Below are positions 1-64,000 of a DNA stretch of 64,000 nt, piece after piece (the stretch's first letter is position 1; each line of letters opens with the position of its first letter). The notes beneath the pieces were generated by a model that saw only the letters and a program-made list of their open reading frames with translations, did no database searches and had not been told where the DNA came from. The DNA lies in contig NZ_JAUSUH010000002.1 of the NCBI RefSeq assembly GCF_030813595.1, positions 434,001-498,000 of the forward strand, read 5' to 3'. The position numbers and the translations under genes are program-made. This DNA is from Ancylobacter vacuolatus (GTDB lineage: Bacteria; Pseudomonadota; Alphaproteobacteria; Rhizobiales; Xanthobacteraceae).

Positions 1-2
1 TG

Positions 3-266
3 CACCAGCGCCCGGATGAGCGCGCCGAGATCGCGGCGCTGGCGCATGAGTGCGGGGTGGATTTTATCGGCCTGTGGCTGGAAGCGCCGGTCGAGGCGCT
101 GGCCGGCCGGGTGGAGGCGCGGCGGGGCGATGCGTCCGACGCCACGGCGGAGGTGGTGCGCTGGCAGGCCGGGCGCGAGGCCGGCCCGCTCGACTGGGCG
201 CGGCTGGATTCAACGCAAGCCCCCGCGCAGCTGCTCGCCCAGGCGCGGGCGCTGGTCGAGGGCTGA
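3..266 (+). CDS. C-terminal end of an AAA/P-loop kinase-like protein (partial)
   Basis: The open frame enters from the window edge and stops at 264-266. The visible 87 residues carry a 'GVDFIGLWLEAP' stretch followed by 'RVEARRGDASDAT', the pattern seen at the end of the ATP-binding half of bifunctional aminoglycoside phosphotransferase/ATP-binding proteins (COG0645-type P-loop kinases). The DASDAT segment and the following W are typical of that tail. The Walker A region lies outside the window, so the substrate cannot be judged. It is convergent with the next gene, with 3 bases between the stops. Confidence 0.6.
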   Translation, partial: HQRPDERAEIAALAHECGVDFIGLWLEAPVEALAGRVEARRGDASDATAEVVRWQAGREAGPLDWARLDSTQAPAQLLAQARALVEG

Positions 267-269
267 ACG

Positions 270-917
270 CTATTTCTCTGCGGCCCGGGCGCGGGCGTCC
301 GCGACCACGTCCTTGAAGCCCTGATAGTCGAGCGCGGCGGCGACCTTGAACGGGCCGACCAGATAGACCGGCGTGCCCGGCAGGCCGAGCGCCTCGGCCT
401 GTTCATTGTTGCGCTTGAGCAGGGCGCCGATGTCGCCGGCATGGGCCTTGAGGTCCTTGGCCAGCTTGCCCCGGTCGATCCCGGCCTTGGCCAGCGCCTC
501 GCTCATGCGCTCGGTGGTCAGCTTGCCCGGCAGCTTCATCAGGATCTTGTGCGCGTCGAGATATTTGTCCTGGTAGCCGGCGGCGAGCGCTAGCTGGGCG
601 GCGACCACGGAAGATTCCGCCAGGATCGGCCAGTCCTTGTAGACGAGGCGGATCTTGCCATCCTCGCTCACCAGCCGCTCCAGCTCCGGCAGCGACTTGC
701 GGCAATAGCCGCAATTATAGTCGAAGAAGGCGACGATGGTGACGTCGCCCATCGGGTTGCCGAAGGTCGGCGTCTGCGGGTCGTGCAGCAGGGCATCGAC
801 ATCGAGCGGCTTGTCCGCGCTCGGCGGCGGCGACACGTCCGGCGTCGCCGCCAGCAGCGGCAGGCACGCGCCGAACAGGGCGCCGGCGGCGGTGAGGAGC
901 AGCGCGCGGCGCTTCAT
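270..917 (-). CDS. DsbA-family thiol:disulfide oxidoreductase
   Basis: 215 residues. A signal peptide (KRR, then a hydrophobic stretch to about residue 24) indicates periplasmic export. The thioredoxin-fold active site is C69-G-Y-C72, after the strand 'VTIVAFFDYN', and the cis-proline loop is visible as 'LPGTPVYLVG'. A helical insertion between them is typical of DsbA/DsbG-like proteins. It probably oxidises or isomerises disulfides of secreted proteins; the partner is unknown. The gene stands alone, convergent with the partial gene on its left. Confidence 0.88.
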   Translation of the reverse strand: MKRRALLLTAAGALFGACLPLLAATPDVSPPPSADKPLDVDALLHDPQTPTFGNPMGDVTIVAFFDYNCGYCRKSLPELERLVSEDGKIRLVYKDWPILAESSVVAAQLALAAGYQDKYLDAHKILMKLPGKLTTERMSEALAKAGIDRGKLAKDLKAHAGDIGALLKRNNEQAEALGLPGTPVYLVGPFKVAAALDYQGFKDVVADARARAAEK

Positions 918-969
918 TGGAATGTCCCTTTACCTGTGCCGCGCCGGATTGCGGCGCCTCCGGCACGTT

Positions 970-1779
970 TCACCGTGGGCGCAGCCCATCGAGGATGAGG
1001 CGCTGCACGTTGCGCGTAGCCTCTTCGACAAAGGCCTCCTCGTCCAGCCCCCTGCCGAGCAGGGCGTCGATCTGCACCGCGAAGTCGGCATAATGCTGCG
1101 TCGTCGCCCACAGGGCGAAGATGAGGTGATGCGGGTCGATCGGCGCCAGCTTGCCTGCCGCCACCCAGCCGGCGATTACCTCGGTCTTGGCGTCGACCAG
1201 CTGCTTCAGCGCGGTTTCCAGCTCACCGCGCAGCAGCGGCGCGCCCTGCACCACCTCCAGGCAGAACAGCCGCGAGGCTTCCGGATGGGTGCGGGAGAAG
1301 CGGATCTTGCGGCTGATATAGGCGCGGATGCCCTCGACCGGGTCGGTCTCCACCTCAAGCGCGCGCAGCGGGTCCAGCCACTGGTCGAGAAGCCGGCTCA
1401 GCACCCCGACATAGACCTCTTCCTTCGAGGCGAAATAATAGAACAGATTGGTCTTCGACACGGCGGCGGTGCGGGCGATCTGCTCCACCGTGGTGCCGTG
1501 CAGGCCGTAGCGCGAGAACAGCGCCAGCCCTGCATCGAGGATAGCGGTGCGCTTCTCGGCGATGCGGCGCAGGCGATGCGGCGTCTTGGTGCGCGGGCTG
1601 TCGGGGCGCGAGGTTTCAGTGCGGGGAATTTCAGTGCGGGGAATTTCGGGGCGCGCACCGGCCGGGTCCGCCGCCAGCGCGGCGCGCGCAGCCGCCGGCC
1701 GGGTCGTGCGGCGGGGCGGAGAAACGGTGGAACGCGCGGCTGTCAACAAAAGCTCCCGCCTTGACCAGGGCCCTGACAT
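970..1779 (-). CDS. rutR: RutR-like TetR-family transcriptional regulator
   Basis: The C-terminal ~205 residues match RutR closely: HTH 'TVEQIARTAAVSKTNLFYYFASKEEVY', then 'SRLFCLEVVQGAPLL', 'KLAPIDPHHLIFALWATTQHYADF' and the end 'ILDGLRPR'. RutR senses uracil/thymine and controls pyrimidine metabolism in E. coli. The N-terminus is unusual: before the HTH there is a low-complexity Pro/Arg/Thr stretch built from a 15-bp tandem repeat. The ATG at 1779 is used here, but a TTG at 1746 with GGGAG six bases upstream is an alternative and gives a protein nearer the family's ~210 residues. No rut operon is adjacent. Confidence 0.85.
   Translation of the reverse strand: MSGPWSRRELLLTAARSTVSPPRRTTRPAAARAALAADPAGARPEIPRTEIPRTETSRPDSPRTKTPHRLRRIAEKRTAILDAGLALFSRYGLHGTTVEQIARTAAVSKTNLFYYFASKEEVYVGVLSRLLDQWLDPLRALEVETDPVEGIRAYISRKIRFSRTHPEASRLFCLEVVQGAPLLRGELETALKQLVDAKTEVIAGWVAAGKLAPIDPHHLIFALWATTQHYADFAVQIDALLGRGLDEEAFVEEATRNVQRLILDGLRPR
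1614..1646. repeat. 15-bp tandem repeat inside rutR
   Basis: TTTCAGTGCGGGGAA occurs at 1614-1628 and 1629-1643, followed by a partial unit. It is in frame and encodes the repeated E-I-P-R-T of the regulator's N-terminal tail. The unit length and the TTTC/GGAA flavour match arrays at 9759-9803 and 15171-15230. Confidence 0.85.
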
Positions 1780-1916
1780 GGCACGGAAAGGAAAGCGGCC
1801 GCAATATGCCGGGCGCCACCGTGTCGATTCGGCCGGTGGCGCGCCCCGGCGAGGACCGGCAAAAGAGACCCTGCGAAAGACCGCCTGAGAGCGACCACCC
1901 GCGAGAGACATCGACC

Positions 1917-2396
1917 ATGGCTGCGACCTATGACCGGACCTCCCGCCTGCTGCATTGGCTGGTGGCCGCCCTTGTGCTGGTGCAGTTCGCCACGGGCTGG
2001 AGCTGGGGCTACTTCCCGCGCGGCTCGGGTCCGCGCTTCGCTCTGTTCAACATCCATATCTATGCCGGCTACCTCATCCTGGCGCTGGCGATGGCGCGCA
2101 TCACCTGGCGGCTGCGCCACCCCGCGCCGCCCTTGCCACCCGGCATGGGCCGGCCGACCGAGATCGCGGCGCGGGCGACGCATGGAATGCTCTATCTGCT
2201 CATTCTGCTGCAGCCGATCCTCGGCGCGGTGACGATCACCGCCTTCGGCAAGGCGCTGGGTTGGACCGGCGCGGTGCATGTGGCGCTCGCCTATGTCATC
2301 GCCGCCATCGTGATGGCGCATGTGGCGGCGGCGCTGTGGCACCATTTCGTGCGGCGGGACGGGCTGATCCTGCGCATGCTGCCGGCCCGGCGCTGA
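1917..2396 (+). CDS. Cytochrome b561-family membrane protein
   Basis: 159 residues with four predicted membrane helices (about 11-29, 44-64, 87-108, 122-142). Conserved histidines sit at the helix positions used for haem b: H13 in 'RLLHWL', H47 in 'NIHIYAG', H89 in 'ATHGMLY' and H121/H135 later. This fits the short bacterial b561 (CybB-like) proteins that pass electrons from quinol or act on superoxide at the inner membrane. The ATG at 1917 is chosen because the protein then starts with the usual 'YDRTSRLLHW'. It is divergent from rutR, and the next gene starts 9 bases after its stop. Confidence 0.85.
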   Translation: MAATYDRTSRLLHWLVAALVLVQFATGWSWGYFPRGSGPRFALFNIHIYAGYLILALAMARITWRLRHPAPPLPPGMGRPTEIAARATHGMLYLLILLQPILGAVTITAFGKALGWTGAVHVALAYVIAAIVMAHVAAALWHHFVRRDGLILRMLPARR

Positions 2397-2405
2397 GGAC
2401 CGGCG

Positions 2406-3404
2406 ATGCCAAGCGCCCTGCGCCGCCTTCTGCCGCTGCTCGCCGTCGCTATCCTGCTGCCGCTGGCGCCCATCCGGGCGCCGGCCCAGCCGATCACCAT
2501 CACCGCGACGCCGATCGAACGCCTCGATGCCAGCGGCGCGGTGCGCTTCGGCCCGCTGGAATTTCGCGGCGGGCTGGTGCTGTCCTCCACCTCCTCGACC
2601 TTTGGCGGCCTGTCCGGCCTTGTGCTGGATGCCAAGGGGGAGGAGTTCCTCGCCGTCACCGACAAGGGATGGTGGCTGAGCGGGCGCATCGCCAGCGAGG
2701 GCGACCGACCGGTGGGCCTCACCGACGCCCGCATGGCGCCGATGATGGCCGACAATGGCAAGGCCCTGTCCGAACAGGGCCGCGGCGACGTCGAATCGCT
2801 GGTCCGCGTACCCTCCGGCCTTCTCGTCGGCATCGAGGGCGCGCAGGAGGTGTGGCTGTTTCCGGGGCCCGATCCGCTGCGGGCCTTTGGTACCAAGCTG
2901 ATTTCCGACCCCGCTCTGTCGCGGCTCGGCGGCAATCAGGGCCCGGAGACGCTGCTGGCTCCGCCCGGCGGCGTGCCGGCGGCAGTGATCGTCATCGCCG
3001 AGGAAAGCCCGGACGATCCCGCTGCCCTGCCCGGCTTCCTGTTCGCCCCGCTCGGCAAGCCCAAGCCCGTGGGGCGCTTCACCGTGGCGCGCAGCGACGA
3101 ATTCGCCGCCACCGATGCCGCGCTGGCCGATGATGGCATTGTCTATCTGCTGGAGCGCCGCTTCGACTATCTGCGCGGCGTCGCCCTGCGGCTGAGGCGC
3201 TTTCCGCTCAGCGCGCTCACGCCTGGGGCGGTGATCACCGGCGAGGTGCTGATGACCGCCAACCGGCTCGCCGCCATCGACAACATGGAAGGCCTCGCTC
3301 TGCACCGCAACGCGGCCGGCGAGCTGATCCTCACCCTCATTTCCGACGACAATTTCTCCCCGCTCCAGCGCACGCTGCTGCTGCGCTTCGCGCTGGTCGA
3401 GTAA
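2406..3404 (+). CDS. Esterase-like activity of phytase family protein
   Basis: 332 residues with an N-terminal signal peptide (hydrophobic 8-28, 'APAQP' cleavage region). The body starts with 'FRGGLVLSSTSSTFGGLSGLVLD' and 'LAVTDKGWWLSGRI', followed by blocks such as 'IDNMEGLALH' and 'LTLISDDNFSPLQRTLLLRF', as in the phytase-like esterase domain (PF13449), a predicted beta-propeller. The substrate is not known for this group. It is probably cotranscribed with the cytochrome b561 gene (9-bp gap). Confidence 0.85.
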   Translation: MPSALRRLLPLLAVAILLPLAPIRAPAQPITITATPIERLDASGAVRFGPLEFRGGLVLSSTSSTFGGLSGLVLDAKGEEFLAVTDKGWWLSGRIASEGDRPVGLTDARMAPMMADNGKALSEQGRGDVESLVRVPSGLLVGIEGAQEVWLFPGPDPLRAFGTKLISDPALSRLGGNQGPETLLAPPGGVPAAVIVIAEESPDDPAALPGFLFAPLGKPKPVGRFTVARSDEFAATDAALADDGIVYLLERRFDYLRGVALRLRRFPLSALTPGAVITGEVLMTANRLAAIDNMEGLALHRNAAGELILTLISDDNFSPLQRTLLLRFALVE

Positions 3405-3457
3405 GGGGAAGATTTCTTGAAGGGGGATCCGATCTTCGCGACCGGATCGAGGGCGCT

Positions 3458-4084
3458 TCAGCGCGCGGCGGTGTCGGCCGGGGCGCCGGTCCAGGGCTTC
3501 AGCCAGCCCATCAGCGCGCCATAGGGGATGAGCGCGAGCAGCGCGAAGCCGAATTTCACCAGGAAGTCGAAATAGGCCAGCCCCATCCACAGCGGCACGG
3601 TGATGCCGGTGGAGGCATAGGTGACGGGGAAGGACATATCCGCATCGCCGGCAAAGGCGAGCGAGAAGAACAGCGCCGTGTCGATGGCCGAGCCGAACAG
3701 GCTGCCGGCCAGGGGCGCCTGCCACCAGCTCATCCGCCGCAGGCGATTGAACACGCCGATATCGAGAAGCTGGCCGAAGAGGAACGCCGTGCCGGAGGCC
3801 AGCGCGATGCGCGGCGTCGCCAGCCAGATCGACAGCAGCACCGCCAGGGCGAAGCCGGCATAGACCACGCGCCGCGCCCCGGCCGGGCCGAAGCGGCGAT
3901 TGGTCAGGTCATTGACCAGAAAGGCCAGCGGATAGGTGAAGGCGCCCCAGGTCAGGAAATCCTGGAGGCCGAACTGCTCGACCGGGTGCTGGACAAGCAC
4001 GTTCGAGGCCGCCACCACCGCCATCATTGCGATGACGGGAAGGGCGAGCCTCTTGAACGGGATCTTGGTGCCGGCGATCGTCAT
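3458..4084 (-). CDS. VUT-family queuosine precursor transporter (YhhQ-like)
   Basis: 208 residues, highly hydrophobic, with about six membrane helices. The patterns 'ASNVLVQHPV', 'TYPLAFLVNDLTNRRFG', 'FLFGQLLDIGVFNRLRR' and 'GSAIDTALFF' are diagnostic of the VUT/YhhQ family, which imports queuosine precursors (preQ0/preQ1) across the inner membrane for tRNA modification. The start lies just after the rpmB stop with 3 bases between, so the two are probably cotranscribed. Confidence 0.85.
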   Translation of the reverse strand: MTIAGTKIPFKRLALPVIAMMAVVAASNVLVQHPVEQFGLQDFLTWGAFTYPLAFLVNDLTNRRFGPAGARRVVYAGFALAVLLSIWLATPRIALASGTAFLFGQLLDIGVFNRLRRMSWWQAPLAGSLFGSAIDTALFFSLAFAGDADMSFPVTYASTGITVPLWMGLAYFDFLVKFGFALLALIPYGALMGWLKPWTGAPADTAAR

Positions 4085-4087
4085 CGC

Positions 4088-4396
4088 TCAGGCGGCGACG
4101 GCGACGCTCGCCACAGCCACGGTCGCCTTGGCGACGGCGCGCTTGAGCTCGGCCGCCTTCGGCGACAGCTCTTCGGTGTGAGCCTTGAGCAGGAACGCAT
4201 CGAGGCCGCCGCGATGATCGACGGTCTTCAGGGCGTTGGCGCTCACGCGCAGCTTCACCGACCGCTTCAGCACATCGCTGGTGAGGGTAACGTTCACCAG
4301 GTTCGGCAGAAAGCGCCGACGGGTCTTGCGGTTGGAGTGGCTCACGCGATTGCCGGACAGAACCGCCTTCCCGGTAAGTTCGCACCGACGCGACAT
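4088..4396 (-). CDS. rpmB: 50S ribosomal protein bL28
   Basis: 102 residues starting [10 protein letters not shown], the usual alphaproteobacterial bL28 start; a longer frame would add three residues. '[19 protein letters not shown]' and '[23 protein letters not shown]' are the conserved rRNA-binding parts of the large-subunit protein. AAGGA lies about 7 bases upstream of the chosen ATG. The C-terminus is an Ala/Val-rich helix. The gene is divergent from the DUF3108 gene. Confidence 0.96.
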
Positions 4397-4667
4397 CGTG
4401 GACATCCTTGTATCAAAACCGTTGCGTCGTAGGCCGTATAGTCCGCCCGACGATCCCGCATCCGGTATCCGTGGAAATTGAGAGCGCTCCTATAAGGGCC
4501 GGTCCCTGTGCCGTCAAGGCCGGGGAGCGCGAAGCCGTGCCGGCGAATGCCCGCTGGCGACTTCGTGAGGAGGCGAGTCACAGTTCCGCCGCCTTCCCCA
4601 CACATCCGAAACAAGGATAAATTCACGCTTCGGCCCTCGGGTCACGGCGATTCGGGAATCTGCCTTC

Positions 4668-5510
4668 ATGATGCGGGTGTGCCTCACGGCCTTTCTGGCG
4701 GTTGCCGTCGCGGGCGCGATGGTTGCGGACGCCCGCGCCGATGGACGGCTGGAGGCGCGCTACCGCATGTCGCTGGGCGGGCTGGAGCTCGGCCGCGCGG
4801 CGCTGCTGATCGAGGTCGACGACACCTCCTATATCGCCTCCGGCAGCGGCCGGCTCACCGGCGTGGTGCAGGCGGTTTCCTCCGGCAAGGGCACGGCCGG
4901 GGCGCGCGGCGCGGTGCGCAGCGGCGAACTGGCCCCGCGCAGCTTCGCCATGGAAGCGGTGTCCGACAAGAAGACCGAATCCATCCGGCTGGTCATGAAT
5001 GGCGGCGGCGTCACCGACATGCGGGTGGAACCGCCGGTGGTTCCGTCCCTCGACCGGGTGCCGGTGGCGGACAAGGACAAGAAGGGCATTTTCGACCCGA
5101 TGACGGCGGCGCTGGTCATGGTGCCGGGCACTGACGACCCGCTCTCGGCCAAGGCCTGCGAGCGCACGCTCTCCATTTTCGACGGTCGCCAGCGCTACGA
5201 CCTGACGCTGAGCTATGAGCGTATGGACGAGGTGAAGGCCGAGAAGGGCTATGCCGGCCCCGCCGTGGTCTGCCGCATCGCCTATCGCCCGGTCGCTGGC
5301 CACAAGCCGGGCCGCGCCGGCGTGAAATACATGATGAAGAACAAGGACATGTTCGTCTGGCTGGCGCCGGTGGCCGGCACCCGCGTGCTGGTGCCGTTCC
5401 GCGCCTCGGTGACGACGGCGATCGGCATCGCCCAATTGGAGGCGGAAGCCTTCGAGACGCGGGCCGTGGTCGGCACCCGCTCCACCCCGGCCAAGGCGGG
5501 ACTGCCGTAG
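4668..5510 (+). CDS. DUF3108 domain-containing exported protein
   Basis: 280 residues with a signal peptide (to about 'DARAD', residue 25). The mature part begins 'RLEARYRMSLGGLELGRAAL' and later has 'KKGIFDPMTAALVMVPG' and 'YDLTLSYERMD', the signature regions of DUF3108, a periplasmic beta-rich family of unknown function often found near rpmB in Rhizobiales. The last part, 'MFVWLAPVAGTRVLVPFRASVTTAIG', is also conserved. No catalytic motif is recognised. ATG at 4668 or 4671 is possible. Confidence 0.82.
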   Translation: MMRVCLTAFLAVAVAGAMVADARADGRLEARYRMSLGGLELGRAALLIEVDDTSYIASGSGRLTGVVQAVSSGKGTAGARGAVRSGELAPRSFAMEAVSDKKTESIRLVMNGGGVTDMRVEPPVVPSLDRVPVADKDKKGIFDPMTAALVMVPGTDDPLSAKACERTLSIFDGRQRYDLTLSYERMDEVKAEKGYAGPAVVCRIAYRPVAGHKPGRAGVKYMMKNKDMFVWLAPVAGTRVLVPFRASVTTAIGIAQLEAEAFETRAVVGTRSTPAKAGLP

Positions 5511-5519
5511 CGCGCCCTC

Positions 5520-6053
5520 TCAGCCGACGGCGCCAGCGATCACACGCCGCAGCGCCGCATCGCTGAAGTCTTCGAGATCGAGCAGCGCCGCATAGGCATC
5601 GCCCGTCAAGCCGAGCACCTGCGCGAAGGCCGGCTCGGTCTTCGCCCCGGCCCGGCGCCGCGCCATGACCTGCCGGCGCAAGGCCGCGCCGCCTAGGTGC
5701 AGCAGCCGCTCCTCGATGCGGAAATGCCGCCAGCCGGCCTGCTGCGCCACCGGGCAGGACGATGCGAAGACCTCGAACGGCCAGCCATGCGCGGAGAAGG
5801 ACGCCACCACCGCCCGCTCGCCGGAGCACCATTGCCGCAGGCCGAAGCATTGCTCGTGACGAAAGCCATCCCACATGAGGGTTGTGAACGACAGGGCATC
5901 CGGCGCGCAGCAGACGATGTCGATGTCGCTGGTCGGGACATCAAGGCCGAGCGGCGGCGTGCCGACGACATGCGGATCGAAGGCGGCGAGCGCCGTCAGC
6001 AGGCCCGAATGCTCCAGCGCCGTTTCGAAATCCGGTCGTGCCGCCTGTGTCAT
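5520..6053 (-). CDS. DUF4269 domain-containing protein
   Basis: 177 residues. 'VVGTPPLGLDVPTSDIDIVC' resembles a nucleotidyltransferase-fold strand with an S-D-I-D acidic pair, followed by 'GWPFEVFASSCPVAQQAGWRHFRIEERLL', typical of DUF4269 (PF14091). No biochemical role is established. The frame is open far upstream on this strand, but that part is antisense to the helicase; ATG 6053 gives the family's usual length. It is convergent with the DUF3108 gene (9 bp) and divergent from the helicase. Confidence 0.8.
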   Translation of the reverse strand: MTQAARPDFETALEHSGLLTALAAFDPHVVGTPPLGLDVPTSDIDIVCCAPDALSFTTLMWDGFRHEQCFGLRQWCSGERAVVASFSAHGWPFEVFASSCPVAQQAGWRHFRIEERLLHLGGAALRRQVMARRRAGAKTEPAFAQVLGLTGDAYAALLDLEDFSDAALRRVIAGAVG

Positions 6054-6164
6054 GATGTTCGGCCCGATGACCCGCCCCGGCATCGGGGATGAAGGACGGC
6101 TCGCCGCGGGTTGCCGCCTCGTGCTAAAAGGGCCGCCCTTCCGGCCCGACGGATCCATTGTCGT

Positions 6165-9100
6165 ATGAATATCGCCGCCCCGCCGGGGAATGCCAGTACG
6201 TCCAGGTCCCAGTCCCTTCCCCTGCCGCCCGGCCAGCGCGCGCGCGGCGTCACCGCCGTGCTCGGCCCGACCAATACCGGCAAGACCAGTTTGGCGATCG
6301 AGCGCATGCTCGGCCATTCCTCCGGGCTGATCGGCCTGCCGCTGCGCCTGCTCGCCCGCGAGGTCTATGGCAAGCTGGTGGAACGGGCCGGCGAGCACAA
6401 TGTGGCGCTGATCACCGGCGAGGAGCGGATCAAGCCGGATAATCCGCGCTTTTGGGTCGCCACGGTGGAGGCGATGCCGCGCGACCTCGACGTCGCCTTC
6501 GTGGCGCTGGACGAAATCCAGATCTCGGCCGATCTCGACCGTGGTCATGTGTTCACCGAGCGGCTGCTGAACCGGCGCGGGCGGGAGGAGACGCTGCTGC
6601 TCGGCGCCGCCACCATGCGCCCGCTGGTGGAGAAGCTGCTGCCGGGCGTGAACATTCTGGTGCGCCCGCGCCTGTCCAACCTCACCTTTGCCGGCGAGAA
6701 GAAGATCACCCGCCTGCCGCGCCGCTCGGCCATCGTCGCCTTCTCCGCCGACGAGGTCTATGCCATCGCCGAGCTGATCCGCCGCCAGCAGGGCGGGGCG
6801 GCGGTGGTGCTGGGCGCGCTCTCCCCGCGCACCCGCAACGCGCAGGTCGCGATGTACCAGAATGGCGACGTCGATTATCTCGTCGCCACCGACGCCATCG
6901 GCATGGGGCTCAATCTCGATGTCGACCATGTCGCCTTTGCCGGCGACACCAAATTCGACGGCTGGCAGTTCCGCCGGCTGAACCCGGGCGAGATGGCGCA
7001 GATCGCCGGCCGCGCCGGCCGCGCCCAGCGCGACGGCACCTTCGGCACCACCGGGCGCTGCACGCCCTTCGACGCCGAGATGGTGGAGCGGCTGGAGGCG
7101 CACGCCTTCGAGCCGCACCGCATGGCGCAATGGCGCAACAGCGTGCTCGATTTTTCCAGCATCGAGGCGCTCAACCGCTCGCTCTCCATTCCTCCCCGCG
7201 AGGAGGGGCTGACCCGCGCGCCCACCGCCGACGACGTGCTGGTGCTGGAGCGGCTGGCCGGCGACCCGGCGATCAGGCGCCTCGCCACCAGCGCCCAGGC
7301 CATCGAGCGCCTGTGGGAAGCCTGCCAGCTGCCGGACTACCGCAAGGTCTCGCCGGCCTCGCATTCCGACCTTGTGGCGACGGTCTATGACGACCTGATG
7401 CGGCGCGGACGGCTCTCCGCCGACTGGTTTAGCAAACAAGTGGCCTTGGCGGACCGAGCGGAAGGTGACATAGACACCCTGTCGGGACGTATAGCGCAGG
7501 TCCGCACCTTGACCTTCGCAGCGAACCGGCCGGATTGGCTCGACGACCCGGAACACTGGCAGGGTGTCACGCGGCGTGTGGAGGACCGGCTTTCCGATGC
7601 GCTTCACGAGCGGCTCGCCCACCGCTTCGTTGATCGCCGGACCAGCGTGCTGATGAGACGCCTGCGAGAGAACGCGATGCTCGAAACAGAAATCACCAAG
7701 ACCGGCGACGTCGTCGTTGAAGGCCACGTCATCGGGCATCTGCTCGGTTTCCAGTTCGCGGCGGACGCATCCGCCGGCGGGCCGGAGGCCAAGGCGTTGC
7801 GTGCCGCCGCGCAGAAGGCGCTGGCCGGCGAGATCGAGACGCGGGCCAACCGCCTCTCGGAGGCCGCCGACGATGCCTTCGTGCTCTCCACCGATGGCAC
7901 GCTGCGCTGGATCGGCGATCCGGTGGCCAAGCTGATTCCCGGCGAGGAGGTGCTCACCCCCCGCCTCAAGGTGATCTCCGACGAGCACCTGACCGGCCCC
8001 GCGCGCGACGCGGTGCAGGCCCGCCTCGAACTGTGGCTGAAGGCCCATATCGAGAAGCTGCTCGGCGCGCTGATCGCTCTCGGCAAGGCCGAGGACGTGG
8101 CCGGCATCGGCCGTGGCATCGCCTTCCAGCTGGTCGAATCGCTCGGCGTGCTGGAGCGCCACCGCGTGGCCGAGGAAATGAAGGCGCTGCCGCAGGAGGC
8201 CCGCGCGGTGCTGCGCGGCCATGGCGTGCGCTTCGGCGCCCACCACATCTACATTCCCACGCTGCTCAAGCCGGCGCCGCGCGCGCTGGCCGCCCAGCTC
8301 TGGGCGCTCAAGCATGGCGGGCTGCAGCAGAAGGGGCTGGACGAGCTGCCGCACCTCGCCGCCTCCGGCCGCACCTCCATTCCGGTCGATCCCGAAATCC
8401 AGAAGGGGCTCTACCGCGCCGTCGGCTTCCGCGTGGCGGGCGAGCGCGCGGTGCGGGTCGACATTCTGGAGCGCCTCGCCGACCTCATCCGCCCGGCGCT
8501 GGCCTGGCGGCCCAATGCGCCCGGCGAGAAGCCGGCGGGGGCGTTCGACGGCAATGGCTTCATCGCCACCGTCGCCATGACCTCGCTGGCCGGCTGCGCC
8601 GGCGAGGACTTCGCCTCGATCCTGCGCTCGCTCGGCTACCGCATGGAGCGCCGCCCGGCGCCAGTGGAAGCCCCGGCCGCGCCGGTGGCTGCCGCCGAGG
8701 CGCCGGTGCCGGAAGCGGCTGCGGACGCGGCTGAATCGACCGCCCCTGAGCTGCCGGTCGGCACCGATGTCGCCTTCAACCAGACGGTCGAGCCGGCGCT
8801 GGAAGAGGCGCCCGCCGCGGTGGAGGCCCCGCGCGAGGCCCTGCCGGTGGACGCCACCGTCAGCGGCGAGGTGTTCACCGACCCGGTGTTCGACCAGACC
8901 GTGGAGCCCGCGCTCGACGGCGATGCCGCGCCAGCCCCCGTGGCGGCGCTGCCGGAAGCCACCGATGTCGCCTTCGACCAGACAGTCGAGCCGGCGCTGG
9001 AAGAGGCGACCGCCGAGGTGGAGGCCCCGCGCGAGGCCCTGCCGGTGGACGCCATCGCCAGCGGCGAGGTGCTCACCGATCCGGTGTTCGACCAGACGGT

Positions 9101-9722
9101 GGAGCCGGCGCTGGAAGAGGCGACCGAGGCCGTGGCTGCGCCTGCTTCCGACGCGGCGGCTGCCGACGCGACGAACGAGGCGCCCGCCGAGCCGGTCGAG
9201 CCGGCGATGATCGAAATCTGGCGTCCCGGCCGGCCGCCGGGGCAGAACCGCCCGGCGCACCAGCCGCGCCGTGGTGGCGCGCGTGAGCCCGGACATCGTG
9301 ATGCGGGATCGCGTGATGCATCCTCGCGTGACGCTGCCAACCGCGAGGGCGCTGCCGCGCCGGCGGAAGGCGCCGCCCCCGATGCGCGCCGCGAGCGCCC
9401 CCAGGGTGATCGCCCCGAAGGCGAGCGTGGCCGTCGTCCGCCCCGCGAGGACTGGCGCGAACCCCGGCCCGAGCGGGCGGAAGGCGGGCGCGAACCGCGC
9501 CGCGACGACAATCGCGGCTCGTCGGGCCCGCGCCCGCCGCGTCCCGAACGGGGCGACCGGCCGGACCGTGGCGGCGGCCATTCCCGGCCGGATTCGCGGC
9601 ACGAGGCGCGTGGCGAGCCGCGCCACGAACCCCGCCGCGACAAGCCGGTCGATCCGGATTCGCCCTTTGCCGCCCTGCTCGCCCTGAAGGCGCGCATGGA
9701 GGCGGAGAAGAAGGGCAAGTAG
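6165..9722 (+). CDS. SUV3-like ATP-dependent RNA/DNA helicase with repeat-rich tail
   Basis: 1185 residues. The helicase core has Walker A GPTNTGKT (34-41), Walker B 'VALDEIQ', and the C-terminal RecA lobe with 'VATDAIGMGLNLDVDHVAF' and 'QIAGRAGRAQRDGTFG'. This is the SUV3 family (mitochondrial degradosome helicase relatives common in alphaproteobacteria), expected to unwind RNA during decay. After about residue 850 the protein changes: an acidic, Ala/Pro/Glu-rich region with two 66-residue repeats (DNA 8763-9158), then a long Arg/Gly/Asp/Pro-rich, RGG-like tail likely to bind RNA. The S4-domain gene starts two bases after the stop, so the two are coupled. ATG 6165 is the first start that leaves the core intact. 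Confidence 0.9.
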   Translation: MNIAAPPGNASTSRSQSLPLPPGQRARGVTAVLGPTNTGKTSLAIERMLGHSSGLIGLPLRLLAREVYGKLVERAGEHNVALITGEERIKPDNPRFWVATVEAMPRDLDVAFVALDEIQISADLDRGHVFTERLLNRRGREETLLLGAATMRPLVEKLLPGVNILVRPRLSNLTFAGEKKITRLPRRSAIVAFSADEVYAIAELIRRQQGGAAVVLGALSPRTRNAQVAMYQNGDVDYLVATDAIGMGLNLDVDHVAFAGDTKFDGWQFRRLNPGEMAQIAGRAGRAQRDGTFGTTGRCTPFDAEMVERLEAHAFEPHRMAQWRNSVLDFSSIEALNRSLSIPPREEGLTRAPTADDVLVLERLAGDPAIRRLATSAQAIERLWEACQLPDYRKVSPASHSDLVATVYDDLMRRGRLSADWFSKQVALADRAEGDIDTLSGRIAQVRTLTFAANRPDWLDDPEHWQGVTRRVEDRLSDALHERLAHRFVDRRTSVLMRRLRENAMLETEITKTGDVVVEGHVIGHLLGFQFAADASAGGPEAKALRAAAQKALAGEIETRANRLSEAADDAFVLSTDGTLRWIGDPVAKLIPGEEVLTPRLKVISDEHLTGPARDAVQARLELWLKAHIEKLLGALIALGKAEDVAGIGRGIAFQLVESLGVLERHRVAEEMKALPQEARAVLRGHGVRFGAHHIYIPTLLKPAPRALAAQLWALKHGGLQQKGLDELPHLAASGRTSIPVDPEIQKGLYRAVGFRVAGERAVRVDILERLADLIRPALAWRPNAPGEKPAGAFDGNGFIATVAMTSLAGCAGEDFASILRSLGYRMERRPAPVEAPAAPVAAAEAPVPEAAADAAESTAPELPVGTDVAFNQTVEPALEEAPAAVEAPREALPVDATVSGEVFTDPVFDQTVEPALDGDAAPAPVAALPEATDVAFDQTVEPALEEATAEVEAPREALPVDAIASGEVLTDPVFDQTVEPALEEATEAVAAPASDAAAADATNEAPAEPVEPAMIEIWRPGRPPGQNRPAHQPRRGGAREPGHRDAGSRDASSRDAANREGAAAPAEGAAPDARRERPQGDRPEGERGRRPPREDWREPRPERAEGGREPRRDDNRGSSGPRPPRPERGDRPDRGGGHSRPDSRHEARGEPRHEPRRDKPVDPDSPFAALLALKARMEAEKKGK
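8763..9158 (+). repeat. Two tandem 198-bp coding repeats in the helicase tail
   Basis: Copy 1 spans 8763-8960 and copy 2 spans 8961-9158. Each begins with codons for TDVAF(N/D)QTVEPALEE and contains a second, related half-unit TDPVFDQTVEPAL 114 bp further on (8877, 9075). The motif QTVEPAL therefore appears four times. The copies are highly similar at DNA level, so the duplication looks recent. Confidence 0.9.
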
Positions 9723-9724
9723 GC

Positions 9725-10108
9725 GTGCGCGGCGCCGGCGACGGTTCGGGCCCGCAGCTTTCCGCGCCGGAGGTTTCCGCAGCGGAGGATTCCGCAGCGG
9801 AAACTCGCCCGGAACGCCAGCGGCTCGATGTCTGGCTGTTCCACGCCCGCTGCGTGCGGACCCGCAGCGCCGCCGCCCAGCTGGTGAAAGCGGGGCGGGT
9901 GCGGCTGAACGGCGCGCGCATCACCGCCCCCAGCCAGCCCGTGCGCCGCGGCGACGTGCTCACCCTCTCGCTCGATTCCCGGGTGCGGCTGTGGCGGGTG
10001 ATCGGATTCATCGCCCGGCGGGGGGATGCGCCGGCGGCGCTCACCACCTATGTGGAGGTTGCGCCGGAGGCGGCACCCGGCGCAGCGCCGGGCAGCCATG
10101 CGTCCTAG
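9725..10108 (+). CDS. S4-domain RNA-binding protein (HSP15-like)
   Basis: 127 residues from a GTG start. The S4 domain begins at 'QRLDVWLFHARCVRTRSAAAQLVKAGRVRLNG' and continues 'PVRRGDVLTLSL', as in Hsp15-type proteins that bind stalled 50S subunits carrying nascent chains. The first ~28 residues are a low-complexity Ser/Ala/Glu stretch made by three 15-bp repeats. The gene follows the helicase by 2 bases, an arrangement common in Rhizobiales, so both probably act in RNA or ribosome quality control. Confidence 0.85.
   Translation: MRGAGDGSGPQLSAPEVSAAEDSAAETRPERQRLDVWLFHARCVRTRSAAAQLVKAGRVRLNGARITAPSQPVRRGDVLTLSLDSRVRLWRVIGFIARRGDAPAALTTYVEVAPEAAPGAAPGSHAS
9759..9803. repeat. Three 15-bp tandem units at the S4-gene N-terminus
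   Basis: Units at 9759-9773, 9774-9788 and 9789-9803 (TTTCCGCGCCGGAGG, TTTCCGCAGCGGAGG, ATTCCGCAGCGGAAA). They are in frame, five codons each, and related to the arrays in rutR and the SNase-like gene. Confidence 0.8.
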
Positions 10109-10220
10109 CCATGCGCGCGACCGGGGATGTGTGTTGCGCCGCCTTCTGAGGTGCGCTAGGGGAGCCGTTGCGGGGCCTTCTTGCGCGCCTAATTCACATG
10201 CCCTGCACGGAGACTGATCA

Positions 10221-10556
10221 ATGACCTACGTAGTCACGGATAATTGCATCAAGTGCAAATACACCGACTGCGTCTCCGTGTGCCCGGTGGACTGTTTCTA
10301 TGAGGGCGAGAACTTCCTCGTCATCCACCCGGACGAGTGCATCGATTGCGGCGTGTGCGAGCCCGAATGCCCGGCGGAGGCGATCAAGCCGGACACCGAG
10401 CCGGGCCTCGACAAATGGCTGACGCTGAACGCTGACTACGCCAAGGTCTGGCCGAACATCACCGACCGCAAGGAGCCGCTGCCCGAGGCGAAGGAATGGG
10501 ACGGTGTGCCCGACAAGCTACAGTATCTCTCGCCCGAACCGGGTAAGCAGGACTGA
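10221..10556 (+). CDS. fdxA: 7Fe ferredoxin FdxA
   Basis: 111 residues. Cysteines 9, 17, 21, 25, 40, 43, 46 and 50 align one residue offset with Azotobacter ferredoxin I: C9, C17 and C50 fit the [3Fe-4S] cluster, and C21, C40, C43, C46 the [4Fe-4S] cluster. The extension '[20 protein letters not shown]' is typical of the long alphaproteobacterial FdxA. It is a soluble low-potential electron carrier and lies between the S4 gene and carD, as in many Rhizobiales. Confidence 0.96.
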
Positions 10557-10943
10557 GCGGGCGGCCCCAACGGCAGGCCCTGAACCTCGCCCGCCCCGGC
10601 CGCGCGCTTTTGCAGCGGCCGCGCGGGCGCGCGCGCTGCATTGCGGCAGTATTTTGATTCTCCCCAGATTTGTGCTATATGACCCTTCGTGCAGTCGATT
10701 GGGTTTGCCATGGCGCAACGCTCCCGTACCGGAGCGCCCCTCCCGGAATTGATGTCGGGCCTTCGCTCCTCGTGCGGCCACCGCCGCAGGAAGGGCTTCC
10801 CTGAGTTTTCCGTCGACGGCTGAAGTACGGCTCCCGCATCCGCGGGGCGCCGGGGTGTTCTTTTCCCTGCGGCAGGCCGCAGGCGGCAGCGCGCCGAGGG
10901 CGACGCGGCGCCGGATGAACCGAGACCCAGGAGCAGGCACAGA
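10557..10943 (+). other. Intergenic region with the long carD leader
   Basis: 387 bp without a gene. The first ~90 bp are very GC-rich and may fold, with no clear U-run. From about 10650 the sequence becomes AT-rich and holds a promoter-like pair. The following ~260 bp up to the carD start contain several GC hairpin-forming stretches and no convincing ORF, so the carD mRNA probably has a long 5' leader. Confidence 0.6.
10654..10681 (+). promoter_or_regulatory. Candidate carD promoter
   Basis: TTGATT (10654-10659) and TATATG (10676-10681) are separated by 16 bp, in the only AT-rich island of the fdxA-carD gap. This fits a housekeeping sigma promoter of alphaproteobacterial type. Transcription would start near 10688, giving a leader of about 255 nt. 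Confidence 0.45.
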
Positions 10944-11555
10944 ATGACGTCGACCAAGAAGCCGCCCAGCAGCAACATGCGCCAGGGTTTCAAGACGGGC
11001 GAGCACATCGTCTATCCCTCCCATGGCGTCGGGCGCATTGTGGCGATCGAGGATCAGGAAGTTGCGGGCTTCAAGCTCGAACTGTTCGTCATCCACTTCG
11101 AGAAGGACAAGATGACGCTGCGCGTCCCGGTCCCGAAGATCGTCTCGGTCGGCATGCGCAAGCTCTCCGAGCCGGTGGTGATGAAGAAGGCGCTGGAGAC
11201 CCTCAAGGGCCGCGCCCGGGTGAAGCGCACCATGTGGAGCCGCCGCGCCCAGGAATATGAGGCCAAGATCAATTCCGGCGATCTCGTCGCCATTTCCGAA
11301 GTGGTGCGCGATCTCTATCGTTCCGACGCCCAGCCCGAGCAGTCCTATTCCGAGCGCCAGCTCTATGAGGCCGCCCTCGACCGCATGGCGCGCGAACTCG
11401 CCGCCGTCGACAATCTGACCGAGACCGAGGCGATCAAGCTGATCGAGCAGAACCTGCTCAAGGGCCCGCGCCGCCTCGGCAAGGGCGAGGTGGAAGCCGA
11501 CGCGGTCGAGGACGAAGCCGACACCGAGGCCGATCCGGAAGAAGCTGCCGCCTGA
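10944..11555 (+). CDS. carD: CarD-family transcriptional regulator
   Basis: 203 residues. The N-terminal CarD/CdnL/TRCF RNA-polymerase-interaction domain begins 'GFKTGEHIVYPSHGVGRIVAIEDQEV' and includes 'LELFVIHFEKDKMTLRVPVPK'. The C-terminal helical DNA-binding part has 'ARVKRTMWSRRAQEYEAKINSGDL' and 'SYSERQLYEAALDRMARELAAV'. It binds the RNA polymerase beta subunit and stabilises open complexes, notably at rRNA promoters. An acidic tail ends the protein. A strong terminator follows. Confidence 0.95.
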   Translation: MTSTKKPPSSNMRQGFKTGEHIVYPSHGVGRIVAIEDQEVAGFKLELFVIHFEKDKMTLRVPVPKIVSVGMRKLSEPVVMKKALETLKGRARVKRTMWSRRAQEYEAKINSGDLVAISEVVRDLYRSDAQPEQSYSERQLYEAALDRMARELAAVDNLTETEAIKLIEQNLLKGPRRLGKGEVEADAVEDEADTEADPEEAAA

Positions 11556-11606
11556 GGCGCCCTCCGCGCCAGCCGCGCGCACCTCGCGCGCGCCTGACCC
11601 GACATC

Positions 11607-11633
11607 AAGGCCCGGCTCGCGCCGGGCCTTTTT
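11607..11633 (+). terminator. Rho-independent terminator after carD
   Basis: Perfect 10-bp stem AAGGCCCGGC (11607-11616) and GCCGGGCCTT (11621-11630) with a TCGC loop, followed by a T-run (11629-11633). It lies 52 bp after the carD stop. Confidence 0.9.
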
Positions 11634-11781
11634 CGTTGGTGCCTCCCGCAGGGCGGGTCGCGGGGAACTTCCCGCCCGTTGCCGCGTTGTCGCCCCGTTC
11701 GGGCATGGCGCGCCCTGCGGCCGCCAGCGCGGTGGTGTCGGGCCATCGCTTTGCCGGCCCGGCAGGTTCGGGGAGACGCGC

Positions 11782-12663
11782 ATGAGCGAGGAAGCCGGCC
11801 GCAGCAGCCAGATGGCGCGCAAAGCAATGGCGACGCCGCTGCTGGAACGCGACGATGAATATGAGCTCGCCCGCCGCTGGAGCGAGGAGCGCGACGAGAA
11901 GGCGCTGCACGCTCTCATCCACGCCCATATGCGCCTTGCCCTTTCCATCGCCCGCCGCTTCCGCAATTACGGGCTGGCGATGTCGGATCTGGTGCAGGAA
12001 GGCCATATCGGCCTGATGGAAGCCGCCGCCCGCTTCGAGACCACCCGCGAGGTGCGCTTTTCCACTTACGCCACCTGGTGGATCCGCGCCGCCATCCAGG
12101 ACTATGTGCTGCGCAACTGGTCGATCGTGCGCGGCGGCACCTCATCCGGCCAGAAGGCGCTGTTCTTCAATTTGCGGCGGGTGCGGGCGCGGCTGGAACT
12201 GGCCAATGGCAGCGCGCTGGCGCCGACCCGCGAGGAACTGCACCACTCCATCGCCGCCAAGCTCGGCGTCAGCGTTCGGGAAGTGGCGCGCATGGATGCG
12301 CGGCTGAACATTCCCGACCTCTCGCTCAACGCCCCCGTCGCCGCCGGCGAGGAGGACGGGGCGGAGCGGATGGACCAGTTGGTGGCATCGGACCCGCTGC
12401 CCGATGAGGAAGCCAGCCGCGAGATCGACGGCGAGCGCCGCCGGCGCTGGCTGATCGGCGCGCTGCGCGGGCTGAACGAGCGCGAGTTCCGCATCATCAA
12501 GGCGCGCCGGCTGACCGATGAGAGCGAGACGCTGGAAGTGCTGGGCGCCCGGCTCGGCATCTCCAAGGAGCGGGTGCGGCAGATCGAGAGCCGCGCCATC
12601 GAGAAGCTGCGCTTCGCCCTCACCAACGGCCCCGACGTGCCGCGCGGGGCGTTTACCGCCTGA
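11782..12663 (+). CDS. rpoH: RNA polymerase sigma-32 factor (RpoH2-like)
   Basis: 293 residues. Sigma region 2 is 'MRLALSIARRFRNYGLAMSDLVQEGHIGLMEAAARFE' plus 'FSTYATWWIRAAIQDYVLRNWSIVR'. The RpoH box 'QKALFFNLRR' follows, which distinguishes heat-shock sigmas. Region 4 is 'TLEVLGARLGISKERVRQIESRAIEKLR'. The short N-terminus and divergence from canonical RpoH suggest the second RpoH of alphaproteobacteria, linked in that group to oxidative or photo-oxidative stress; that assignment is inference. It has its own transcription unit after the carD terminator. Confidence 0.92.
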   Translation: MSEEAGRSSQMARKAMATPLLERDDEYELARRWSEERDEKALHALIHAHMRLALSIARRFRNYGLAMSDLVQEGHIGLMEAAARFETTREVRFSTYATWWIRAAIQDYVLRNWSIVRGGTSSGQKALFFNLRRVRARLELANGSALAPTREELHHSIAAKLGVSVREVARMDARLNIPDLSLNAPVAAGEEDGAERMDQLVASDPLPDEEASREIDGERRRRWLIGALRGLNEREFRIIKARRLTDESETLEVLGARLGISKERVRQIESRAIEKLRFALTNGPDVPRGAFTA

Positions 12664-12746
12664 GACGCTCGGAAGAGTGGCCGGCGGATGAGGGGTCGCG
12701 GATGAGGGGCCTCCCGACCGTGGCCGGGGGCGCTGGAGAGGCCGGG

Positions 12747-12767
12747 TCCCCGGGTCAAGCCCGGGGA
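12747..12767. repeat. REP-like palindrome
   Basis: TCCCCGGG (12747-12754), loop TCAAG, CCCGGGGA (12760-12767), followed by TGA. The element lies in the 200-bp gap between the convergent rpoH and M48 genes. Its form (CCCCGGGTCAAGCCCGGGGATGA type) is like dispersed palindromes common in Rhizobiales intergenic DNA. The rest of the gap shows nothing else recognisable. Confidence 0.6.
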
Positions 12768-12865
12768 TGAGGGAGGTTGCGAGGGGCCTTCAGCCTGCCC
12801 TGGGCCGCGCCGGCGCTTGGCCCGGCCGGGATGATGTCGGCTCACCGCACGGCGCCGCCCCGCAC

Positions 12866-14338
12866 CTACTCCGCGATGATCTTGTAGGGCTCGCCATAGC
12901 CGAGCTTGTCGCCACGGTTGAGGCCGTTGAGGATGAGGAAGCGCTCCAGCGCCTTGTCCTGCACGTCCATCTTTGCCGCCAGGCGCTCGGGCGTGTCGGT
13001 GAGGCCGGCGGTGACGATGCGCAGGCGCAGCGGCTTGACGTTCTCCGCCTCCTCGATCGACACCCGGCGGAAGGTTTCCGCCGCGTCGCGGAAGGCGCGA
13101 TCGAGCTCCGGCGTCAAGTCGCGGGCGGCGAAGATCAGCCGGTAGACATCGCTGCCGAAGCGGATGGCGAACATGCGGAACGACCACTGGTCGCCGCGCG
13201 CCACGGCGGTGGCGGCGGGAAAGCCGTTGAGCACCAGGCTTTCCACGGTGGAGATTTCCACCCCTTCGATCCAGCCGGAGGACAGATATTGCGACAGGCT
13301 CTGGTCGCCGGCGACACGCACCGCGTCAAGCCGCAGCGCCTCGCGGCCGGACGTGCTGGCGCCGAGCACCGCCTGCGAGGTGTTTTCCAGCGTGAAGCCA
13401 GCCGGCGCGGTGAAGGTGAAGCCGAGCTTGGGATGGAAGAAGCGGCTGCCGCGCACGAAGCCTTCCTTCGGGTCGTCGCCATAGACCAGCCCGTCGATCG
13501 AGGTCAGATACTGCTTGCGGTCGCGCTCGCCCGGCTTATCGGGCGAGGCATATTCGCGCGCATTGGCCATGACGATGGAAATGCGCTCGGGCGTGGCGGG
13601 ATGGCTCGACAGGAAATCGGGCGAATCGGCGCTGGCGCTCTGGTTCATCGAGGTGGAGCGTATGCCGGCCTGCCGGCCCATGGTGGTCAGGAAGCGCTCC
13701 GCCCCATAGGGATCGAAGCCGGCACGGGCGCTGATGCCGACCCCGATGGCATCAGCCTCCAGCTCCTGGCCGCGCGAGAAGCTGGCGAGCGAGACGCGGC
13801 TGCGGGCCAGCGCCAGCGCGCCGAGATCGGAATCATTGACCACATCGGAGATGACGCGGCTGACCAGCACCGCCTGCTTCATCTGGTCTTCGCGCGTCGC
13901 CGCATGGTTGGCGATGACATGAGCCATTTCATGCGCCAGCACCGAGGCGAGCTCGGCATTGTCGGAGGCGAGCGAGAGCAGGCCGCGCGTCACATAGAGC
14001 GAGCCGTTCGGCAGCGCGAAGGCGTTGACCGCCGGCGAATTGAGAATGGTGACGCGGTAATGCAAATCCGGCCGCTCGGAGGCGGCGACGAGGCGCGCCA
14101 CCACGAGCTCGATCTGCTTCTGCAGCTTCGGGTCCTTATAGGCGCCGCCATAGGAGGCGACCAGCCGGTCATGCTCCTTGCGCTGCGCCGGGGGGAGCGC
14201 CTCCTCCATGCCGGGCAGCGCCGCAGGGGCGGCGGCCTGCCGGTCGACGGCGGCGGCGCAGGCGCCGAGGAGAAGCGCGCCGCCGAGCAGCAGCGCGCGG
14301 GGAAGGCCGCGCCAGAGCGCGCGCACAGGAGCGTGCAC
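12866..14338 (-). CDS. M48-family zinc metalloprotease lipoprotein (BepA-like)
   Basis: About 490 residues. Signal peptide with a lipobox 'LLLGAC' places it as a lipoprotein in the periplasm. Zinc motif H-E-M-A-H is in 'LASVLAHEMAHVIANHAA', with the downstream third-ligand region 'SRGQELEADAIGVGI', as in M48 peptidases such as BepA/YfgC that survey outer-membrane proteins. The second half is a beta-rich domain with 'KLGFTFTAPAGFTLEN' ending 'GDKLGYGEPYKIIAE', resembling a LysM-like end. No ATG lies near the signal peptide; GTG 14338 or GTG 14326 is likely, since longer versions would overlap the upstream gene. Confidence 0.85.
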   Translation of the reverse strand: MHAPVRALWRGLPRALLLGGALLLGACAAAVDRQAAAPAALPGMEEALPPAQRKEHDRLVASYGGAYKDPKLQKQIELVVARLVAASERPDLHYRVTILNSPAVNAFALPNGSLYVTRGLLSLASDNAELASVLAHEMAHVIANHAATREDQMKQAVLVSRVISDVVNDSDLGALALARSRVSLASFSRGQELEADAIGVGISARAGFDPYGAERFLTTMGRQAGIRSTSMNQSASADSPDFLSSHPATPERISIVMANAREYASPDKPGERDRKQYLTSIDGLVYGDDPKEGFVRGSRFFHPKLGFTFTAPAGFTLENTSQAVLGASTSGREALRLDAVRVAGDQSLSQYLSSGWIEGVEISTVESLVLNGFPAATAVARGDQWSFRMFAIRFGSDVYRLIFAARDLTPELDRAFRDAAETFRRVSIEEAENVKPLRLRIVTAGLTDTPERLAAKMDVQDKALERFLILNGLNRGDKLGYGEPYKIIAE

Positions 14339-14394
14339 GCGCGCGCGCCAGAATGGCGCCGTCGGCTTCGTCCTGCTCCTGCCCGTCGCTGCCC

Positions 14395-15417
14395 TCACTC
14401 GTCCCCCATTGGCCGTTTCCGGCCTGCTGCCCCATGCCCCGTTCGATTCCCGTCGGGCGGATCCTTCGCCTGATCGAATGCGAGCTCGATCTGTTCCGCC
14501 CGGCGCAGGGTGATGGCCGGCCCGCCGGCCTCGAACACCGTGCCGCGCAGCCATACCCATCGCCCGGCAAGCTTTGCCACGTCGAGGCCACGCGCCTCAA
14601 GCGCCGCCCGCCCCTCGGTCTCAACCCTGCCGGTCATATCCTGAGGCCAAACCCGGCCAAAATTGAGGTAATGCACGCGGCTTGTCTTTCCAACGTCAAG
14701 AATGTGGCCTGCCACGATTGTGAAACGGCCCTGCTGGGCGCGAAGGGCCGCGATATTGCGGGCATCCAGCGGCAAGGCGCGCCAGATTCCGCGCTTCTCG
14801 CGACGGGCGGAGGCCTCCGCTTCCAGCCAGGAAGGCAGGCAGCCGAGGAACGCCTGTTCCGGCCGTGCCAGCGCCAGCCCTTCGGCGAGCAGCACCTGCT
14901 GCAGCGTGCCGGCCTCGCCCTCGCGACGCGCCAGGGCGGCGCGGCGGCCATAACGGTCGCGCGCCGGGCCGGCGGCGAAGGTGATGTCGCGTCCGGCCAC
15001 TCGCCGGGCGAGTTCCGGGCGCCAGCCGACCTCAGTCCCGGCGCCGCCGCCCGCCAGCCCGGCCAGCCGCAGCACCGTGCCATCGGCCAGGACAAGGTCG
15101 CCCGCCGGGCTGACGCTCGCCACCCGGGCCCGCGCCGGGGGAAGATCCGGGCAGGCCTCGGCGGCGGCGTGCGCGGAAAGGGCTTGCGCGGAAAGGGCTT
15201 GCGCGGAAAGGGCTTGCGCGGAAAGGGCTTGCGCGGAGGAGACGCCTGCGGGGGAAACGTCTATGGGGAAGATTTGCGCCGACGCAGCGGGGGCCAGAAG
15301 CAGGCCCAGCGCCGCCCCGGTCGCAAGGGCGGCCACGCGTCGGCGGGCACGCCGGCGCCACGGCGAAAACGGCAGCGGTTCGGCCAGGCGCTTGTGCATG
15401 ACACTCCCGATCTTCAC
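14395..15417 (-). CDS. SNase-like (thermonuclease family) protein
   Basis: 340 residues. Signal peptide ('LATGAALGLLLAPAASAQ', about 31-48), then an Ala/Gln/Leu/Ser repeat region, then an SNase-like OB fold: 'GTVLRLAGLAGGGAG', 'ARDRYGRRAALA', 'LQQVLLAEGLALARPE' and 'EASARREKRGIWR'. The catalytic Arg/Asp/Glu arrangement of true thermonucleases is only partly recognisable, so nuclease activity is uncertain. The C-terminal domain beginning 'GRFTIVAGHILDVGKTSRVHYLNFG' is typical of the alphaproteobacterial members. The start could be ATG 15417 or 15399. Confidence 0.78.
   Translation of the reverse strand: MKIGSVMHKRLAEPLPFSPWRRRARRRVAALATGAALGLLLAPAASAQIFPIDVSPAGVSSAQALSAQALSAQALSAQALSAHAAAEACPDLPPARARVASVSPAGDLVLADGTVLRLAGLAGGGAGTEVGWRPELARRVAGRDITFAAGPARDRYGRRAALARREGEAGTLQQVLLAEGLALARPEQAFLGCLPSWLEAEASARREKRGIWRALPLDARNIAALRAQQGRFTIVAGHILDVGKTSRVHYLNFGRVWPQDMTGRVETEGRAALEARGLDVAKLAGRWVWLRGTVFEAGGPAITLRRAEQIELAFDQAKDPPDGNRTGHGAAGRKRPMGDE
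15171..15230. repeat. Four perfect 15-bp tandem repeats in the SNase-like gene
   Basis: GCGCGGAAAGGGCTT is repeated exactly at 15171, 15186, 15201 and 15216, with a degenerate unit after. In frame on the minus strand it encodes Q-A-L-S-A repeated four times, between signal peptide and fold. The perfect identity suggests slippage-prone, recently expanded DNA. Confidence 0.95.
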
Positions 15418-15618
15418 GGCCCCGGCCCTGACCGGCCGGGCCCGGCGCGCGCCCTGCCGGGCACCGATCGCCCGGCGCCTCGCCGCAGCCTAGCGCACGC
15501 GCCCGTTTTCGCCCAGACCGCCAGCTTGCGCCTCCCGCCCCGCCACGCCCCCCGGCCTCTCCCGCGCGCGCCCGCCTCTTGATCGGAGCCCCCAATTAGG
15601 TTCATGTACGCGCGGTCA

Positions 15619-15695
15619 CTCCCGGTAGCTCAGCAGGATAGAGCACAGGTTTCCTAAACCTGGGGTCAGGGGTTCGATTCCCTTCCGGGAGGCCA
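15619..15695 (+). tRNA. tRNA-Arg (anticodon CCT)
   Basis: The acceptor stem CTCCCGG pairs with CCGGGAG (15685-15691), with discriminator G and encoded CCA (15693-15695). The D-arm is GCTC...GAGC. The anticodon stem CAGGT/ACCTG encloses the loop TTCCTAA, giving anticodon CCT. The T-arm contains GGTTCGATTCCC. Scar-like DNA follows its 3' end, as expected of a tRNA used as an integration site. Confidence 0.96.
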
Positions 15696-16276
15696 CCACC
15701 TCCGCCGAGGGGTCCGGGAAAGTCTGGGAAACGTTTTATTTACAACGGTTTGGGGCGCGTCGGCAGTTCGGGGCAGCCCGGCGCGCTGGCATCCTTTGAT
15801 AGGGTTGGCAGACGTATCGGCGTCGACCCAAGGTGTTCGAATCGAATGCCAACAAGATGACGCGGGAAGGCGCCTGCGAAGAAGCGGTGCGGCAGGGCGG
15901 GAGCACAGCGCCGGTCGCGGAAGGCGTCGCGCTCGGCATCGTCCAGCGGCCGGCCGTCCAGGCGGGCGACCCAGTGCGCCGCGCGCCGGTCCGCCTCCGA
16001 CGTCCGATCCTCGTTCACGTCGTCGCCCATGCCGCGTGCCGTCCGTGTCACCGCAAGGGGAAGACAAGCGACGGGGCGAAAACCCGTAAGAAGGAGAGCG
16101 TCTGGCGCGGCCAGGCTGCGGTGTTGGCGACCAGTCGAGAGACCGCACGCGCCGCGGCCCGGGGCGGCGCGAGTGCTTGACCGCGCGCCGGGCGCGTTCC
16201 GCCGGGCCTCGGTTCGGCAGTGATGACGGATGCCGGATAGCGCCCGCTGCCCGCGCGTCAGCGGGCGGCGGGGTCG
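15696..16276. other. Gene-poor stretch after tRNA-Arg
   Basis: 580 bp without an intact gene. It contains a short fecR-like fragment on the minus strand (15920-16030). No integrase and no repeated tRNA end was seen. The remainder has no recognisable coding sequence. Confidence 0.6.
15920..16030 (-). pseudogene. N-terminal fragment of a FecR-family regulator (DUF4880)
   Basis: Starting at ATG 16030, about 35 residues match the N-terminus of FecR-type anti-sigma factors: 'SEADRRAAHWVARLDGRPLDDAERDAFRD' resembles DUF4880, where W and the Ae-f block are conserved. Homology stops abruptly near 15925 and the frame continues into unrelated sequence. The ECF sigma and TonB receptor that normally accompany fecR are missing, so this is a remnant. 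Confidence 0.55.
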
Positions 16277-17404
16277 CTACGCCTGGGAGAGGCCCTGCCC
16301 CAGCGCCTCGATGAAGGCCTGGCATGCGTGCAGTTCATCCAGGCGGATGAACTCGTTCGGCTTGTGCGCGCGGTCGATGTCGCCGGGTCCGCAGATGATC
16401 GCGGCAATGCCCGCCTCCTGGTAGAGCCCGGCTTCCGTGCCATAGCTGACGGCCGCAAGAGAGGGTTTCCCCGTCAACCTTTCCACCAGAGCGGCCAGCG
16501 GCGCATCGGCGGGCAGGGAGAGCGCGGGATAGTCGCTCAGCGTCTCCCACGTCGCGTTGACGCCGCGCGCGGCGAGCGAGCGGATGACGGCGTGGACGGG
16601 TTCGAGCAGCGCGCGCGGCACAAGGCCGGGAATGGCGCGGGCCTCCAGATCAGCGACGCACAGATCGGGAATGATGTTGAGCGCCTGCCCGCCCCTGATC
16701 GTGCCGATCTGCATCGAAGCGTAAGGGGGCTCGAAGATCGGGTCCTGCGGCCCCTTCTCCAAGGCCTTCGCCGTCTCCACCGCCCGTGCCAGCACCTCGG
16801 CCATCAGGTGGATGGCGTTGAGCCCCTGGTCCGGACGCGAGGAATGGCCAGCGCGCCCTTCGATCCGGAGGCGGGCCGCCGCCTTGCCCTTATGGGCGCG
16901 CACGCCGCTCATGTCGCTCGGCTCGCCGATGATGGCGCCGAGAGGGCGCGCGCACAGCTCCGGCAAGCGCGCGATGAGGTGCGGCGCGCCGAGGCATCCG
17001 GCCTCCTCGTCATAGGAGAAGGCGAAATGGAGGGGACAGTCCAGCCGGCCGGCCTTGAGAGCCGGAACGCTGGCGAGCACCGCCGCGAGAAACCCCTTCA
17101 TGTCGCTGGTGCCGCGCCCGAAGAGCGCATCGCCCTCCGCCCGGAGCGTGAAGGGATCGGAACGCCATTCCGTCTCCCCGGCGGGCACCACATCCATGTG
17201 CCCCGAGAGGATGTAGCCGGGCCGGTCGCGCGGCCCCAGCGTGGCGAACAGATTGGCGCGGTCGCCTTCCGGGCCGGGCAGAACGCGCACTTCGACGCAA
17301 TGGCTTTCCAGATAGGCGCGGATCCAGGCGACAATCGCGCCATTCGGGGTGCCGACGACCGAGGGAAAGCTCACCAGGCGTTCGAGAATCTGCACGGCGT
17401 TCAT
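16277..17404 (-). CDS. argE: Acetylornithine deacetylase-like M20 peptidase
   Basis: 375 residues. The M20 metal site is visible: H69-M-D71 in 'LSGHMDVVPAGE', D101 in 'GRGTSDMKGF', and E133-E134 in 'YDEEAGCLGAP'. 'GRAGHSSRPDQGLNAI' is the dimerisation-domain histidine region and 'FGTE/YGTEAGLYQ' the C-terminal metal part. ArgE hydrolyses N-acetylornithine to ornithine. Located beside an agmatinase-family operon on the same strand (111-bp gap), it could instead deacylate another N-acyl amino acid. Confidence 0.85.
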   Translation of the reverse strand: MNAVQILERLVSFPSVVGTPNGAIVAWIRAYLESHCVEVRVLPGPEGDRANLFATLGPRDRPGYILSGHMDVVPAGETEWRSDPFTLRAEGDALFGRGTSDMKGFLAAVLASVPALKAGRLDCPLHFAFSYDEEAGCLGAPHLIARLPELCARPLGAIIGEPSDMSGVRAHKGKAAARLRIEGRAGHSSRPDQGLNAIHLMAEVLARAVETAKALEKGPQDPIFEPPYASMQIGTIRGGQALNIIPDLCVADLEARAIPGLVPRALLEPVHAVIRSLAARGVNATWETLSDYPALSLPADAPLAALVERLTGKPSLAAVSYGTEAGLYQEAGIAAIICGPGDIDRAHKPNEFIRLDELHACQAFIEALGQGLSQA

Positions 17405-17515
17405 GAAAGCGGCATCCGGGAAGGAACGAGGGCCCTGCGGACCCGAGGGGCGTATCAGAGCGTCGCCGGGAGGCGCGCGGCGTCAACAGGGCGCGCGCCC
17501 CGTGCGGACGGACGC

Positions 17516-18469
17516 CTATTTGGCGCCGAAATAACCGGCCCGGACGGCGGCGCCGACGAGGTTCACGATCAGACGCCCGGCGGTGATGCAGGTGATGTCG
17601 TTGACGTCGGTGGCCGGGGTGATTTCCACCACATCCATGCCGACCACGCGGCCCTTGTTCACCAGGCCGTGGATCAGGCTTCTCGCCTGCATGAAGGTCA
17701 TGCCGCCGGCGCAGGGGGCGGCGACCCCCGGGGCGATGCCGGGCTCGAACGCGTCGAGATCGACGGTGATGTAGTAGCGCCCCCCGGCTGGGATCCTGTC
17801 GAGTACGTGCTGGATGCCGCGCTCATGCAGCTCATAGGAGGAGATGAGATGCGCGCCATAGGCCCGGGCGGCATCGAACTCCTCCTGACGGCCGCTGCCG
17901 CTGGCGTGGAGGCCGATCTGGAAGATCTCGCCGATATGATCCATTTCCGAGGCCCGGCGGATCGGGCTGGAGAGCCCGTGCGTGACGCCGTTGATCTCCT
18001 CGCGCCAGTCGAGATGCTGGTCGATCTGGATGAGGGTGATCGGTCCCTGGCCGTCGAGCGCCTTCAGCACCGGGATCGGGATCGAATGATCGCCGCCGAG
18101 GATGATCGGCATCGCGCCTGAGGCCACGATCTTGCGCACCACCTGCTCGGCGCGCGCGAGATGCTGCTTCAGCTCGCGCGGATCTGCATAGACGTCGCCG
18201 CAATCCACCGCGCGGATCGGCCGGTTGTCGTAGAGCGGCCCGCCAATGTCGAAATCATAGCGTTCGATGGCGCGGAGAATCCGGCCCGTCGCCCGGCGCA
18301 TCGCCAGCGCGCCGCGGCTCTGGTCGCTGGCGATCTCGCCGAAAGTGTAGGATTCGCCATAGGGTATGCCGAGATAGGCGATATCCGCGCGGAGCGCGTC
18401 GAGATCGGTGCAGGGCTCGGAATAGAGAAAGGTCTGATGTTCGGCCTTGGCGGGGATGGTCAGAGGCAT
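17516..18469 (-). CDS. Agmatinase/ureohydrolase-family protein
   Basis: 317 residues from ATG 18469, which has AAGGA eight bases upstream; a longer frame exists. Ureohydrolase metal ligands are present: H128 in 'GGDHSIPI', D150/H152/D154 in 'IQIDQHLDW', D237/D239 in 'ITVDLDAF', and E282 in 'MDVVEITPATD'. The family hydrolyses guanidino groups to urea (agmatine, guanidinobutyrate and others). The segment usually read as PGTGTPEPGG is here PGVAAPCAGG, so the substrate may differ from agmatine. It is the last gene of the RidA-SBP-PrpD-ABC operon. Confidence 0.85.
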   Translation of the reverse strand: MPLTIPAKAEHQTFLYSEPCTDLDALRADIAYLGIPYGESYTFGEIASDQSRGALAMRRATGRILRAIERYDFDIGGPLYDNRPIRAVDCGDVYADPRELKQHLARAEQVVRKIVASGAMPIILGGDHSIPIPVLKALDGQGPITLIQIDQHLDWREEINGVTHGLSSPIRRASEMDHIGEIFQIGLHASGSGRQEEFDAARAYGAHLISSYELHERGIQHVLDRIPAGGRYYITVDLDAFEPGIAPGVAAPCAGGMTFMQARSLIHGLVNKGRVVGMDVVEITPATDVNDITCITAGRLIVNLVGAAVRAGYFGAK

Positions 18470-18563
18470 GCACGTTGTCCTTGTCGTCGATGTCGCGTCG
18501 GGCGCAGGCGACGGGCGCGCCCCGGCGGGCACCGCCCGCCCGTGACGGGTGGGCCGGGGTGCG

Positions 18564-19358
18564 TCAGTGTCCCAGGATCTGGCTGAGGAACAGCCGGGTG
18601 CGCTCGTGCTGCGGGTTGGAGAAGAACGCTTCCGGCTCGTTCATCTCGATGATCTGCCCGGCATCCATGAAGATCACCCGGTTGGCGACCTGGCGGGCGA
18701 AGCCCATTTCATGCGTCACGCACAGCATGGTCATGCCCTCTTCCGCCAGGCTCACCATGGTCTCCAGCACTTCCTTGACCATTTCCGGGTCGAGCGCCGA
18801 GGTCGGCTCGTCGAACAGCATGATCTTCGGCTTCATGCACAAGGCGCGGGCGATGGCGACGCGCTGCTGCTGGCCGCCGGAGAGCTGGCCGGGATATTTA
18901 TGCGCCTGCTCGGGGATCTTCACCTTGGCGAGGAAGTGCATCGCCAGCTCGTCCGCCTCCTTCTTCGGCATCTTGCGGACCCAGATCGGCGCCAGCGTCA
19001 GATTCTCCAGAATGGTGAGATGCGGGAACAGGTTGAAGTGCTGGAAGCACATGCCGACCTCGCGGCGGATCTCGTCGATCCGCTTGAGGTCGTTGGTCAG
19101 CTCGATGCCGTCGACCACGATCGAGCCCTGCTGGTGTTCCTCCAGCCGGTTGATGCAGCGGATCATGGTCGACTTGCCCGAGCCCGACGGCCCGCAAATG
19201 ACGATGCGCTCGCCGCGGTTCACGGTGAGGTCGATGTCGCGCAGCACGTGGAAGTCGCCATACCATTTGTTGACGCCGACCAGTTCGATGGCCGCGCCTG
19301 AGGACGCGGAGACGGGAAGGGCGGGCGCGAGGGCGGCGGACGGGGCGAGGTTCGACAT
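18564..19358 (-). CDS. Polar amino-acid ABC transporter ATP-binding protein
   Basis: 264 residues. Walker [10 protein letters not shown] (56-64), Q-loop '[11 protein letters not shown]', signature '[15 protein letters not shown]' (159-173), Walker B '[13 protein letters not shown]', and switch His in 'VTHEMGFAR'. This is the GlnQ/AotP class. ATG 19358 is chosen because the frame further upstream is antisense to the permease. It energises the two permeases encoded directly upstream in the same operon. Confidence 0.92.
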
Positions 19359-19426
19359 GGGGAAGCGTGTGCCTTTGCGGTTCGATCGGGCGTCTGTCGG
19401 CAGGCGCGAGGGCGCGCCGGGCGCGG

Positions 19427-20071
19427 TCAGATCCGGATCCGTTTTTCCAGATGCCTGCCGCACAGCGAGATCGAGAAGCAGATGACGAAGTAGATGAACG
19501 CTACCGCGCCATAGGCGAGGAACGGCTCGAAGGTGGCGTTGGCGATGATCTGGCTGGCGCGGGTCAGCTCGACGAAGCCGACAATGGAGGCCAGCGAGGT
19601 GTTCTTGACGATCTGCACCATCAGGCCGACCGTCGGCGGGACCGACAGGCGCAGGGCCTGCGGCAGCACGATCAGCAGCATCTGCTGCCAGTGCTTGAGG
19701 CCGAGGCTGGACGAGGCTTCCCACTGCCCCTTCGGCACGGCGAGCACGCAGCCATACCAGGTCTCGGTAAGGTAGGCGCTGCTATAGACCGAGAGGCAGA
19801 GGCTCGCGGCGAACAGAGGCGTCGTCTGCACGCCCATCAGCGCCAGCCCGAAATAGACAAGGAAGAGCTGCATCAGCAGCGGCGTTCCCTGAAACAGCTG
19901 GACATAGAGCCGCACCGGCGTGCCGGCGGCGCGCGGAAACGCAAATCGCAGGCACAGCAGCAGGAGACTGACGGCGGCGCCGCCAGCGAACGCGATCAGC
20001 GACAGGTAGATCGTCCACGGCACAGCGGCGAGCAGGTTGCGGAAGACATCCCAAGTGGTGAAGTCGTTCAT
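19427..20071 (-). CDS. Amino-acid ABC transporter permease (subunit 2)
   Basis: 214 residues with about five membrane helices, HisM/GlnP type. The cytoplasmic EAA-like loop is '[29 protein letters not shown]'. The start overlaps the stop of the preceding permease gene (4 bp), indicating translational coupling. It pairs with the other permease to form the inner-membrane channel. Confidence 0.9.
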
Positions 20072-20748
20072 CGCTGCGCCTCCGTGGCAAAGTCCCCGTA
20101 GACGAAGCGGCGCCCGACCCAGCTCAGCATGTCCCGGAACAGGACGGCGAGGCCGAGATAGATGAGGGTGACGACGATATAGGCCTCGAAGTTCCGGAAG
20201 GTCCGGCTGGCGATCATGTTGGCTTCATAGGAAAGCTCGGCGACGGAGATCTGGCTGCACAACGCCGAGGCCAGCAGGATGATCACCAGCTGGCTGGTCA
20301 TGGCCGGCCAGACCCGCTGGAAGGCGGGCGGGAGGATGACGAGGAAGAACGCCTGCGCCGGCTTCAGCCCCAGGCTGCTGGCCGCCTCGAACTGGCCGGC
20401 GGGGGTTGCCTCAATGCCGGCGCGGATGATCTCGCAGGCATAGGCGGTAAGGTTGATCGTCAGGGCCACCAGCGCCGCCGTGACCGGATCCAGCCTCAGA
20501 CCAAGGGCCGGCAAGCCAAAGAAGATGAAGAAGATCTGGCCGAGAAACGGCGTGTTGCGGAAGAACTCGACATAGCCACGGATGAACCAGCGGAGCGCCT
20601 TCGGACCGCGCAGGCTGCCCCACGCGCACAGAGTGCCAAGCACGACACCCAGAAACGATGAGATGAGCGTGAGCATGACGGTCATGACCAGGCCGTTCAG
20701 CAGGCTCGGCCAGCTGTGGAAGACATCGATGAACGATGAAAGGTTCAT
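20068..20748 (-). CDS. Amino-acid ABC transporter permease (subunit 1)
   Basis: 226 residues with five or so membrane helices. 'LRWFIRGYVEFFRNTPFLGQIFFIFFGLP' and the EAA loop 'GQFEAASSLGLKPAQAFFLVILPPAFQRVWP' identify a HisQ-type permease. It overlaps the PrpD gene upstream by 4 bp and the next permease by 4 bp, so three genes are tightly coupled. Confidence 0.9.
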   Translation of the reverse strand: MNLSSFIDVFHSWPSLLNGLVMTVMLTLISSFLGVVLGTLCAWGSLRGPKALRWFIRGYVEFFRNTPFLGQIFFIFFGLPALGLRLDPVTAALVALTINLTAYACEIIRAGIEATPAGQFEAASSLGLKPAQAFFLVILPPAFQRVWPAMTSQLVIILLASALCSQISVAELSYEANMIASRTFRNFEAYIVVTLIYLGLAVLFRDMLSWVGRRFVYGDFATEAQR

Positions 20749-22148
20749 TCGGCGGGCATCCGGGTGAGTGAGCCTGTCAGGGCCGTGTTCAGGAGATCGC
20801 GCAGCGGGAGTTCGGCATCGAGACCGTCAAGCGCCTGCAGCAGTCGCTGCGCCGCCGGCTTTCCGAGCGTGGGTTCGGCACAGCGCAGGAATTTCGTTCG
20901 CAGATGCGCCGGGGGCACCGGATTGACGGCGGTGCCCAGCGCGTGGGTCTGGTAGCCCGCATAGGTGCGGCCATCCCGAAGGGACAGCACGACAGACGCC
21001 CCTTCCGGCGCCGCCGCACGGCGCTCCGCGTTCCACATCGGGCCGCTCACCATCCGCACGCGCGCCATCATCGCCCGCAGCGCGGGGCTGGCGAGCACAT
21101 CCTCGCGCAGATGCTCCACGCCCGGCGCGCCGAAGCACAGGGTCGCCGCGATCGCGAACTCCATGCTGAACTGCGCCTCGCGCGGGGTGGAAGGCGTCGC
21201 ATAGGCCAGATTTGCCACGACGACGGGCGGGACATCGCACAGGACGCTCTCCACCTCGTCCGCCGAAAAACCCTCGCGCACCCTGATGTCGGCCACCACG
21301 TCGACTGCCGCATGCGAGGACAGGCAGATCGGGAACTTCTTGATATCGATGCCGGGTGCCTCCAGCCGCCAGGAGCGGCCGAGATCGGCGAAAGCCGCCA
21401 TGTCGAACACGCCGTCGGTGTGGAGCGCGGCGAATCCGTTGGCATGGGTGAAAGGCTCGTCCGGCCCGCTGGCGCCGCTGGCCGCCAGAAGGGCCCATGT
21501 CAGCCCCGCCGCGCTGGCCTCACCGGCCAGAAGCGCCTTGGCGTCGGTGGCGAAGCAGCTTTTGCTGCCACCCGCGCCCGCCACGGCCAGCCCGATGCCG
21601 GCGCGCATCTGCCCCGCATCGAGCTTCAACAGGTGGCCGGCGGCGACGCAGGCGCCGATCGGGCCCAGCAGGCCGGTGGTCCACCACCCCTTATCATAGA
21701 GGTCCTGGCCGGCGGCGGCACCGACCGCGTATTCGCACTCCGCGCCGACGGTGATCGCGGTCAGGAGTTCGGCTCCCGTCGCGCCGGTCTCCTGGGCGAT
21801 GGCCATGGCGGCGGGGACGATGACGGCCGAGCCATGGACGAAGCCGGCATAGCAATTATCGTCGAAATCAAGCGCATGGGCGGCGGTTGCGTTGCACGCG
21901 GCCGCGCCCACGGCCGACAAACGGGCCGGCGCCCCCCAGACATCCGACCGGCCGGCGGAGGAATTCCGCACCGCGAACTGGCGGACGAGGCCCGCCACCG
22001 GCGTGCCGGCGCCGGCGAGGGCGACGCCGACCGTATCGATCACGCACGCCTTCGCGATGCGACGAATGCGATCGGGAATGTCGGCGGCACGCGCGGCCGA
22101 GCCCCACTCCGCCAGAAGGCGCGAGGGATTGCGGGGAGTGGGACTCAT
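20745..22148 (-). CDS. MmgE/PrpD-family protein
   Basis: 467 residues. 'ACVIDTVGVALAGAGTPV', 'AACNATAAHALDFDDNCYAGFVHGSAVIVPAAMAIAQE' and 'IDIKKFPICLSSHAAVDVV' are hallmark segments of the MmgE/PrpD fold (2-methylcitrate dehydratase, cis-aconitate decarboxylase and many uncharacterised lyases). The role here is not known; it sits between a solute-binding protein and permease genes, so it probably acts on the imported compound or its product. Confidence 0.88.
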   Translation of the reverse strand: MSPTPRNPSRLLAEWGSAARAADIPDRIRRIAKACVIDTVGVALAGAGTPVAGLVRQFAVRNSSAGRSDVWGAPARLSAVGAAACNATAAHALDFDDNCYAGFVHGSAVIVPAAMAIAQETGATGAELLTAITVGAECEYAVGAAAGQDLYDKGWWTTGLLGPIGACVAAGHLLKLDAGQMRAGIGLAVAGAGGSKSCFATDAKALLAGEASAAGLTWALLAASGASGPDEPFTHANGFAALHTDGVFDMAAFADLGRSWRLEAPGIDIKKFPICLSSHAAVDVVADIRVREGFSADEVESVLCDVPPVVVANLAYATPSTPREAQFSMEFAIAATLCFGAPGVEHLREDVLASPALRAMMARVRMVSGPMWNAERRAAAPEGASVVLSLRDGRTYAGYQTHALGTAVNPVPPAHLRTKFLRCAEPTLGKPAAQRLLQALDGLDAELPLRDLLNTALTGSLTRMPAE

Positions 22149-22187
22149 CGCGACCCGCCTGCACCAAATGCCATTCGCAACGGTTGA

Positions 22188-22970
22188 TTACTCGGGCAGC
22201 TCGCCGGCGGGGGCGCCGAGCCACTTCACCGACAGCCGGTCGATCTCGCCGCTAGCCTTGGCCTCGCGGATGATCGCGTTGACCTTGTCCAGCAGCTTCT
22301 GCTCGCCCTTCACCACGCCGACATAGCAGGGGGCGTTCGCCAGCACGATCTTCAGCTCGAGATCGAGATCCGGGTTGCGGCGCTTGATGGCGGCGGCGAC
22401 GGGAGTGCCGGAGGCGAACATCTCCACCTGGCCGGACATGAACGCCGCGATGGTGCTGTTATTGTCCTCGAAGCGCTTCACCACCGCCTTCGGCGCGAGG
22501 TCCTCGAGTTCCTTGTCCTGCATCGAGCCGCGCGTGACCGAGATGGACTTGCCAGAGAGGTCGGCATAGTCCTTCACCGCTGGCTCCTTCTTGCCGAACA
22601 CGGCATCGAAGAACGGCGAATAGGCGATGCTGAAGTCGATCACCTTCGCGCGCTCCTCGGTCTTTCCGAGCGAGGAGATGGTGAGGTCGGTCTTGCCCGA
22701 CTGGAGATAGGCGACGCGGTTGGGCGCGGTGACCGGCACAAGCTCGACCTTCACGCCGAGCTTCTCGCCGATCAGGTTGGCGACATCGATGTCCATGCCG
22801 CGCGGCTGCATGTCGGCGCCGACCGAGCCGAACGGGGGGTAGTCGGTCGGCACGGCGACGCGGATGGTCTTGCGGGCGATGATGTCGTCCAGCGCGTCGG
22901 CGACGGCCGGAACGGTGCCAAGCGTCGCCATGAAACCGATGGCGGCGGCGAACAGAATACGTGCGGTCAT
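22188..22970 (-). CDS. Amino-acid ABC transporter solute-binding protein
   Basis: 260 residues. Signal peptide to about 'PAVADA' (26), then a family 3 solute-binding domain: 'IRVAVPTDYPPFGSVGADMQPRGMDIDVANLIGEKLGVKVELVPV', 'DLTISSLGKTEERAKVIDFSIAYSPFFDAVFGKK', 'GKSISVTRGSMQDKEL'. It captures a polar amino acid or related amine in the periplasm for the permeases encoded downstream. Gap to the PrpD gene is 39 bp. Confidence 0.92.
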   Translation of the reverse strand: MTARILFAAAIGFMATLGTVPAVADALDDIIARKTIRVAVPTDYPPFGSVGADMQPRGMDIDVANLIGEKLGVKVELVPVTAPNRVAYLQSGKTDLTISSLGKTEERAKVIDFSIAYSPFFDAVFGKKEPAVKDYADLSGKSISVTRGSMQDKELEDLAPKAVVKRFEDNNSTIAAFMSGQVEMFASGTPVAAAIKRRNPDLDLELKIVLANAPCYVGVVKGEQKLLDKVNAIIREAKASGEIDRLSVKWLGAPAGELPE

Positions 22971-23070
22971 TGCCTACACCCTTATTGCTGGAAGGTTGAT
23001 GTTGTCGGGCGATTCCGCAGGGTCGCCCGCGGAACCGTCATGGCCGGCCGGAGCCGAGTGTGAGCGGCAC

Positions 23071-23484
23071 TCAGTCCGGAATAACGGCCGTCGCGTCCAC
23101 TTCGACGAGATATTCGGTGCGGGCGAAGGCGGTGACGACGATACCGGTCGAGACCGGAAAGACGCCCTTGAGCCAGCGGCCGACCACCCGATACACGTCC
23201 TCGCGGTAGCGGGGATCGGAGATGTAGATCGTCAGCTTGCAGATGTGATCGAGCTGGCTGCCGCATTCCTTGAGCAGCATGTCGATATTCTTCATGGCCT
23301 GCTCGGTCTGGCCCGCCACGTCACCAATGCATACGCATTTGGACGTATCGAGATCCTGTCCGATCTGGCCACGCAAATAGACAGTGGTTCCGCGAGCGAT
23401 GACGGCCTGACAGAGATCGTTGTCGATGCTCTGCTCGGGATAGGTCACTTTGGTATTGAACTTACGGATTCGGGTGTGGGCCAT
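23071..23484 (-). CDS. RidA-family (Rid) protein
   Basis: 137 residues, single Rid domain: 'VYLRGQIGQDLDT', 'GQTEQAMKNIDMLLKECGSQLDHICKLTIYISDPRYREDVYRVV' and the end 'ARTEYLVEVDATAVIPD', which keeps the Arg and Glu of the Rid active-site pocket. Rid proteins hydrolyse reactive enamine/imine intermediates from PLP or oxidase chemistry. As first gene of the operon it implies that breakdown of the imported substrate yields an imine. Confidence 0.88.
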   Translation of the reverse strand: MAHTRIRKFNTKVTYPEQSIDNDLCQAVIARGTTVYLRGQIGQDLDTSKCVCIGDVAGQTEQAMKNIDMLLKECGSQLDHICKLTIYISDPRYREDVYRVVGRWLKGVFPVSTGIVVTAFARTEYLVEVDATAVIPD

Positions 23485-23657
23485 CGTCGCATTCCTGATT
23501 GTGCTTGTGCGCGAGCCTCATAAACAGACTCAAGGTCGAGACCTACAGGGAACTCGGCGCGGGTATTCTTATGAGCGTCGTAACCTTACGAAGGCCGTCA
23601 CATAACGAAAAGCGATTTTTTTGTGACCTATGTTTCGTTTTTTGATATGTATCACGC
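23485..23657. promoter_or_regulatory. Divergent control region, RidA operon / LysR gene
   Basis: AT-rich for this window. Two dyads are visible: CGTAA-CC-TTACG (23579-23590) and the spaced pair AACGAAA (23604-23610) / TTTCGTT (23633-23639). Their location between a LysR gene and its divergent operon fits LysR operator sites; binding is inference. Confidence 0.45.
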
Positions 23658-24551
23658 ATGATGAAGCTTGATTTTGACGAGCGGGATCTGCGGTCGCTGC
23701 GGGTGTTCTGTGCGGTCGCGGAGGCGGGCGGGTTTGCGGCGGCCGAGAAAAAGCTCGCCATGTCGAAGCCCTCGATCAGTCGCCATGTCCGCGAGGTGGA
23801 GGCGCGCCTCGGCGTCAGGCTGTGCGAAAGAGGGCGGAGCGGCTTTCGCCTGACGCCGGAGGGCGACGTGGCGCTCGACCTCGCCTCGGCCGCCTTCCAG
23901 GCGCTGGGACGCATACGCCCCGAGATCGACGCCGTGCACGGCATCTTGTCGGGGCGGCTCGCGATCGGAATCGGCGAGCACACCCTCACGCATCCCGACT
24001 GCAAACTGCCCGAAGCCCTCACCGAGATGCGGCGTCAGGCGCCGGGGGTGGAGCCGCAGATTCTGGTGATGACGTTCAATGAACTGGCGCAGTCGCTAAA
24101 TGAGGGCCGTGTCGACCTCGTCATTCGCGGCAAGTACACGGATGATCGTGACTTCTTTCACGTGCCGATCTATCGCGAGATCCACCGGGTCTATGTCGCC
24201 AATTTCGTCGACACGTCCAAGATACCCAACCTGCCTTTGGTCTATCGCCAGCACCCCTATGTGGAGCACGCGATCCGGTCCGGACGCTACCATCGCGGCC
24301 CGAACGCCGCCGGCCTCGATTCCGTCGCCGCCATGGTCGCGACCGGCTTCTACCAGGGCATGCTCCCGACCCATTACGGGGATCTCATCAAGCGACGCTT
24401 CAACCTGAATATCGAAGAGAGCAGCCCGGTCTATCAGCACGAGGGATGCGCGATCTTCTCCACCGCGCGGCCGATCAGCCAGCGCATCAAGGTGTTCCTG
24501 AACATCCTGAAGCGCGTCCATTGCTTCCGGTCGGACCGCTCGCCGGGGTGA
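23658..24551 (+). CDS. LysR-family regulator divergent from the RidA operon
   Basis: 297 residues. N-terminal HTH '[59 protein letters not shown]', then a periplasmic-binding-like effector domain ('RLAIGIGEHTLTHPDCKLPEAL', 'NELAQSLNEGRVDLVIRG'). It most likely controls the divergent RidA-ABC-agmatinase operon, with the imported compound or a metabolite as coinducer. Confidence 0.9.
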   Translation: MMKLDFDERDLRSLRVFCAVAEAGGFAAAEKKLAMSKPSISRHVREVEARLGVRLCERGRSGFRLTPEGDVALDLASAAFQALGRIRPEIDAVHGILSGRLAIGIGEHTLTHPDCKLPEALTEMRRQAPGVEPQILVMTFNELAQSLNEGRVDLVIRGKYTDDRDFFHVPIYREIHRVYVANFVDTSKIPNLPLVYRQHPYVEHAIRSGRYHRGPNAAGLDSVAAMVATGFYQGMLPTHYGDLIKRRFNLNIEESSPVYQHEGCAIFSTARPISQRIKVFLNILKRVHCFRSDRSPG

Positions 24552-24594
24552 TGGCCGGACGCCCGCACGCGGCGCCGGCATGGGTCACGCGACC

Positions 24595-25995
24595 TCACGC
24601 CATCTCCTCGCGATACTCCGTGCTGTCGCGGAGCGCGCGGAGCACGTCGTCATGGCTCAGCAATCCGCGCTCGATGGCGAGCTCGATGAACGAGCGGTGC
24701 TCGGTGGTGGCCAGTTGAACGAGCTTCGAGACTTCAGTGTAGCCCAGCCGGGGCACGAACAGCGTGGCCAGCGCGGGCGAGCGCATCAGATTGGCCAGGG
24801 AGCGCTCGCGGTCGGCCTCCACGCCGGCGACGCACCTGTCGGCAAACAGGCGCGTCGAGCGGGTGAGCAGGTCGATCGACCCCAGCAGCCGGGAGGCGAT
24901 GACCGGCTCGAAATGATTGATTTCGAGCTGGCCGTGCAGGCAGGCCAGCGAGATCGCCGCATCATTGCCCACCACCGCGAACGCCACCTGCTGCATCATC
25001 ATCGGCAGCACCGGATTGACCTTGCCGGGCATGATCGAGGAGCCCGGCTGCACGGCGGGCAGCTTCAGTTCGCCGATCCCGGCCTGGCCATCGGAGGAGA
25101 GGATCACGAGGTCCGAGGCGATCTTGCCGATCACCTCCGCACCGATGCGGATTTCGGCGGAAATGCGGGCGAAGCCGTCGGCGTTCTGCATGGCGTCGAA
25201 CAGGTCGGCACCCGGCCGGACAGGCGCGCCGACGAGCCGGCCCAGATGGCGGTACACCGCCGCGCGATAGCCCGGCGCCGCGCCGAACCCGGTGCCGATC
25301 GCCGTTCCGCCCAGCGGCAGCACCAGCATCTCCTCGCGGGCGCGGGCGAGGCTGCCGGCGGCGCGGCGGATCGCGGACGCATAGCCGCCAAACGCCTGGC
25401 CAAGCCGCATCGGCTGCCCCGCCTGCATGCAGGTTCGGCCGAGCCGCAGCACCTCGTCGAACGCAACTGCCCGCCGGTCAAAGGTCTCGGCCAGATGGGC
25501 CAGCGCGGCAACCAGCGCCTGCGACGTGTCAAAGACGGCGAGCTTCACCGCCGCCGGCACCACGTCATTGGTCGACTGCCCGCTATTGACGTGGTCATTG
25601 GGGTGGAGGCGGGCATAGTCGCCCGGCTGGCCGCCAAGTAGCTGCAGTGCCCGGTTCGCCAGCACCTCGTTGATGTTCATGTTGATTGAGGTGCCGCCAG
25701 AACCCTCCAGCAGATCGACGATGAACTGCTCGCCGTGATGTCCCTGTTCGACCTCGATCGCCGCGCGGATGATCGCCTCGGCCAGATCGGGCGCAATCAC
25801 GCCGATTTCCGCGTTCGCCGCCGCCGCCGCTTGCTTTATGCGGGCGAGCGCCCGCAGCAGCGCCGGCTCGTGCGCGAGCTTGTGGCAGGAAATGTCGAAA
25901 TTCTCCCCGCCCCGGAGGGTGGAGATTCCGTACAGCGCCGCCTGCGGCAAGAGCCGCGAGCCCAGGCTGTCCGTGTCGGTTCGCGTCGTCGGCAT
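24595..25995 (-). CDS. aspA: Aspartate ammonia-lyase
   Basis: 466 residues from ATG 25995 (ATG 26007 also possible). The fumarase/aspartase signature 'GSSIMPGKVNPVLPMMMQQVAF' supplies the catalytic serine loop. 'SGGTSINMNINEVLANRALQLLG', 'NDHVNSGQSTNDVVPAAVKLAV' and 'LPLGGTAIGTGFGA' are conserved substrate-binding segments; the N-M-N-I-N-E form favours aspartase over fumarase. It converts aspartate to fumarate and ammonia. Its neighbours are LysR genes and an amino-acid transporter, consistent with amino-acid catabolism. Confidence 0.85.
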   Translation of the reverse strand: MPTTRTDTDSLGSRLLPQAALYGISTLRGGENFDISCHKLAHEPALLRALARIKQAAAAANAEIGVIAPDLAEAIIRAAIEVEQGHHGEQFIVDLLEGSGGTSINMNINEVLANRALQLLGGQPGDYARLHPNDHVNSGQSTNDVVPAAVKLAVFDTSQALVAALAHLAETFDRRAVAFDEVLRLGRTCMQAGQPMRLGQAFGGYASAIRRAAGSLARAREEMLVLPLGGTAIGTGFGAAPGYRAAVYRHLGRLVGAPVRPGADLFDAMQNADGFARISAEIRIGAEVIGKIASDLVILSSDGQAGIGELKLPAVQPGSSIMPGKVNPVLPMMMQQVAFAVVGNDAAISLACLHGQLEINHFEPVIASRLLGSIDLLTRSTRLFADRCVAGVEADRERSLANLMRSPALATLFVPRLGYTEVSKLVQLATTEHRSFIELAIERGLLSHDDVLRALRDSTEYREEMA

Positions 25996-26155
25996 GCGCC
26001 TGCACATCCCATGAAAGAGGCCGGCAACGTGGCAAAAGGGGGCGGGCTTGGAAATGAAAGAAGCGAAATTTAAGATGAATCACTGAATTTCATTAATCGG
26101 CTTAATAAAGCCGCGACGGCGACGAGGCGCGCCCATCCGGCGCGTCGCCGGAACG

Positions 26156-27157
26156 TCAGCCGGTCGGATCGGTCTCGCCAGCCAGCGGCCGCAGGATCAT
26201 CTCGCCCGCGATCGCCTCCAGCCAGGGAACCTGCCCGACGATCTGCGGCAGTGTGTGGCGCTCCAGCATTCCCCGCGCCGCCTCGGCCAGACGCGGGGCG
26301 AGCGGGCCAAGCTCGTCGCGCCGGGTCACGAGCGTCAGCTCGCGCGAGAAGCCGGGGCTCGGCAGCGGCAGGACGGCGAGGGCGGGCAGGTGCAGCGCGC
26401 CCTGGAGCAGGCAGAGCGGGGTGGTGATGGTGACGCCGACGCCACCGGCGACCATGGCCAGCAGTGAGTCGGAGGTGTCGAACGACAGCACATGCGGGTG
26501 CTCGATGCGCAGCCGGCGCAGATGCCGCTCGACCTGGCTGCCGGTATGCGAGCGGGCACTGTAGCGGATCAGCCGGTGCTCCAGGAGAATGTCCCTGAGC
26601 GGGCGCCCCTTCAGCGCCTCGCCCCAGCGCGCGGGCGCCACCAGCACGAAGGGCTCGCGAAAGAGCGGGAAGCGCATGAGATCGTCCAGCTCGTCCATCG
26701 TGTCGCAGGTGACGGCGGCGTCGATCTCGTAGCGCATCAGCGCATCGGAATGCGCGTGGGCCAGCCCGGAAAAAGCGGTAACGCGCAGCGCGATCGCCCC
26801 TTCCATGAGGTCGCGGATCAGCAGCGGCCCGACCGAGGAGGCGAAGGTGTCGACCATGCCGAGGCGCAGATCCTGCCGCTCCGGGCGCAGGGCGGTGGCG
26901 CGCACCTCCTCGATCACCCGCTCGATGCGCAGCGTGATCTCCCGGATATGGGCGACCAGCACCCGCCCGGCCTCGGTGGCGACGAGGGGGCGGCGCTCGC
27001 GGTGAATGAGGATGACATCCAGCTGCGCCTCGGCACGCTTCACGGCCTGCGAAACGGCCGATTGCGTCAGGCCGAGCGCCGAGGCCGCCCGGCTCATGCT
27101 GCCTTCCTCGATCACCGTCGTCGCGATCTCCAGGGCCTTGAGATCAGGGATCGGCAT
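26156..27157 (-). CDS. LysR-family regulator of the adjacent ABC transporter
   Basis: 333 residues. HTH 'ALEIATTVIEEGSMSRAASALGLTQSAVSQAVKRAEAQLDVILIHRERRPLVATEAGRVLV', then an effector domain with 'DAAVTCDTMDELDDLMRFPLFREPFVLVAP'. It is divergent from the solute-binding-protein gene at 27347 and likely controls that transporter, perhaps also aspA (148 bp downstream of its stop). Confidence 0.9.
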   Translation of the reverse strand: MPIPDLKALEIATTVIEEGSMSRAASALGLTQSAVSQAVKRAEAQLDVILIHRERRPLVATEAGRVLVAHIREITLRIERVIEEVRATALRPERQDLRLGMVDTFASSVGPLLIRDLMEGAIALRVTAFSGLAHAHSDALMRYEIDAAVTCDTMDELDDLMRFPLFREPFVLVAPARWGEALKGRPLRDILLEHRLIRYSARSHTGSQVERHLRRLRIEHPHVLSFDTSDSLLAMVAGGVGVTITTPLCLLQGALHLPALAVLPLPSPGFSRELTLVTRRDELGPLAPRLAEAARGMLERHTLPQIVGQVPWLEAIAGEMILRPLAGETDPTG

Positions 27158-27346
27158 CGCGCAAGTTTAACTCAGATGAATATGTTTATTAATACTGCTT
27201 ATACTTCACATTAGCAATTGCCGCAAGCCGTTGGATTACACAGGGTTGCGCGGCTCTGAAGCGCTCTCACGGCACGCCTAGCCTTCTCGAAGGACAGCGA
27301 GCGGAAGCCTCGCGAAACAGCAAATAAAACTCCAGAGGTAAGTCAC
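27158..27346. promoter_or_regulatory. Divergent control region, LysR gene / ABC operon
   Basis: 189 bp. The 27170-27220 part is strongly AT-rich (GAATATG...TATACTTC around 27178-27208) with an imperfect dyad suited to a LysR site and promoter. AGAGG precedes the downstream ATG at 27347. Confidence 0.4.
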
Positions 27347-28186
27347 ATGGTCACGTTGAAGTCTCTCATGGCAGGAATCGGGCTGGCTCTGGTGGCGGCC
27401 GTCGGCGCACAGGCCCAAACGCTCGACTGCGGCGCCGACACGCTCTGCAAGGTCAAGGCGGCGGGCGTGCTGAAGATCGGAACCAAGGACGATTACGTGC
27501 CGTGGTCCTATCGGGCCTCCGATGGCAGCTTCAAGGGCATGGAAGTCGATATCGGCACGAAGATCGCCGAGGCGCTCGGCGTCACGCCGCAATTCGTGAA
27601 GGTGACGTCCGCAAACCGCTTCGAGTTCCTGGCACAGGGGCAGATCGACCTGATGATCGCCTCGGCCTCCGACACGGCGGAGCGTCGCAAGGTCGTCGCC
27701 TTCGTTCATCCCAATTACTATTCCTCCGGCTACACCGTGCTGCTGCCCAAGGCGGTCAAGGCAACGCAGTGGAAGGAGATTTCCGGCCAGACGCTGTGCG
27801 CGGTCCAGGGCGCCTGGTATAATAAGCCGGCTCAGGAAAAATTCGGCGTCACGGTGCTTGCCTTCGCCGGCACGGCCGAAACCGAGTCCGCGATGACGCA
27901 GGGACGCTGCATCGGCCTGCTGGAGGACGACAACCAGATCAATGTCCGCCTGACCAAGCCGAAATGGGCCGACTACCACATGCCCCTGCCGATCGAGGCC
28001 GATACGCCCTGGGGCATGGCGGTGCGGCAGAGCGACCAGTTCGCCCCGTTCGGCATCTACATCGCCGGCTCGATCGCACAGATGCATCGTGACGGCACGC
28101 TGCTGAAGCTTGAGGGCGACAATGGCATCGCCAAATCGGCCTACCTCGCCCGGATGCACGAGAGCCTGAAGGACCACATTGACTGA
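27347..28186 (+). CDS. Amino-acid ABC transporter solute-binding protein
   Basis: 279 residues. Signal peptide to 'VGAQAQ' (24), an odd Cys pair 'LDCGADTLCKVKAAG' probably forming a disulfide, then a family 3 solute-binding domain ('KIGTKDDYVPWSYRASDGSFKGMEVDIGTKIAEALG', 'IDLMIASASDTAERRKVVAFVHPNYYSSGYTVLLPK'). First gene of a complete transporter operon; the ligand is probably an amino acid, not further assignable. Confidence 0.92.
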   Translation: MVTLKSLMAGIGLALVAAVGAQAQTLDCGADTLCKVKAAGVLKIGTKDDYVPWSYRASDGSFKGMEVDIGTKIAEALGVTPQFVKVTSANRFEFLAQGQIDLMIASASDTAERRKVVAFVHPNYYSSGYTVLLPKAVKATQWKEISGQTLCAVQGAWYNKPAQEKFGVTVLAFAGTAETESAMTQGRCIGLLEDDNQINVRLTKPKWADYHMPLPIEADTPWGMAVRQSDQFAPFGIYIAGSIAQMHRDGTLLKLEGDNGIAKSAYLARMHESLKDHID

Positions 28187-28247
28187 CCCCTATCCAACAG
28201 CATGTCCGGGGCGCCTCAGGCGCTCCCGATGAGGCGGAGGGCCAAGG

Positions 28248-29006
28248 ATGGTTGGGGATATACAGGCATTTTTCCGGGATTTGTCGGGGTCGGGGATCAA
28301 TCTCACGATCTTCTACGACGCCTTCGACTTCGGGCGCTTCGTCACCGGCCTCGGCTATACGCTGCTGCTCATTGCGCTGAGCGGCTTCTTTTCCATCCTC
28401 ATCGGAGCGATGGGCGCCGCCGTGCTGTCGCTGGGGCGCGGGCCGGCCGCTTCGGTCATCCGTGGCTATGTCGCGCTGTTCCGCAACACGCCGCTCATCG
28501 TGCAGATGTACTTCTTCTACTTCGCCATCGGCAGCATCATGCCGGTCATGCGCAACGAGATCGGCCTAGCCCAGCCGCTGATCGGCGGCTTGGCCTGGGC
28601 GGTCATCTCGCTGTCGCTGTATGCCGGTGCGTTCAACGTGGAAACGTTCCGGGCGGGGATTGGGGCGGTGCACCGTTCCTATGAGGAAGCCGCGCTTGCG
28701 CTCGGCTACACGCCGCGGCAGGTGTTCGTCTCGGTCACGGCGCCGCTGGCGCTGCGCTTCTCCTTCGCCTCGCTCGCCAACAACCTCGTCGACCTCACCA
28801 AGGCGACGACGGTGGCCTATGCGGTGGGCGTGACCGAGCTTCTCTACGTCTCCAACCAGATCTGGTCGGACTCGCTCAACACAATCGAGATGATGAACGT
28901 CATTCTGGTGATCTACCTCGTGCTGACCGGCCTGGTCGTGTTTCTGATCAACAGGGTCGAGGCCGCCATGCGCCTGCCGGGCTTCGGGGCGGGGGGCGCG
29001 CCGTGA
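28248..29006 (+). CDS. Amino-acid ABC transporter permease
   Basis: 252 residues with about five helices. 'VIRGYVALFRNTPLIVQMYFFYFAIGSIMP' and the EAA loop 'HRSYEEAALALGYTPRQVFVSVTAPLALRFSF' mark a HisQ/GlnP-type permease. The next permease starts inside its stop (GTGA overlap). Confidence 0.9.
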   Translation: MVGDIQAFFRDLSGSGINLTIFYDAFDFGRFVTGLGYTLLLIALSGFFSILIGAMGAAVLSLGRGPAASVIRGYVALFRNTPLIVQMYFFYFAIGSIMPVMRNEIGLAQPLIGGLAWAVISLSLYAGAFNVETFRAGIGAVHRSYEEAALALGYTPRQVFVSVTAPLALRFSFASLANNLVDLTKATTVAYAVGVTELLYVSNQIWSDSLNTIEMMNVILVIYLVLTGLVVFLINRVEAAMRLPGFGAGGAP

Positions 29007-29689
29007 CGGCTTCCCAGGTTGTGTCGACGGTCGTGGAATGGATGCCCTTCATTCTGCGGGGCTTCGGCCTCAACATCCTGATGAGCGTGCTCGCCATTCT
29101 CATCGGGACGGCACTGGGCATCTTTCTCGGCCTTGGCCAGCTCTCAAGGCTGCGGCTCGTCGGCGCCCCTTCCCGGCTGGCCACCCAGCTCTTCCGCAAC
29201 GCGCCGTGGCTTGTGCTGCTGTTCTACTGCATCTTCCTGATGCCCTATCAGGTGAACATTGGCGGCATGACTATCGTCCTGCCGAGCTGGCTGCGGGCCA
29301 CCATCGGCTTCTCGTTTCCCGTGGCGGCCAATTTCTCCGAAATCGTCCGCGGTGCCGTCAACTCCGTGCCGCACGGCCAGTGGGAAGCCGCCGAGGCGCT
29401 GGGCTACAGCCGGCGGGCGACGCTGTTCCGCATCGTCCTGCCGCAATGCATCAGCCGCATGATTCCGCCCTGGATGAACCTGTACGCCCTTCTGCTCACG
29501 GCGACCCCGCTGTCGATGATCGTGGGGGTCGAGGAGGCTCTCGGCCGCACGCAGGCCGCCGTGCAGGCGCAGGCGAATGCCGCGATGCTCCTGCCGATGT
29601 ATCTCGCGCTGCTGGCGCTGTTCTTCTTCTACACCTGGCCGATCAACCGCCTCTCGCGGGCGCTTGAGGGCCGCTTTGGCACGAAATGA
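29003..29689 (+). CDS. Amino-acid ABC transporter permease
   Basis: 228 residues, GTG start overlapping the previous stop by 4 bp. 'LATQLFRNAPWLVLLFYCIFLMPY' and 'PHGQWEAAEALGYSRRATLFRIVLPQCISRMIPP' identify the second channel subunit. The ATPase gene follows after 9 bases. Confidence 0.9.
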   Translation: MTASQVVSTVVEWMPFILRGFGLNILMSVLAILIGTALGIFLGLGQLSRLRLVGAPSRLATQLFRNAPWLVLLFYCIFLMPYQVNIGGMTIVLPSWLRATIGFSFPVAANFSEIVRGAVNSVPHGQWEAAEALGYSRRATLFRIVLPQCISRMIPPWMNLYALLLTATPLSMIVGVEEALGRTQAAVQAQANAAMLLPMYLALLALFFFYTWPINRLSRALEGRFGTK

Positions 29690-29698
29690 GGTGCTGAC

Positions 29699-30448
29699 AT
29701 GTCCGTCTCCCCCAGCTCAGCGCCGCTGATCGCCCTGCGGGGCGTGCGCAAATCATTCGGCCATCTCGAAGTTCTGCGCGGTATCGACATGGATATCCGC
29801 AAGGGAGAAGTGGTGGCGATCATCGGCCCCTCCGGATCGGGCAAATCGACGATCCTGCGCACCATCAACGGGCTGACACCGATCAATGAGGGCAGCATCC
29901 GGGTCGGCGACATCGAGGTCGGCGACCCCAAGCTCGACAAGGTCAAGCTGCGCCACCGCGTCGGCATGGTGTTCCAGCAGTATAATCTGTTTCCCCACCG
30001 CACCGTGCTGCAGAACGTCGCGATGGCGCCGATCCAGGTGCTCAAGGAGCCGCGCGAGCAGGTCGAGGAACGCGCGCGTCGCCTGCTGGCCGAGATGCGC
30101 CTGCCCGACAAGGCCGATGCCTATCCCGGCGAGTTGTCCGGCGGCCAGCAGCAGCGGGTCGCCATCGCCCGTGCGCTCTGCATGGAGCCGGAGGTGATCC
30201 TGTTCGACGAAGTGACGGCGGCGCTCGATCCCGAAATGGTCAAGGAGGTGCTGTCCGCCGTTCGCAAGGTGGCGGAGGATGGCGTGACCTGCATCCTCGT
30301 CACCCATGAGATGGGTTTCGCCCGCGAAGCCGCCGACCACATTTATTTCACCGATCGGGGCGTCATCGTCGAGCACGCCCCGCCGCAGACCTTCTTCACC
30401 GAAGCAAGCGACCCGCGCACCAAGGAGTTTCTGTCGAAGGTGCTGTGA
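29699..30448 (+). CDS. Amino-acid ABC transporter ATP-binding protein
   Basis: 249 residues. Walker A 'GPSGSGKST', Q-loop 'GMVFQQYNLFPH', signature '[15 protein letters not shown]', Walker B 'VILFDEVTAALDP' (note V for the usual P after the Glu), H-loop '[13 protein letters not shown]'. It completes the SBP-permease-permease-ATPase operon. Confidence 0.92.
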   Translation: MSVSPSSAPLIALRGVRKSFGHLEVLRGIDMDIRKGEVVAIIGPSGSGKSTILRTINGLTPINEGSIRVGDIEVGDPKLDKVKLRHRVGMVFQQYNLFPHRTVLQNVAMAPIQVLKEPREQVEERARRLLAEMRLPDKADAYPGELSGGQQQRVAIARALCMEPEVILFDEVTAALDPEMVKEVLSAVRKVAEDGVTCILVTHEMGFAREAADHIYFTDRGVIVEHAPPQTFFTEASDPRTKEFLSKVL

Positions 30449-30453
30449 GACCG

Positions 30454-30488
30454 GAGGAGGCCGCACCCGGGGGGGGGGCGGCCTCCTC
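30454..30488. terminator. GC hairpin between convergent operons
   Basis: An 11-bp perfect stem, GAGGAGGCCGC (30454-30464) and GCGGCCTCCTC (30478-30488), with a C/G-rich loop. It is centred between the ATPase stop (30448, plus strand) and the aminotransferase stop (30499, minus strand). No U-run, so termination is likely but not certain; it could serve both strands. Confidence 0.5.
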
Positions 30489-30498
30489 GCGCGAGCGC

Positions 30499-31893
30499 TC
30501 AGCCAAGGGTCGCGCAGACCGCCTCCACCGCGCCGCGGGTGGCGTCGACCACGATGTCGGCTTCCTCGCGCGTCAGGCAGAGCGGCGGGGCGAAGCCGAG
30601 TATGTCGCCCTGCGGCATGGCGCGGGCGATGACGCCGCGCTCCAGCAGGGCGGCGGCGACGCGCGGGCCGATCTTCTCGCGGGTCTCGAAGAAGCTGCGG
30701 TCGTCACGGTCGCGCACCAGCTCCACCGCCGCCAGCAGCCCCTCGCCGCGCACCTCGCCGACGAAGCGATGGCCACCGAGCGCGTCCTTCAGCGCCGCAT
30801 TGAAATAGGCGCCGGTCTCGCGCGCATTGGTGACGAGGTCGAGCTCGTCCACCAATTCGAGATTGGCGATGCCGGCCGCGGTGCAGAGCGGGTGCGAGGA
30901 ATAGGTCCAGCCATGGCCGATCGGGCCGAATTCGTCCGAGCCCTGCTCCAGCACCCGCCAGACCTTCTCCGAGACGATGACGCCCGAGAGCGGCGCATAG
31001 GCGGAGGTGAGGCCCTTGGCGATGGTGATGAGGTCGGGCTCGATGCCGTAATGGTCGGAACCGAACATGGTGCCCAGCCGCCCGAAGCCGGTCACCACCT
31101 CGTCGGCGATCAGCAATATGTCGTGCTTCTTCAGCACCGCCTGGATCTTCGGCCAGTAGCCCGCCGGCGGCGGCACGATGCCGCCGGTGCCGAGCACCGG
31201 CTCACCGATGAAGGCGGCGATGGTGTCCGGCCCCTCGGCCAGGATCATCTCCTCCAGCCGGTCGGCGCAATGCTGCGAGAACTGCTCCTCGCTCATCGAG
31301 CGGTCGTCCCGGCGGAAATAATAGGGCGCCTCGGTGTGCAGGATCGGCGCGCGGGGCAGGTCGAACAGTTTGTGGAAGCCGGCGAGGCCGGTAAGGCTGC
31401 CCGTCATGATTCCGGAGCCGTGATAGCCGCGCCAGCGCGAGATGATTTTTTTCTTCTGCGGCCGGCCGAGCACATTGTTGATGTACCAGACCAGCTTGAT
31501 GTTGGTCTCGTTGGCGTCCGAGCCCGACAGGCCGAAGAACACCCGGCTCATCCCGGCCGGCGCGCGCTCGATCACCATGCGGGCGAGGCGGATCGAGGGC
31601 TCGGAACCATGGCCGGCATAGGCGTGGTAATAGGCGAGCTTGGACGCCTGCTCGGCGATGGCGTCGGTGATCTTGCTTCGGCCATAGCCGACATTGACGC
31701 AGTACAGCCCGCCAAAGGCGTCGAGGCTGCGCCGTCCCTCGCGATCGACGATATAGACGCCCTCGCCGCCGGTGATGATGCGGTTGGGTGTCTCGCCACG
31801 CGCGTGCTGGCCCATATGGGTGGAGGGGTGGAAGAAGTGGTCGCGGTCCCAGCTGTCGAGTGCGTTGCTGGCGGGGGCGGCTTGGTCGAGCAT
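30499..31893 (-). CDS. atf: Class III aminotransferase of the ectoine cluster
   Basis: 464 residues. PLP-binding lysine in '[24 protein letters not shown]', cofactor aspartate in '[13 protein letters not shown]', and phosphate loop '[16 protein letters not shown]'. This is the omega-amino-acid:pyruvate aminotransferase group. In ectoine catabolism it is proposed to convert diaminobutyrate to aspartate-semialdehyde or an equivalent step. It follows ssd by 23 bp at the end of the ehu/eut cluster, as in known ssd-atf pairs. Confidence 0.85.
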
Positions 31894-31916
31894 GGTGGTC
31901 TCCTTATGCGCCCGCC

Positions 31917-33434
31917 TCAGCCGAGGTCGAGGCAGGCATATTTAAGGTCGGTGAAGGCTTCGATTCCGTGGCGGGAGCCTTCGCGGCCAAGGCCGGACTG
32001 CTTCATGCCGCCGAAGGGGATGGGCGCGCCGGTGATCTTGACCCGGTTGATCGCCACCATGCCGTAGTCCAGCGCCTGCGCCATCCGTGCCGCCCGCGCG
32101 CCGTTGCGTGTGACGACATAGGCGACGAGGCCGTATTCGGTGGCGTTGGCGCGGGCGACCACCTCCTCCTCGCTGTCGAAGGGCGCGAGGGCGGCGACGG
32201 GGGCGAAGGTCTCCTCGCGCATGATCAGCGCCTCTTCCGGCACATCCGCCAGCACGGTGGGCGCGAGAAAGAGCGGGCCGGGCAGCTCGCGCTCCGGCGT
32301 CAGGCGGCGGGCGCCGCGCGCCAGCGCATCGTCGATCTGCGCCTGCGCCTTGGCGACGGCACCTTGATGCATGAGCGGGCCGATCTCGGTCTGCGGGTCC
32401 AGCCCGGGGCCGACCCGCAGCGCCGCGACACGCTCCGTGAAGGCGGCGCAGAAGCGGGTATAGAGCCCCCGCTGCACATAGATCCGGTTGGCGGCGAGGC
32501 AATCCTGGCCGGAGGTGGCGAACTTGGCGTCGACGGCGATGGCGACCGCGCGGTCGAGATCGGCATCGTCGAACACGATCAGCGGCGCGTGGCCGCCCAG
32601 CTCCATGACGACACGCTTCATGCTGGAGGCGGCATTGCGGGCAACCTTGCGGCCGACCTCCGTCGAGCCGGTGAAACTCACCGCGCGCACCCGTACATCC
32701 GCACAGAAGGTCTCGGCGATCGGCCCCGGTTCACCGGTGACGACGTTGAACACGCCGGCAGGCATGCCAGCCCGCTCGGCAAGCTCGGCGAGAGCCAGCG
32801 CCGAGAGCGGCGTGTGCGAGGAAGGATGCGTCACGACGGTGCAGCCGGCCGCCAGCGCGGCCGCCGCCTTGCGGGTGAGCATGGCGGACGGAAAGTTCCA
32901 CGGCGTCAGCAGCGCCGCGACGCCTACCGGCACCCGGCTGAGCGCCATCTGCGCGCCAGGGAGGTGGCTGGCGACGCCCTCCACATTCACCCGCAGGGCT
33001 TCCTCGGCGTAATAGGCGATGAAGGAGGCGGCATAGGCGATCTCGCCGCGCGATTCCGCCAATGGCTTGCCCTGCTCGATCGTCATGAGAAGCGCGAGAT
33101 CCTCGGCCGCGTCCAGCATCCGCGCATGCCAGCGGCGCAGGATGTCCGAGCGCTCCTGCGGCAGGCGCCCTTTCCAGGCCGGGAAGGCGCGGTGGGCGGC
33201 CTCGATCGCCCGCGTCGCCGCCTCAGTGCCCAGGGCGGCGACATCGGCCACGGCTCCGCCATCGGCCGGATCGGTGACGGTGAAGGTCCGGCCATCCGGC
33301 GCGCCGGTCCATTTGCCATCGATATAGGACAGGGTGCGCAGCAGCCGCGGATCGGCCAGGCGCGCCAAGGCGGGGTGGCCGGCGCTGCGGGCGGCATGGC
33401 GGGCCGGACGTTCGGTACGGGCGGTCGCGATCAT
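31917..33434 (-). CDS. ssd: Succinate-semialdehyde dehydrogenase-like aldehyde dehydrogenase
   Basis: 505 residues from ATG 33434, which has AAGGAG five bases upstream; a longer frame is open but unsupported. ALDH features: '[25 protein letters not shown]', '[12 protein letters not shown]', catalytic Glu in '[18 protein letters not shown]', and catalytic Cys in '[16 protein letters not shown]'. '[19 protein letters not shown]' is the GabD-type end. In the ectoine cluster it oxidises the semialdehyde product. Confidence 0.85.
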
Positions 33435-33567
33435 GGCGGCTCCTTGTCTCAACGCGGCCAGCCTAGGGGCGAGCGCCCCGAGAGGGTTTCCGAACACACG
33501 GGAAACCACCGACAGGAAGCCGGAACTTCGCCCTCCCGCCGAAGGATTATCGGCGGGCGCCGTCGGG

Positions 33568-34347
33568 CTACCGCAGCACGGAAGCGAGGAACTCGCGGGT
33601 GCGCGGGTGGCTTGGCGCGGTGAAGATGGCTTCCGGGCTGCCCTGCTCGCAGATGCGCCCCTTGTCGAAGAAGCAGACGCGATCCGAGACCTCGCGGGCG
33701 AAGCGCATCTCATGCGTCACCAGCAGCATGGTCAGGTCGTGCTCGTGGGCGAGGTCGCCGATCACCGCCAGCACCTCGCCGACCAATTGCGGGTCGAGCG
33801 CCGAGGTCGGCTCGTCAAACAGCAGCACGCGCGGGCGCATCGCCAGCGCCCGGGCGATAGCGACGCGCTGCTGCTGGCCGCCGGAGAGCTGCGAGGGGAA
33901 ATGGTCCTTCTTGTCCGCCAGCCCGACCATGGCGAGTAGATCGACCGCCCGCGCCTGCGCCTCGTCGCGTGACAGGCCGAGCACCCGCACCGGCGCCTCC
34001 GCCACATTGCGCATCACGCTCATATGCGGGAACAGGTTGAAGCTCTGGAACACCATGCCGACATGGCTGCGGATCTCGCGCAGATGCCGCTCCGAGGCCT
34101 TGAACGGGCCGGTGCCGCCCGGCTCCTGATAGGACAGGCCGGCAAGGGTAAGCCTACCCTCCTGGAACGGCTCCAGCGTCATCAGGATGCGCAGCACGGT
34201 CGACTTGCCCGAGCCGGAGGGGCCGATGAGCGTGACCTTCTCGCCGGGCGCGACCTCGAAGTTGAAGTCATCGAGCACGGTGAGCGCGCCGAAACGCTTG
34301 GTCACGCCGGCGAACTGGATCAGAGGCGCGGGGGCGTTGTCGGTCAT
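33568..34347 (-). CDS. ehuA: Ectoine/hydroxyectoine ABC transporter ATP-binding protein
   Basis: 259 residues. Walker A 'GPSGSGKST', Q-loop '[15 protein letters not shown]', signature '[15 protein letters not shown]', Walker B '[13 protein letters not shown]'. The insertion '[25 protein letters not shown]' after beta-strand 2 is seen in EhuA-type proteins. It overlaps ehuD by 4 bp, and the ehuB-C-D-A gene order matches known ectoine importers. Confidence 0.85.
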
Positions 34348-35036
34348 CGCAGCGGGATTCCTGCCTTGGGGAGCACCTTCTGCAGCCGGTGCAGGCCGGC
34401 CGAGCAGATCAGCGTCAGGATGAGGAAGATGAGGCCGACCATGGTCAGCGGCACGAGATACTCAAAAGTCCGCTCGCCGATCATGTTGGCCAGCGCCATC
34501 ATGTCGAGCACGGTGATGACGGAGAGAACGGGCGTCTCCTTGATCATGGCCACCATGTAATTGCCCATGGCCGGCAGGATGCGCGGCGCGATCTGCGGCA
34601 CCACGATGTCGCGATAGGTCTGCATGCGGGTCATGTTGAGCGCAGTCGCCGCCTCCCACTGCCCGCGCGGCACCGCCTCGATGCCGCCGCGATAGACCTC
34701 GGAGGTGTAGGCGGAATATTGCAGCCCGAGCGCCAGCGCGCCGGTGAGGAAGGCCGGCAAAGTGAGGCCGTATTCCGGCAGCACGTAATAAAGGAAGAAC
34801 AGCTGCACCAGCAAAGGCGTGTCGCGCAGGAACTCGACCACGCAGGCGGTGGTCCAGGAAACGCTGCGCCAGCGGCTACGCCGCAGCATGGCGAAGACCA
34901 GCCCCAGCACCAGCGCGATGGCGAAGCCGGCCGCCGCCGCCTTCAGCGTCACGGTGAGGCCGATGAGGATGATAGGCAGGATCGACCACGCATAGGTGAG
35001 CGGGGTCGCGGTGTCCCAGGTGAAGCCGTACATCAT
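34344..35036 (-). CDS. ehuD: Ectoine/hydroxyectoine ABC transporter permease
   Basis: 230 residues, about five helices. '[29 protein letters not shown]' and EAA loop '[33 protein letters not shown]' fit the EhuD-type permease. It lies 10 bp after ehuC and overlaps ehuA. Confidence 0.83.
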
Positions 35037-35046
35037 GCCGGGGCCC

Positions 35047-35712
35047 TCACGAATGCGCCGCGCGCGGGAAGGCCGCGCCGCGCCGCGCCCAGCGCTCGAT
35101 CAGCCGCATCACCAGCATCAGCACCAGCGACATGGCGAAATAGCCGAGCAGCGTCAGGCTGTAGACGCCGGCGCTGTCGAGGGTGAGATTACGGATCGAC
35201 TGGGCGCGGAAGGTGAGGTCGGCGATCGAGATCAGCGACACCAGCGAGGACAGTTTCAGCGTCTCGATGGCGAGATTGCCGAAGGCCGGCAGCATCTCGA
35301 TGATCGCCTGCGGCAGCGTGATATGCACCAGCGTGTGCCAGCGACCAAAATTCAGCGCCCGCGCCGCCTCAACCTGCTGCACCGAGACGGAAGCCAGCGC
35401 CCCGCGGACGATCTCCGAACCATAGGCGCCGACATGCAGGGCGAGCACGAGAATGCCGGTTGCCACCGGCTCGAAGCTGATGCCGACCAGCGGCAGCGCG
35501 TAATAGAACCAGAAAAGCTGCACCAGCAGCGAGGTGCCGCGAAACAGCTCGGTGTAGCACAGCGCCAGCGTGGAGACGGCGCGCCCGCCCTCGACCCGGG
35601 CGATGCCGGCGACGAAAGCGAGCACCGCCCCGATCGCGATCGCCGCCAACGTGATCCACGCGGTGACGAGCGCGCCCTGCGCCAGCGCCGGCAGATAAGA
35701 AACCCACGGCAT
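35047..35712 (-). CDS. ehuC: Ectoine/hydroxyectoine ABC transporter permease
   Basis: 221 residues from ATG 35712, preceded by GGGAG six bases upstream; a longer frame adds 25 unlikely residues. 'YTELFRGTSLLVQLFWFYYALPLVGISFEP' and 'VQQVEAARALNFGRWHTLVHITLPQAIIEMLP' are the channel and EAA-loop motifs. Second gene of the ehuBCDA block. Confidence 0.83.
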   Translation of the reverse strand: MPWVSYLPALAQGALVTAWITLAAIAIGAVLAFVAGIARVEGGRAVSTLALCYTELFRGTSLLVQLFWFYYALPLVGISFEPVATGILVLALHVGAYGSEIVRGALASVSVQQVEAARALNFGRWHTLVHITLPQAIIEMLPAFGNLAIETLKLSSLVSLISIADLTFRAQSIRNLTLDSAGVYSLTLLGYFAMSLVLMLVMRLIERWARRGAAFPRAAHS

Positions 35713-35805
35713 CGTCAGCTCCCGGTGTAAGCGCCGATAAAAGAGCGAGCCCTCCGCCGGGGCGCTGCCGCCGGCGGAGGAAGGCACCCCAGCTAACGCG
35801 CGACT

Positions 35806-36657
35806 TTATTTGCCGGCGCAGAGATCGGCCACCTTGCGGTCCGCCGCCGCCTTGATGCTCGCGTCGGAGAGGCCGTAACTGGCGAGGATCTTCTTGTACT
35901 CGTCAGTGGTGCGGAACTCGACGAGGGCGGCGTTGAAGGCCTGGTAGAGCTCCTTGTCCTCGGGGCGGAAGGCAAAGCCGCCAAAGTTGCGCACCGGCTT
36001 GCCGTCGACGACAGGGTCGGTGAAGGGCGCCACCTGCTCGACACCCTCCTGGCCCTTGGCCAGAGAGGCCACGGTCAGCTCGGTCGCGGCATAGGCGTCG
36101 GCGCGGTTGCGCACAGTGGCGAGCGCGTCGGCATTGGCGGTGATGAAGACCACCTGCTCGTCCTTCACGCCGACGGCGCGCAGGAAGTCGATATTATTGG
36201 CGCCGGAGACCACCGCCACCTTGAGCGAGGGATCCTTGGCGATGTCGGCATAGGTGGTGAGCTTCTTCGGGTTGCCCGCCTTCACCAGCAGCCCCTCGCC
36301 ATAGGAAGAGTTCGGCTCGGTGAAAGCGACCTGCTTGCAGCGCTCCGGCGAGATGTTCTGCTCGGCGGCGACGAAATCGTAGCGCTTGGCTTTGAGGCCG
36401 GGGATGAGCGTGCCGAACGGCGTCACCGACCAGGTGACATCGGTAATGCCCATCTTCTTGAGCACGGCGTTGGCGACATCCGGGCCGATGCCGGCCGAGG
36501 TGCCGTCATCCTTCATGTAGGAATAGGGCACCTCATTGGCGGTGGCGGCGCGGATATAGCCTTGGTCCTTCACGTCCTTCAGGGTCGTGGCGCCCGCGAC
36601 CGACAGGCCACCGGCGAGGGCAAGGGCGGAAAGCCCGGCGAGCTTGATGAACGACAT
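35806..36657 (-). CDS. ehuB: Ectoine/hydroxyectoine-binding protein
   Basis: 283 residues. Signal peptide to about 'VAGATT' (24). The mature start 'GYIRAATANEVPYSYMKDDGTSAGIGPDVANAVLKKMGITDVTW' is typical of EhuB, including the N-E-x-P-Y ligand region; 'YDFVAAEQNISPERCKQVAFTEPNSSYGEGLLVK' follows. It captures ectoine or 5-hydroxyectoine in the periplasm. An AGAGGAG site precedes its ATG, consistent with high expression. Confidence 0.88.
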   Translation of the reverse strand: MSFIKLAGLSALALAGGLSVAGATTLKDVKDQGYIRAATANEVPYSYMKDDGTSAGIGPDVANAVLKKMGITDVTWSVTPFGTLIPGLKAKRYDFVAAEQNISPERCKQVAFTEPNSSYGEGLLVKAGNPKKLTTYADIAKDPSLKVAVVSGANNIDFLRAVGVKDEQVVFITANADALATVRNRADAYAATELTVASLAKGQEGVEQVAPFTDPVVDGKPVRNFGGFAFRPEDKELYQAFNAALVEFRTTDEYKKILASYGLSDASIKAAADRKVADLCAGK

Positions 36658-36744
36658 GTTTTTCTCCTCTGGTCGGTATGGGTCCGAAATCTCGGGGCGG
36701 CGCCGTGTTCCGGCGTCCTGTTGGGCCGCGTGTGGCCGGATCGA

Positions 36745-37761
36745 TCAGGCCTGTGTCACCACGGCGAGGACGGAAAGGCAGTCCCCGGCCTTGATCAGGC
36801 CCGGCACATGGCGAGCGGCGAGCACGCCATCCATCGCGGCGCGGTACTCGGCCGGCGCCTGCCCGGTGCGGCCGATGGGATAGACCCGGGCGATGAGGTC
36901 GCCCTTGCGCACCGGGGCGCCGAGGTCGACCGCGAAGGCGATCAGCCCGTCATCCCCGGCGAAGGCGAAGCAGTCGCTCGAGGGCATGTCGAGCCAACGT
37001 GTCGGGGCGGCCTCCGGTTCACCGCTCAGGATGCCGGCATGGCGCAGCAGGTTCAGCGTGCCCCGCCGGGCGATAGTGATGCTGGTCGCGCTCGCCGTGC
37101 CGGCACCGCCGAGCTCGGTGGTGACGAACACCTTGCCCATCTCCTCGACGGTGGTGTCGAGCATGCCGACCGCGTCGATTTCCAGCATCCGCATCGAATA
37201 GGGAGCGGCGAAGGCGGCCACCGCCGCGAAGCAGCGCGCCTCCTGCGCCTTGTCCGCCAGTTCATGCGCGGCGGCATAGGGCAGGAAATCGAGCGTCCGG
37301 CCGCCGGAATGGAAGTCGAGCACCACATCGGCCAGCGGCACGAGGTGGCGGGTGACGAAATCAGCGATCTTCTCCGTCACCGTGCCGTCCGGGCGGCCGG
37401 GAAAGCTGCGGTTGAGATTGCCGCGATCAATCGGCGAGGTGCGGGTGCCGGCGCAGAAGGCGGGGTAGTTCAGCGCCGGCACGAGGATGACGCGGCCCTG
37501 CACATCTTCGGCCCGCAGGCTGCGCGCCAGCTCGAACAGAGCGGCCGGGCCCTCATATTCGTCGCCATGATTGGCGCCGGTGAGCAGGGCGGTCGGCCCC
37601 TCGCCATGGGCGATGACGCAGATCGGGATCATCACCGAGCCCCACGCGCTGTCGTCGCGGCTGTAGGGCAGACGCAGATGGCCGTGCTGGACGCCTTTTG
37701 CGGCGAAATCGACCGTCGGCGTGATCGGCGAGGGTCGGGGCGTGAGCGAGAGCATGCCCAT
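36745..37761 (-). CDS. doeB: N-acetyl-diaminobutyrate deacetylase of ectoine catabolism
   Basis: 338 residues, aspartoacylase/succinylglutamate-desuccinylase family. Zinc motif H-x-x-E in 'LLTGANHGDEYEGPAALFEL' and second His in 'DVVLDFHSGG'; substrate Arg in 'RGNLNRSFPG'. In the ectoine pathway DoeB/EutE deacetylates N-alpha-acetyl-diaminobutyrate. Its ATG overlaps the stop of the ectoine hydrolase gene (TGATG), proving tight coupling. Confidence 0.87.
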   Translation of the reverse strand: MGMLSLTPRPSPITPTVDFAAKGVQHGHLRLPYSRDDSAWGSVMIPICVIAHGEGPTALLTGANHGDEYEGPAALFELARSLRAEDVQGRVILVPALNYPAFCAGTRTSPIDRGNLNRSFPGRPDGTVTEKIADFVTRHLVPLADVVLDFHSGGRTLDFLPYAAAHELADKAQEARCFAAVAAFAAPYSMRMLEIDAVGMLDTTVEEMGKVFVTTELGGAGTASATSITIARRGTLNLLRHAGILSGEPEAAPTRWLDMPSSDCFAFAGDDGLIAFAVDLGAPVRKGDLIARVYPIGRTGQAPAEYRAAMDGVLAARHVPGLIKAGDCLSVLAVVTQA

Positions 37762-38939
37762 CACCCCTTCACGAAGAGCTGGCGCGGCACGTTGGACAGG
37801 CATTCATGCCCGGCCTCCGTGATCGCGATGCTCTCGGTGATCTCAAGCCCCATATCTTCCAGCCACAGGCCGGTCATGAAGTGGAAGGTCATGCCGGGCC
37901 TCAATTCGGTGCGGTCGCCGGGGCGCAGGCTCATGGTCCGCTCGCCCCAGTCCGGGGGGTAGCTCAGCCCGATCGGGTAGCCGGTGCGGTTGTCCTTGAT
38001 GATCCCGTATGTCTTCAGCACCGCGAAGAAGGCGTTGGCGATGTCCTCGCACGTGTTGCCCGGCTTGGCGGCGGCAAGGCCCGCCTCCATGCCTTCCAGC
38101 GTCGCCTTCTCGGCGTCGAGAAAGGCCTGCGTCGGTGTGCCGAGGAACACGGTGCGCGAGAGCGGGCAGTGATAGCGCTTATAGGCGCCGGCGATCTCGA
38201 AGAAGGTGCCCTCCCCCGAACGCATCGGCTTGTCGTCCCAGGTGAGGTGCGGGGCGGAGGCGTCCGCTCCCGATGGCAGCAGCGGCACGATGGCGGGGTA
38301 GTCGCCGCCGAACTCGGCGGTGCCGCGAATGCCGGCATCGTAGATCTCGGCCACCAGGTCGCATTTGCGCATGCCGGGCTCGACCACCTCGACGATGCGC
38401 TTGTGCATCAGTTCGACGATGCGGCCGGCCTTGCGCATATAATCGAGCTCGGTCGGGCTCTTGACGGCGCGCTGCCAGTTCACCAGCCCGCCGGAATCGG
38501 TGAAGCGCGCGTTCGGCAGATGCTTCTGCAGCGAGGCGAAGGCGGCGGCGGTGAAGTAGTAATTGTCCATCTCGACCGCGATGGAGCCCTTGTCCCAGCC
38601 GCGATCCGCGATGATCTGCGACAGCAGATCCATCGGGTGGCGCTCGGTCGACTGCACGTAATGGTCGGGGTAGCCGATGATGTTGTCGTGGGCGAGATAG
38701 GCGGTGCGCTTCGCGCCGTTGGCGTCCTGCTTGCGGCCGTACCACACCGGCTCGCCGGTCAGGGCCACCAGCACGCACTGGTGCACATAGAACGACCAGC
38801 CATCATAGCCGGTGAGCCAGTGCATGTTGGAGGGGTCGGTGACGACCAGAAGGTCGATACCGGCCTTGTCCATCGCCGCGCGGGTCTTGGCGAGGCGTTC
38901 GGCATATTCCTCGCGGGAGAAGTTGAGGGTGACGGTCAC
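37761..38939 (-). CDS. doeA: Ectoine hydrolase
   Basis: 392 residues, M24 (creatinase/aminopeptidase P) fold: N-terminal 'LVVTDPSNMHWLTGYDGWSFYVHQ', C-terminal pita-bread domain with 'GEGTFFEIAGAYKRYHCPLSRTVFLGTP' and 'LRPGMTFHFMTGLWLEDMGLEITESIAI'. Several metal ligands of the peptidases are altered, as expected for DoeA/EutD, which opens the ectoine ring. Overlaps eutC by 4 bp and doeB by 1 bp. Confidence 0.88.
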   Translation of the reverse strand: MTVTLNFSREEYAERLAKTRAAMDKAGIDLLVVTDPSNMHWLTGYDGWSFYVHQCVLVALTGEPVWYGRKQDANGAKRTAYLAHDNIIGYPDHYVQSTERHPMDLLSQIIADRGWDKGSIAVEMDNYYFTAAAFASLQKHLPNARFTDSGGLVNWQRAVKSPTELDYMRKAGRIVELMHKRIVEVVEPGMRKCDLVAEIYDAGIRGTAEFGGDYPAIVPLLPSGADASAPHLTWDDKPMRSGEGTFFEIAGAYKRYHCPLSRTVFLGTPTQAFLDAEKATLEGMEAGLAAAKPGNTCEDIANAFFAVLKTYGIIKDNRTGYPIGLSYPPDWGERTMSLRPGDRTELRPGMTFHFMTGLWLEDMGLEITESIAITEAGHECLSNVPRQLFVKG

Positions 38940-39949
38940 GCGATGTCTCCGGCTGCGGCCTTGGTGTCGATGGGGCGCCCCGCGCCGGCGTCGCGCGCAC
39001 GGGCAAGGGCGAGATTGGCGATGGCGGTGTCCTGCACGCCGGTGCCGGTGAGGTCGGCCAGCGTGATCTCGTCCGGGCGGGAGCGCCCCGGCTTGATGCC
39101 GGCGATGACCTCGCCCAGCTCCGCGAAAGGCGCGTCGGCGGCGATGAGCCCGGCTGATATGGCGTGGTGCAGTTCGCCCAGCCGCCTTGTCTGGCTCAGC
39201 CGATCGGCGATGTAGGTGACGCGGGCGAAGGCGGCGGGGTCGATCTCGTTCTTGTGCTCGCTGTCCGCGCCCATGGCGGTGACGTGCTGGCCCGGCTCCA
39301 GCCAGTCCGCGCTCAGGATCGGCCGCTCGGCCGGGGTGGTGGTGACGACGATGTCGGCGCCGGACACGGCTTCGCGCGGATCGGCGAGGGCGATGACGGA
39401 AAAGCCGAGGCTGGCAGTGAGATCGCGCGCAGTGGCATCCGCCTTGGCCGCATCGCGCGCCCAGATGCGGGCCTCGCGAATGGGGCGAACGAGCGTGAGC
39501 GCTTCCAGCTGCAGCTTTGCCTGCATACCGGCGCCGAGGATCGCCGCCACGCCCGATTCCGGACGGGAGAGATGCCGGGCGGCGACGGCGCCGGCGGCGG
39601 CGGTACGCACATCGGTGAGATAGCCATTGTCCAGCAGCAGCGCCTCGACGAGGCCGGTGCGGGTGCTGAACAGGATCATCAGCCCGTTCAGGCTCGGCAG
39701 GCCGAGCATGGGATTGTCGAAAAAGCCCGGGCTGACCTTGATGGCGAAGCCGTTAAGGCCGGGGACGTAGGCGGTCTTCACATCCACCTCGCCGCGATGC
39801 TCGGGGATGTCGAGCCGCAGGATCGGCGGCATGGCGACGGGCTTGGTCGCCAGTGCCGCGAAGGCCGCCTCGATGCTGTCGACGGCGCGGGCGTCCAGCC
39901 GGAGAAGCGGGCGAAGGTCCGCCTCGGTGAGGACGAGCATCTGGCTCAT
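38936..39949 (-). CDS. eutC: EutC-like ornithine cyclodeaminase/mu-crystallin family protein
   Basis: 337 residues. 'DVKTAYVPGLNGFAIKVSPGFFDNPMLGLPSLNGLMILFST' and the Rossmann motif 'VAAILGAGMQAKLQLEAL' mark the family; 'VTAMGADSEHKNEID' is the conserved catalytic-Asp part. In ectoine clusters EutC works with EutB on the hydroxyectoine branch. It overlaps both neighbours by 4 bp. Confidence 0.86.
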   Translation of the reverse strand: MSQMLVLTEADLRPLLRLDARAVDSIEAAFAALATKPVAMPPILRLDIPEHRGEVDVKTAYVPGLNGFAIKVSPGFFDNPMLGLPSLNGLMILFSTRTGLVEALLLDNGYLTDVRTAAAGAVAARHLSRPESGVAAILGAGMQAKLQLEALTLVRPIREARIWARDAAKADATARDLTASLGFSVIALADPREAVSGADIVVTTTPAERPILSADWLEPGQHVTAMGADSEHKNEIDPAAFARVTYIADRLSQTRRLGELHHAISAGLIAADAPFAELGEVIAGIKPGRSRPDEITLADLTGTGVQDTAIANLALARARDAGAGRPIDTKAAAGDIA

Positions 39950-40962
39950 GCGGGCTCTCCGTTGAGGATTCGGCGATGCGCGGCGGGGTCGATATTGCCC
40001 CCCGACAGGATGAGCGCGGTCGGTCCCGTCGGGCGCAACTTGCCGGCGAGCAGGGCGGCGATGCCGACCGCGCCGGCGCCCTCCACCGTCTCGCCCTCGG
40101 CCGTTGCGGCATGGCGGATGCCGGCGGCGATGTCCTCCTCTGTGACGAGGACGACCTCGGCCAGCAAAGCCCGGCAGAGCGGGAAGGTGTAGCGGTTGGC
40201 AAGCCCGATGCCGCCGCCGAGCGAATCCGCCAGCGTCGCCTCCTCCGTCACATCGACCGGCCTGCCGGCCTTGAGCGAGGCGGCCATGGCCGCGCCGCGT
40301 TCCATCGACACGCCAATGAGGCGGGCCTGCGGGCGCAGGGCTTTCACCGCCAGCGCGATGCCGGCCGCGAGGCCGCCGCCGGACAGCGGCACGAGGACAA
40401 GCGCGAGGTCCGGCAGGTCCTCGATCAGCTCAAGGCCGATGGTGCCCTGTCCGGCGATCACGTCCGCGTGGTCGAAGGGCGGGATGTCGGTAAGGCCGCG
40501 CTCGGTCACCAGCCGCGCGACTTCGCGCTGGGCGTCGTCCTGCGAGCGGCCGACGATCCGCACCTCGGCGCCGAGCGCGCGCACCGCCTCGACCTTGTTC
40601 GCCGGCACCAGCGCCGACATGCACACGATGGCCGGCACGCCGGCCTCGCGGGCGGCATAGGCGACGGCGCGGCCGTGATTGCCGGTAGAGGCGGTGACCA
40701 GCCCGCGCCGGCGTGCCGCCTCGTCCAGCGCCAGCATGGCGTTCATTGCCCCGCGCAGCTTGAAGGCGCCGACCGGCTGGCGGGTTTCCAGCTTCAGATG
40801 AACAGGGTGGCCCACCGACTCCGTCAGCGTCGGCGAGGCGACCAGCGGCGTGCGCGCCACCCGCCCGGCAATGCGGCCCGCCGCCGCCTCGACGCGCGCG
40901 AACGCAACCGGAAGGCCGGCCAGGACGGAGCGGTTGGAAGCGGCGGCGGCGCGATCCGGCAT
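39946..40962 (-). CDS. eutB: EutB-like PLP-dependent threonine dehydratase family protein
   Basis: 338 residues from ATG 40962 (AGGGGA nine bases upstream). PLP lysine in 'LETRQPVGAFKLRGAMNAM', S/T-G-N-H loop 'VTASTGNHGRAVAYAA', glycine loop 'VPLSGGGLAAGIALAV'. In ectoine clusters EutB is the hydroxyectoine-derived hydroxy-diaminobutyrate/threo-amino-acid dehydratase. It is the first gene of the long eut-ehu operon. Confidence 0.86.
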   Translation of the reverse strand: MPDRAAAASNRSVLAGLPVAFARVEAAAGRIAGRVARTPLVASPTLTESVGHPVHLKLETRQPVGAFKLRGAMNAMLALDEAARRRGLVTASTGNHGRAVAYAAREAGVPAIVCMSALVPANKVEAVRALGAEVRIVGRSQDDAQREVARLVTERGLTDIPPFDHADVIAGQGTIGLELIEDLPDLALVLVPLSGGGLAAGIALAVKALRPQARLIGVSMERGAAMAASLKAGRPVDVTEEATLADSLGGGIGLANRYTFPLCRALLAEVVLVTEEDIAAGIRHAATAEGETVEGAGAVGIAALLAGKLRPTGPTALILSGGNIDPAAHRRILNGEPA

Positions 40963-40982
40963 GAGCTGATGTCCCCTCTCAC

Positions 40983-41032
40983 TTGTAATGGTGAGAGGCA
41001 TCAAAAATCATGTCAATTATTATATTGTAATG
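40983..41032. promoter_or_regulatory. Direct-repeat operator and promoter upstream of eutB
   Basis: TTGTAATG occurs at 40983-40990 and again at 41025-41032, exactly 42 bp apart (four helical turns). Between them, on the minus strand, lies TTGACA (41016-41011) and, 17 bp on, CACCAT (40993-40988) as a weak -10. Transcription would begin near 40982, 20 nt before eutB. MocR/GabR-type regulators bind direct repeats, so this is the likely EnuR operator. Confidence 0.55.
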
Positions 41033-41057
41033 ATCCAATGACGACGCGGCGGCACCG

Positions 41058-42512
41058 TCACCCGATGGCGCCGATGTCGAAGACCGGGGGAAGCTGCTCG
41101 AAGGTCTGCCGGACCGTCGTCAGCGCCTGCGTCAGCGCGGCGGGAGAGAAATGCCCGCCGAGGCAGATGCGGATGCCGCCGCCATGATTGCTGCCGGCGA
41201 TGAACGGATCGGACGGCGTCACCGCCACCCGCCGCTCCGCCAGCGAGCGCACCAGCCCGTCCTCGGTCCAGTGCGGCGGCACCTTGAGCCAGGCGCAGAG
41301 CGAGAGCGGATGGGTCGAGGCGATATGGGCGCCGAGCACCGCCGCCACGACGGCCTGCCGCGCCTGCGCCTCCTCGCGCTGCACCGCCAGCAGGCGCTGC
41401 GCGGTGCCGTCGGCGATCCAGCGCGTGGCGATCTCGGCCAGCAGATAGGCCCCGCTCCAGCTGGTGACGCGCAGGATGGAGGCGGCGCGGATCGAATATT
41501 GCGGCGGCACCACGAGATAGCCGACACGCAGCCCCGTCAGCACGGTCTTGGTGAAGCTGGTGACGAAGAAGCCGAGATCCGGCACCATCTGGCTGATCGC
41601 GGGCAGCGGCGTGTCGATCAGCGGCTTGTAGACTTCGTCCTCGATCACGAACACACCGTGGCGCCGGGCGATGGCGGCGATGGCCTCGCGCCGCCCGGGG
41701 CCGGCGACATGGCTGGTCGGGTTGTTCAGCGTCGGGATCAGCACGAGGGCGCGGGGGCTGCCGGCCTGGCACGCGGCCTCGAACGCCTCGGGGAGCACGC
41801 CCTCGGCGTCGGTTGGCAGCCCCTTCAGGCTGAAGCCCAGCACATTGGCGAGGCCGATCACGCCATGGTCGGTGAGGTTCTCGGTCAGCACCACGTCGCC
41901 GGCGCGCACGATGCAGCTCAACGCCAGGAACAGGCCATGCGCGGCGCCATTGGTGATGAGGATGCGCTCGGTGCCGGCATCGATGCCGAGCGGCTTCAGC
42001 CAGGCCCGCGCCGCCTCGCGGTGCGGATCGAGGCCGGCGATCGGCCGGCAGGCGCTCATGAAGGCGCTGTTGTCCGCGCTCGCCAGCGCCGCGAGAACCG
42101 CCCGCGACGCCTCCTCATGCGCCAGCGTATAGACGCCGCGAACGATGGAAAGATCCATCGCCTCGTCCGGGTTGCGGTCCAGCATCAGGCGGCCGGCGCG
42201 CTCGGTGACGCGGGCCTTGACGAAGGTGCCGCGGCCGATCTCGCCGGAGAGATAGCCGAGCCGCTCGGCCTCGCGATAGCTCAGGCTCACCGTCTGCACC
42301 GACAGGCTGAGGTCGCGGGCGAGGTCGCGATGGGTCGGCATCCGGTCCATCGGCTTCAGCACGCCGGAATCGATATCGGCGATGATGCGCTCCGTCAGCG
42401 CCGCGTGCTTGGTCTGGCCCTTGACCTTGGCGAGGCGGGGCTGCCACTCCACGCTCTTGCCCACCCCCGTGGCGGCAGGAGGTGCGGCTTCGGGGTGGAC
42501 TTGACGAAGCAT
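41058..42512 (-). CDS. enuR: MocR/GabR-type regulator of ectoine utilisation
   Basis: 484 residues. GntR winged HTH 'DRMPTHRDLARDLSLSVQTVSLSYREAERLGYLSGEIGRGTFVKAR', then a class I aminotransferase-like domain with PLP lysine in 'FVTSFTKTVLTGLRVGYLV'. EnuR represses ectoine genes and responds to diaminobutyrate-type intermediates bound to PLP. It lies directly upstream of the eut-ehu operon on the same strand, separated by the operator region. Confidence 0.9.
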   Translation of the reverse strand: MLRQVHPEAAPPAATGVGKSVEWQPRLAKVKGQTKHAALTERIIADIDSGVLKPMDRMPTHRDLARDLSLSVQTVSLSYREAERLGYLSGEIGRGTFVKARVTERAGRLMLDRNPDEAMDLSIVRGVYTLAHEEASRAVLAALASADNSAFMSACRPIAGLDPHREAARAWLKPLGIDAGTERILITNGAAHGLFLALSCIVRAGDVVLTENLTDHGVIGLANVLGFSLKGLPTDAEGVLPEAFEAACQAGSPRALVLIPTLNNPTSHVAGPGRREAIAAIARRHGVFVIEDEVYKPLIDTPLPAISQMVPDLGFFVTSFTKTVLTGLRVGYLVVPPQYSIRAASILRVTSWSGAYLLAEIATRWIADGTAQRLLAVQREEAQARQAVVAAVLGAHIASTHPLSLCAWLKVPPHWTEDGLVRSLAERRVAVTPSDPFIAGSNHGGGIRICLGGHFSPAALTQALTTVRQTFEQLPPVFDIGAIG

Positions 42513-42543
42513 CGAATTGTCTCGTTCTTAAGGGAGGTTATTC

Positions 42544-42576
42544 ATGACATTATGCACGCCCGGTCGCCAAAGATGA
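42544..42576 (+). CDS. Possible 10-codon leader ORF before the asnC-type gene
   Basis: GGGAGG (42532-42537) is six bases before ATG 42544, which opens a 10-codon frame ending at TGA 42574-42576. That stop overlaps ATG 42573 of the Lrp/AsnC gene (ATGA). The only other in-frame start for the regulator (42552) is 14 bases from the ribosome site. This arrangement would couple regulator translation to the leader; it could also be chance. Confidence 0.35.
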   Translation: MTLCTPGRQR

Positions 42577-43028
42577 AGCTCGATGCCACCGATCACCGGA
42601 TCCTCGCGGCACTGCGCCGCGACGGGCGCATCACCAAGCTCAAGCTGGCGGAGGAGGTGCATCTCTCCCCGGCGGCCTGCTGGGAGCGGCTGCGCCGGCT
42701 GGAGGTCGGCGGCGTCATCAAGGGCTATACCGCCATCATCGACCTCGGCGCCGGGGAACCGCGCACCACGGTGATTGTCGAGATCAGCCTTTCCAGCCAC
42801 CAGCAGGCCGATTTCCGCCGCTTCGAGGAGGCGATCGCGCGCGAGTCCGCCATCGTCGCCTGCGACGCCACCGGCGGCGGCATCGACTACATGCTGCGGG
42901 TGACGGTGCCGGATATCGACAGCTACCAGCGCCTCATCGACCGCTTGCTGGAACAGCCGATCGGGATCGAGCGCTATTTCAGCTATGTGGTGACGAAGAG
43001 CGTACCGCTGGGAAGAAGCGGCGATTGA
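42573..43028 (+). CDS. asnC: Lrp/AsnC-family regulator (AsnC/DoeX type)
   Basis: 151 residues from ATG 42573 (42552 gives 158). HTH 'LDATDHRILAALRRDGRITKLKLAEEVHLSPAACWERLRRLEVGGVIKGYTAII', then the RAM ligand-binding domain 'TVIVEISLSSHQQADFRRFEEAI' and 'GIDYMLRVTVPDIDSYQRLIDRLLE'. An AsnC-type protein (DoeX) is a standard member of ectoine clusters and acts with EnuR. Unusually it is divergent here, 60 bp from enuR. Confidence 0.88.
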   Translation: MKLDATDHRILAALRRDGRITKLKLAEEVHLSPAACWERLRRLEVGGVIKGYTAIIDLGAGEPRTTVIVEISLSSHQQADFRRFEEAIARESAIVACDATGGGIDYMLRVTVPDIDSYQRLIDRLLEQPIGIERYFSYVVTKSVPLGRSGD

Positions 43029-43120
43029 ACCCGGGCCGGGCACCGCAGGAAAGCGCGGCCGCCCTCATGCGGTCCGAGGGGATGTCACGCGCCGATCGCC
43101 GGCGCCTCGCGGCAGCGCCG

Positions 43121-43423
43121 TCAGGCGGGCACGTCGGCGGGGACGACTAGCCCGCGCTCGGCCAACCCGGCGAGAAACGCCAGCACATCGCGTTCGATCT
43201 CGTCGATCGGCCCCTCATAGAGCTGCGCCAGCTCCGCGCAGAGCGGGCCGATCTCGACCGGGGTCTCCAGCCGGTTCCATATCTCGGTGCCGGTCGCGTC
43301 GAGCTGGTAATAGGCGCCGTTCTCGACATTCATCATCACGATGTCCCCCTCCAGCTCGGCGGTTAGGCACTCCGGGGAGCGGCAGATGCGGGACTGAAGC
43401 GTCAACATGCGGGTTTTGCTCAC
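43121..43423 (-). CDS. PqqD-like RRE protein (lasso peptide B1 type)
   Basis: 100 residues from GTG 43423 (ATG 43408 alternative). 'CLTAELEGDIVMMNVENGAYYQLDATGTEIWNRLETPVEIGPLCAEL' and 'IERDVLAFLAGLAERGLV' match the PqqD fold of RiPP recognition elements, as in stand-alone B1 proteins of lasso-peptide clusters. It would bind the precursor leader and present it to the B2 protease and C cyclase. It is on the same strand as the cyclase and two precursor-like genes; the B2 gene that normally follows is absent. Confidence 0.85.
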   Translation of the reverse strand: MSKTRMLTLQSRICRSPECLTAELEGDIVMMNVENGAYYQLDATGTEIWNRLETPVEIGPLCAELAQLYEGPIDEIERDVLAFLAGLAERGLVVPADVPA

Positions 43424-43759
43424 GAAAGACGGCCGGGCGGCGCAGGCGCGGCGGCCTGTTTCGCACAGCCGGCGTCCAAAGGCGAGCCGCGCGCGCTATC
43501 GGCCTGCGCGAGGCGTCGCCGCCTTGTCCTGACGCGCCACGCCTCCGTGCCGGAGCCGCGGGCCACTCGCCGGCGATGACGTCTTGCATCGCGACCGCCT
43601 GCATGGCCTGACGGTCGAATCGCCGCGCCCTTCCCCCCTGCTCATGCCCGAGCCTGAGGCTGCCGTCCCCCGGCCCGCCCCGCACGCGGGGCGGAGGAGG
43701 CCATCGCCCAGGCGCGGCCGCCGACACGGCGCTCCATGCGCCTGCCACGGGCGTGGCGC
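43424..43759. other. Gap between second precursor and B1 gene
   Basis: 336 bp with no convincing gene in any frame. A B2 transglutaminase-like protease (about 140 residues, Cys/His/Asp) would normally be adjacent to B1, but no Cys...HAW pattern was found. The long open minus frame 43215-43838 runs through B1 out of frame and is not credible. The stretch may hold decayed B2 sequence; I cannot show it. Confidence 0.5.
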
Positions 43760-43942
43760 TCAGGAGACCAGCGTGACGCGATCCGCCAGGCCGGCCGGCC
43801 CGAACCGGGTCAGGTCGCCGAGGGCAAGCGATCGGCATTCCGGCGCCTTCCGGGGCTGGCGCGCCGTGGCAAGGGGCTCGTTCATTCCGGCCGCCTGCGC
43901 GTCCTCGGCCATCGAGGATGTCAACTCAGCGCGTTCCATCAT
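43760..43942 (-). CDS. Second lasso-precursor-like peptide (divergent)
   Basis: 60 residues. It aligns with the precursor at 44110-44280: N-terminal S-M-x-x-D-A-x-A-A-G, then R-x-A-P-E, then D-L-T. Thr45 at -2 predicts cleavage after Arg46 and the core FGPAGLADRVTLVS (residues 47-60), with Asp54 at core position 8 for an eight-residue ring closed on Phe1. Core length (14) and final Ser equal those of the first precursor. The leader aromatic (W in the first) is Arg here and the ribosome site is weak, so it may be a diverging or dead paralogue. Confidence 0.55.
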   Translation of the reverse strand: MMERAELTSSMAEDAQAAGMNEPLATARQPRKAPECRSLALGDLTRFGPAGLADRVTLVS

Positions 43943-43989
43943 AGATCGACCGTCTTCGCCGCTTTCCTAATCTGGCGAAAATGGCTCAC

Positions 43990-44015
43990 CCCACCGCCCG
44001 CGCACAGCCGGTGGG
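43990..44015. other. Hairpin between the two precursor genes
   Basis: CCCACCG (43990-43996) and CGGTGGG (44009-44015) form a 7-bp stem with a 12-base loop, in the 167-bp gap between precursors. On the minus strand TTTT follows some bases later, so it could attenuate or stabilise the mRNA. Weak evidence. Confidence 0.3.
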
Positions 44016-44109
44016 AGCGCGACGGGGTTGGATTCTGGTTCCCTCGGCGCCGGCCGGATCAGCTCAAAAGGTATCATGTGCTGATTGGATCAGGCCTCCA
44101 GCCGTCGCG

Positions 44110-44280
44110 TCAGCTGAGTCCAGCAACGAAGTCATCGCTGCCTCCGCCTCCCCCTTGGGTAAGGTCGTCCACCCTGACCTGCAAAATCTCCGGCGTCCGC
44201 CAAGGCTTGCGCAAAGCCGGGGCGCCAGCCGCGCCGGCATTGTCAGTCATCGAAACGGCCGTCGCATCCTGGTCCGTCAT
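44110..44280 (-). CDS. Lasso peptide precursor
   Basis: 56 residues, shorter than usual ORF cut-offs. The leader (1-42) has K25-P-W27-R-T-P30, the Y/W-x-x-P motif bound by B1 RRE proteins, and ends D-D-L-T41-Q42. Thr at -2 is the hallmark of lasso leaders. The predicted core is GGGGGSDDFVAGLS (43-56): Gly1 would join the side chain of Asp8 (or Asp7) in an 8- or 7-residue macrolactam, leaving a 6-residue tail with Phe/Val as possible plugs. GAGGGG precedes the ATG, and TATAAT lies 43 bases upstream. It sits between the cyclase and B1 genes on the same strand. Confidence 0.8.
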   Translation of the reverse strand: MTDQDATAVSMTDNAGAAGAPALRKPWRTPEILQVRVDDLTQGGGGGSDDFVAGLS

Positions 44281-44322
44281 CCTTCCCCTCGCCCTGATCC
44301 GCTCACATGTCGGGTGCGGCCC

Positions 44323-44328
44323 ATTATA
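44323..44328 (-). promoter_or_regulatory. Candidate -10 element for the lasso precursor
   Basis: TATAAT on the minus strand (44328-44323), a perfect -10 hexamer in otherwise GC-rich DNA, 43 bases before the precursor ATG. No good -35 is seen 16-18 bp upstream. It would allow the precursor to be made independently of the cyclase gene that ends at 44374. Confidence 0.4.
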
Positions 44329-44373
44329 TGGCAGGACGCCTTACCTGGATAGGCGAACGTCACCCGCGCGGGC

Positions 44374-46341
44374 CTAGCCATTGCCGCCCTCGACCATGCG
44401 GATGAACCGCCCCACGGAGAGGCCACGCAGCAGGGCGAGGCGGTGGGAGACTTCGTGCTCCCGGGTCAGCATCGGCAGCTGGCCCGGCGGGGTGGACGGG
44501 TCCGGCAGGGCGGTCGCGAGAGCGCGCAGGCGCGGCAGGTCGAGCGCGCGGGAGGCCAGCGGCGAGGATTCCAGCCGCGCGATCTCGGCCAGCAGGCCGT
44601 CGCGCGCTGCCACCACGCCCTCAAACCAGTCCGCCGCCTGATAGCCGCGCGTGCGCCGCGCCAGCTGCCCGGCCGGCATCAGCCCTTCCATGGCGTCGCG
44701 CAGCAGCGAGGAGGTGCGCCCCTCATGGATGAAGTGCTGCTCCGGCAAAGCGAGGCAGAAATCCACCAGCCGCCGGTCCGCTGTGGGGTCGCGCGTATCC
44801 ACGCCGTAGCGCGCCAGGCTCGCCTTGATCACGGCGCCCTGGTCAATCCGGTTCAGCACGGCGAGGCGCATGGCCCGCCCATCGGCCCAGGGACGGTAGG
44901 TCAGATCCCAGGCCCGCTCCCGGGCGATGGCGTCGAGATCGATCGCCTGCCGGAAATCGGCGGAAAGGGCGGTGTGGACGAAGGGGTCCGTCGCCGCAAC
45001 CGGCGCCGCGCCCTGCCATTCCAGTATGAAGCGGGGCAGATAGGGGCCGAGCGCGGCCCGAAACGGCCCCTTGAAGTTGCAGCCGTCGCGCCACATGCCG
45101 ATGCTGACGCCCGCCAGAGCGAGCCAGCGCCCGCGCCGGAACAGCTGCGCCAGATGCGGCCGTCCGTCATAGGAGACGGTCATGTTGCCCACCGCGCCGG
45201 AGAGCATCACGCGGATGCGCCCGCGCGCCGCCTCCGCCTCGATCGCGTTCAACCAGACATTGTTGCACGGGTTCAGCACCGGCTGGTCCTGCGCCGGCAG
45301 CTGCTGCTCGACCCCTCGCAAAGGATCGGCCGGACCGGTGCGGATCACCCGGTGGTCGATATTGGGAAAGCGCGCCGCCAGCGCGGCGGCGACCGGGGAT
45401 TCGTCGGTCGGCCGGCCCCGATAGGCGGCGAGGGCGAAGCCCTCGCGCGGGGCGGCGGTGAAAGCGGTCAGGCGCTTGTCCTGCCGGGCGAGTTCGGCGG
45501 CGGCGAGGGCGGTGACGGAGCCGCTGTCATAGCCAGCGCTGAGATGGCTGCCGATCCCCATGCCGGCGGGCACGCGCAGCCGGTCGCGGACCGCCCGGGA
45601 ATAGAGCCGCCGCAGCTCGCCGACCTGCTCGCGATAATCCCCCACCGGCTGGGCAGGCACCTCCTCCGGCCGCCAGTAGCGGTTAAGCTGCCGCCCCTCC
45701 CCGCTGACGGTGAGACTGTGGCCGGGCGGCACGCGGGAGAGGTCACGGTAGAAGCTGCGGGTGTGGTGCGCCGGCAGCAGCGCCAGATAGGCGCCGATCT
45801 CCGCCTCGTCGAGCGCGTCCGACACATCGGGAACAGCGAAAAGCCCCTTCGGCATCGAGGCGAAGGCGAAGAAGCCGGGGCCATGGGCGAAGTAGAGCGG
45901 CCGGATGCCGAGAAAATCGCGCGCCAGCAGCAGGCGCCCGGCCTGCCGGTCCCACAGGGCGAAGGCGAAATCCCCCGCCAGCCGGTCGACGCAACTCTCG
46001 CCCCAGCGCTGATAGGCGGCCAGGATGAGCCCGGCATCGCCGACCCGGTCCGGCCCGTCGGCGGGCAGGCCCAGCGCTCCGGCCAGTTCGGCGCCATTGT
46101 CGATGCGGGCATCGGCCACCAGCCAGAGCGCCCCGCCGGCAGCGGCGAGAGGCTGGCGGTCGAAACGGTCCTCAGCGGTGACGCGCATCTGCCGCCAGAC
46201 CAAAGCGAGGCCGTGGTCGCGCTCTTCCTGCAGCCCGCTGCGGTCGGGGCCATAGGGCTCCAGCGTAGCCGACATCCGCTCCGCTACCTGACGAACGCCG
46301 CCGGAACCGTCGAAGCGCCAGAGTCCGGCAATCGCCGTCAT
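44374..46341 (-). CDS. Asparagine-synthetase-like lasso cyclase (C protein)
   Basis: 655 residues from ATG 46341. The N-terminal glutaminase-like domain starts MTAIAGLWRF, with no Cys at position 2, so it cannot use glutamine as class II amidotransferases do. 'DFAFALWDRQAGRLLLARDFLGIRPLYF' follows. The ATP-pyrophosphatase domain has the PP-loop 'GSHLSAGYDSGSVTALAAAEL', and later 'TADRRLVDFCLALP' and 'RRTRGYQAADWFEG'. This is the architecture of McjC/LarC-type cyclases, which adenylate the core Asp/Glu and form the macrolactam. Its neighbours (precursors, B1) support that role. Confidence 0.85.
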   Translation of the reverse strand: MTAIAGLWRFDGSGGVRQVAERMSATLEPYGPDRSGLQEERDHGLALVWRQMRVTAEDRFDRQPLAAAGGALWLVADARIDNGAELAGALGLPADGPDRVGDAGLILAAYQRWGESCVDRLAGDFAFALWDRQAGRLLLARDFLGIRPLYFAHGPGFFAFASMPKGLFAVPDVSDALDEAEIGAYLALLPAHHTRSFYRDLSRVPPGHSLTVSGEGRQLNRYWRPEEVPAQPVGDYREQVGELRRLYSRAVRDRLRVPAGMGIGSHLSAGYDSGSVTALAAAELARQDKRLTAFTAAPREGFALAAYRGRPTDESPVAAALAARFPNIDHRVIRTGPADPLRGVEQQLPAQDQPVLNPCNNVWLNAIEAEAARGRIRVMLSGAVGNMTVSYDGRPHLAQLFRRGRWLALAGVSIGMWRDGCNFKGPFRAALGPYLPRFILEWQGAAPVAATDPFVHTALSADFRQAIDLDAIARERAWDLTYRPWADGRAMRLAVLNRIDQGAVIKASLARYGVDTRDPTADRRLVDFCLALPEQHFIHEGRTSSLLRDAMEGLMPAGQLARRTRGYQAADWFEGVVAARDGLLAEIARLESSPLASRALDLPRLRALATALPDPSTPPGQLPMLTREHEVSHRLALLRGLSVGRFIRMVEGGNG

Positions 46342-46765
46342 GTCGGGTATATCCTCGCGCGTGCGTGCCGGTTGCGCCGAGCCGTACCAGCCTCTTCGCG
46401 CCCACGCAAAGGTCCAGACCGAGCCGGCGACGGATGGCGCCGACAGCCGGCCCCGCGTTTCGTCGGGACCCGTCGCCTCGGCGCGGGCCAGCTTCGGGAA
46501 GATGAGGGCCAGGGTCATGCCAACCGCGCGCCTCCGGCACAGCCGGCTCTCTCAGCAATATGTGTTGAGAGACAACGATATCCCGCCCCGTCTCGCGCTC
46601 GGCGCCGTTTGGCGTCAACGCCCCAGCGCTGGCCCGCCCGGCGCCGGCGCGGGGCGGGAACCGGCCGGAGATGCGGCAACAACAGCGCGGGGACTTGTGC
46701 CGGAAGCGGGCCTCGGCTATGGAGCCTGCGCTTCACGGCGCGGATGACCCCCGCGCCCTGCGTGT
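46342..46765. other. Upstream region of the cyclase gene
   Basis: 424 bp between the cyclase start and tRNA-Ser. The cyclase frame stays open to ATG 46518, but that extension looks non-native. A 25-bp dyad (46548-46572) is the only marked element; ORFs antisense to the tRNA are artefacts. Confidence 0.5.
46548..46572. promoter_or_regulatory. 25-bp dyad upstream of the lasso cyclase gene
   Basis: TCTCTCA (46548-46554) and TGAGAGA (46566-46572) form a perfect 7-bp inverted repeat with an 11-bp AT-rich centre in which CA/TG also pair. It lies about 207 bp upstream of the cyclase start and looks like an operator for a dimeric regulator. Confidence 0.4.
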
Positions 46766-46855
<90 letters not shown>

Positions 46856-47419
46856 CTCGCTTCACCTGGCCTGACGATTAAGAAGTCAATTCAGGTCAGG
46901 GCCGACTACCTCACCCCCATTTCACCCCATATTTTCCCGCACCTGCTTGCCGAAGACGGCACATCGCACGCGCGCATGGGGCTGGCCCTCACGGCGCTCA
47001 TCCGCATCGCGGCATCCCCCCGCGGCGAATCCGCGGCATCCCTCGACGATCATCGAGCCGGCAGAGATCGGCGCGGCATTGGGCGATCCACGACGGACAG
47101 GGCAACGTGCCGATCGCCGCCGGTCTGGAGCTGGCCGTGCTCACCTTCGGCCGGGAAAACGTCGACTGGTGTCATGGAGCGAGGTCGCCCATCGAGACGG
47201 CGATCCGGTCCTTACCTCCGAGCGGATGAAAATGCGGCGCCGGCACAAGGCACGATTGGCGCGGCCGGCGCTGGCGGTACCCGATGAGATCCGGGCACCG
47301 GGTGAGGGCTCACAACGGCTTTGTCAGTTGGATCAGGTGGTGTCGGGCGAGCCGGGCGGCGTCTCGGCGAACGCACGCCCTGTGCCCCATTTACCTGAGC
47401 TCTCGTGAACTTAGCCGGC
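46856..47419. other. Scar downstream of tRNA-Ser
   Basis: 564 bp without an intact gene. It contains the decayed integrase described separately. No copy of the tRNA 3' end was noticed on the far side. Confidence 0.6.
47037..47300 (+). pseudogene. Decayed tyrosine integrase fragment (P4 type)
   Basis: Pieces of one integrase lie in order but in different frames: 'HPSTIIEPAEIGAALG' from 47037 (frame of 46947), 'AAGLELAVLTFGREN' from about 47113 shifted by one base, then 'SWSEVAHRD' and 'SERMKMRRRHKARLARPAL' from about 47172 back in the first frame. These match the family's EPAKVGALL, ALKLAPLVFVRPGELR, EWSE and P-A-E-R-M-K-M-R-R-x-H blocks. Such integrases insert at tRNA 3' ends, and this one is next to tRNA-Ser. 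Confidence 0.7.
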
Positions 47420-48295
47420 TTACGGTGCCGTCGCCGCGGCGGCGGGCGCCGCCGGCGCCGCCGGCTTGGCGCCCTTGTCGGTCCATTCCGGTGGCAGGCC
47501 AAGCTGGCCACCGACCACGCCGGCGAGGCCGGGATATCGGCCATAGCGCTCGCAGGCGGCGTATTTGGGCGGCAGGCCCATCGCCGAGTTGATCTTCTGC
47601 GCGGAGGGCAGATCGATGCCCGAAGCGCCGAACGGGCTCTCACCCTTGACCAGAAGAGCGCCGAAATCCTCGCCGAACGCGTCCGCGAGCTCATAGGCGT
47701 CGCTTGCTTTCGAGGCGCGGGGCGAACTGAAGATGGCGTTCGCCCCCCGGGCCCACAGCATGGATGCCTGTTGCCGACCGGACGCGTCGGTAGCCGCCGC
47801 CTCCATCGACAGGTTGCCCATGCCGATGGGAATGCGCGGCGTCGGCACCGGGACGCCCAGATCGACGAAATTCATGCCGAAGGAGGCGGCCGCCGAAATG
47901 CCGGCCACAACCTCGTCGGTCTCGGTCGCCTGGGTGACATGGGCCTGCACAGTGAGATCGGCGGCCTCGTCCGGCGGCACCACCTTGAAGCGGTCGCTCA
48001 GGCTGACGCAAAGCCCGCGATTGACGCTGTTGGCGACCAGCATCCTCTGCTGGCTCGTCAGCTTCGGGGCGATGTGGGAGGGAAAGCTGGTCGGCACGAT
48101 CCGGACCGTTCTGGCGGCAAGAACCGCGTCCTTGTTCACCGCGAGGCGAGATTTGGTGAGAACGCCATCGGAGGGGACCATCGTGTCATAAGACGAGAGT
48201 CCAACACCCTGCACCAGCGGCGCGGCGGCGCAGCCGGCCATGACGCCGGCCACGGCGAGCAGACCGACATATCCGGCGCTACGAAGCGGTCGCAT
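47420..48295 (-). CDS. DUF3313-family lipoprotein
   Basis: 291 residues from ATG 48295; lipobox 'VAGVMAGCAA' at about 14-23. The body begins 'PLVQGVGLSSYDTMVPSDGVLTKSRLAVNKDAVLAARTVRIVPTSFP' and includes 'DLTVQAHVTQATETDEVVAGISAAASFG', which fits DUF3313, a secreted/lipoprotein family of unknown function. The C-terminus is an Ala/Pro tail. A longer frame exists upstream but lacks a sensible signal. Confidence 0.78.
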   Translation of the reverse strand: MRPLRSAGYVGLLAVAGVMAGCAAAPLVQGVGLSSYDTMVPSDGVLTKSRLAVNKDAVLAARTVRIVPTSFPSHIAPKLTSQQRMLVANSVNRGLCVSLSDRFKVVPPDEAADLTVQAHVTQATETDEVVAGISAAASFGMNFVDLGVPVPTPRIPIGMGNLSMEAAATDASGRQQASMLWARGANAIFSSPRASKASDAYELADAFGEDFGALLVKGESPFGASGIDLPSAQKINSAMGLPPKYAACERYGRYPGLAGVVGGQLGLPPEWTDKGAKPAAPAAPAAAATAP

Positions 48296-48537
48296 CGCGC
48301 CCCCCCGCGCACGACCCATGGTATTGGGAGATAAGGCAAGACATTCCGAAACTATGGGGATTCTCCGAATACAATTTCGTATACCGAAACCGTCTTCTTC
48401 CGTGTCAGAAGATCCGCGCATTCAACGCCCCCGATATTTACCCATGCGGATGTCTACTGCACATAAGCATGAATAGAGGACGTTATTGGGTAAAATCGGG
48501 CTGTAGATGTCTGAATGCGTCCGTTGGTCTTAATTTG

Positions 48538-49744
48538 ATGACAAAAGATGTCAGAAGGCTCTTCGCCGCGCTCGCCGCCATGAAAACCCTGCGCGCGGAA
48601 TTTGCTCTGCTGCTTGTGGTTTCCATCGTCTGCGTGATCGGGCTTGAGACGCTCGTGATGATCTATGCCTTCACCACGCCCAAGACTGTCGAGGCGGACA
48701 TATTGGCCAGGCAGTCTGTCACGATGGAGGGCCTTGCCCGGCAAGGTCTTGAGGTGGGGGCGTTGTCGCGGCATCCCGCTTCCGGTGCCATGGACCCGGA
48801 CCGGACGGACCTCATCCGTGCTGCCATGCTGCGACAGGGCGCGCCGCTCGATGTCATCATGACCCACAAGCCGAATGACAGCCGGCTACGCACCGTCTCG
48901 CTAGGTGTCGGACCTCGGTGTCCGGTCGGTGGCCGTGTGGGCGGCCAATCGCATGAGTCGGCCGCTGGCGCTCCTTGAGGACGCCCCGCAATCGGTCGGG
49001 GCGGACGGCATGCTGCCGATGCTGGAGGAACGCGGATCGGCGGAGGTTCGCGCAACCGCCGCCGCCATCAACGCGCTTTCCACGCGCCTGAAGAAGGCGG
49101 TCGAAAGCCGGATGCGCCTTGTCGCCGCCGCCGGCCACGACCTTCGCACCCCGCTGACGCGAATGAGGCTGCGCGCCGAGTTCGTCTGTGACGACGAGGA
49201 GCGGGCGCTCTGGCTGAGAGACATCGACGAATTGCGGCGGATCGCCCACAGCGCCATCCAGCTGGTCAATGAAGAAACCACCCGGACGCCGCTTGAGGTC
49301 GTTCGGCTGGATGAACTGGTGAGTAGCGTCGCCGCCGAACTGCAGGAACAGGACTTCCCGATCGAGGTGGCCGGCAGCTGCGAGGTCCATGTGAAAGCCA
49401 GCCGCCTGACCTTGAGCCGCGCCTTGCGAAACCTGTTCATTAATGCGGCAACGCATGGAGAGCGGGGCATTGCGCAGGTCACCGGGGGCGCGGTGGCCCG
49501 CGTCGCGATCACCGATCAGGGCCCCGGCATCGAACCGGCAATTCTCGACCAGGTGTTCGAGCCCTTCTTCCGCGCCGACCGGGCGCGCAGCCAGAAGATC
49601 CCGGGCACCGGGCTGGGTCTGACCATCGCGCGCGCGATCATCCGCAAGGCCGGCGGCGACATCAGGATCGAAAACCAGCGCGATGGCGGGCGGGTTCAGC
49701 CCGTCGAACTGCCCGCCATCCCTGCCGGCCCCGGCGGGCGCTGA
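48538..49744 (+). pseudogene. Broken sensor histidine kinase
   Basis: The first part (48538-48900) encodes a start, one membrane helix ('FALLLVVSIVCVIGLETLVMIYAF') and part of a sensor segment. At about 48900 the reading frame shifts by one and resumes (48905-49744) at 'VWAANRMSRPLALLEDA', followed by HisKA 'MRLVAAAGHDLRTPLTRMRLRAEF' and HATPase 'NLFINAATHGERG', 'DQGPGIEP', 'GTGLGLTIARAII'. The second membrane helix is missing. An internal deletion with frameshift is the simplest reading; no response regulator is adjacent. A separate soluble kinase product from GTG 48905 is a weak alternative. Confidence 0.75.
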
Positions 49745-49894
49745 TCGACGGACGGGTCGGCGCCGAGGCAGCTCGCATGAACTTTAGAGAGCGTGGATCT
49801 GGTCGGTTAAACCCGCGGTAGTTCCTTCCCAGAGGTAACCGTTGCAGGAATATCGCGCGCGATCCGCAAATGTGGCGAGAATGGGCGCCCCGAC

Positions 49895-49921
49895 TTGACG
49901 CCGCGAGAGCCACCATAATAC
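49895..49921 (+). promoter_or_regulatory. Candidate promoter of the autotransporter gene
   Basis: TTGACG (49895-49900) and TAATAC (49916-49921), spacer 15 bp (16 if CTTGAC from 49894 is used). AT-rich sequence follows and the gene's ATG is at 49960. The upstream 150 bp after the kinase remnant show nothing else. Confidence 0.45.
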
Positions 49922-49959
49922 CGCATTGTTTGTATCGATTTTTAAATCAGGCGGTCCGC

Positions 49960-52900
49960 ATGCTTCTCCCCTTGCCCAAGGTTTCCTCGCGCGCACTGCG
50001 GCGCCTGCTGCTGGCCTCAGCCGCCGTGATGGTCGCTGGCTCTGCGCAGGCCCTGGACCTGACCATGCCGGGCAGGGGCGGCACAGGCGGCGGCGACATC
50101 GCCGGCGGCGCTGCAAACCCGTCGTCTAATGGCACGGGTATCGCAGGCACTAGCGGGAGCACGGGGTCAGAAAGCGGCGGCGGCGGCGGCGGCGGCGCAT
50201 CGGGCGGTGCGGGCGGCAATGGCGGCAATAGCGGCGGTGCGGGCGGGGCCGGCGGCGCGACTGCCGGCGCCAGCGGTGCAGCCGGAAGCAGCGGCAGCAC
50301 GGCCGGCGGCGGCGGCGGCGGCGCCCATGGCTATGCCGGCGCGGTATCGGGCGTGACCGATTCGACCCTGACCTTTACCGGCGGCGCCGGCGGTGCTGGC
50401 GCCGCTGGCGGCGTGGGCGGCGGCGGTGGCGGCGGCGGCTATGGCGGATCGGTGGCGTCGGGAGCCGGGTCCAGCACGATCGGCGCGGATTTCGTCGGCG
50501 GTGCCGGCGGCGCGGGTGGCTCGGGCAACCCGGCCGGCAGCGGCGGCGGTGGCGGCGCCGGCCTTACTATTTTGACGACCGATGCGGGCGCCGATGTCAC
50601 GTTTGGCTCCACCGCCTCCGCGACGGGCGGCGCCGGCGGCGCCGGCGGCGGCAACGGTTCGGTTGGCGGCACGGGCGGAGCGGGCCTGGTGCTCAGCTCC
50701 TCGTCGGTCGATCCCACCACCGTGACGATCGAGGGCACGGTGACGGCGGGCACCGGTGGCTCAGCCATTGGTGAGCCGTCGGTCGGTGGCCAGGGCGGCA
50801 TGGGGATCTACATCCTCACATTCCAGCAAGCGGGGCTGCTGACCGTCAATGTGAATTCCGCCCTTGTCGGCGGCACGGGTGGCACGGTGTCCAGCGGCGC
50901 GACAATCACCGGCGGCGAGGGCGGCATCGGCATCTTTGCCGGCAATGTGGATTCGACGCCCGGCCTCGCCATCATCAACGTCAATGCCAACGTCACCGGC
51001 GGTACCGGCGGGGTCGCCAACTCCTTCGGGACCAGCGGCGCGGGCGGGACGGGCATTGGCGCGTTGAATTCCCTCATCACCGTGGCGAGTGGGGTCACGG
51101 TTTCCGGCGGTGCCGGCGGTGTCGGTACAGGAAACGTGGCCGATGGCGCCGGCGGCGTCGGCATCGGCGGCAGCAATGTCTGGGTGGTGCTCGAAGGGAC
51201 GGCCACGGTGCAGGGCGGCCTCGGCGGGGATGGCGTCACCCGTACCGCGGCGCTTAGCTTCGGCAATGGCGTCAATACGCTCGAGCTGCGCGCGGATGCG
51301 AACGGCAATCTGCCGACCTTCCTCGGCGACGTCTCGCATTCCAGCGGAACCGACACGCTCGCTCTCGGCGGCACCAATGACAAGACCATCGACGCGACCA
51401 CGCTGACCGGTTACGCCGACGGCTTCGATGCCCTGGCCAAGACCGGCACCTCGACCTGGACGCTGACCGGCGACTTCTCGAGCAGCAGCCTCGCCTGGAC
51501 CATCAATGAGGGCACGCTCTCGATCAGCGCCGACAATAATCTCGGCGCTTCGTCCGCCGGTGTGACGCTGAACGGCGGCACGCTGCTGACGACCCAATCC
51601 ATCAGCACGACGCGGGAATTCACCGTCGGGTTGAAGGGCGGTACGCTCTCCGTCGCGGCAGCCACGACGCTGACCCTCGACTCCTCCATCTTCGGCTCCG
51701 GAGCGCTTACCAAGGACGGCGCCGGCACGCTGACGCTGACAGCCGGCAACAAAGGCTATACCGGCGCTGTCACCGTCTCGGCCGGCACCCTGGCCGTGAG
51801 CGGCGCGGGCCGACTCACCTCCGCCAGCGGCGTCACCCTCGGCAAGGCCACGCTGGACATTTCCGGCACCAATAACGGGGACGCGCTCAAGAGCCTGAAC
51901 AGCACCGAGGCGACCAGCCGCGTGGTCCTCGGCACCAAGGACCTCACGATCCAGGTGAACGGAAGTTCGTCCAGCTTTGCCGGCGTCATCAGCGGCGAGG
52001 GCGGGCTGGTCATCACCGGCTCCAACGGCACCGTCACCCTCAGCGGCGACAACACCTATTCCGGCACCACCTCGATCTCCGGCTACGCCATGATCGGCGC
52101 CGGCGGCACCACCGGCTCGGTGGCGGGCAAGATCGATCTCAGCGGGTCCGGCACGCTCACCTTCAGCCGCTCGGACACCTACACCATCACCAACAACATC
52201 AAGGGCGCCGCAGGCACCGCCCTCGGCTTCATGGGCGGCGGCACCTTCACCTATGCGGGCCTCGTTCCTGAGTCCGACATCTTTGAAGGCTTTGTGACGG
52301 TCGGCAATGCCACACTGAAGCTGACCGGCAGCGAATTCGCCACCGCCTCCAGCGTGGAAGCCTATGAGGGCGGCATCATCGCCGGCAATGGCACGGTCAA
52401 TGCCCTCATCATCCATGACGGCGGCACCGCGGCTCCCGGCAATTCGCCCGGGACGCTGAACGCGACGACCGTTTCCTTCGAGGCCGGCTCCACCTATCAG
52501 GTGGATGTGACGCCCTCCGGCGCGCACGATCTCATCATCGCCAGCGGCACGGCCACCATCGACAGCGGCGCGACGGTTGAGGTCGTCGCCCAGCCGGGCC
52601 GTTATGAGGTGGACACCAAATACGCCATCCTCACCGCCAACGGAGGCGTCACCGGCAATTTCGGCAGCGTGACCGAGAATTACGCCTTCCTCGACGCCGC
52701 GCTCGAGAAGGATGAGACCAATATCTACCTGCTGCTGCACTACACCGGCGTCGATTTCGCCACCTACGCGCTGACGAAGAACCAGTTCACCACCGCCACG
52801 GCGGCGCAGACGCTGGGCGCCGGCAGTGCGGTGTTCGACGCGCTGGTGCAGCAGACGGCCACCTCCGCGCCAGGCGCCTTCAACGCGCTGTCCGGCGAGG

Positions 52901-53877
52901 CCTATGCCTCGGTCGGCAGCGTGATCCAGCAGCAGTCGGTCTATCTGCGCGACGCGGTGGGGGCGCGGCTGATGCAGTCGCTCACCGCGCCGGGTGTCTC
53001 GCCGCTGGCCTATGGTCCCGGCCCGGTGAAAGCCCAGCTCGCCGAAGGCTATACCCCCACCCTGTGGCTCGAAGGCTATGGCGGCTGGGGCGACACCTAT
53101 TCCAACGGCAATGCCGCCACCATTTCCAACTCGATCGGCGGCTTCCTGATGGGTGCCGACGTCGCGGTGGTGGACAATGCCCGCGCCGGCCTGTTCGCCG
53201 GCTACAGCCAGTCGGATTTCGACGTGACCGGCCGCTCCTCCTCCGGCTCGATGGATAATGTCGACATCGGCCTCTATGCCGGCGCCCAGTTCGCCAACAT
53301 CGCCCTGCGCGGTGGCGCGGCCTATACGTGGCACGATGTGTCGATGTCGCGCAGCGTCGTCTTCCCCGGCTTCTTCGACGCCACCGAGGGCGATTTCACC
53401 ACCGGCACCACCCAGGTGTTCGGCGAGGTGGGCTATGACATGGAGGTAGGGTCGTTCGCCTTCGAGCCCTTCGCGGGTCTGGCCTATGTCAACGTCTCCG
53501 GCGCCTCCTTCGCGGAAACCGGCGGGGCGGCGGCGCTTTCCGTGTCCACCGGCGGCATGGACACGGTTTATTCGACGCTCGGCCTGCGCGCGGCGACGAC
53601 GGTCCAGCTCGGCGGCAAGACGCTGACGCCGCATGCGACGCTTGGCTGGCAGCACGCCTTTGGCGACACGTCGCAGGTCTCGACCATGCAGTTCTTCGGC
53701 GGCGCGACGCCGTTCTCGGTCACGGGCGTGCCGATTGCGGAAGATGCCCTGCTGCTGGAGGCGGGGCTCACCTATGCGCTGTCCGACACGGCGTCTCTCG
53801 GCGCGTCCTACACCGGCTAGCTCGCCGGCTCCGCGTCGCAGAACGCCTTCACGGTCCAGTTCGGGATGAAGTTCTGA
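49960..53877 (+). CDS. Large Gly-rich autotransporter adhesin with an in-frame TAG near the end
   Basis: Signal peptide (1-30, 'LLLASAAVMVAGSAQALD'); a Gly/Ala-rich passenger with repeated 'GGAGG' turns (about 35-450); passenger beta-helix repeats such as 'LTKDGAGTLTLTAGNKGYTGAVTVSAGTLAV' (autotransporter-associated beta strand); then an autotransporter beta-barrel from about residue 1030 ('LWLEGYGGWGDTYSNG', 'GADVAVVDNARAGLFAGYS'). The frame meets TAG at 53818-53820 (1286 residues), but after it 18 sense codons finish the barrel as 'AFTVQFGMKF' and TGA at 53875. The terminal Phe needed for outer-membrane insertion is thus lost unless TAG is read through; a CAG-to-TAG change would explain it. 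Confidence 0.85.
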
Positions 53878-53913
53878 CCGGGCCCATCCTCGAATGATCG
53901 GGCGCGCCGCGTA

Positions 53914-55020
53914 TCAGGGCGCGCTCTGAATCATCGATTGCGACCAGTCGTCGAGAAAGCGCTTCCGCCGGGCGGCATCCTGCACCGCCAGCAGGGCCGG
54001 CCCCACAGTGATCGGGCGGGCGATGCCCGACGTCACCACGTCAGGCCCTTCAATGCCCGGAGGCGCCGCACCGTCCAGCCCGAAGAAGAAGGACTGGCTC
54101 TGTCCCACGCCCTGGCCCCGCTCGGACAGCAGATAGTCGATGAAGCGGCCAGCCAGGCCCGTATTCGGCGCATGGGCCGGCACCATCGCGCCGCGGCTCA
54201 GCACCAGCGTGTAGTCCGCCGGCATGATGATGCCGATCGGCTGGCCGCGCCGCATCCGCTCATAGGCGTAGGAGCCAAGCATATTGTAGCCGATCAGCAA
54301 CCGGCCCGCCGCCACCTCGTCGAGTATTTCCGAGGTGCAGCAGCGCACGACGACCTGCGCACGGCCCAGGCTCTCCAGCAATCGGCCATAGGTGGTCGTC
54401 GTCTGCCGGGCATCGTTGAAGGCCAGGAGATAACCGATGCCCGAGAGCCGCACATCATAGGTGCCCACCCGGCCGCGATAGCGATCGGCCTCGCGCCGGA
54501 GCAGTTCGGCGAGTTCGAGATGGGTGCGCGGCACGTCGGCGGCAGGCACGCTGTCGCGGTTATAGACCATCACGATCGGCTCGAAGGTGAAGCCGAACAC
54601 CTCGTCCCGCCAGTTCGCCCAGCGTGGGGCGCGGGGCAGGTTCGGGCCGTCGACCCGCTGGGCGCAGCCGTCATTGGCCAGCTTCACCAGCTGGTCCACC
54701 GAAGAGGACAGCAGAACGTCGCCGAGCGGACGGCCCTCCTGGCACGCCCGGGCGGCGGCAGAGAACAGATCGTTGGTCACATATTCCAGTATCTCGACCG
54801 TCGTGCCAGGCGTGAGCTGCTGGAAATCCTGAATCAGCGGCGCCAGTGCGGAGAGGTCCGTCGCGGCATGGATCGACAGCGTGTCCGATGGGGTACCGGG
54901 GGCTGGAAACCGCGTCATGGTCTGGCTATGCGCGCCCAGGCTCATGGCGAGCAGCAGGGCGGCGCCGATCGAAGCGGCCAGAGCGACAGCCGGAACACGG
55001 CGCCCGGTGAAACGGCTCAT
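53914..55020 (-). CDS. Extracellular solute-binding protein in a two-component operon
   Basis: 368 residues from ATG 55020, which overlaps the kinase stop by 4 bp. Signal peptide 'VALAASIGAALLLAMSLGAHSQ'; the body ('LSIHAATDLSALAPLIQDFQQLTPGTTVEILEYVTNDLFSAA', 'GDVLLSSSVDQLVKLANDG') is the type 2 binding fold of iron(III)/AfuA-like proteins. No permease or ATPase genes accompany it. Cotranscription with tctD-tctE suggests it presents a ligand to the sensor kinase rather than to a transporter. Confidence 0.85.
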   Translation of the reverse strand: MSRFTGRRVPAVALAASIGAALLLAMSLGAHSQTMTRFPAPGTPSDTLSIHAATDLSALAPLIQDFQQLTPGTTVEILEYVTNDLFSAAARACQEGRPLGDVLLSSSVDQLVKLANDGCAQRVDGPNLPRAPRWANWRDEVFGFTFEPIVMVYNRDSVPAADVPRTHLELAELLRREADRYRGRVGTYDVRLSGIGYLLAFNDARQTTTTYGRLLESLGRAQVVVRCCTSEILDEVAAGRLLIGYNMLGSYAYERMRRGQPIGIIMPADYTLVLSRGAMVPAHAPNTGLAGRFIDYLLSERGQGVGQSQSFFFGLDGAAPPGIEGPDVVTSGIARPITVGPALLAVQDAARRKRFLDDWSQSMIQSAP

Positions 55021-56408
55021 GCGAATTCCCGTCCTTGTATCGCCAGCGACAGCACCACGACGAAGCCAACCGCCCCCTTCGCCACGAAGGAGAGCCCCCC
55101 ACCATGGGCGGCGGCCACCTCCGCCGTGATCGACAGGCCGAGCCCCGACCCCTTGCCATCGGCGGAGGGCGCGCCGAAGCGCTGAACCACCCGCGCCCAC
55201 TGCGCCGGCGCAATGCCCGGGCCATCATCCTCCACCTCGACCACCGCCATGTCCTGACGCCGCGACAGCCGCACCGTGATGCGTGACGGCGCGCCATGGC
55301 GCAGGGCGTTGTCGACGATGTTCTTGATCGCCTCCGCGAGGTTGACCGGATCGCCGCTCACGATCAGCGGCGCGGGGGGCGCGTGCAGGGTGACGAGAAT
55401 GTCCCGCTCCAGCGTGTCGGGGATCGCGTCGTCGAGCGCGCGCCGCGTCAGCTCGGCGAGGTCCACCGGCGAACCCGCCACCGCCCGCTCCCGATGCGCC
55501 ACCATGGCATGGCTGAGCAGTTGGTTGGCGAGCCGGGAGAGCTGCCCGGTGCGGACGCGAATACGGTCGAGATGCTTGCGTCCCTCCGGCGTCACCTGGT
55601 CATTCGCGAGCAGGTCGACCTGGCCCTCCAGGGCGGCCAGCGGCGTGCGGAGCTGGTGCGCCGCGTCAGCGATGAATTGCTGCATCAGCTCGACCCGGGC
55701 ACGCAGCCGCTCGATGAAGCCGTTGATCTCCGCCACGAACGGGGCCAGCTCGCGCGGGGTGGAGACGCTGACCAGCGTCAGGTCGAGCGGGTCGCGCTGG
55801 CGGATCGCCGCCTCCAGCCGGCTGATCGGTGCCAGCGCCCGGCGCACGGCGAAGATCGTGCCCCCGATGGCGATCGCCCCCATGACACCGACCAGGATGA
55901 AGGAGCGGAAGGTGAGGTCGCGCGCCAGCGCCTGGCGCGCTTCCACGGTCTGGGCAACGATGACGACGGCGTCGCCGCGCATCTGCGGGTCGTCGAAGCG
56001 GCGCGACACCCGGGCCACGCGCACGACCTCGCCATCGAAGGTCGCGTTCTCGACCAGCGCCTTGTCGGGGGAGGCCTCCGCCGCCGCCGGATCGGCAAGG
56101 CTTTCATAACCGGTCATCGTGCGCCCGGCCGGATCGAGCACACGGTAGAAGATGCGGTCACGATCCGACAAGGCCAGCAGTTCGAAGGCGGAGACGGGAA
56201 GTGCGATCTCCGGCTCGCCCTCCTGCACCTGGATGGCGTCGGCGATCTGGTAGGCCGCGCCGAGCAACAGGCGGTCATAGGCTTCGTCGGCGGCCTGGCG
56301 GGCCGAGTACCAGGCAGCGGTCATCAGCACCGCCGCGCCGAACACCAGCACCAGCGACATGAGAGCAAACAGGCGGACGAACAGCGAAGGCTCACGCCGG
56401 GCCATCAA
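55017..56408 (-). CDS. tctE: TctE-like sensor histidine kinase
   Basis: 463 residues. Membrane helices at about 12-32 and 170-190 bracket a periplasmic sensor with 'RLLLGAAYQIADAIQVQEGEPEIALPVSAFELLA' (2CSK_N type). HAMP, then HisKA 'FIADAAHQLRTPLAALEGQVDLL', and HATPase 'IKNIVDNALRHG', 'VEDDGPGI', 'GSGLGLSITAEVAAAHGG'. TctE kinases control tricarboxylate transport with TctD. Its start overlaps the tctD stop by 17 bp. Confidence 0.92.
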   Translation of the reverse strand: MMARREPSLFVRLFALMSLVLVFGAAVLMTAAWYSARQAADEAYDRLLLGAAYQIADAIQVQEGEPEIALPVSAFELLALSDRDRIFYRVLDPAGRTMTGYESLADPAAAEASPDKALVENATFDGEVVRVARVSRRFDDPQMRGDAVVIVAQTVEARQALARDLTFRSFILVGVMGAIAIGGTIFAVRRALAPISRLEAAIRQRDPLDLTLVSVSTPRELAPFVAEINGFIERLRARVELMQQFIADAAHQLRTPLAALEGQVDLLANDQVTPEGRKHLDRIRVRTGQLSRLANQLLSHAMVAHRERAVAGSPVDLAELTRRALDDAIPDTLERDILVTLHAPPAPLIVSGDPVNLAEAIKNIVDNALRHGAPSRITVRLSRRQDMAVVEVEDDGPGIAPAQWARVVQRFGAPSADGKGSGLGLSITAEVAAAHGGGLSFVAKGAVGFVVVLSLAIQGREFA

Positions 56409-57066
56409 TCACCATCTGGTAGCCGAAGCCCCGCACCGTGACGATCTGGGCGCGGGCGCCCTCGATCTTGCGGCGCAGGCGGCCGATATAAAGCTCGACG
56501 GCATTGGGGCCGGGCGCCTCGTCATGGCCGAACATGCGGTCGAGCAGTTCGTCCTTGCCGAAGACGCGGCCGGGCCGCGACGACAGGATCTCGAGCAGGG
56601 TGAGCTCGCGCCGCTTGAGATGGACCTCGCAGTCGCCCACCCGCACCATCCGGGTGAGACGGTCGATGCTGATGTCGCCGCAGCGCAGCAGATTGGTCGC
56701 CTCCCCGCCATTGCGCCGGATGAGCGCCCGCACCCGGGCTTCGAGCTCGCGGAAGTCGAAGGGCTTCACCAGATAGTCGTCGGCGCCGATGTCGAGCGCA
56801 TCCACGCGGTCCTCCACCCGCGAGCGGGCGGTGAGGATCAGCACGGGCGTCGTCGAGCCGCGCGCGCGCAGTTGCGCCAGAAGGCTGAATCCATCGAGTC
56901 CCGGCAGCATCACATCGAGAATGACGAGGTCGTAGCTGGTGCGGCTCAGCACCTCCATGCCTGCGGCGCCGTCGACCTCCCAGTCGACCGCATGACCGAT
57001 CCGGCTGAGGCGGCCGATGATCGCCTCGCCGACATCCCTCGTGTCTTCGACCAGCAGGATACGCAT
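56392..57066 (-). CDS. tctD: TctD-like OmpR-family response regulator
   Basis: 224 residues. Receiver domain with acidic pocket E7-D8, phosphoacceptor D51 in 'YDLVILDVMLPGLDG' and Lys in 'DDYLVKPFDFREL'; OmpR winged HTH with 'VHLKRRELTLLEILSSRPGRVFGKDELLDRMFG' and 'VELYIGRLRRKIEGARAQIVTVRGFGYQM'. Divergent from tctC, which it probably activates. Confidence 0.94.
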   Translation of the reverse strand: MRILLVEDTRDVGEAIIGRLSRIGHAVDWEVDGAAGMEVLSRTSYDLVILDVMLPGLDGFSLLAQLRARGSTTPVLILTARSRVEDRVDALDIGADDYLVKPFDFRELEARVRALIRRNGGEATNLLRCGDISIDRLTRMVRVGDCEVHLKRRELTLLEILSSRPGRVFGKDELLDRMFGHDEAPGPNAVELYIGRLRRKIEGARAQIVTVRGFGYQMVIDGPA

Positions 57067-57286
57067 CTGTCACCCGGCCCGCGGCGCCTGTCGCAAAGAC
57101 AGCTGTATGACAGGAAATCGCTCTAGCAAAGCTCCTCCAAGCACCGCGCAGACGGTGCCGTAAGAGTGGAGGAACGTCCGGCCAGCGCAGGCACAGCCCG
57201 CGTGGCTTCCGCAACTCCGCTGACCTTTCGAGCCGCCCCGCAGGCGCGGCGAGGCGATGGCACAGAGTTTTCGGAGGAGCCCCACG

Positions 57287-58258
57287 ATGAACGCCACTTT
57301 CACGAAATTCGCCTTGGCCGGCCTGGTGAGCGCGTTGCTCGCCGGCGGCGCGGTTGCCCTGCCGCAGAAGACCGAATGCCTTGCCGGCGCCAAGCCGGGC
57401 GGCGGCTTCGACGTCACCTGCCGGCTCGCGGCCAATTCGCTGCTCGCCGCCAAGCTGATCGAACAGCCCATGGTCGTCACCTATATGGAAGGCGGCGTCG
57501 GCGCCATCGCCTATAACCACGTCGTCGGCAAGCGGGCAGCCGATCCCAGCCTCATCGTCGCCGCCTCCACCGGCTCGGCGCTGCTGCTCGCCCAGGGCAA
57601 GTTCGGCAGCCATGACGAGAACGCCGTCCGCTGGATCGGCGCGCTAGGCGCCGATTACGGCGTCATCGTTGTCAGCGCCGATTCGCCCTACAAGACGCTG
57701 AAGGAACTCTCCGACGCCTATGGCGCCAACCCGGCCAGCTTCCCGATCGGCGGCGGCGGTGCCGTCGGCAGTCAGGACTGGATGAAGGCCGCGCTCATCG
57801 CCAAGGGCGCCGGGCAGGACCCGAAGAAGATGCGCTATGTCGCGCTTGAAGGCGGCGGCGCGGTGCTGACCTCGCTGGAGGGCGGGCACATCAAGATCGG
57901 CGCCGGCGACGCTTCGGAAATGGTCAAGCACCATCTGGCGGGCAAGGTCCGCATCCTCGCCGTCATGTCGCCCGAGCGCCTGACCGGCGATCTCGCCAAT
58001 ATTCCGACCACGCGCGAGCAGGGCTATGATTTCGACTGGGTGATCTGGCGCGGCTATTACACCGGCGCCAAGGTCAGCGATGCGGACTATGCCGCCTGGA
58101 CCGACGCCTTCGGCAAGCTCGTGCAGACGCCCGAGTTCAAGGCAGAACTCGCGGCGCGTGGCCTGTTTCCCTACACCCTCATCGGCCCCGCATTCGACGC
58201 CAAGGTGAAGAGCGACGTGCTGCGCTTCAAGACGCTGGCCAAGGAAGCCGGCCTCTAA
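57287..58258 (+). CDS. tctC: TctC-family tricarboxylate-binding protein (Bug family)
   Basis: 323 residues from ATG 57287, preceded by GGAGGAG. Signal peptide to about 'GGAVALPQ' (26). 'TECLAGAKPGGGFDVTCRLAANSLL' is the Bug-family substrate loop, followed by 'YMEGGVGAIAYNHVVGKRAADP' and 'HHLAGKVRILAVMSPERL'. It feeds a carboxylate such as citrate or a related acid to TctA/TctB encoded next. Confidence 0.92.
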   Translation: MNATFTKFALAGLVSALLAGGAVALPQKTECLAGAKPGGGFDVTCRLAANSLLAAKLIEQPMVVTYMEGGVGAIAYNHVVGKRAADPSLIVAASTGSALLLAQGKFGSHDENAVRWIGALGADYGVIVVSADSPYKTLKELSDAYGANPASFPIGGGGAVGSQDWMKAALIAKGAGQDPKKMRYVALEGGGAVLTSLEGGHIKIGAGDASEMVKHHLAGKVRILAVMSPERLTGDLANIPTTREQGYDFDWVIWRGYYTGAKVSDADYAAWTDAFGKLVQTPEFKAELAARGLFPYTLIGPAFDAKVKSDVLRFKTLAKEAGL

Positions 58259-58327
58259 GTCCAACCGACTCGCCTGCGGCCTCGCCAGCGCGCGGGGCCG
58301 CCCCGTGCGGCCAGCCAGGATCACGCC

Positions 58328-58807
58328 ATGGACGCCCCTCAACGCCCCCTCGCCGGTTCGCTCAGCAATCGGCTTGCCGCGCTCGCCCTGCTGGTGTTCA
58401 GCCTGATCTATGGCTATGCCGGCAGCGGGATCGAGTACGCCTTCTCCTCCGATCCGCTGGGCCCGCGCGTGTTTCCGGTGCTGCTCGCCGCGATTCTCGC
58501 CCTGCTGTCGCTGATCTACCTCTTCGTTCCCGGCCGGTCCGAGGCTTGGCCGCAGGGCATGGTGCTGATGCGCTGCATCGCGCTGCCGGCGCTGGTGCTC
58601 ATCGCCGCGCTGCTGTTCGAGCCGATCGGCTTTGCCGGCGCGATGTTCGTCATGACCGCGGGCGTCGGCCGGATTTTCGGCGCCTCCTGGCGCGCCTCGC
58701 TGATCGGCGGGCTGGTGCAGGCGGCGCTCTGGTACCTCGTCTTCGGCTATCTGCTCGACGTCTATCTTCCCGTAGGCGAGCTTTTCGCCGCCTCGCGCCG
58801 GGGCTAG
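58328..58807 (+). CDS. tctB: TctB-family membrane subunit
   Basis: 159 residues with four predicted membrane helices. 'YAFSSDPLGPRVFPVLLAAILALLSLIYL' is the characteristic TctB entry. Small subunit of the tripartite tricarboxylate transporter; 7 bp before tctA. Confidence 0.9.
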   Translation: MDAPQRPLAGSLSNRLAALALLVFSLIYGYAGSGIEYAFSSDPLGPRVFPVLLAAILALLSLIYLFVPGRSEAWPQGMVLMRCIALPALVLIAALLFEPIGFAGAMFVMTAGVGRIFGASWRASLIGGLVQAALWYLVFGYLLDVYLPVGELFAASRRG

Positions 58808-58814
58808 CACAATC

Positions 58815-60314
58815 ATGACTCTCGATTATCTCTGGACCGGCTTTTCCGTCGCGCTGAGCTGGCAGAACCTGCTGATCGGCCTTGTCGGCTGCTTCCTCGG
58901 CACCATCATCGGCGCGCTGCCGGCCATCGGTCCGATCAACGGCATCGCCCTGCTGCTGCCGATCGCCTACACGCTCGGCCTGCCGCCCGAGAGCACGATG
59001 ATCCTGCTCGCCGCCATCTATACCGGCTCGGAATATGGCGGGCGTATTTCTTCCATCCTTCTCAACGTCCCGGGCGATGCCGGCGCGGTGATGACGGCGC
59101 TGGACGGCAACCCGCTGGCGCGGCAGGGGCGGGCGGGCGAGGCGCTGATGATCAGCGGCCTCTCCTCCTTTGTCGGCGGCATCATCGGCGTGGTGGGCCT
59201 GACGCTGTTCGCCCCCTTCCTCGCCAGCCTCGCCATCGGCTTCGGCCCGGCGGAGTATTTCGTGCTGATGGTCTTTGCCTTCGCCACGCTGGGCTCGATG
59301 GTCGGCAGCCAGCCGGTCAAGACGCTGATCGGCTGCGTGCTCGGGCTGATGCTGGCCACCGTCGGGCTCGACCCGACCTCGGGGGCCTATCGCTTCACCT
59401 TCGACAGCCCGGAGCTCGGCGACGGCATTGACTTCGTGGTGCTGGTGATCGGCCTGTTCTCGATCTCCGAAGCCATGCTGATGCTGGAGAGCCACGCCAC
59501 CGGAACCTCGATCGTCGGCAAGGTCGGGCGCACCTTCGTGCGCTGGAAGGACGTTGTCTTCACCACCGGCGCCACGCTGCGCGGCTCGATCATCGGCTTT
59601 GTCGTCGGTGTGCTGCCGGGGACCGGCGCCTCGGTGGCGAGCGCGGTTTCCTACACGCTGGAAAAGCGCGTCTCCGACCGTGACGGCACCTTCGGCAAGG
59701 GCGACATGCGCGGCCTCGCCTCGCCGGAAGCAGCGAACAATTCCTGCGCCGCCGGCGCCTTCGTGCCCATGCTGACCCTCGGGGTGCCCGGCAGCGGCAC
59801 CACGGCGGTGATGCTCGGCGCGCTGATGCTCTACAACATCCAGCCGGGGCCCCAGCTCTTTGCCGAACGGCCGGAAATCGTCGGCGGCCTGATCGCCTCG
59901 CTCTATATCGGCAACGTGCTTCTACTGCTGCTCAACATCCCCTTTGTCGGCATCTTCTCGCGCCTGCTGCTGCTGCCGAACTGGATATTGGTGCCCGGTA
60001 TCCTCGTCCTGTCGGTGGTGGGCGTCTATTCGACCCATGCCAGCGTCGAGGCTGTCCTGCTCATGCTGGGCATCGGCTGCATGGGCTGGCTGCTGCGCAA
60101 GCTCGGCTTCGACATGGCGCCGATCATCCTCGGCTTCGTGCTCGGCAAGGTGATGGAGGTTAACCTGCGCAATGCGCTGGCCATCAGCGGCGGCGAGCTC
60201 AGCATTCTGTTCCAGAGCCACATCTCGATCATTCTGTGGGTGCTCGCGGCCTTCGTCGCGGTGGGGCCGTGGGCGCTGCAGCGCTGGTCGCGTCGGCGCG
60301 CGGCGCGCGTTTGA
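58815..60314 (+). CDS. tctA: TctA-family permease
   Basis: 499 residues, about 11 helices. TctA signature 'IIGALPAIGPINGIALLLPIAYTLGL' and 'GSEYGGRISSILLNVPGDAGAVMTALDG', 'SPEAANNSCAAGAFVPMLTLGVPGSGTTAVM'. Large ion-driven subunit of the transporter; last gene of tctCBA. Confidence 0.94.
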   Translation: MTLDYLWTGFSVALSWQNLLIGLVGCFLGTIIGALPAIGPINGIALLLPIAYTLGLPPESTMILLAAIYTGSEYGGRISSILLNVPGDAGAVMTALDGNPLARQGRAGEALMISGLSSFVGGIIGVVGLTLFAPFLASLAIGFGPAEYFVLMVFAFATLGSMVGSQPVKTLIGCVLGLMLATVGLDPTSGAYRFTFDSPELGDGIDFVVLVIGLFSISEAMLMLESHATGTSIVGKVGRTFVRWKDVVFTTGATLRGSIIGFVVGVLPGTGASVASAVSYTLEKRVSDRDGTFGKGDMRGLASPEAANNSCAAGAFVPMLTLGVPGSGTTAVMLGALMLYNIQPGPQLFAERPEIVGGLIASLYIGNVLLLLLNIPFVGIFSRLLLLPNWILVPGILVLSVVGVYSTHASVEAVLLMLGIGCMGWLLRKLGFDMAPIILGFVLGKVMEVNLRNALAISGGELSILFQSHISIILWVLAAFVAVGPWALQRWSRRRAARV

Positions 60315-60377
60315 GGGGCGCGGAGCGCTTCAAGCACAGCGGGCATTGCGCCATCGTGGCGCCCTGATGGCCTGATC

Positions 60378-60393
60378 CTGCGCGAAAGCGCAG
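60378..60393. other. Small hairpin in the tctA - L,D-transpeptidase gap
   Basis: CTGCGC-GAAA-GCGCAG forms a 6-bp stem closed by a GNRA tetraloop, about 64 bp after the tctA stop. No U-run. The remaining ~190-bp gap shows no gene. Confidence 0.4.
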
Positions 60394-60506
60394 GGCAGGG
60401 CTGCGCTTGCCACGGAGGCCCTGCAAGCGCTAACTCATCCCGGCGAAAAGCAGGTGGCCCGGCCGGACCCGGCCTCTCCTTCGCGAACAGCACGGGAAGC
60501 TCATAT

Positions 60507-61211
60507 ATGATCAGCGACGGTCGCAACGCCGATGCCGGCACGATGAACGAGTACGCTCGGCAGCGGGCGGGGCGGCTCAGCCGCCGGTCGTTCCTGGCCG
60601 GCTCGGCGATCAGCCTTGGCGCGCTCGGGCTGGCCGGCTGCGCCAATCCCGACGGTATGAGCCTCGCCGAGGCGGCGAAGGTCTACGGCCCGGTGCCGGA
60701 GGAGAAATTCCCGATTCCGGCCGTCGATGTCAGCAAGGTCAATCCGAAATATTTCCGCCGCACCGTCCGCTACGAGACGGCGGAGGCGCCGGGAACCCTT
60801 ATCGTCGACCCCAAGAATTACTACGTCTACCGCGTCGAGGAAGACGGCATGGCGACCCGCTACGGGGCCAATGTCGGGCGCCAGGGCTTCCTGTGGAGCG
60901 GCGACGCTTATGTCGGACGCAAGAGCGAATGGGCGACCTGGACGCCGCCCAGGGAAATGATCAAGCGCCAGCCCGAAGTGGCGAAATATGCCCGCGGCAT
61001 GCCGGGCGGCCTCGACAATCCGCTCGGCGCGCGCACCCTGCATCTCTATCAGAACGGCGTCTACACGCTGTACACGATCTACGCGACCAGCGATCCCGAA
61101 TCGATCGGCTCCGGCGTGACCAGCGGCTGCGTCGGCCTGCTGAGTCAGGACATGATCCAGCTTTACGATAGCACCCCGGTCAAGACCAAGGTCGTCGTCC
61201 TGCCGGCCTGA
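60507..61211 (+). CDS. L,D-transpeptidase-like lipoprotein
   Basis: 234 residues. Tat-like lipoprotein signal 'RRSFLAGSAISLGALGLAGC'. YkuD-type fold: 'FRRTVRYETAEAPGTLIVDPKNYYVYRV', then catalytic Cys208 in 'SGVTSGCVGLLSQD'. The partner histidine normally in H-G-T is here 'YTIYATSDP', and the Arg after S-G-C-V is Gly, so activity may be altered or the protein may belong to a divergent subgroup. Predicted to act on peptidoglycan or lipoprotein cross-links in the periplasm. Confidence 0.82.
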   Translation: MISDGRNADAGTMNEYARQRAGRLSRRSFLAGSAISLGALGLAGCANPDGMSLAEAAKVYGPVPEEKFPIPAVDVSKVNPKYFRRTVRYETAEAPGTLIVDPKNYYVYRVEEDGMATRYGANVGRQGFLWSGDAYVGRKSEWATWTPPREMIKRQPEVAKYARGMPGGLDNPLGARTLHLYQNGVYTLYTIYATSDPESIGSGVTSGCVGLLSQDMIQLYDSTPVKTKVVVLPA

Positions 61212-61283
61212 AGCTGCCCGACGGGCCGGCGTTTCAGCCATGCCCCGGGGCGGCGCGGCGCCAACGGCCTCGCACCAAACCCC

Positions 61284-62072
61284 TCACGCTGTTTCCTTGG
61301 CAAGCCATGTCAGGCCGTCCACCGTCGCGCCGCGCGGGTTGTATTCGCAGCCGATGAAGCCGTCATAGCCCGCCTCTGCAAGCGCGCGCCGAACCTCGTT
61401 GAAATCGATCCCGGCGCTCCCGGGCTCGTGGCGCCCCGGATGGTCGGCAATGTGGACATGGCCGATGGCACCGGCATGGGCGCGGATCTGCGCCAGCGGG
61501 TCGAGCCCGCTATTGACGGTGTGGAACACATCGAGCAGCAGGCGAATATTGCCGCGGCCCGTTTCGGCGATGGCGGCGGCGGCCTCGTCCGGCGTCTCGA
61601 CGAAATAATCCGGGACCGCCCCCGCGCTCATCGCCTCGACGAGGATCACCACGCCCCGCTCGGCCGCGCGATCGGCCGCCCAGGCGAGGTTCTCGATGTA
61701 GCAGTCCCGGTGCGCCGGCTGGCGTAGCGGCTTCGGCAGGATGCCGGCCATCGCATGCAGCATGCCGACCCCGATGGTCGCGGCATAGTCCAGCCCGGCG
61801 GCGACGCTGGCGCGGAACTCGGCGCGCCGCTCCGGGAAGATCGCCAGCCCCTTCTCGCCCTTGGCCGCATCGCCAGAGTAAAGCCCGAACTGGACATAGG
61901 GCAGGCCGGTCTCTTCCAGCCATTGCGCCATCTGCGCGGCGGGAACGCCATAGGGGGCGGGATGCTCGACCGCCGAGAAGCCATGGAGCCTGGCGGCGCG
62001 GAAACGCTCAGGGAAGGCAAGCTCGGTGAAGAGAAAGCCGAGATGAGCGCTGTAGCGGTAGCGTTGTGTCAT
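61284..62072 (-). CDS. Hydroxypyruvate isomerase-family TIM-barrel protein
   Basis: 262 residues from ATG 62072 (62096 possible). 'SAHLGFLFTELAFPERFRAARLHGFSAVEHPAPYGVPAAQM', 'VVILVEAMS', 'IRLLLDVFHTVNSGLD', 'GHVHIADHPGRHEPGSAGIDF' and 'FIGCEYNPRG' provide the Glu/Asp/His/Glu metal set of the Hyi/xylose-isomerase-like fold. Converts hydroxypyruvate and tartronate semialdehyde in Hyi proper; here it follows a TctA/B operon, so it may process an imported hydroxy acid. Confidence 0.85.
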   Translation of the reverse strand: MTQRYRYSAHLGFLFTELAFPERFRAARLHGFSAVEHPAPYGVPAAQMAQWLEETGLPYVQFGLYSGDAAKGEKGLAIFPERRAEFRASVAAGLDYAATIGVGMLHAMAGILPKPLRQPAHRDCYIENLAWAADRAAERGVVILVEAMSAGAVPDYFVETPDEAAAAIAETGRGNIRLLLDVFHTVNSGLDPLAQIRAHAGAIGHVHIADHPGRHEPGSAGIDFNEVRRALAEAGYDGFIGCEYNPRGATVDGLTWLAKETA

Positions 62073-62145
62073 GGTCGCGGGATCCTGGCCAGGCAATGGG
62101 GGCGCCGCTGGTCCGAGGGCCAGCGCGGCATGTCCGCCTGAGGGG

Positions 62146-63651
62146 TCAGCTGTCTTCCTGGAACGCGCTTTCGCGCTTCTTGCGCAGGGCGGGGGCGATC
62201 ATCAGCGCCAGCAGCACGACCGCCACCGCCAGCATCGTGGCGCTGATCGGCCGCGACACGAACACCATCGGGTCGCCTTTCGAGAGCATCATGGCGCGGC
62301 GCAGCTCTTCCTCCATCATCGGCCCGAGAATGAGGGCCAGGAGGAGCGGAGCGGGTTCAGCGTCGAGCTTCTTGAAGACGTAGCCGAGGATGCCGAAGCC
62401 CGCGAGCAGATAGACATGGAAGGTCGAATTGCTGAGCGTGAACACCCCGATGACGCTGAACAGCACGATCGCCGGGAACATGTAGCGGTAGGGAATGGAG
62501 ATCATCTTCACCCACAACCCGACCAGAGGCAGGTTGAGGATGACCAGCATCAGGTTGCCGCACCACATGGAGGCGATGAGGCCCCAGAACAGCGCGGGCT
62601 GCTGCACCATCACGCTGGGACCGGGCTGGATGCCCTGGATCATCAACGCGCCGATCATCAGCGCCATGACCGGATTCGACGGGATGCCCAGCGTCAGCAT
62701 CGGGATGAACGAGGTCTGCGCCCCGGCATTGTTGGCGGCCTCCGGAGCGGCAACGCCCTCAATGGCGCCCTTGCCGAACTGGGCCGAATTCTTCGACACC
62801 CGCTTCTCCAGCGCATAGGCGCTGAAGGAGGAGAGCACCGCGCCGCCGCCGGGAAGGATGCCGAGAACCGAGCCCATGGCCGTCCCGCGCAGGGTTGGGC
62901 CGATGATGCGTCGCAGGTCGTCCCGCGTCGGGAACAGGTTCTTCACCTTGGGCATGATGGCCGAGCGGCTGGTTTCGTCTTCCAGATTGGCGACGATCTC
63001 GCCGATGCCGAACAGGCCCATGGCGATGACGACGAAGTCGATGCCGTCGGCGAGCTGAGGTACCTCGAAGGTGAAGCGCGCGATCCCTGAATTGATGTCG
63101 GTCCCCACCACGCCGAGGATCAGCCCGAGCAGGATCATCCCGATCGCATGCAGCAGCGACCCGCTGGCGAGCACCACCGAGGCGATTAGCCCGAGGACCA
63201 TGAGCGAGAAATAGTCCGCCGGCCCGAAGGCGAGCGCCGCGCCCGCCAGCAGCGGGGCGGCAATGGCGATCACCACGGTTGCGATGGTGCCAGCGACGAA
63301 GGACGAGATGGCCGCCGTCGCCAGCGCCCGCCCGGCGTGGCCGGCCCGTGCCATGCGATAGCCGTCGAGCGCGGTGACCACGGAGGAGGATTCGCCGGGC
63401 AGATTGACCAGGATCGCCGTGGTCGATCCACCATATTGCGCCCCGTAGAAAATGCCGGCCAGCATGATGAGCGCAGAATCGGGGGCGAGCCCATAGGTCA
63501 GCGGCAGGAGCATCGCGATCGTCGGGACCGGACCCAGCCCGGGGAGAACGCCGATGGCCGTTCCCAGCAGCACGCCAAGGAGGCAGTAGAGGAGGTTCGT
63601 CGGGTCCAGCGCGACCTGGAGGCCGAGCCCGAGATTGGCGATCACATCCAT
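62146..63651 (-). CDS. tctA: TctA-family permease (second system)
   Basis: 501 residues. 'GVLPGLGPVPTIAMLLPLTYGL', 'GAQYGGSTTAILVNLPGESSSVVTALDGYRMARAGHAGRAL' and 'APEAANNAGAQTSFIPMLTLGIPSNPVMALMIGALMIQGIQPGPS' are TctA hallmarks. Distinct from the first copy. Lies 9 bp after the partial tctB and upstream of the isomerase gene on the same strand. Confidence 0.94.
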   Translation of the reverse strand: MDVIANLGLGLQVALDPTNLLYCLLGVLLGTAIGVLPGLGPVPTIAMLLPLTYGLAPDSALIMLAGIFYGAQYGGSTTAILVNLPGESSSVVTALDGYRMARAGHAGRALATAAISSFVAGTIATVVIAIAAPLLAGAALAFGPADYFSLMVLGLIASVVLASGSLLHAIGMILLGLILGVVGTDINSGIARFTFEVPQLADGIDFVVIAMGLFGIGEIVANLEDETSRSAIMPKVKNLFPTRDDLRRIIGPTLRGTAMGSVLGILPGGGAVLSSFSAYALEKRVSKNSAQFGKGAIEGVAAPEAANNAGAQTSFIPMLTLGIPSNPVMALMIGALMIQGIQPGPSVMVQQPALFWGLIASMWCGNLMLVILNLPLVGLWVKMISIPYRYMFPAIVLFSVIGVFTLSNSTFHVYLLAGFGILGYVFKKLDAEPAPLLLALILGPMMEEELRRAMMLSKGDPMVFVSRPISATMLAVAVVLLALMIAPALRKKRESAFQEDS

Positions 63652-63660
63652 GGCGCGTCC

Positions 63661-63999
63661 TCAGAAGTTTGGCAGCAGAGGCCGCAGCCAGGGACCGACC
63701 AGGGGAATCGGCACGTTGAGCATCTGGATGAACACCAGGCAGCAGGTCGCGACGAGCCCCGCTGCGCCCGCGAGCGGGAGCGGGGCGAGCCTGAATTGCC
63801 GGCTAGCCGTCGCCGCCACGAGGACGGTCAGCAGCATCGCCACCGCCCCGCCCAGAGGAACGATGGCAAGGCCGAAGACGAGGATGGCGCCGACGACCGA
63901 GGCAAGTGGCTTTAGCGCCAGGGTACCGATGGGAGCGCCCTCGACCACGAAGGCGCGCACAACCGAGATCAGGCCCACCAGCGCCAGCAGCCCGGTCAG
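63661..63999 (-). CDS. tctB: TctB-family membrane subunit (partial, 5' end outside window)
   Basis: The frame enters from the window end with no start needed. About 112 residues with three hydrophobic helices, 'LALKPLASVVGAILVFGLAIVPLGGAVAMLLTVLVAATASRQFRL', as in TctB C-terminal halves. Cotranscribed with the TctA gene. Confidence 0.8.
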   Translation of the reverse strand: MTGLLALVGLISVVRAFVVEGAPIGTLALKPLASVVGAILVFGLAIVPLGGAVAMLLTVLVAATASRQFRLAPLPLAGAAGLVATCCLVFIQMLNVPIPLVGPWLRPLLPNF

Positions 64000-64000
64000 C

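Follow-up and report, generated by a model that had tools for sequence, protein, structure and literature searches.

A probable lasso-peptide precursor gene in an apparently eroding Ancylobacter locus, with a candidate leader peptidase encoded elsewhere on the chromosome

Is a reading frame of only 56 codons in Ancylobacter vacuolatus the precursor gene of a lasso peptide, and what would process its product if the locus holds no leader peptidase? The frame, here called A1, lies at 44110-44280 of a 64,000-nucleotide stretch of DNA (the window) between a lasso-type cyclase gene (C) and a gene for a leader-binding protein (B1), exactly as the original prediction had placed it. The features of the locus are collected in Table 1.

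Table 1. Position, strand and basis of the features assigned to the lasso-type locus of the window
Feature	Position	Strand	Basis
A1, precursor	44110..44280	minus	ORF; profile matches without the window rows; aligned with 13 other precursors
TATAAT, possible -10 element of A1	44323..44328	minus	sequence; 48 bases upstream of ATG
C, Asn-synthase-like macrolactam cyclase, 655 aa from Met	44374..46341	minus	PF00733, GATase_7
B1, PqqD-type leader-binding protein (RRE)	43121..43423	minus	PF05402, 68.9 bits
A2, second precursor-like ORF, core FGPAGLADRVTLVS	43760..43942	minus	profile E 9.4e-19 and 0.0044
Stub of HPr-kinase-like gene K, ~26 codons	43584..43660	plus	match to L042; junction 43652-43660

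A1 starts with ATG and encodes 56 residues, MTDQDATAVSMTDNAGAAGAPALRKPWRTPEILQVRVDDLTQGGGGGSDDFVAGLS. Its leader ends at Gln42 and is followed by a 14-residue core, GGGGGSDDFVAGLS, with Asp at positions 7 and 8; Thr41 occupies position -2, and the leader motif WRTPEI matches the consensus [Y/W]xxPx[L/V/I/A/F/Y] published for lasso leaders (PMC13381572). The W-x-x-P motif, the Thr and the core named in the original prediction can thus all be read in A1. The proposed ribosome site also stands, with GAGGGGAAGG found 5' of the ATG, while the TATAAT claimed alongside it reads TATCAT at the same place in the nearest relative, A. rudongensis (G017), and is unsupported as a conserved promoter. Motif spacing, which had been offered as evidence, was dropped as proof of A1. 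The leader-motif regex matches once in the window against a mean of 1.4 in 20 first-order shuffles, so that the spacing alone is not evidence for the gene; over 197 kb of rpoB loci the same regex gives one match, and over 64 kb of further loci from the window's genome it gives two.

Homology is more telling. A profile of six precursors from outside the genus (Oleisolibacter, Blastomonas and Sphingomonas) ranked A1 first among 1168 six-frame segments of the window (E 9.4e-5) and A2 second (0.0044), with the next segment at 0.14, a test that is not fully independent of the motif, since the six rows had themselves been selected by the motif beside cyclases. A 12-row profile without the window rows recovered both A2 (E 9.4e-19) and A1 (E 1.4e-10), and 14/14 aligned precursors, both window ones included, share the WxxP proline, a Thr at -2 and a C-terminal Ser. 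The check named by the original prediction was the presence of homologues beside C and B1 in related genomes: short homologous ORFs do adjoin the orthologous C in G017, G028 and G014, and the first two of these also keep an intact B1. On these comparisons, A1 is a real gene and very probably encodes a lasso-peptide precursor.

The neighbouring genes are of the expected families. C scores above the cut-offs for PF00733 (92.8 bits) and GATase_7 (89.6 bits), and B1 has relatives in the PDB annotated as lasso PqqD chaperone, TbiB1 and TfuB1. Against a lasso reading, both proteins miss the NCBIfam cut-offs for their lasso families, C with 317.6 bits to NF033535 (cut-off 525; a narrow model rather than a definition of the class) and B1 with 65.4 bits to NF033536 (cut-off 80). 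The dN/dS of C is 0.26 against G017 and 0.23 against G028, and C and B1 together range from 0.20 to 0.28 between the three orthologues, values that indicate purifying selection on both genes. No transporter was seen in the window locus, which is flanked by tRNA-Ser at one edge and by Lrp/AsnC-like and GntR/aminotransferase-like genes at the other. Elsewhere in the window, a plus-strand ORF of 1316 aa (49870-53820), very glycine-rich in its first third, appears autotransporter-like by eye.

The history of the locus can be read from its relatives. Among 30 Ancylobacter genomes, the genome of the window (G000) included, a cyclase of the window type (82-100% identity) occurs in five, namely G000, G017, G028, G014, where it is split by a frameshift, and G005, where a 148-aa fragment is left. 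In G017 and G028 the locus combines C, B1 and an oppositely oriented K with a tandem series of precursors. G017 has three intact copies, a frameshifted orthologue of A1 and one fragment; G028 has three intact copies and one that is frameshifted. G014 has one intact precursor and a B1 reduced to 30 residues. Remnants persist in G013, where fragments of C and B1 lie next to each other, and in G019, where a piece of B1 is left; the latter genome is the sister of G000 on the rpoB tree, its flanks match at 94-96%, and nearly the whole locus is gone.

Decay has apparently reached the window itself. Positions 43124-43660 match 3807-4357 of the K-bearing locus L042, and positions 43652-44024 match 5193-5568 of the same locus. 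These L042 stretches are separated and flank its K (4281-5198), so about 0.84 kb with nearly all of K appears to have been lost from the window, with a nine-base overlap at the junction. Window positions 43841-44003 match more than one place in L042, so the precursors are arranged as repeats, and A2, 62% identical to a G017 precursor that retains the leader Trp, looks like the product of a deletion between two such units. It keeps the Thr at -2, and its leader motif reads RKAPEC; with Arg where the published consensus needs Tyr or Trp (PMC13381572), A2 is probably dead. The K stub, the loss of the leader Trp from A2 and the near-total loss in the sister genome all point to a locus that is eroding, the leftover of a larger Ancylobacter precursor array. 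A2, the deleted K, the array of the relatives and the absence of a leader peptidase gene (B2) had all been overlooked by the original prediction.

Such erosion could have gone further still, leaving a decaying pseudo-cluster in which A1 has survived intact by chance, no product is formed and the five glycines of the core reflect drift. The deletion of K, the broken leader of A2, the frameshift in the G017 orthologue of A1, the lack of B2 and the remnants in four genomes (G014, G005, G013 and G019), with near-complete loss in the sister G019, would all be expected of it. However, the reading frames of C, A1 and B1 are all unbroken, the dN/dS of C and B1 is low, as given above (part of this constraint may predate the decay), and the leader of A1 has been retained while its core varies. 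When A1 is compared with the G017 orthologue, omitting codons 21-23 owing to the frameshift, the 39 leader codons carry two silent changes and one amino-acid change, whereas the 14 core codons carry five altered residues (six base changes) and no silent change; for amino-acid-changing codons, 1/39 against 5/14 gives a Fisher p of 0.0035. A kept leader and a varying core form the pattern expected of a RiPP precursor, and we regard a productless relic as unlikely, if still to be taken seriously.

If A1 is a working precursor, its leader has to be removed, and no B2 was found in the window or in the loci of G017, G028, G014 and G005. The genome does carry one intact lasso-type B2, at C3:197131-197718; by eye, its neighbours are an ABC permease gene on one flank and genes for a substrate-binding protein and a GntR-type regulator on the opposite flank. 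Of the Cys, His and Asp expected in B2, Cys and His are present in 9/9 B2 sequences of the genus, and G002 has Glu in place of the Asp. The same 9/30 genomes contain both B2 (E up to 1e-10) and B1 (E up to 1e-6); C (E up to 1e-40) is found in all nine and, weakly (34% identity), in two others. All nine B2 neighbourhoods were compared at least in part: eight share one distant conserved position for B2, and in G008 the gene adjoins its cluster. Seven of the nine genomes have no other PF13471 gene, although G017 and G028 each have two or more lasso-type loci. The five orphan copies compared have pairwise dN/dS values of 0.13-0.27, from a calculation on six of the nine genomes (G002, G013 and G014 left out). 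On an rpoB tree covering 28/30 genomes (the other two gave no rpoB match), eight of the lasso genomes form one clade and G008 lies outside it, which amounts to two changes, so the co-occurrence of B2 and B1 comprises too few independent events for a test. G014 retains B2 though both its lasso loci are broken. As a base rate, a PF13471 gene is found in 4/21 B1-negative genomes of the genus. Another PF13471 gene of the window's genome, on contig C7 next to ORFs resembling PqqD and HPr kinase, is a less convincing candidate for B2, with matches of similar score in the B1-negative G007, G021, G022 and G026.

A wider scan of genomes gave 46 loci (L084-L129); within the stretches covered, some of them truncated, 20 show a B2 and 26 do not. 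Whole-genome searches covered 19 of the 26 B2-less loci, in 18 other genomes, the omitted ones being four Ancylobacter loci, L113, L127 and L128. A PF13471 gene was present elsewhere in 16/18 of these genomes; Novispirillum itersonii and Undibacterium squillarum had none genome-wide. Where a genome has a single PF13471 gene, no C, B1, K or sulfotransferase gene lies within ~1.5 kb of it in 4/6 cases. The 16/18 and 4/6 counts support, short of proof, a B2 that is unclustered and shared. Whether one such B2 is the common leader peptidase of two or three distinct lasso loci in Ancylobacter, and possibly across many Alphaproteobacteria, seems to us evenly poised; if so, individual loci could dispense with a B2 of their own as precursor arrays are gained and lost. 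Alternatively, B2 may be dispensable here, or the leader may be trimmed by an unrelated peptidase, the distant B2 serving some other function. The two genomes of the 18 with B2-less loci and no PF13471 gene are in keeping with this, and pseudomycoidin, judging by a published title, is reportedly made without leader and leader peptidase. Set against it are the occurrence of B2 exactly where B1 occurs among 30 genomes (two events only, given the phylogeny), its place next to the cluster in G008 and its purifying selection, and we consider a B2-free route rather improbable.

Once the leader has been cut, where would the ring close? Besides those of A1 and A2, the unbroken Ancylobacter cores are AGAPGGPDSTILS, AGGPGTTDSTILS and IAPASSDEGGSLVS in G017, VAGTDNEDTAAFS, VVSNMGPDISELS and LGTEVVVDGAVVQS in G028, and AGPAGSMDGGIFS in G014. 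Position 8 is acidic in 9/9 unbroken Ancylobacter cores (Asp in eight, Glu in one), position 7 in 3/9, and all nine end in Ser. Across 23 cores, nine from Ancylobacter and 14 from other genera that were collected with a regex itself requiring Asp/Glu at 7-9, position 8 is acidic in 22/23, a figure valid for this subtype only, since some of the omitted regex matches have their acid at 7 or 9. The omitted rows were those of L084 (same genome as L042), one L117 match, two frameshifted Ancylobacter precursors and the regex matches in L087, L090, L092, L093, L108, L110, L111, L128 and L129. Of the acceptors at positions 7-9 that the original prediction had allowed, Asp7 and Asp8 are both present in A1, and it is position 8, not 7, that is conserved. 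Closure between Gly1 and Asp8, giving an eight-residue ring, is therefore favoured from core conservation. A seven-residue ring shut at Asp7 could appeal to the Asp7 of A1 and to the acid at 7 in three Ancylobacter cores, but position 8 is acidic in every one of the nine, which makes closure at Asp7 distinctly doubtful. The five glycines, described at the outset as exceptional, are indeed the extreme among the 23 cores, where the next longest run is two; however, the sole A1 orthologue found, that of G017 with a one-base deletion in its leader, reads SGGVGSDD, so the run is ruled out as a conserved trait and is peculiar to this genome.

Taken as a working pathway, A1 would be translated as a 56-aa precursor, whose WRTPEI motif would be bound by B1, as inferred from its family. 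The cysteine peptidase B2, encoded elsewhere on the chromosome, may then cut after Gln -1 with recognition of Thr -2, and the cyclase would activate the Asp8 side chain with ATP and join it to the amino group of Gly1, with the eight-residue ring GGGGGSDD presumably enclosing a threaded tail, FVAGLS. The calculated [M+H]+ of the dehydrated core is m/z 1177.51. A macrolactam RiPP without threading is highly improbable, for although threading is unreadable from sequence and the curated lasso models are matched below cut-off, every recognisable part is of lasso type. The locus would descend from multi-precursor loci of the kinase type, in which K phosphorylates the C-terminal Ser; with K deleted, no phosphate would be expected on the product here, barring the action of a kinase encoded at another locus. 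The terminal Ser of the kinase type is present, but K is only a stub in the window and intact in G017 and G028, and the locus is accordingly filed as a derivative rather than a member. We think it likely that it is a kinase-less derivative of the proteobacterial kinase-type lasso loci and that an unclustered B2 serves it in trans.

Kinase-type lasso loci are known from Sphingobium yanoikuyae (SyanA/SyanK), with the order A B1 B2 C K D (PMC5067487, PMC8498205, PMC9266682). As far as the available text of these sources describes them, they share with the window a split B1, C and a Ser-ending precursor, and the orthologous Ancylobacter loci carry K as well; unlike them, the window has K deleted and no B2 or transporter was seen in its locus, and its relatives have several precursors. 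Paeninodin from Paenibacillus, the C-terminal Ser of which is phosphorylated by PadeK (PMC9266682), likewise has a split B1, a cyclase and the terminal Ser, but differs, in what that source gives, in gene order, in its clustered B2, in the presence of K and in its core. Lasso loci whose multiple precursors share a leader motif have also been described (PMC13381572), and their variable cores behind a common motif resemble the Ancylobacter array, which is found in the relatives, whereas the window has one good and one broken copy. Kinase-bearing A B1 B2 C K D loci and multiple precursors are thus already described in these sources, and A1 joins a known kind as a new member.

The new part, relative to the literature found, is the unclustered B2. 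RiPP enzymes encoded away from their clusters include the citrulassin deiminase (PMC8498205) and some lanthipeptide proteases (PMC8960859), to which the Ancylobacter B2 is alike in position; the former is a tailoring enzyme and the latter belong to lanthipeptides, whereas here a core lasso leader peptidase would be concerned, possibly for two or three loci. In the open-access literature we found other such enzymes but no report of a lasso B2 outside its cluster, no paper on lasso peptides together with Ancylobacter and nothing relevant on glycine-rich lasso rings. Should B2 work in trans, genome searches looking for A, C, B1 and B2 side by side would score such loci as incomplete, and the cleavage rules of several peptides would be dictated by a single peptidase. 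The array of precursors also offers a natural series of cores, with the acceptor fixed at 8 and GGGGGSDD as the nearly side-chain-free extreme, and hence a direct test of the minimal ring sequence that a lasso cyclase needs.

Further loci of related types were seen in the same genome. A second lasso-type locus on contig C17 (L007, 1171-4994) comprises a precursor, C, K, B1 and a B2 in two frames, and is adjoined by a JmjC/cupin-like ORF at 5204-6112; B2 of this type is also in two frames in the related MAG L088 and in one frame in L085 and L086. A third, on contig C1 (L020, 4270-8371), has B1, HPr-kinase-like, sulfotransferase-like and C genes with a short ORF ending in DGFSS, and no B2 in 16 kb. 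Contig C7 (L002/L006) brings together PqqD-like, Transglut_core3 and HPr-kinase-like ORFs; no Asn-synthase-like cyclase match was seen beside the PqqD-like ORFs, and the group is perhaps a cyclase-free RiPP system. A cyclase match on contig C14 was set aside, as from its sequence and surroundings (by eye) it looks like another Asn-synthase-type amidotransferase. In G017, contig C8 (L210, 3247-6916) has another group of C, B1, sulfotransferase and K genes (29-36% identity) and, nearby, a weak match to the precursor profile, and in G028 a K, sulfotransferase and C group (L046, 4502-8363) lies ~35 kb from the window-type locus of that genome.
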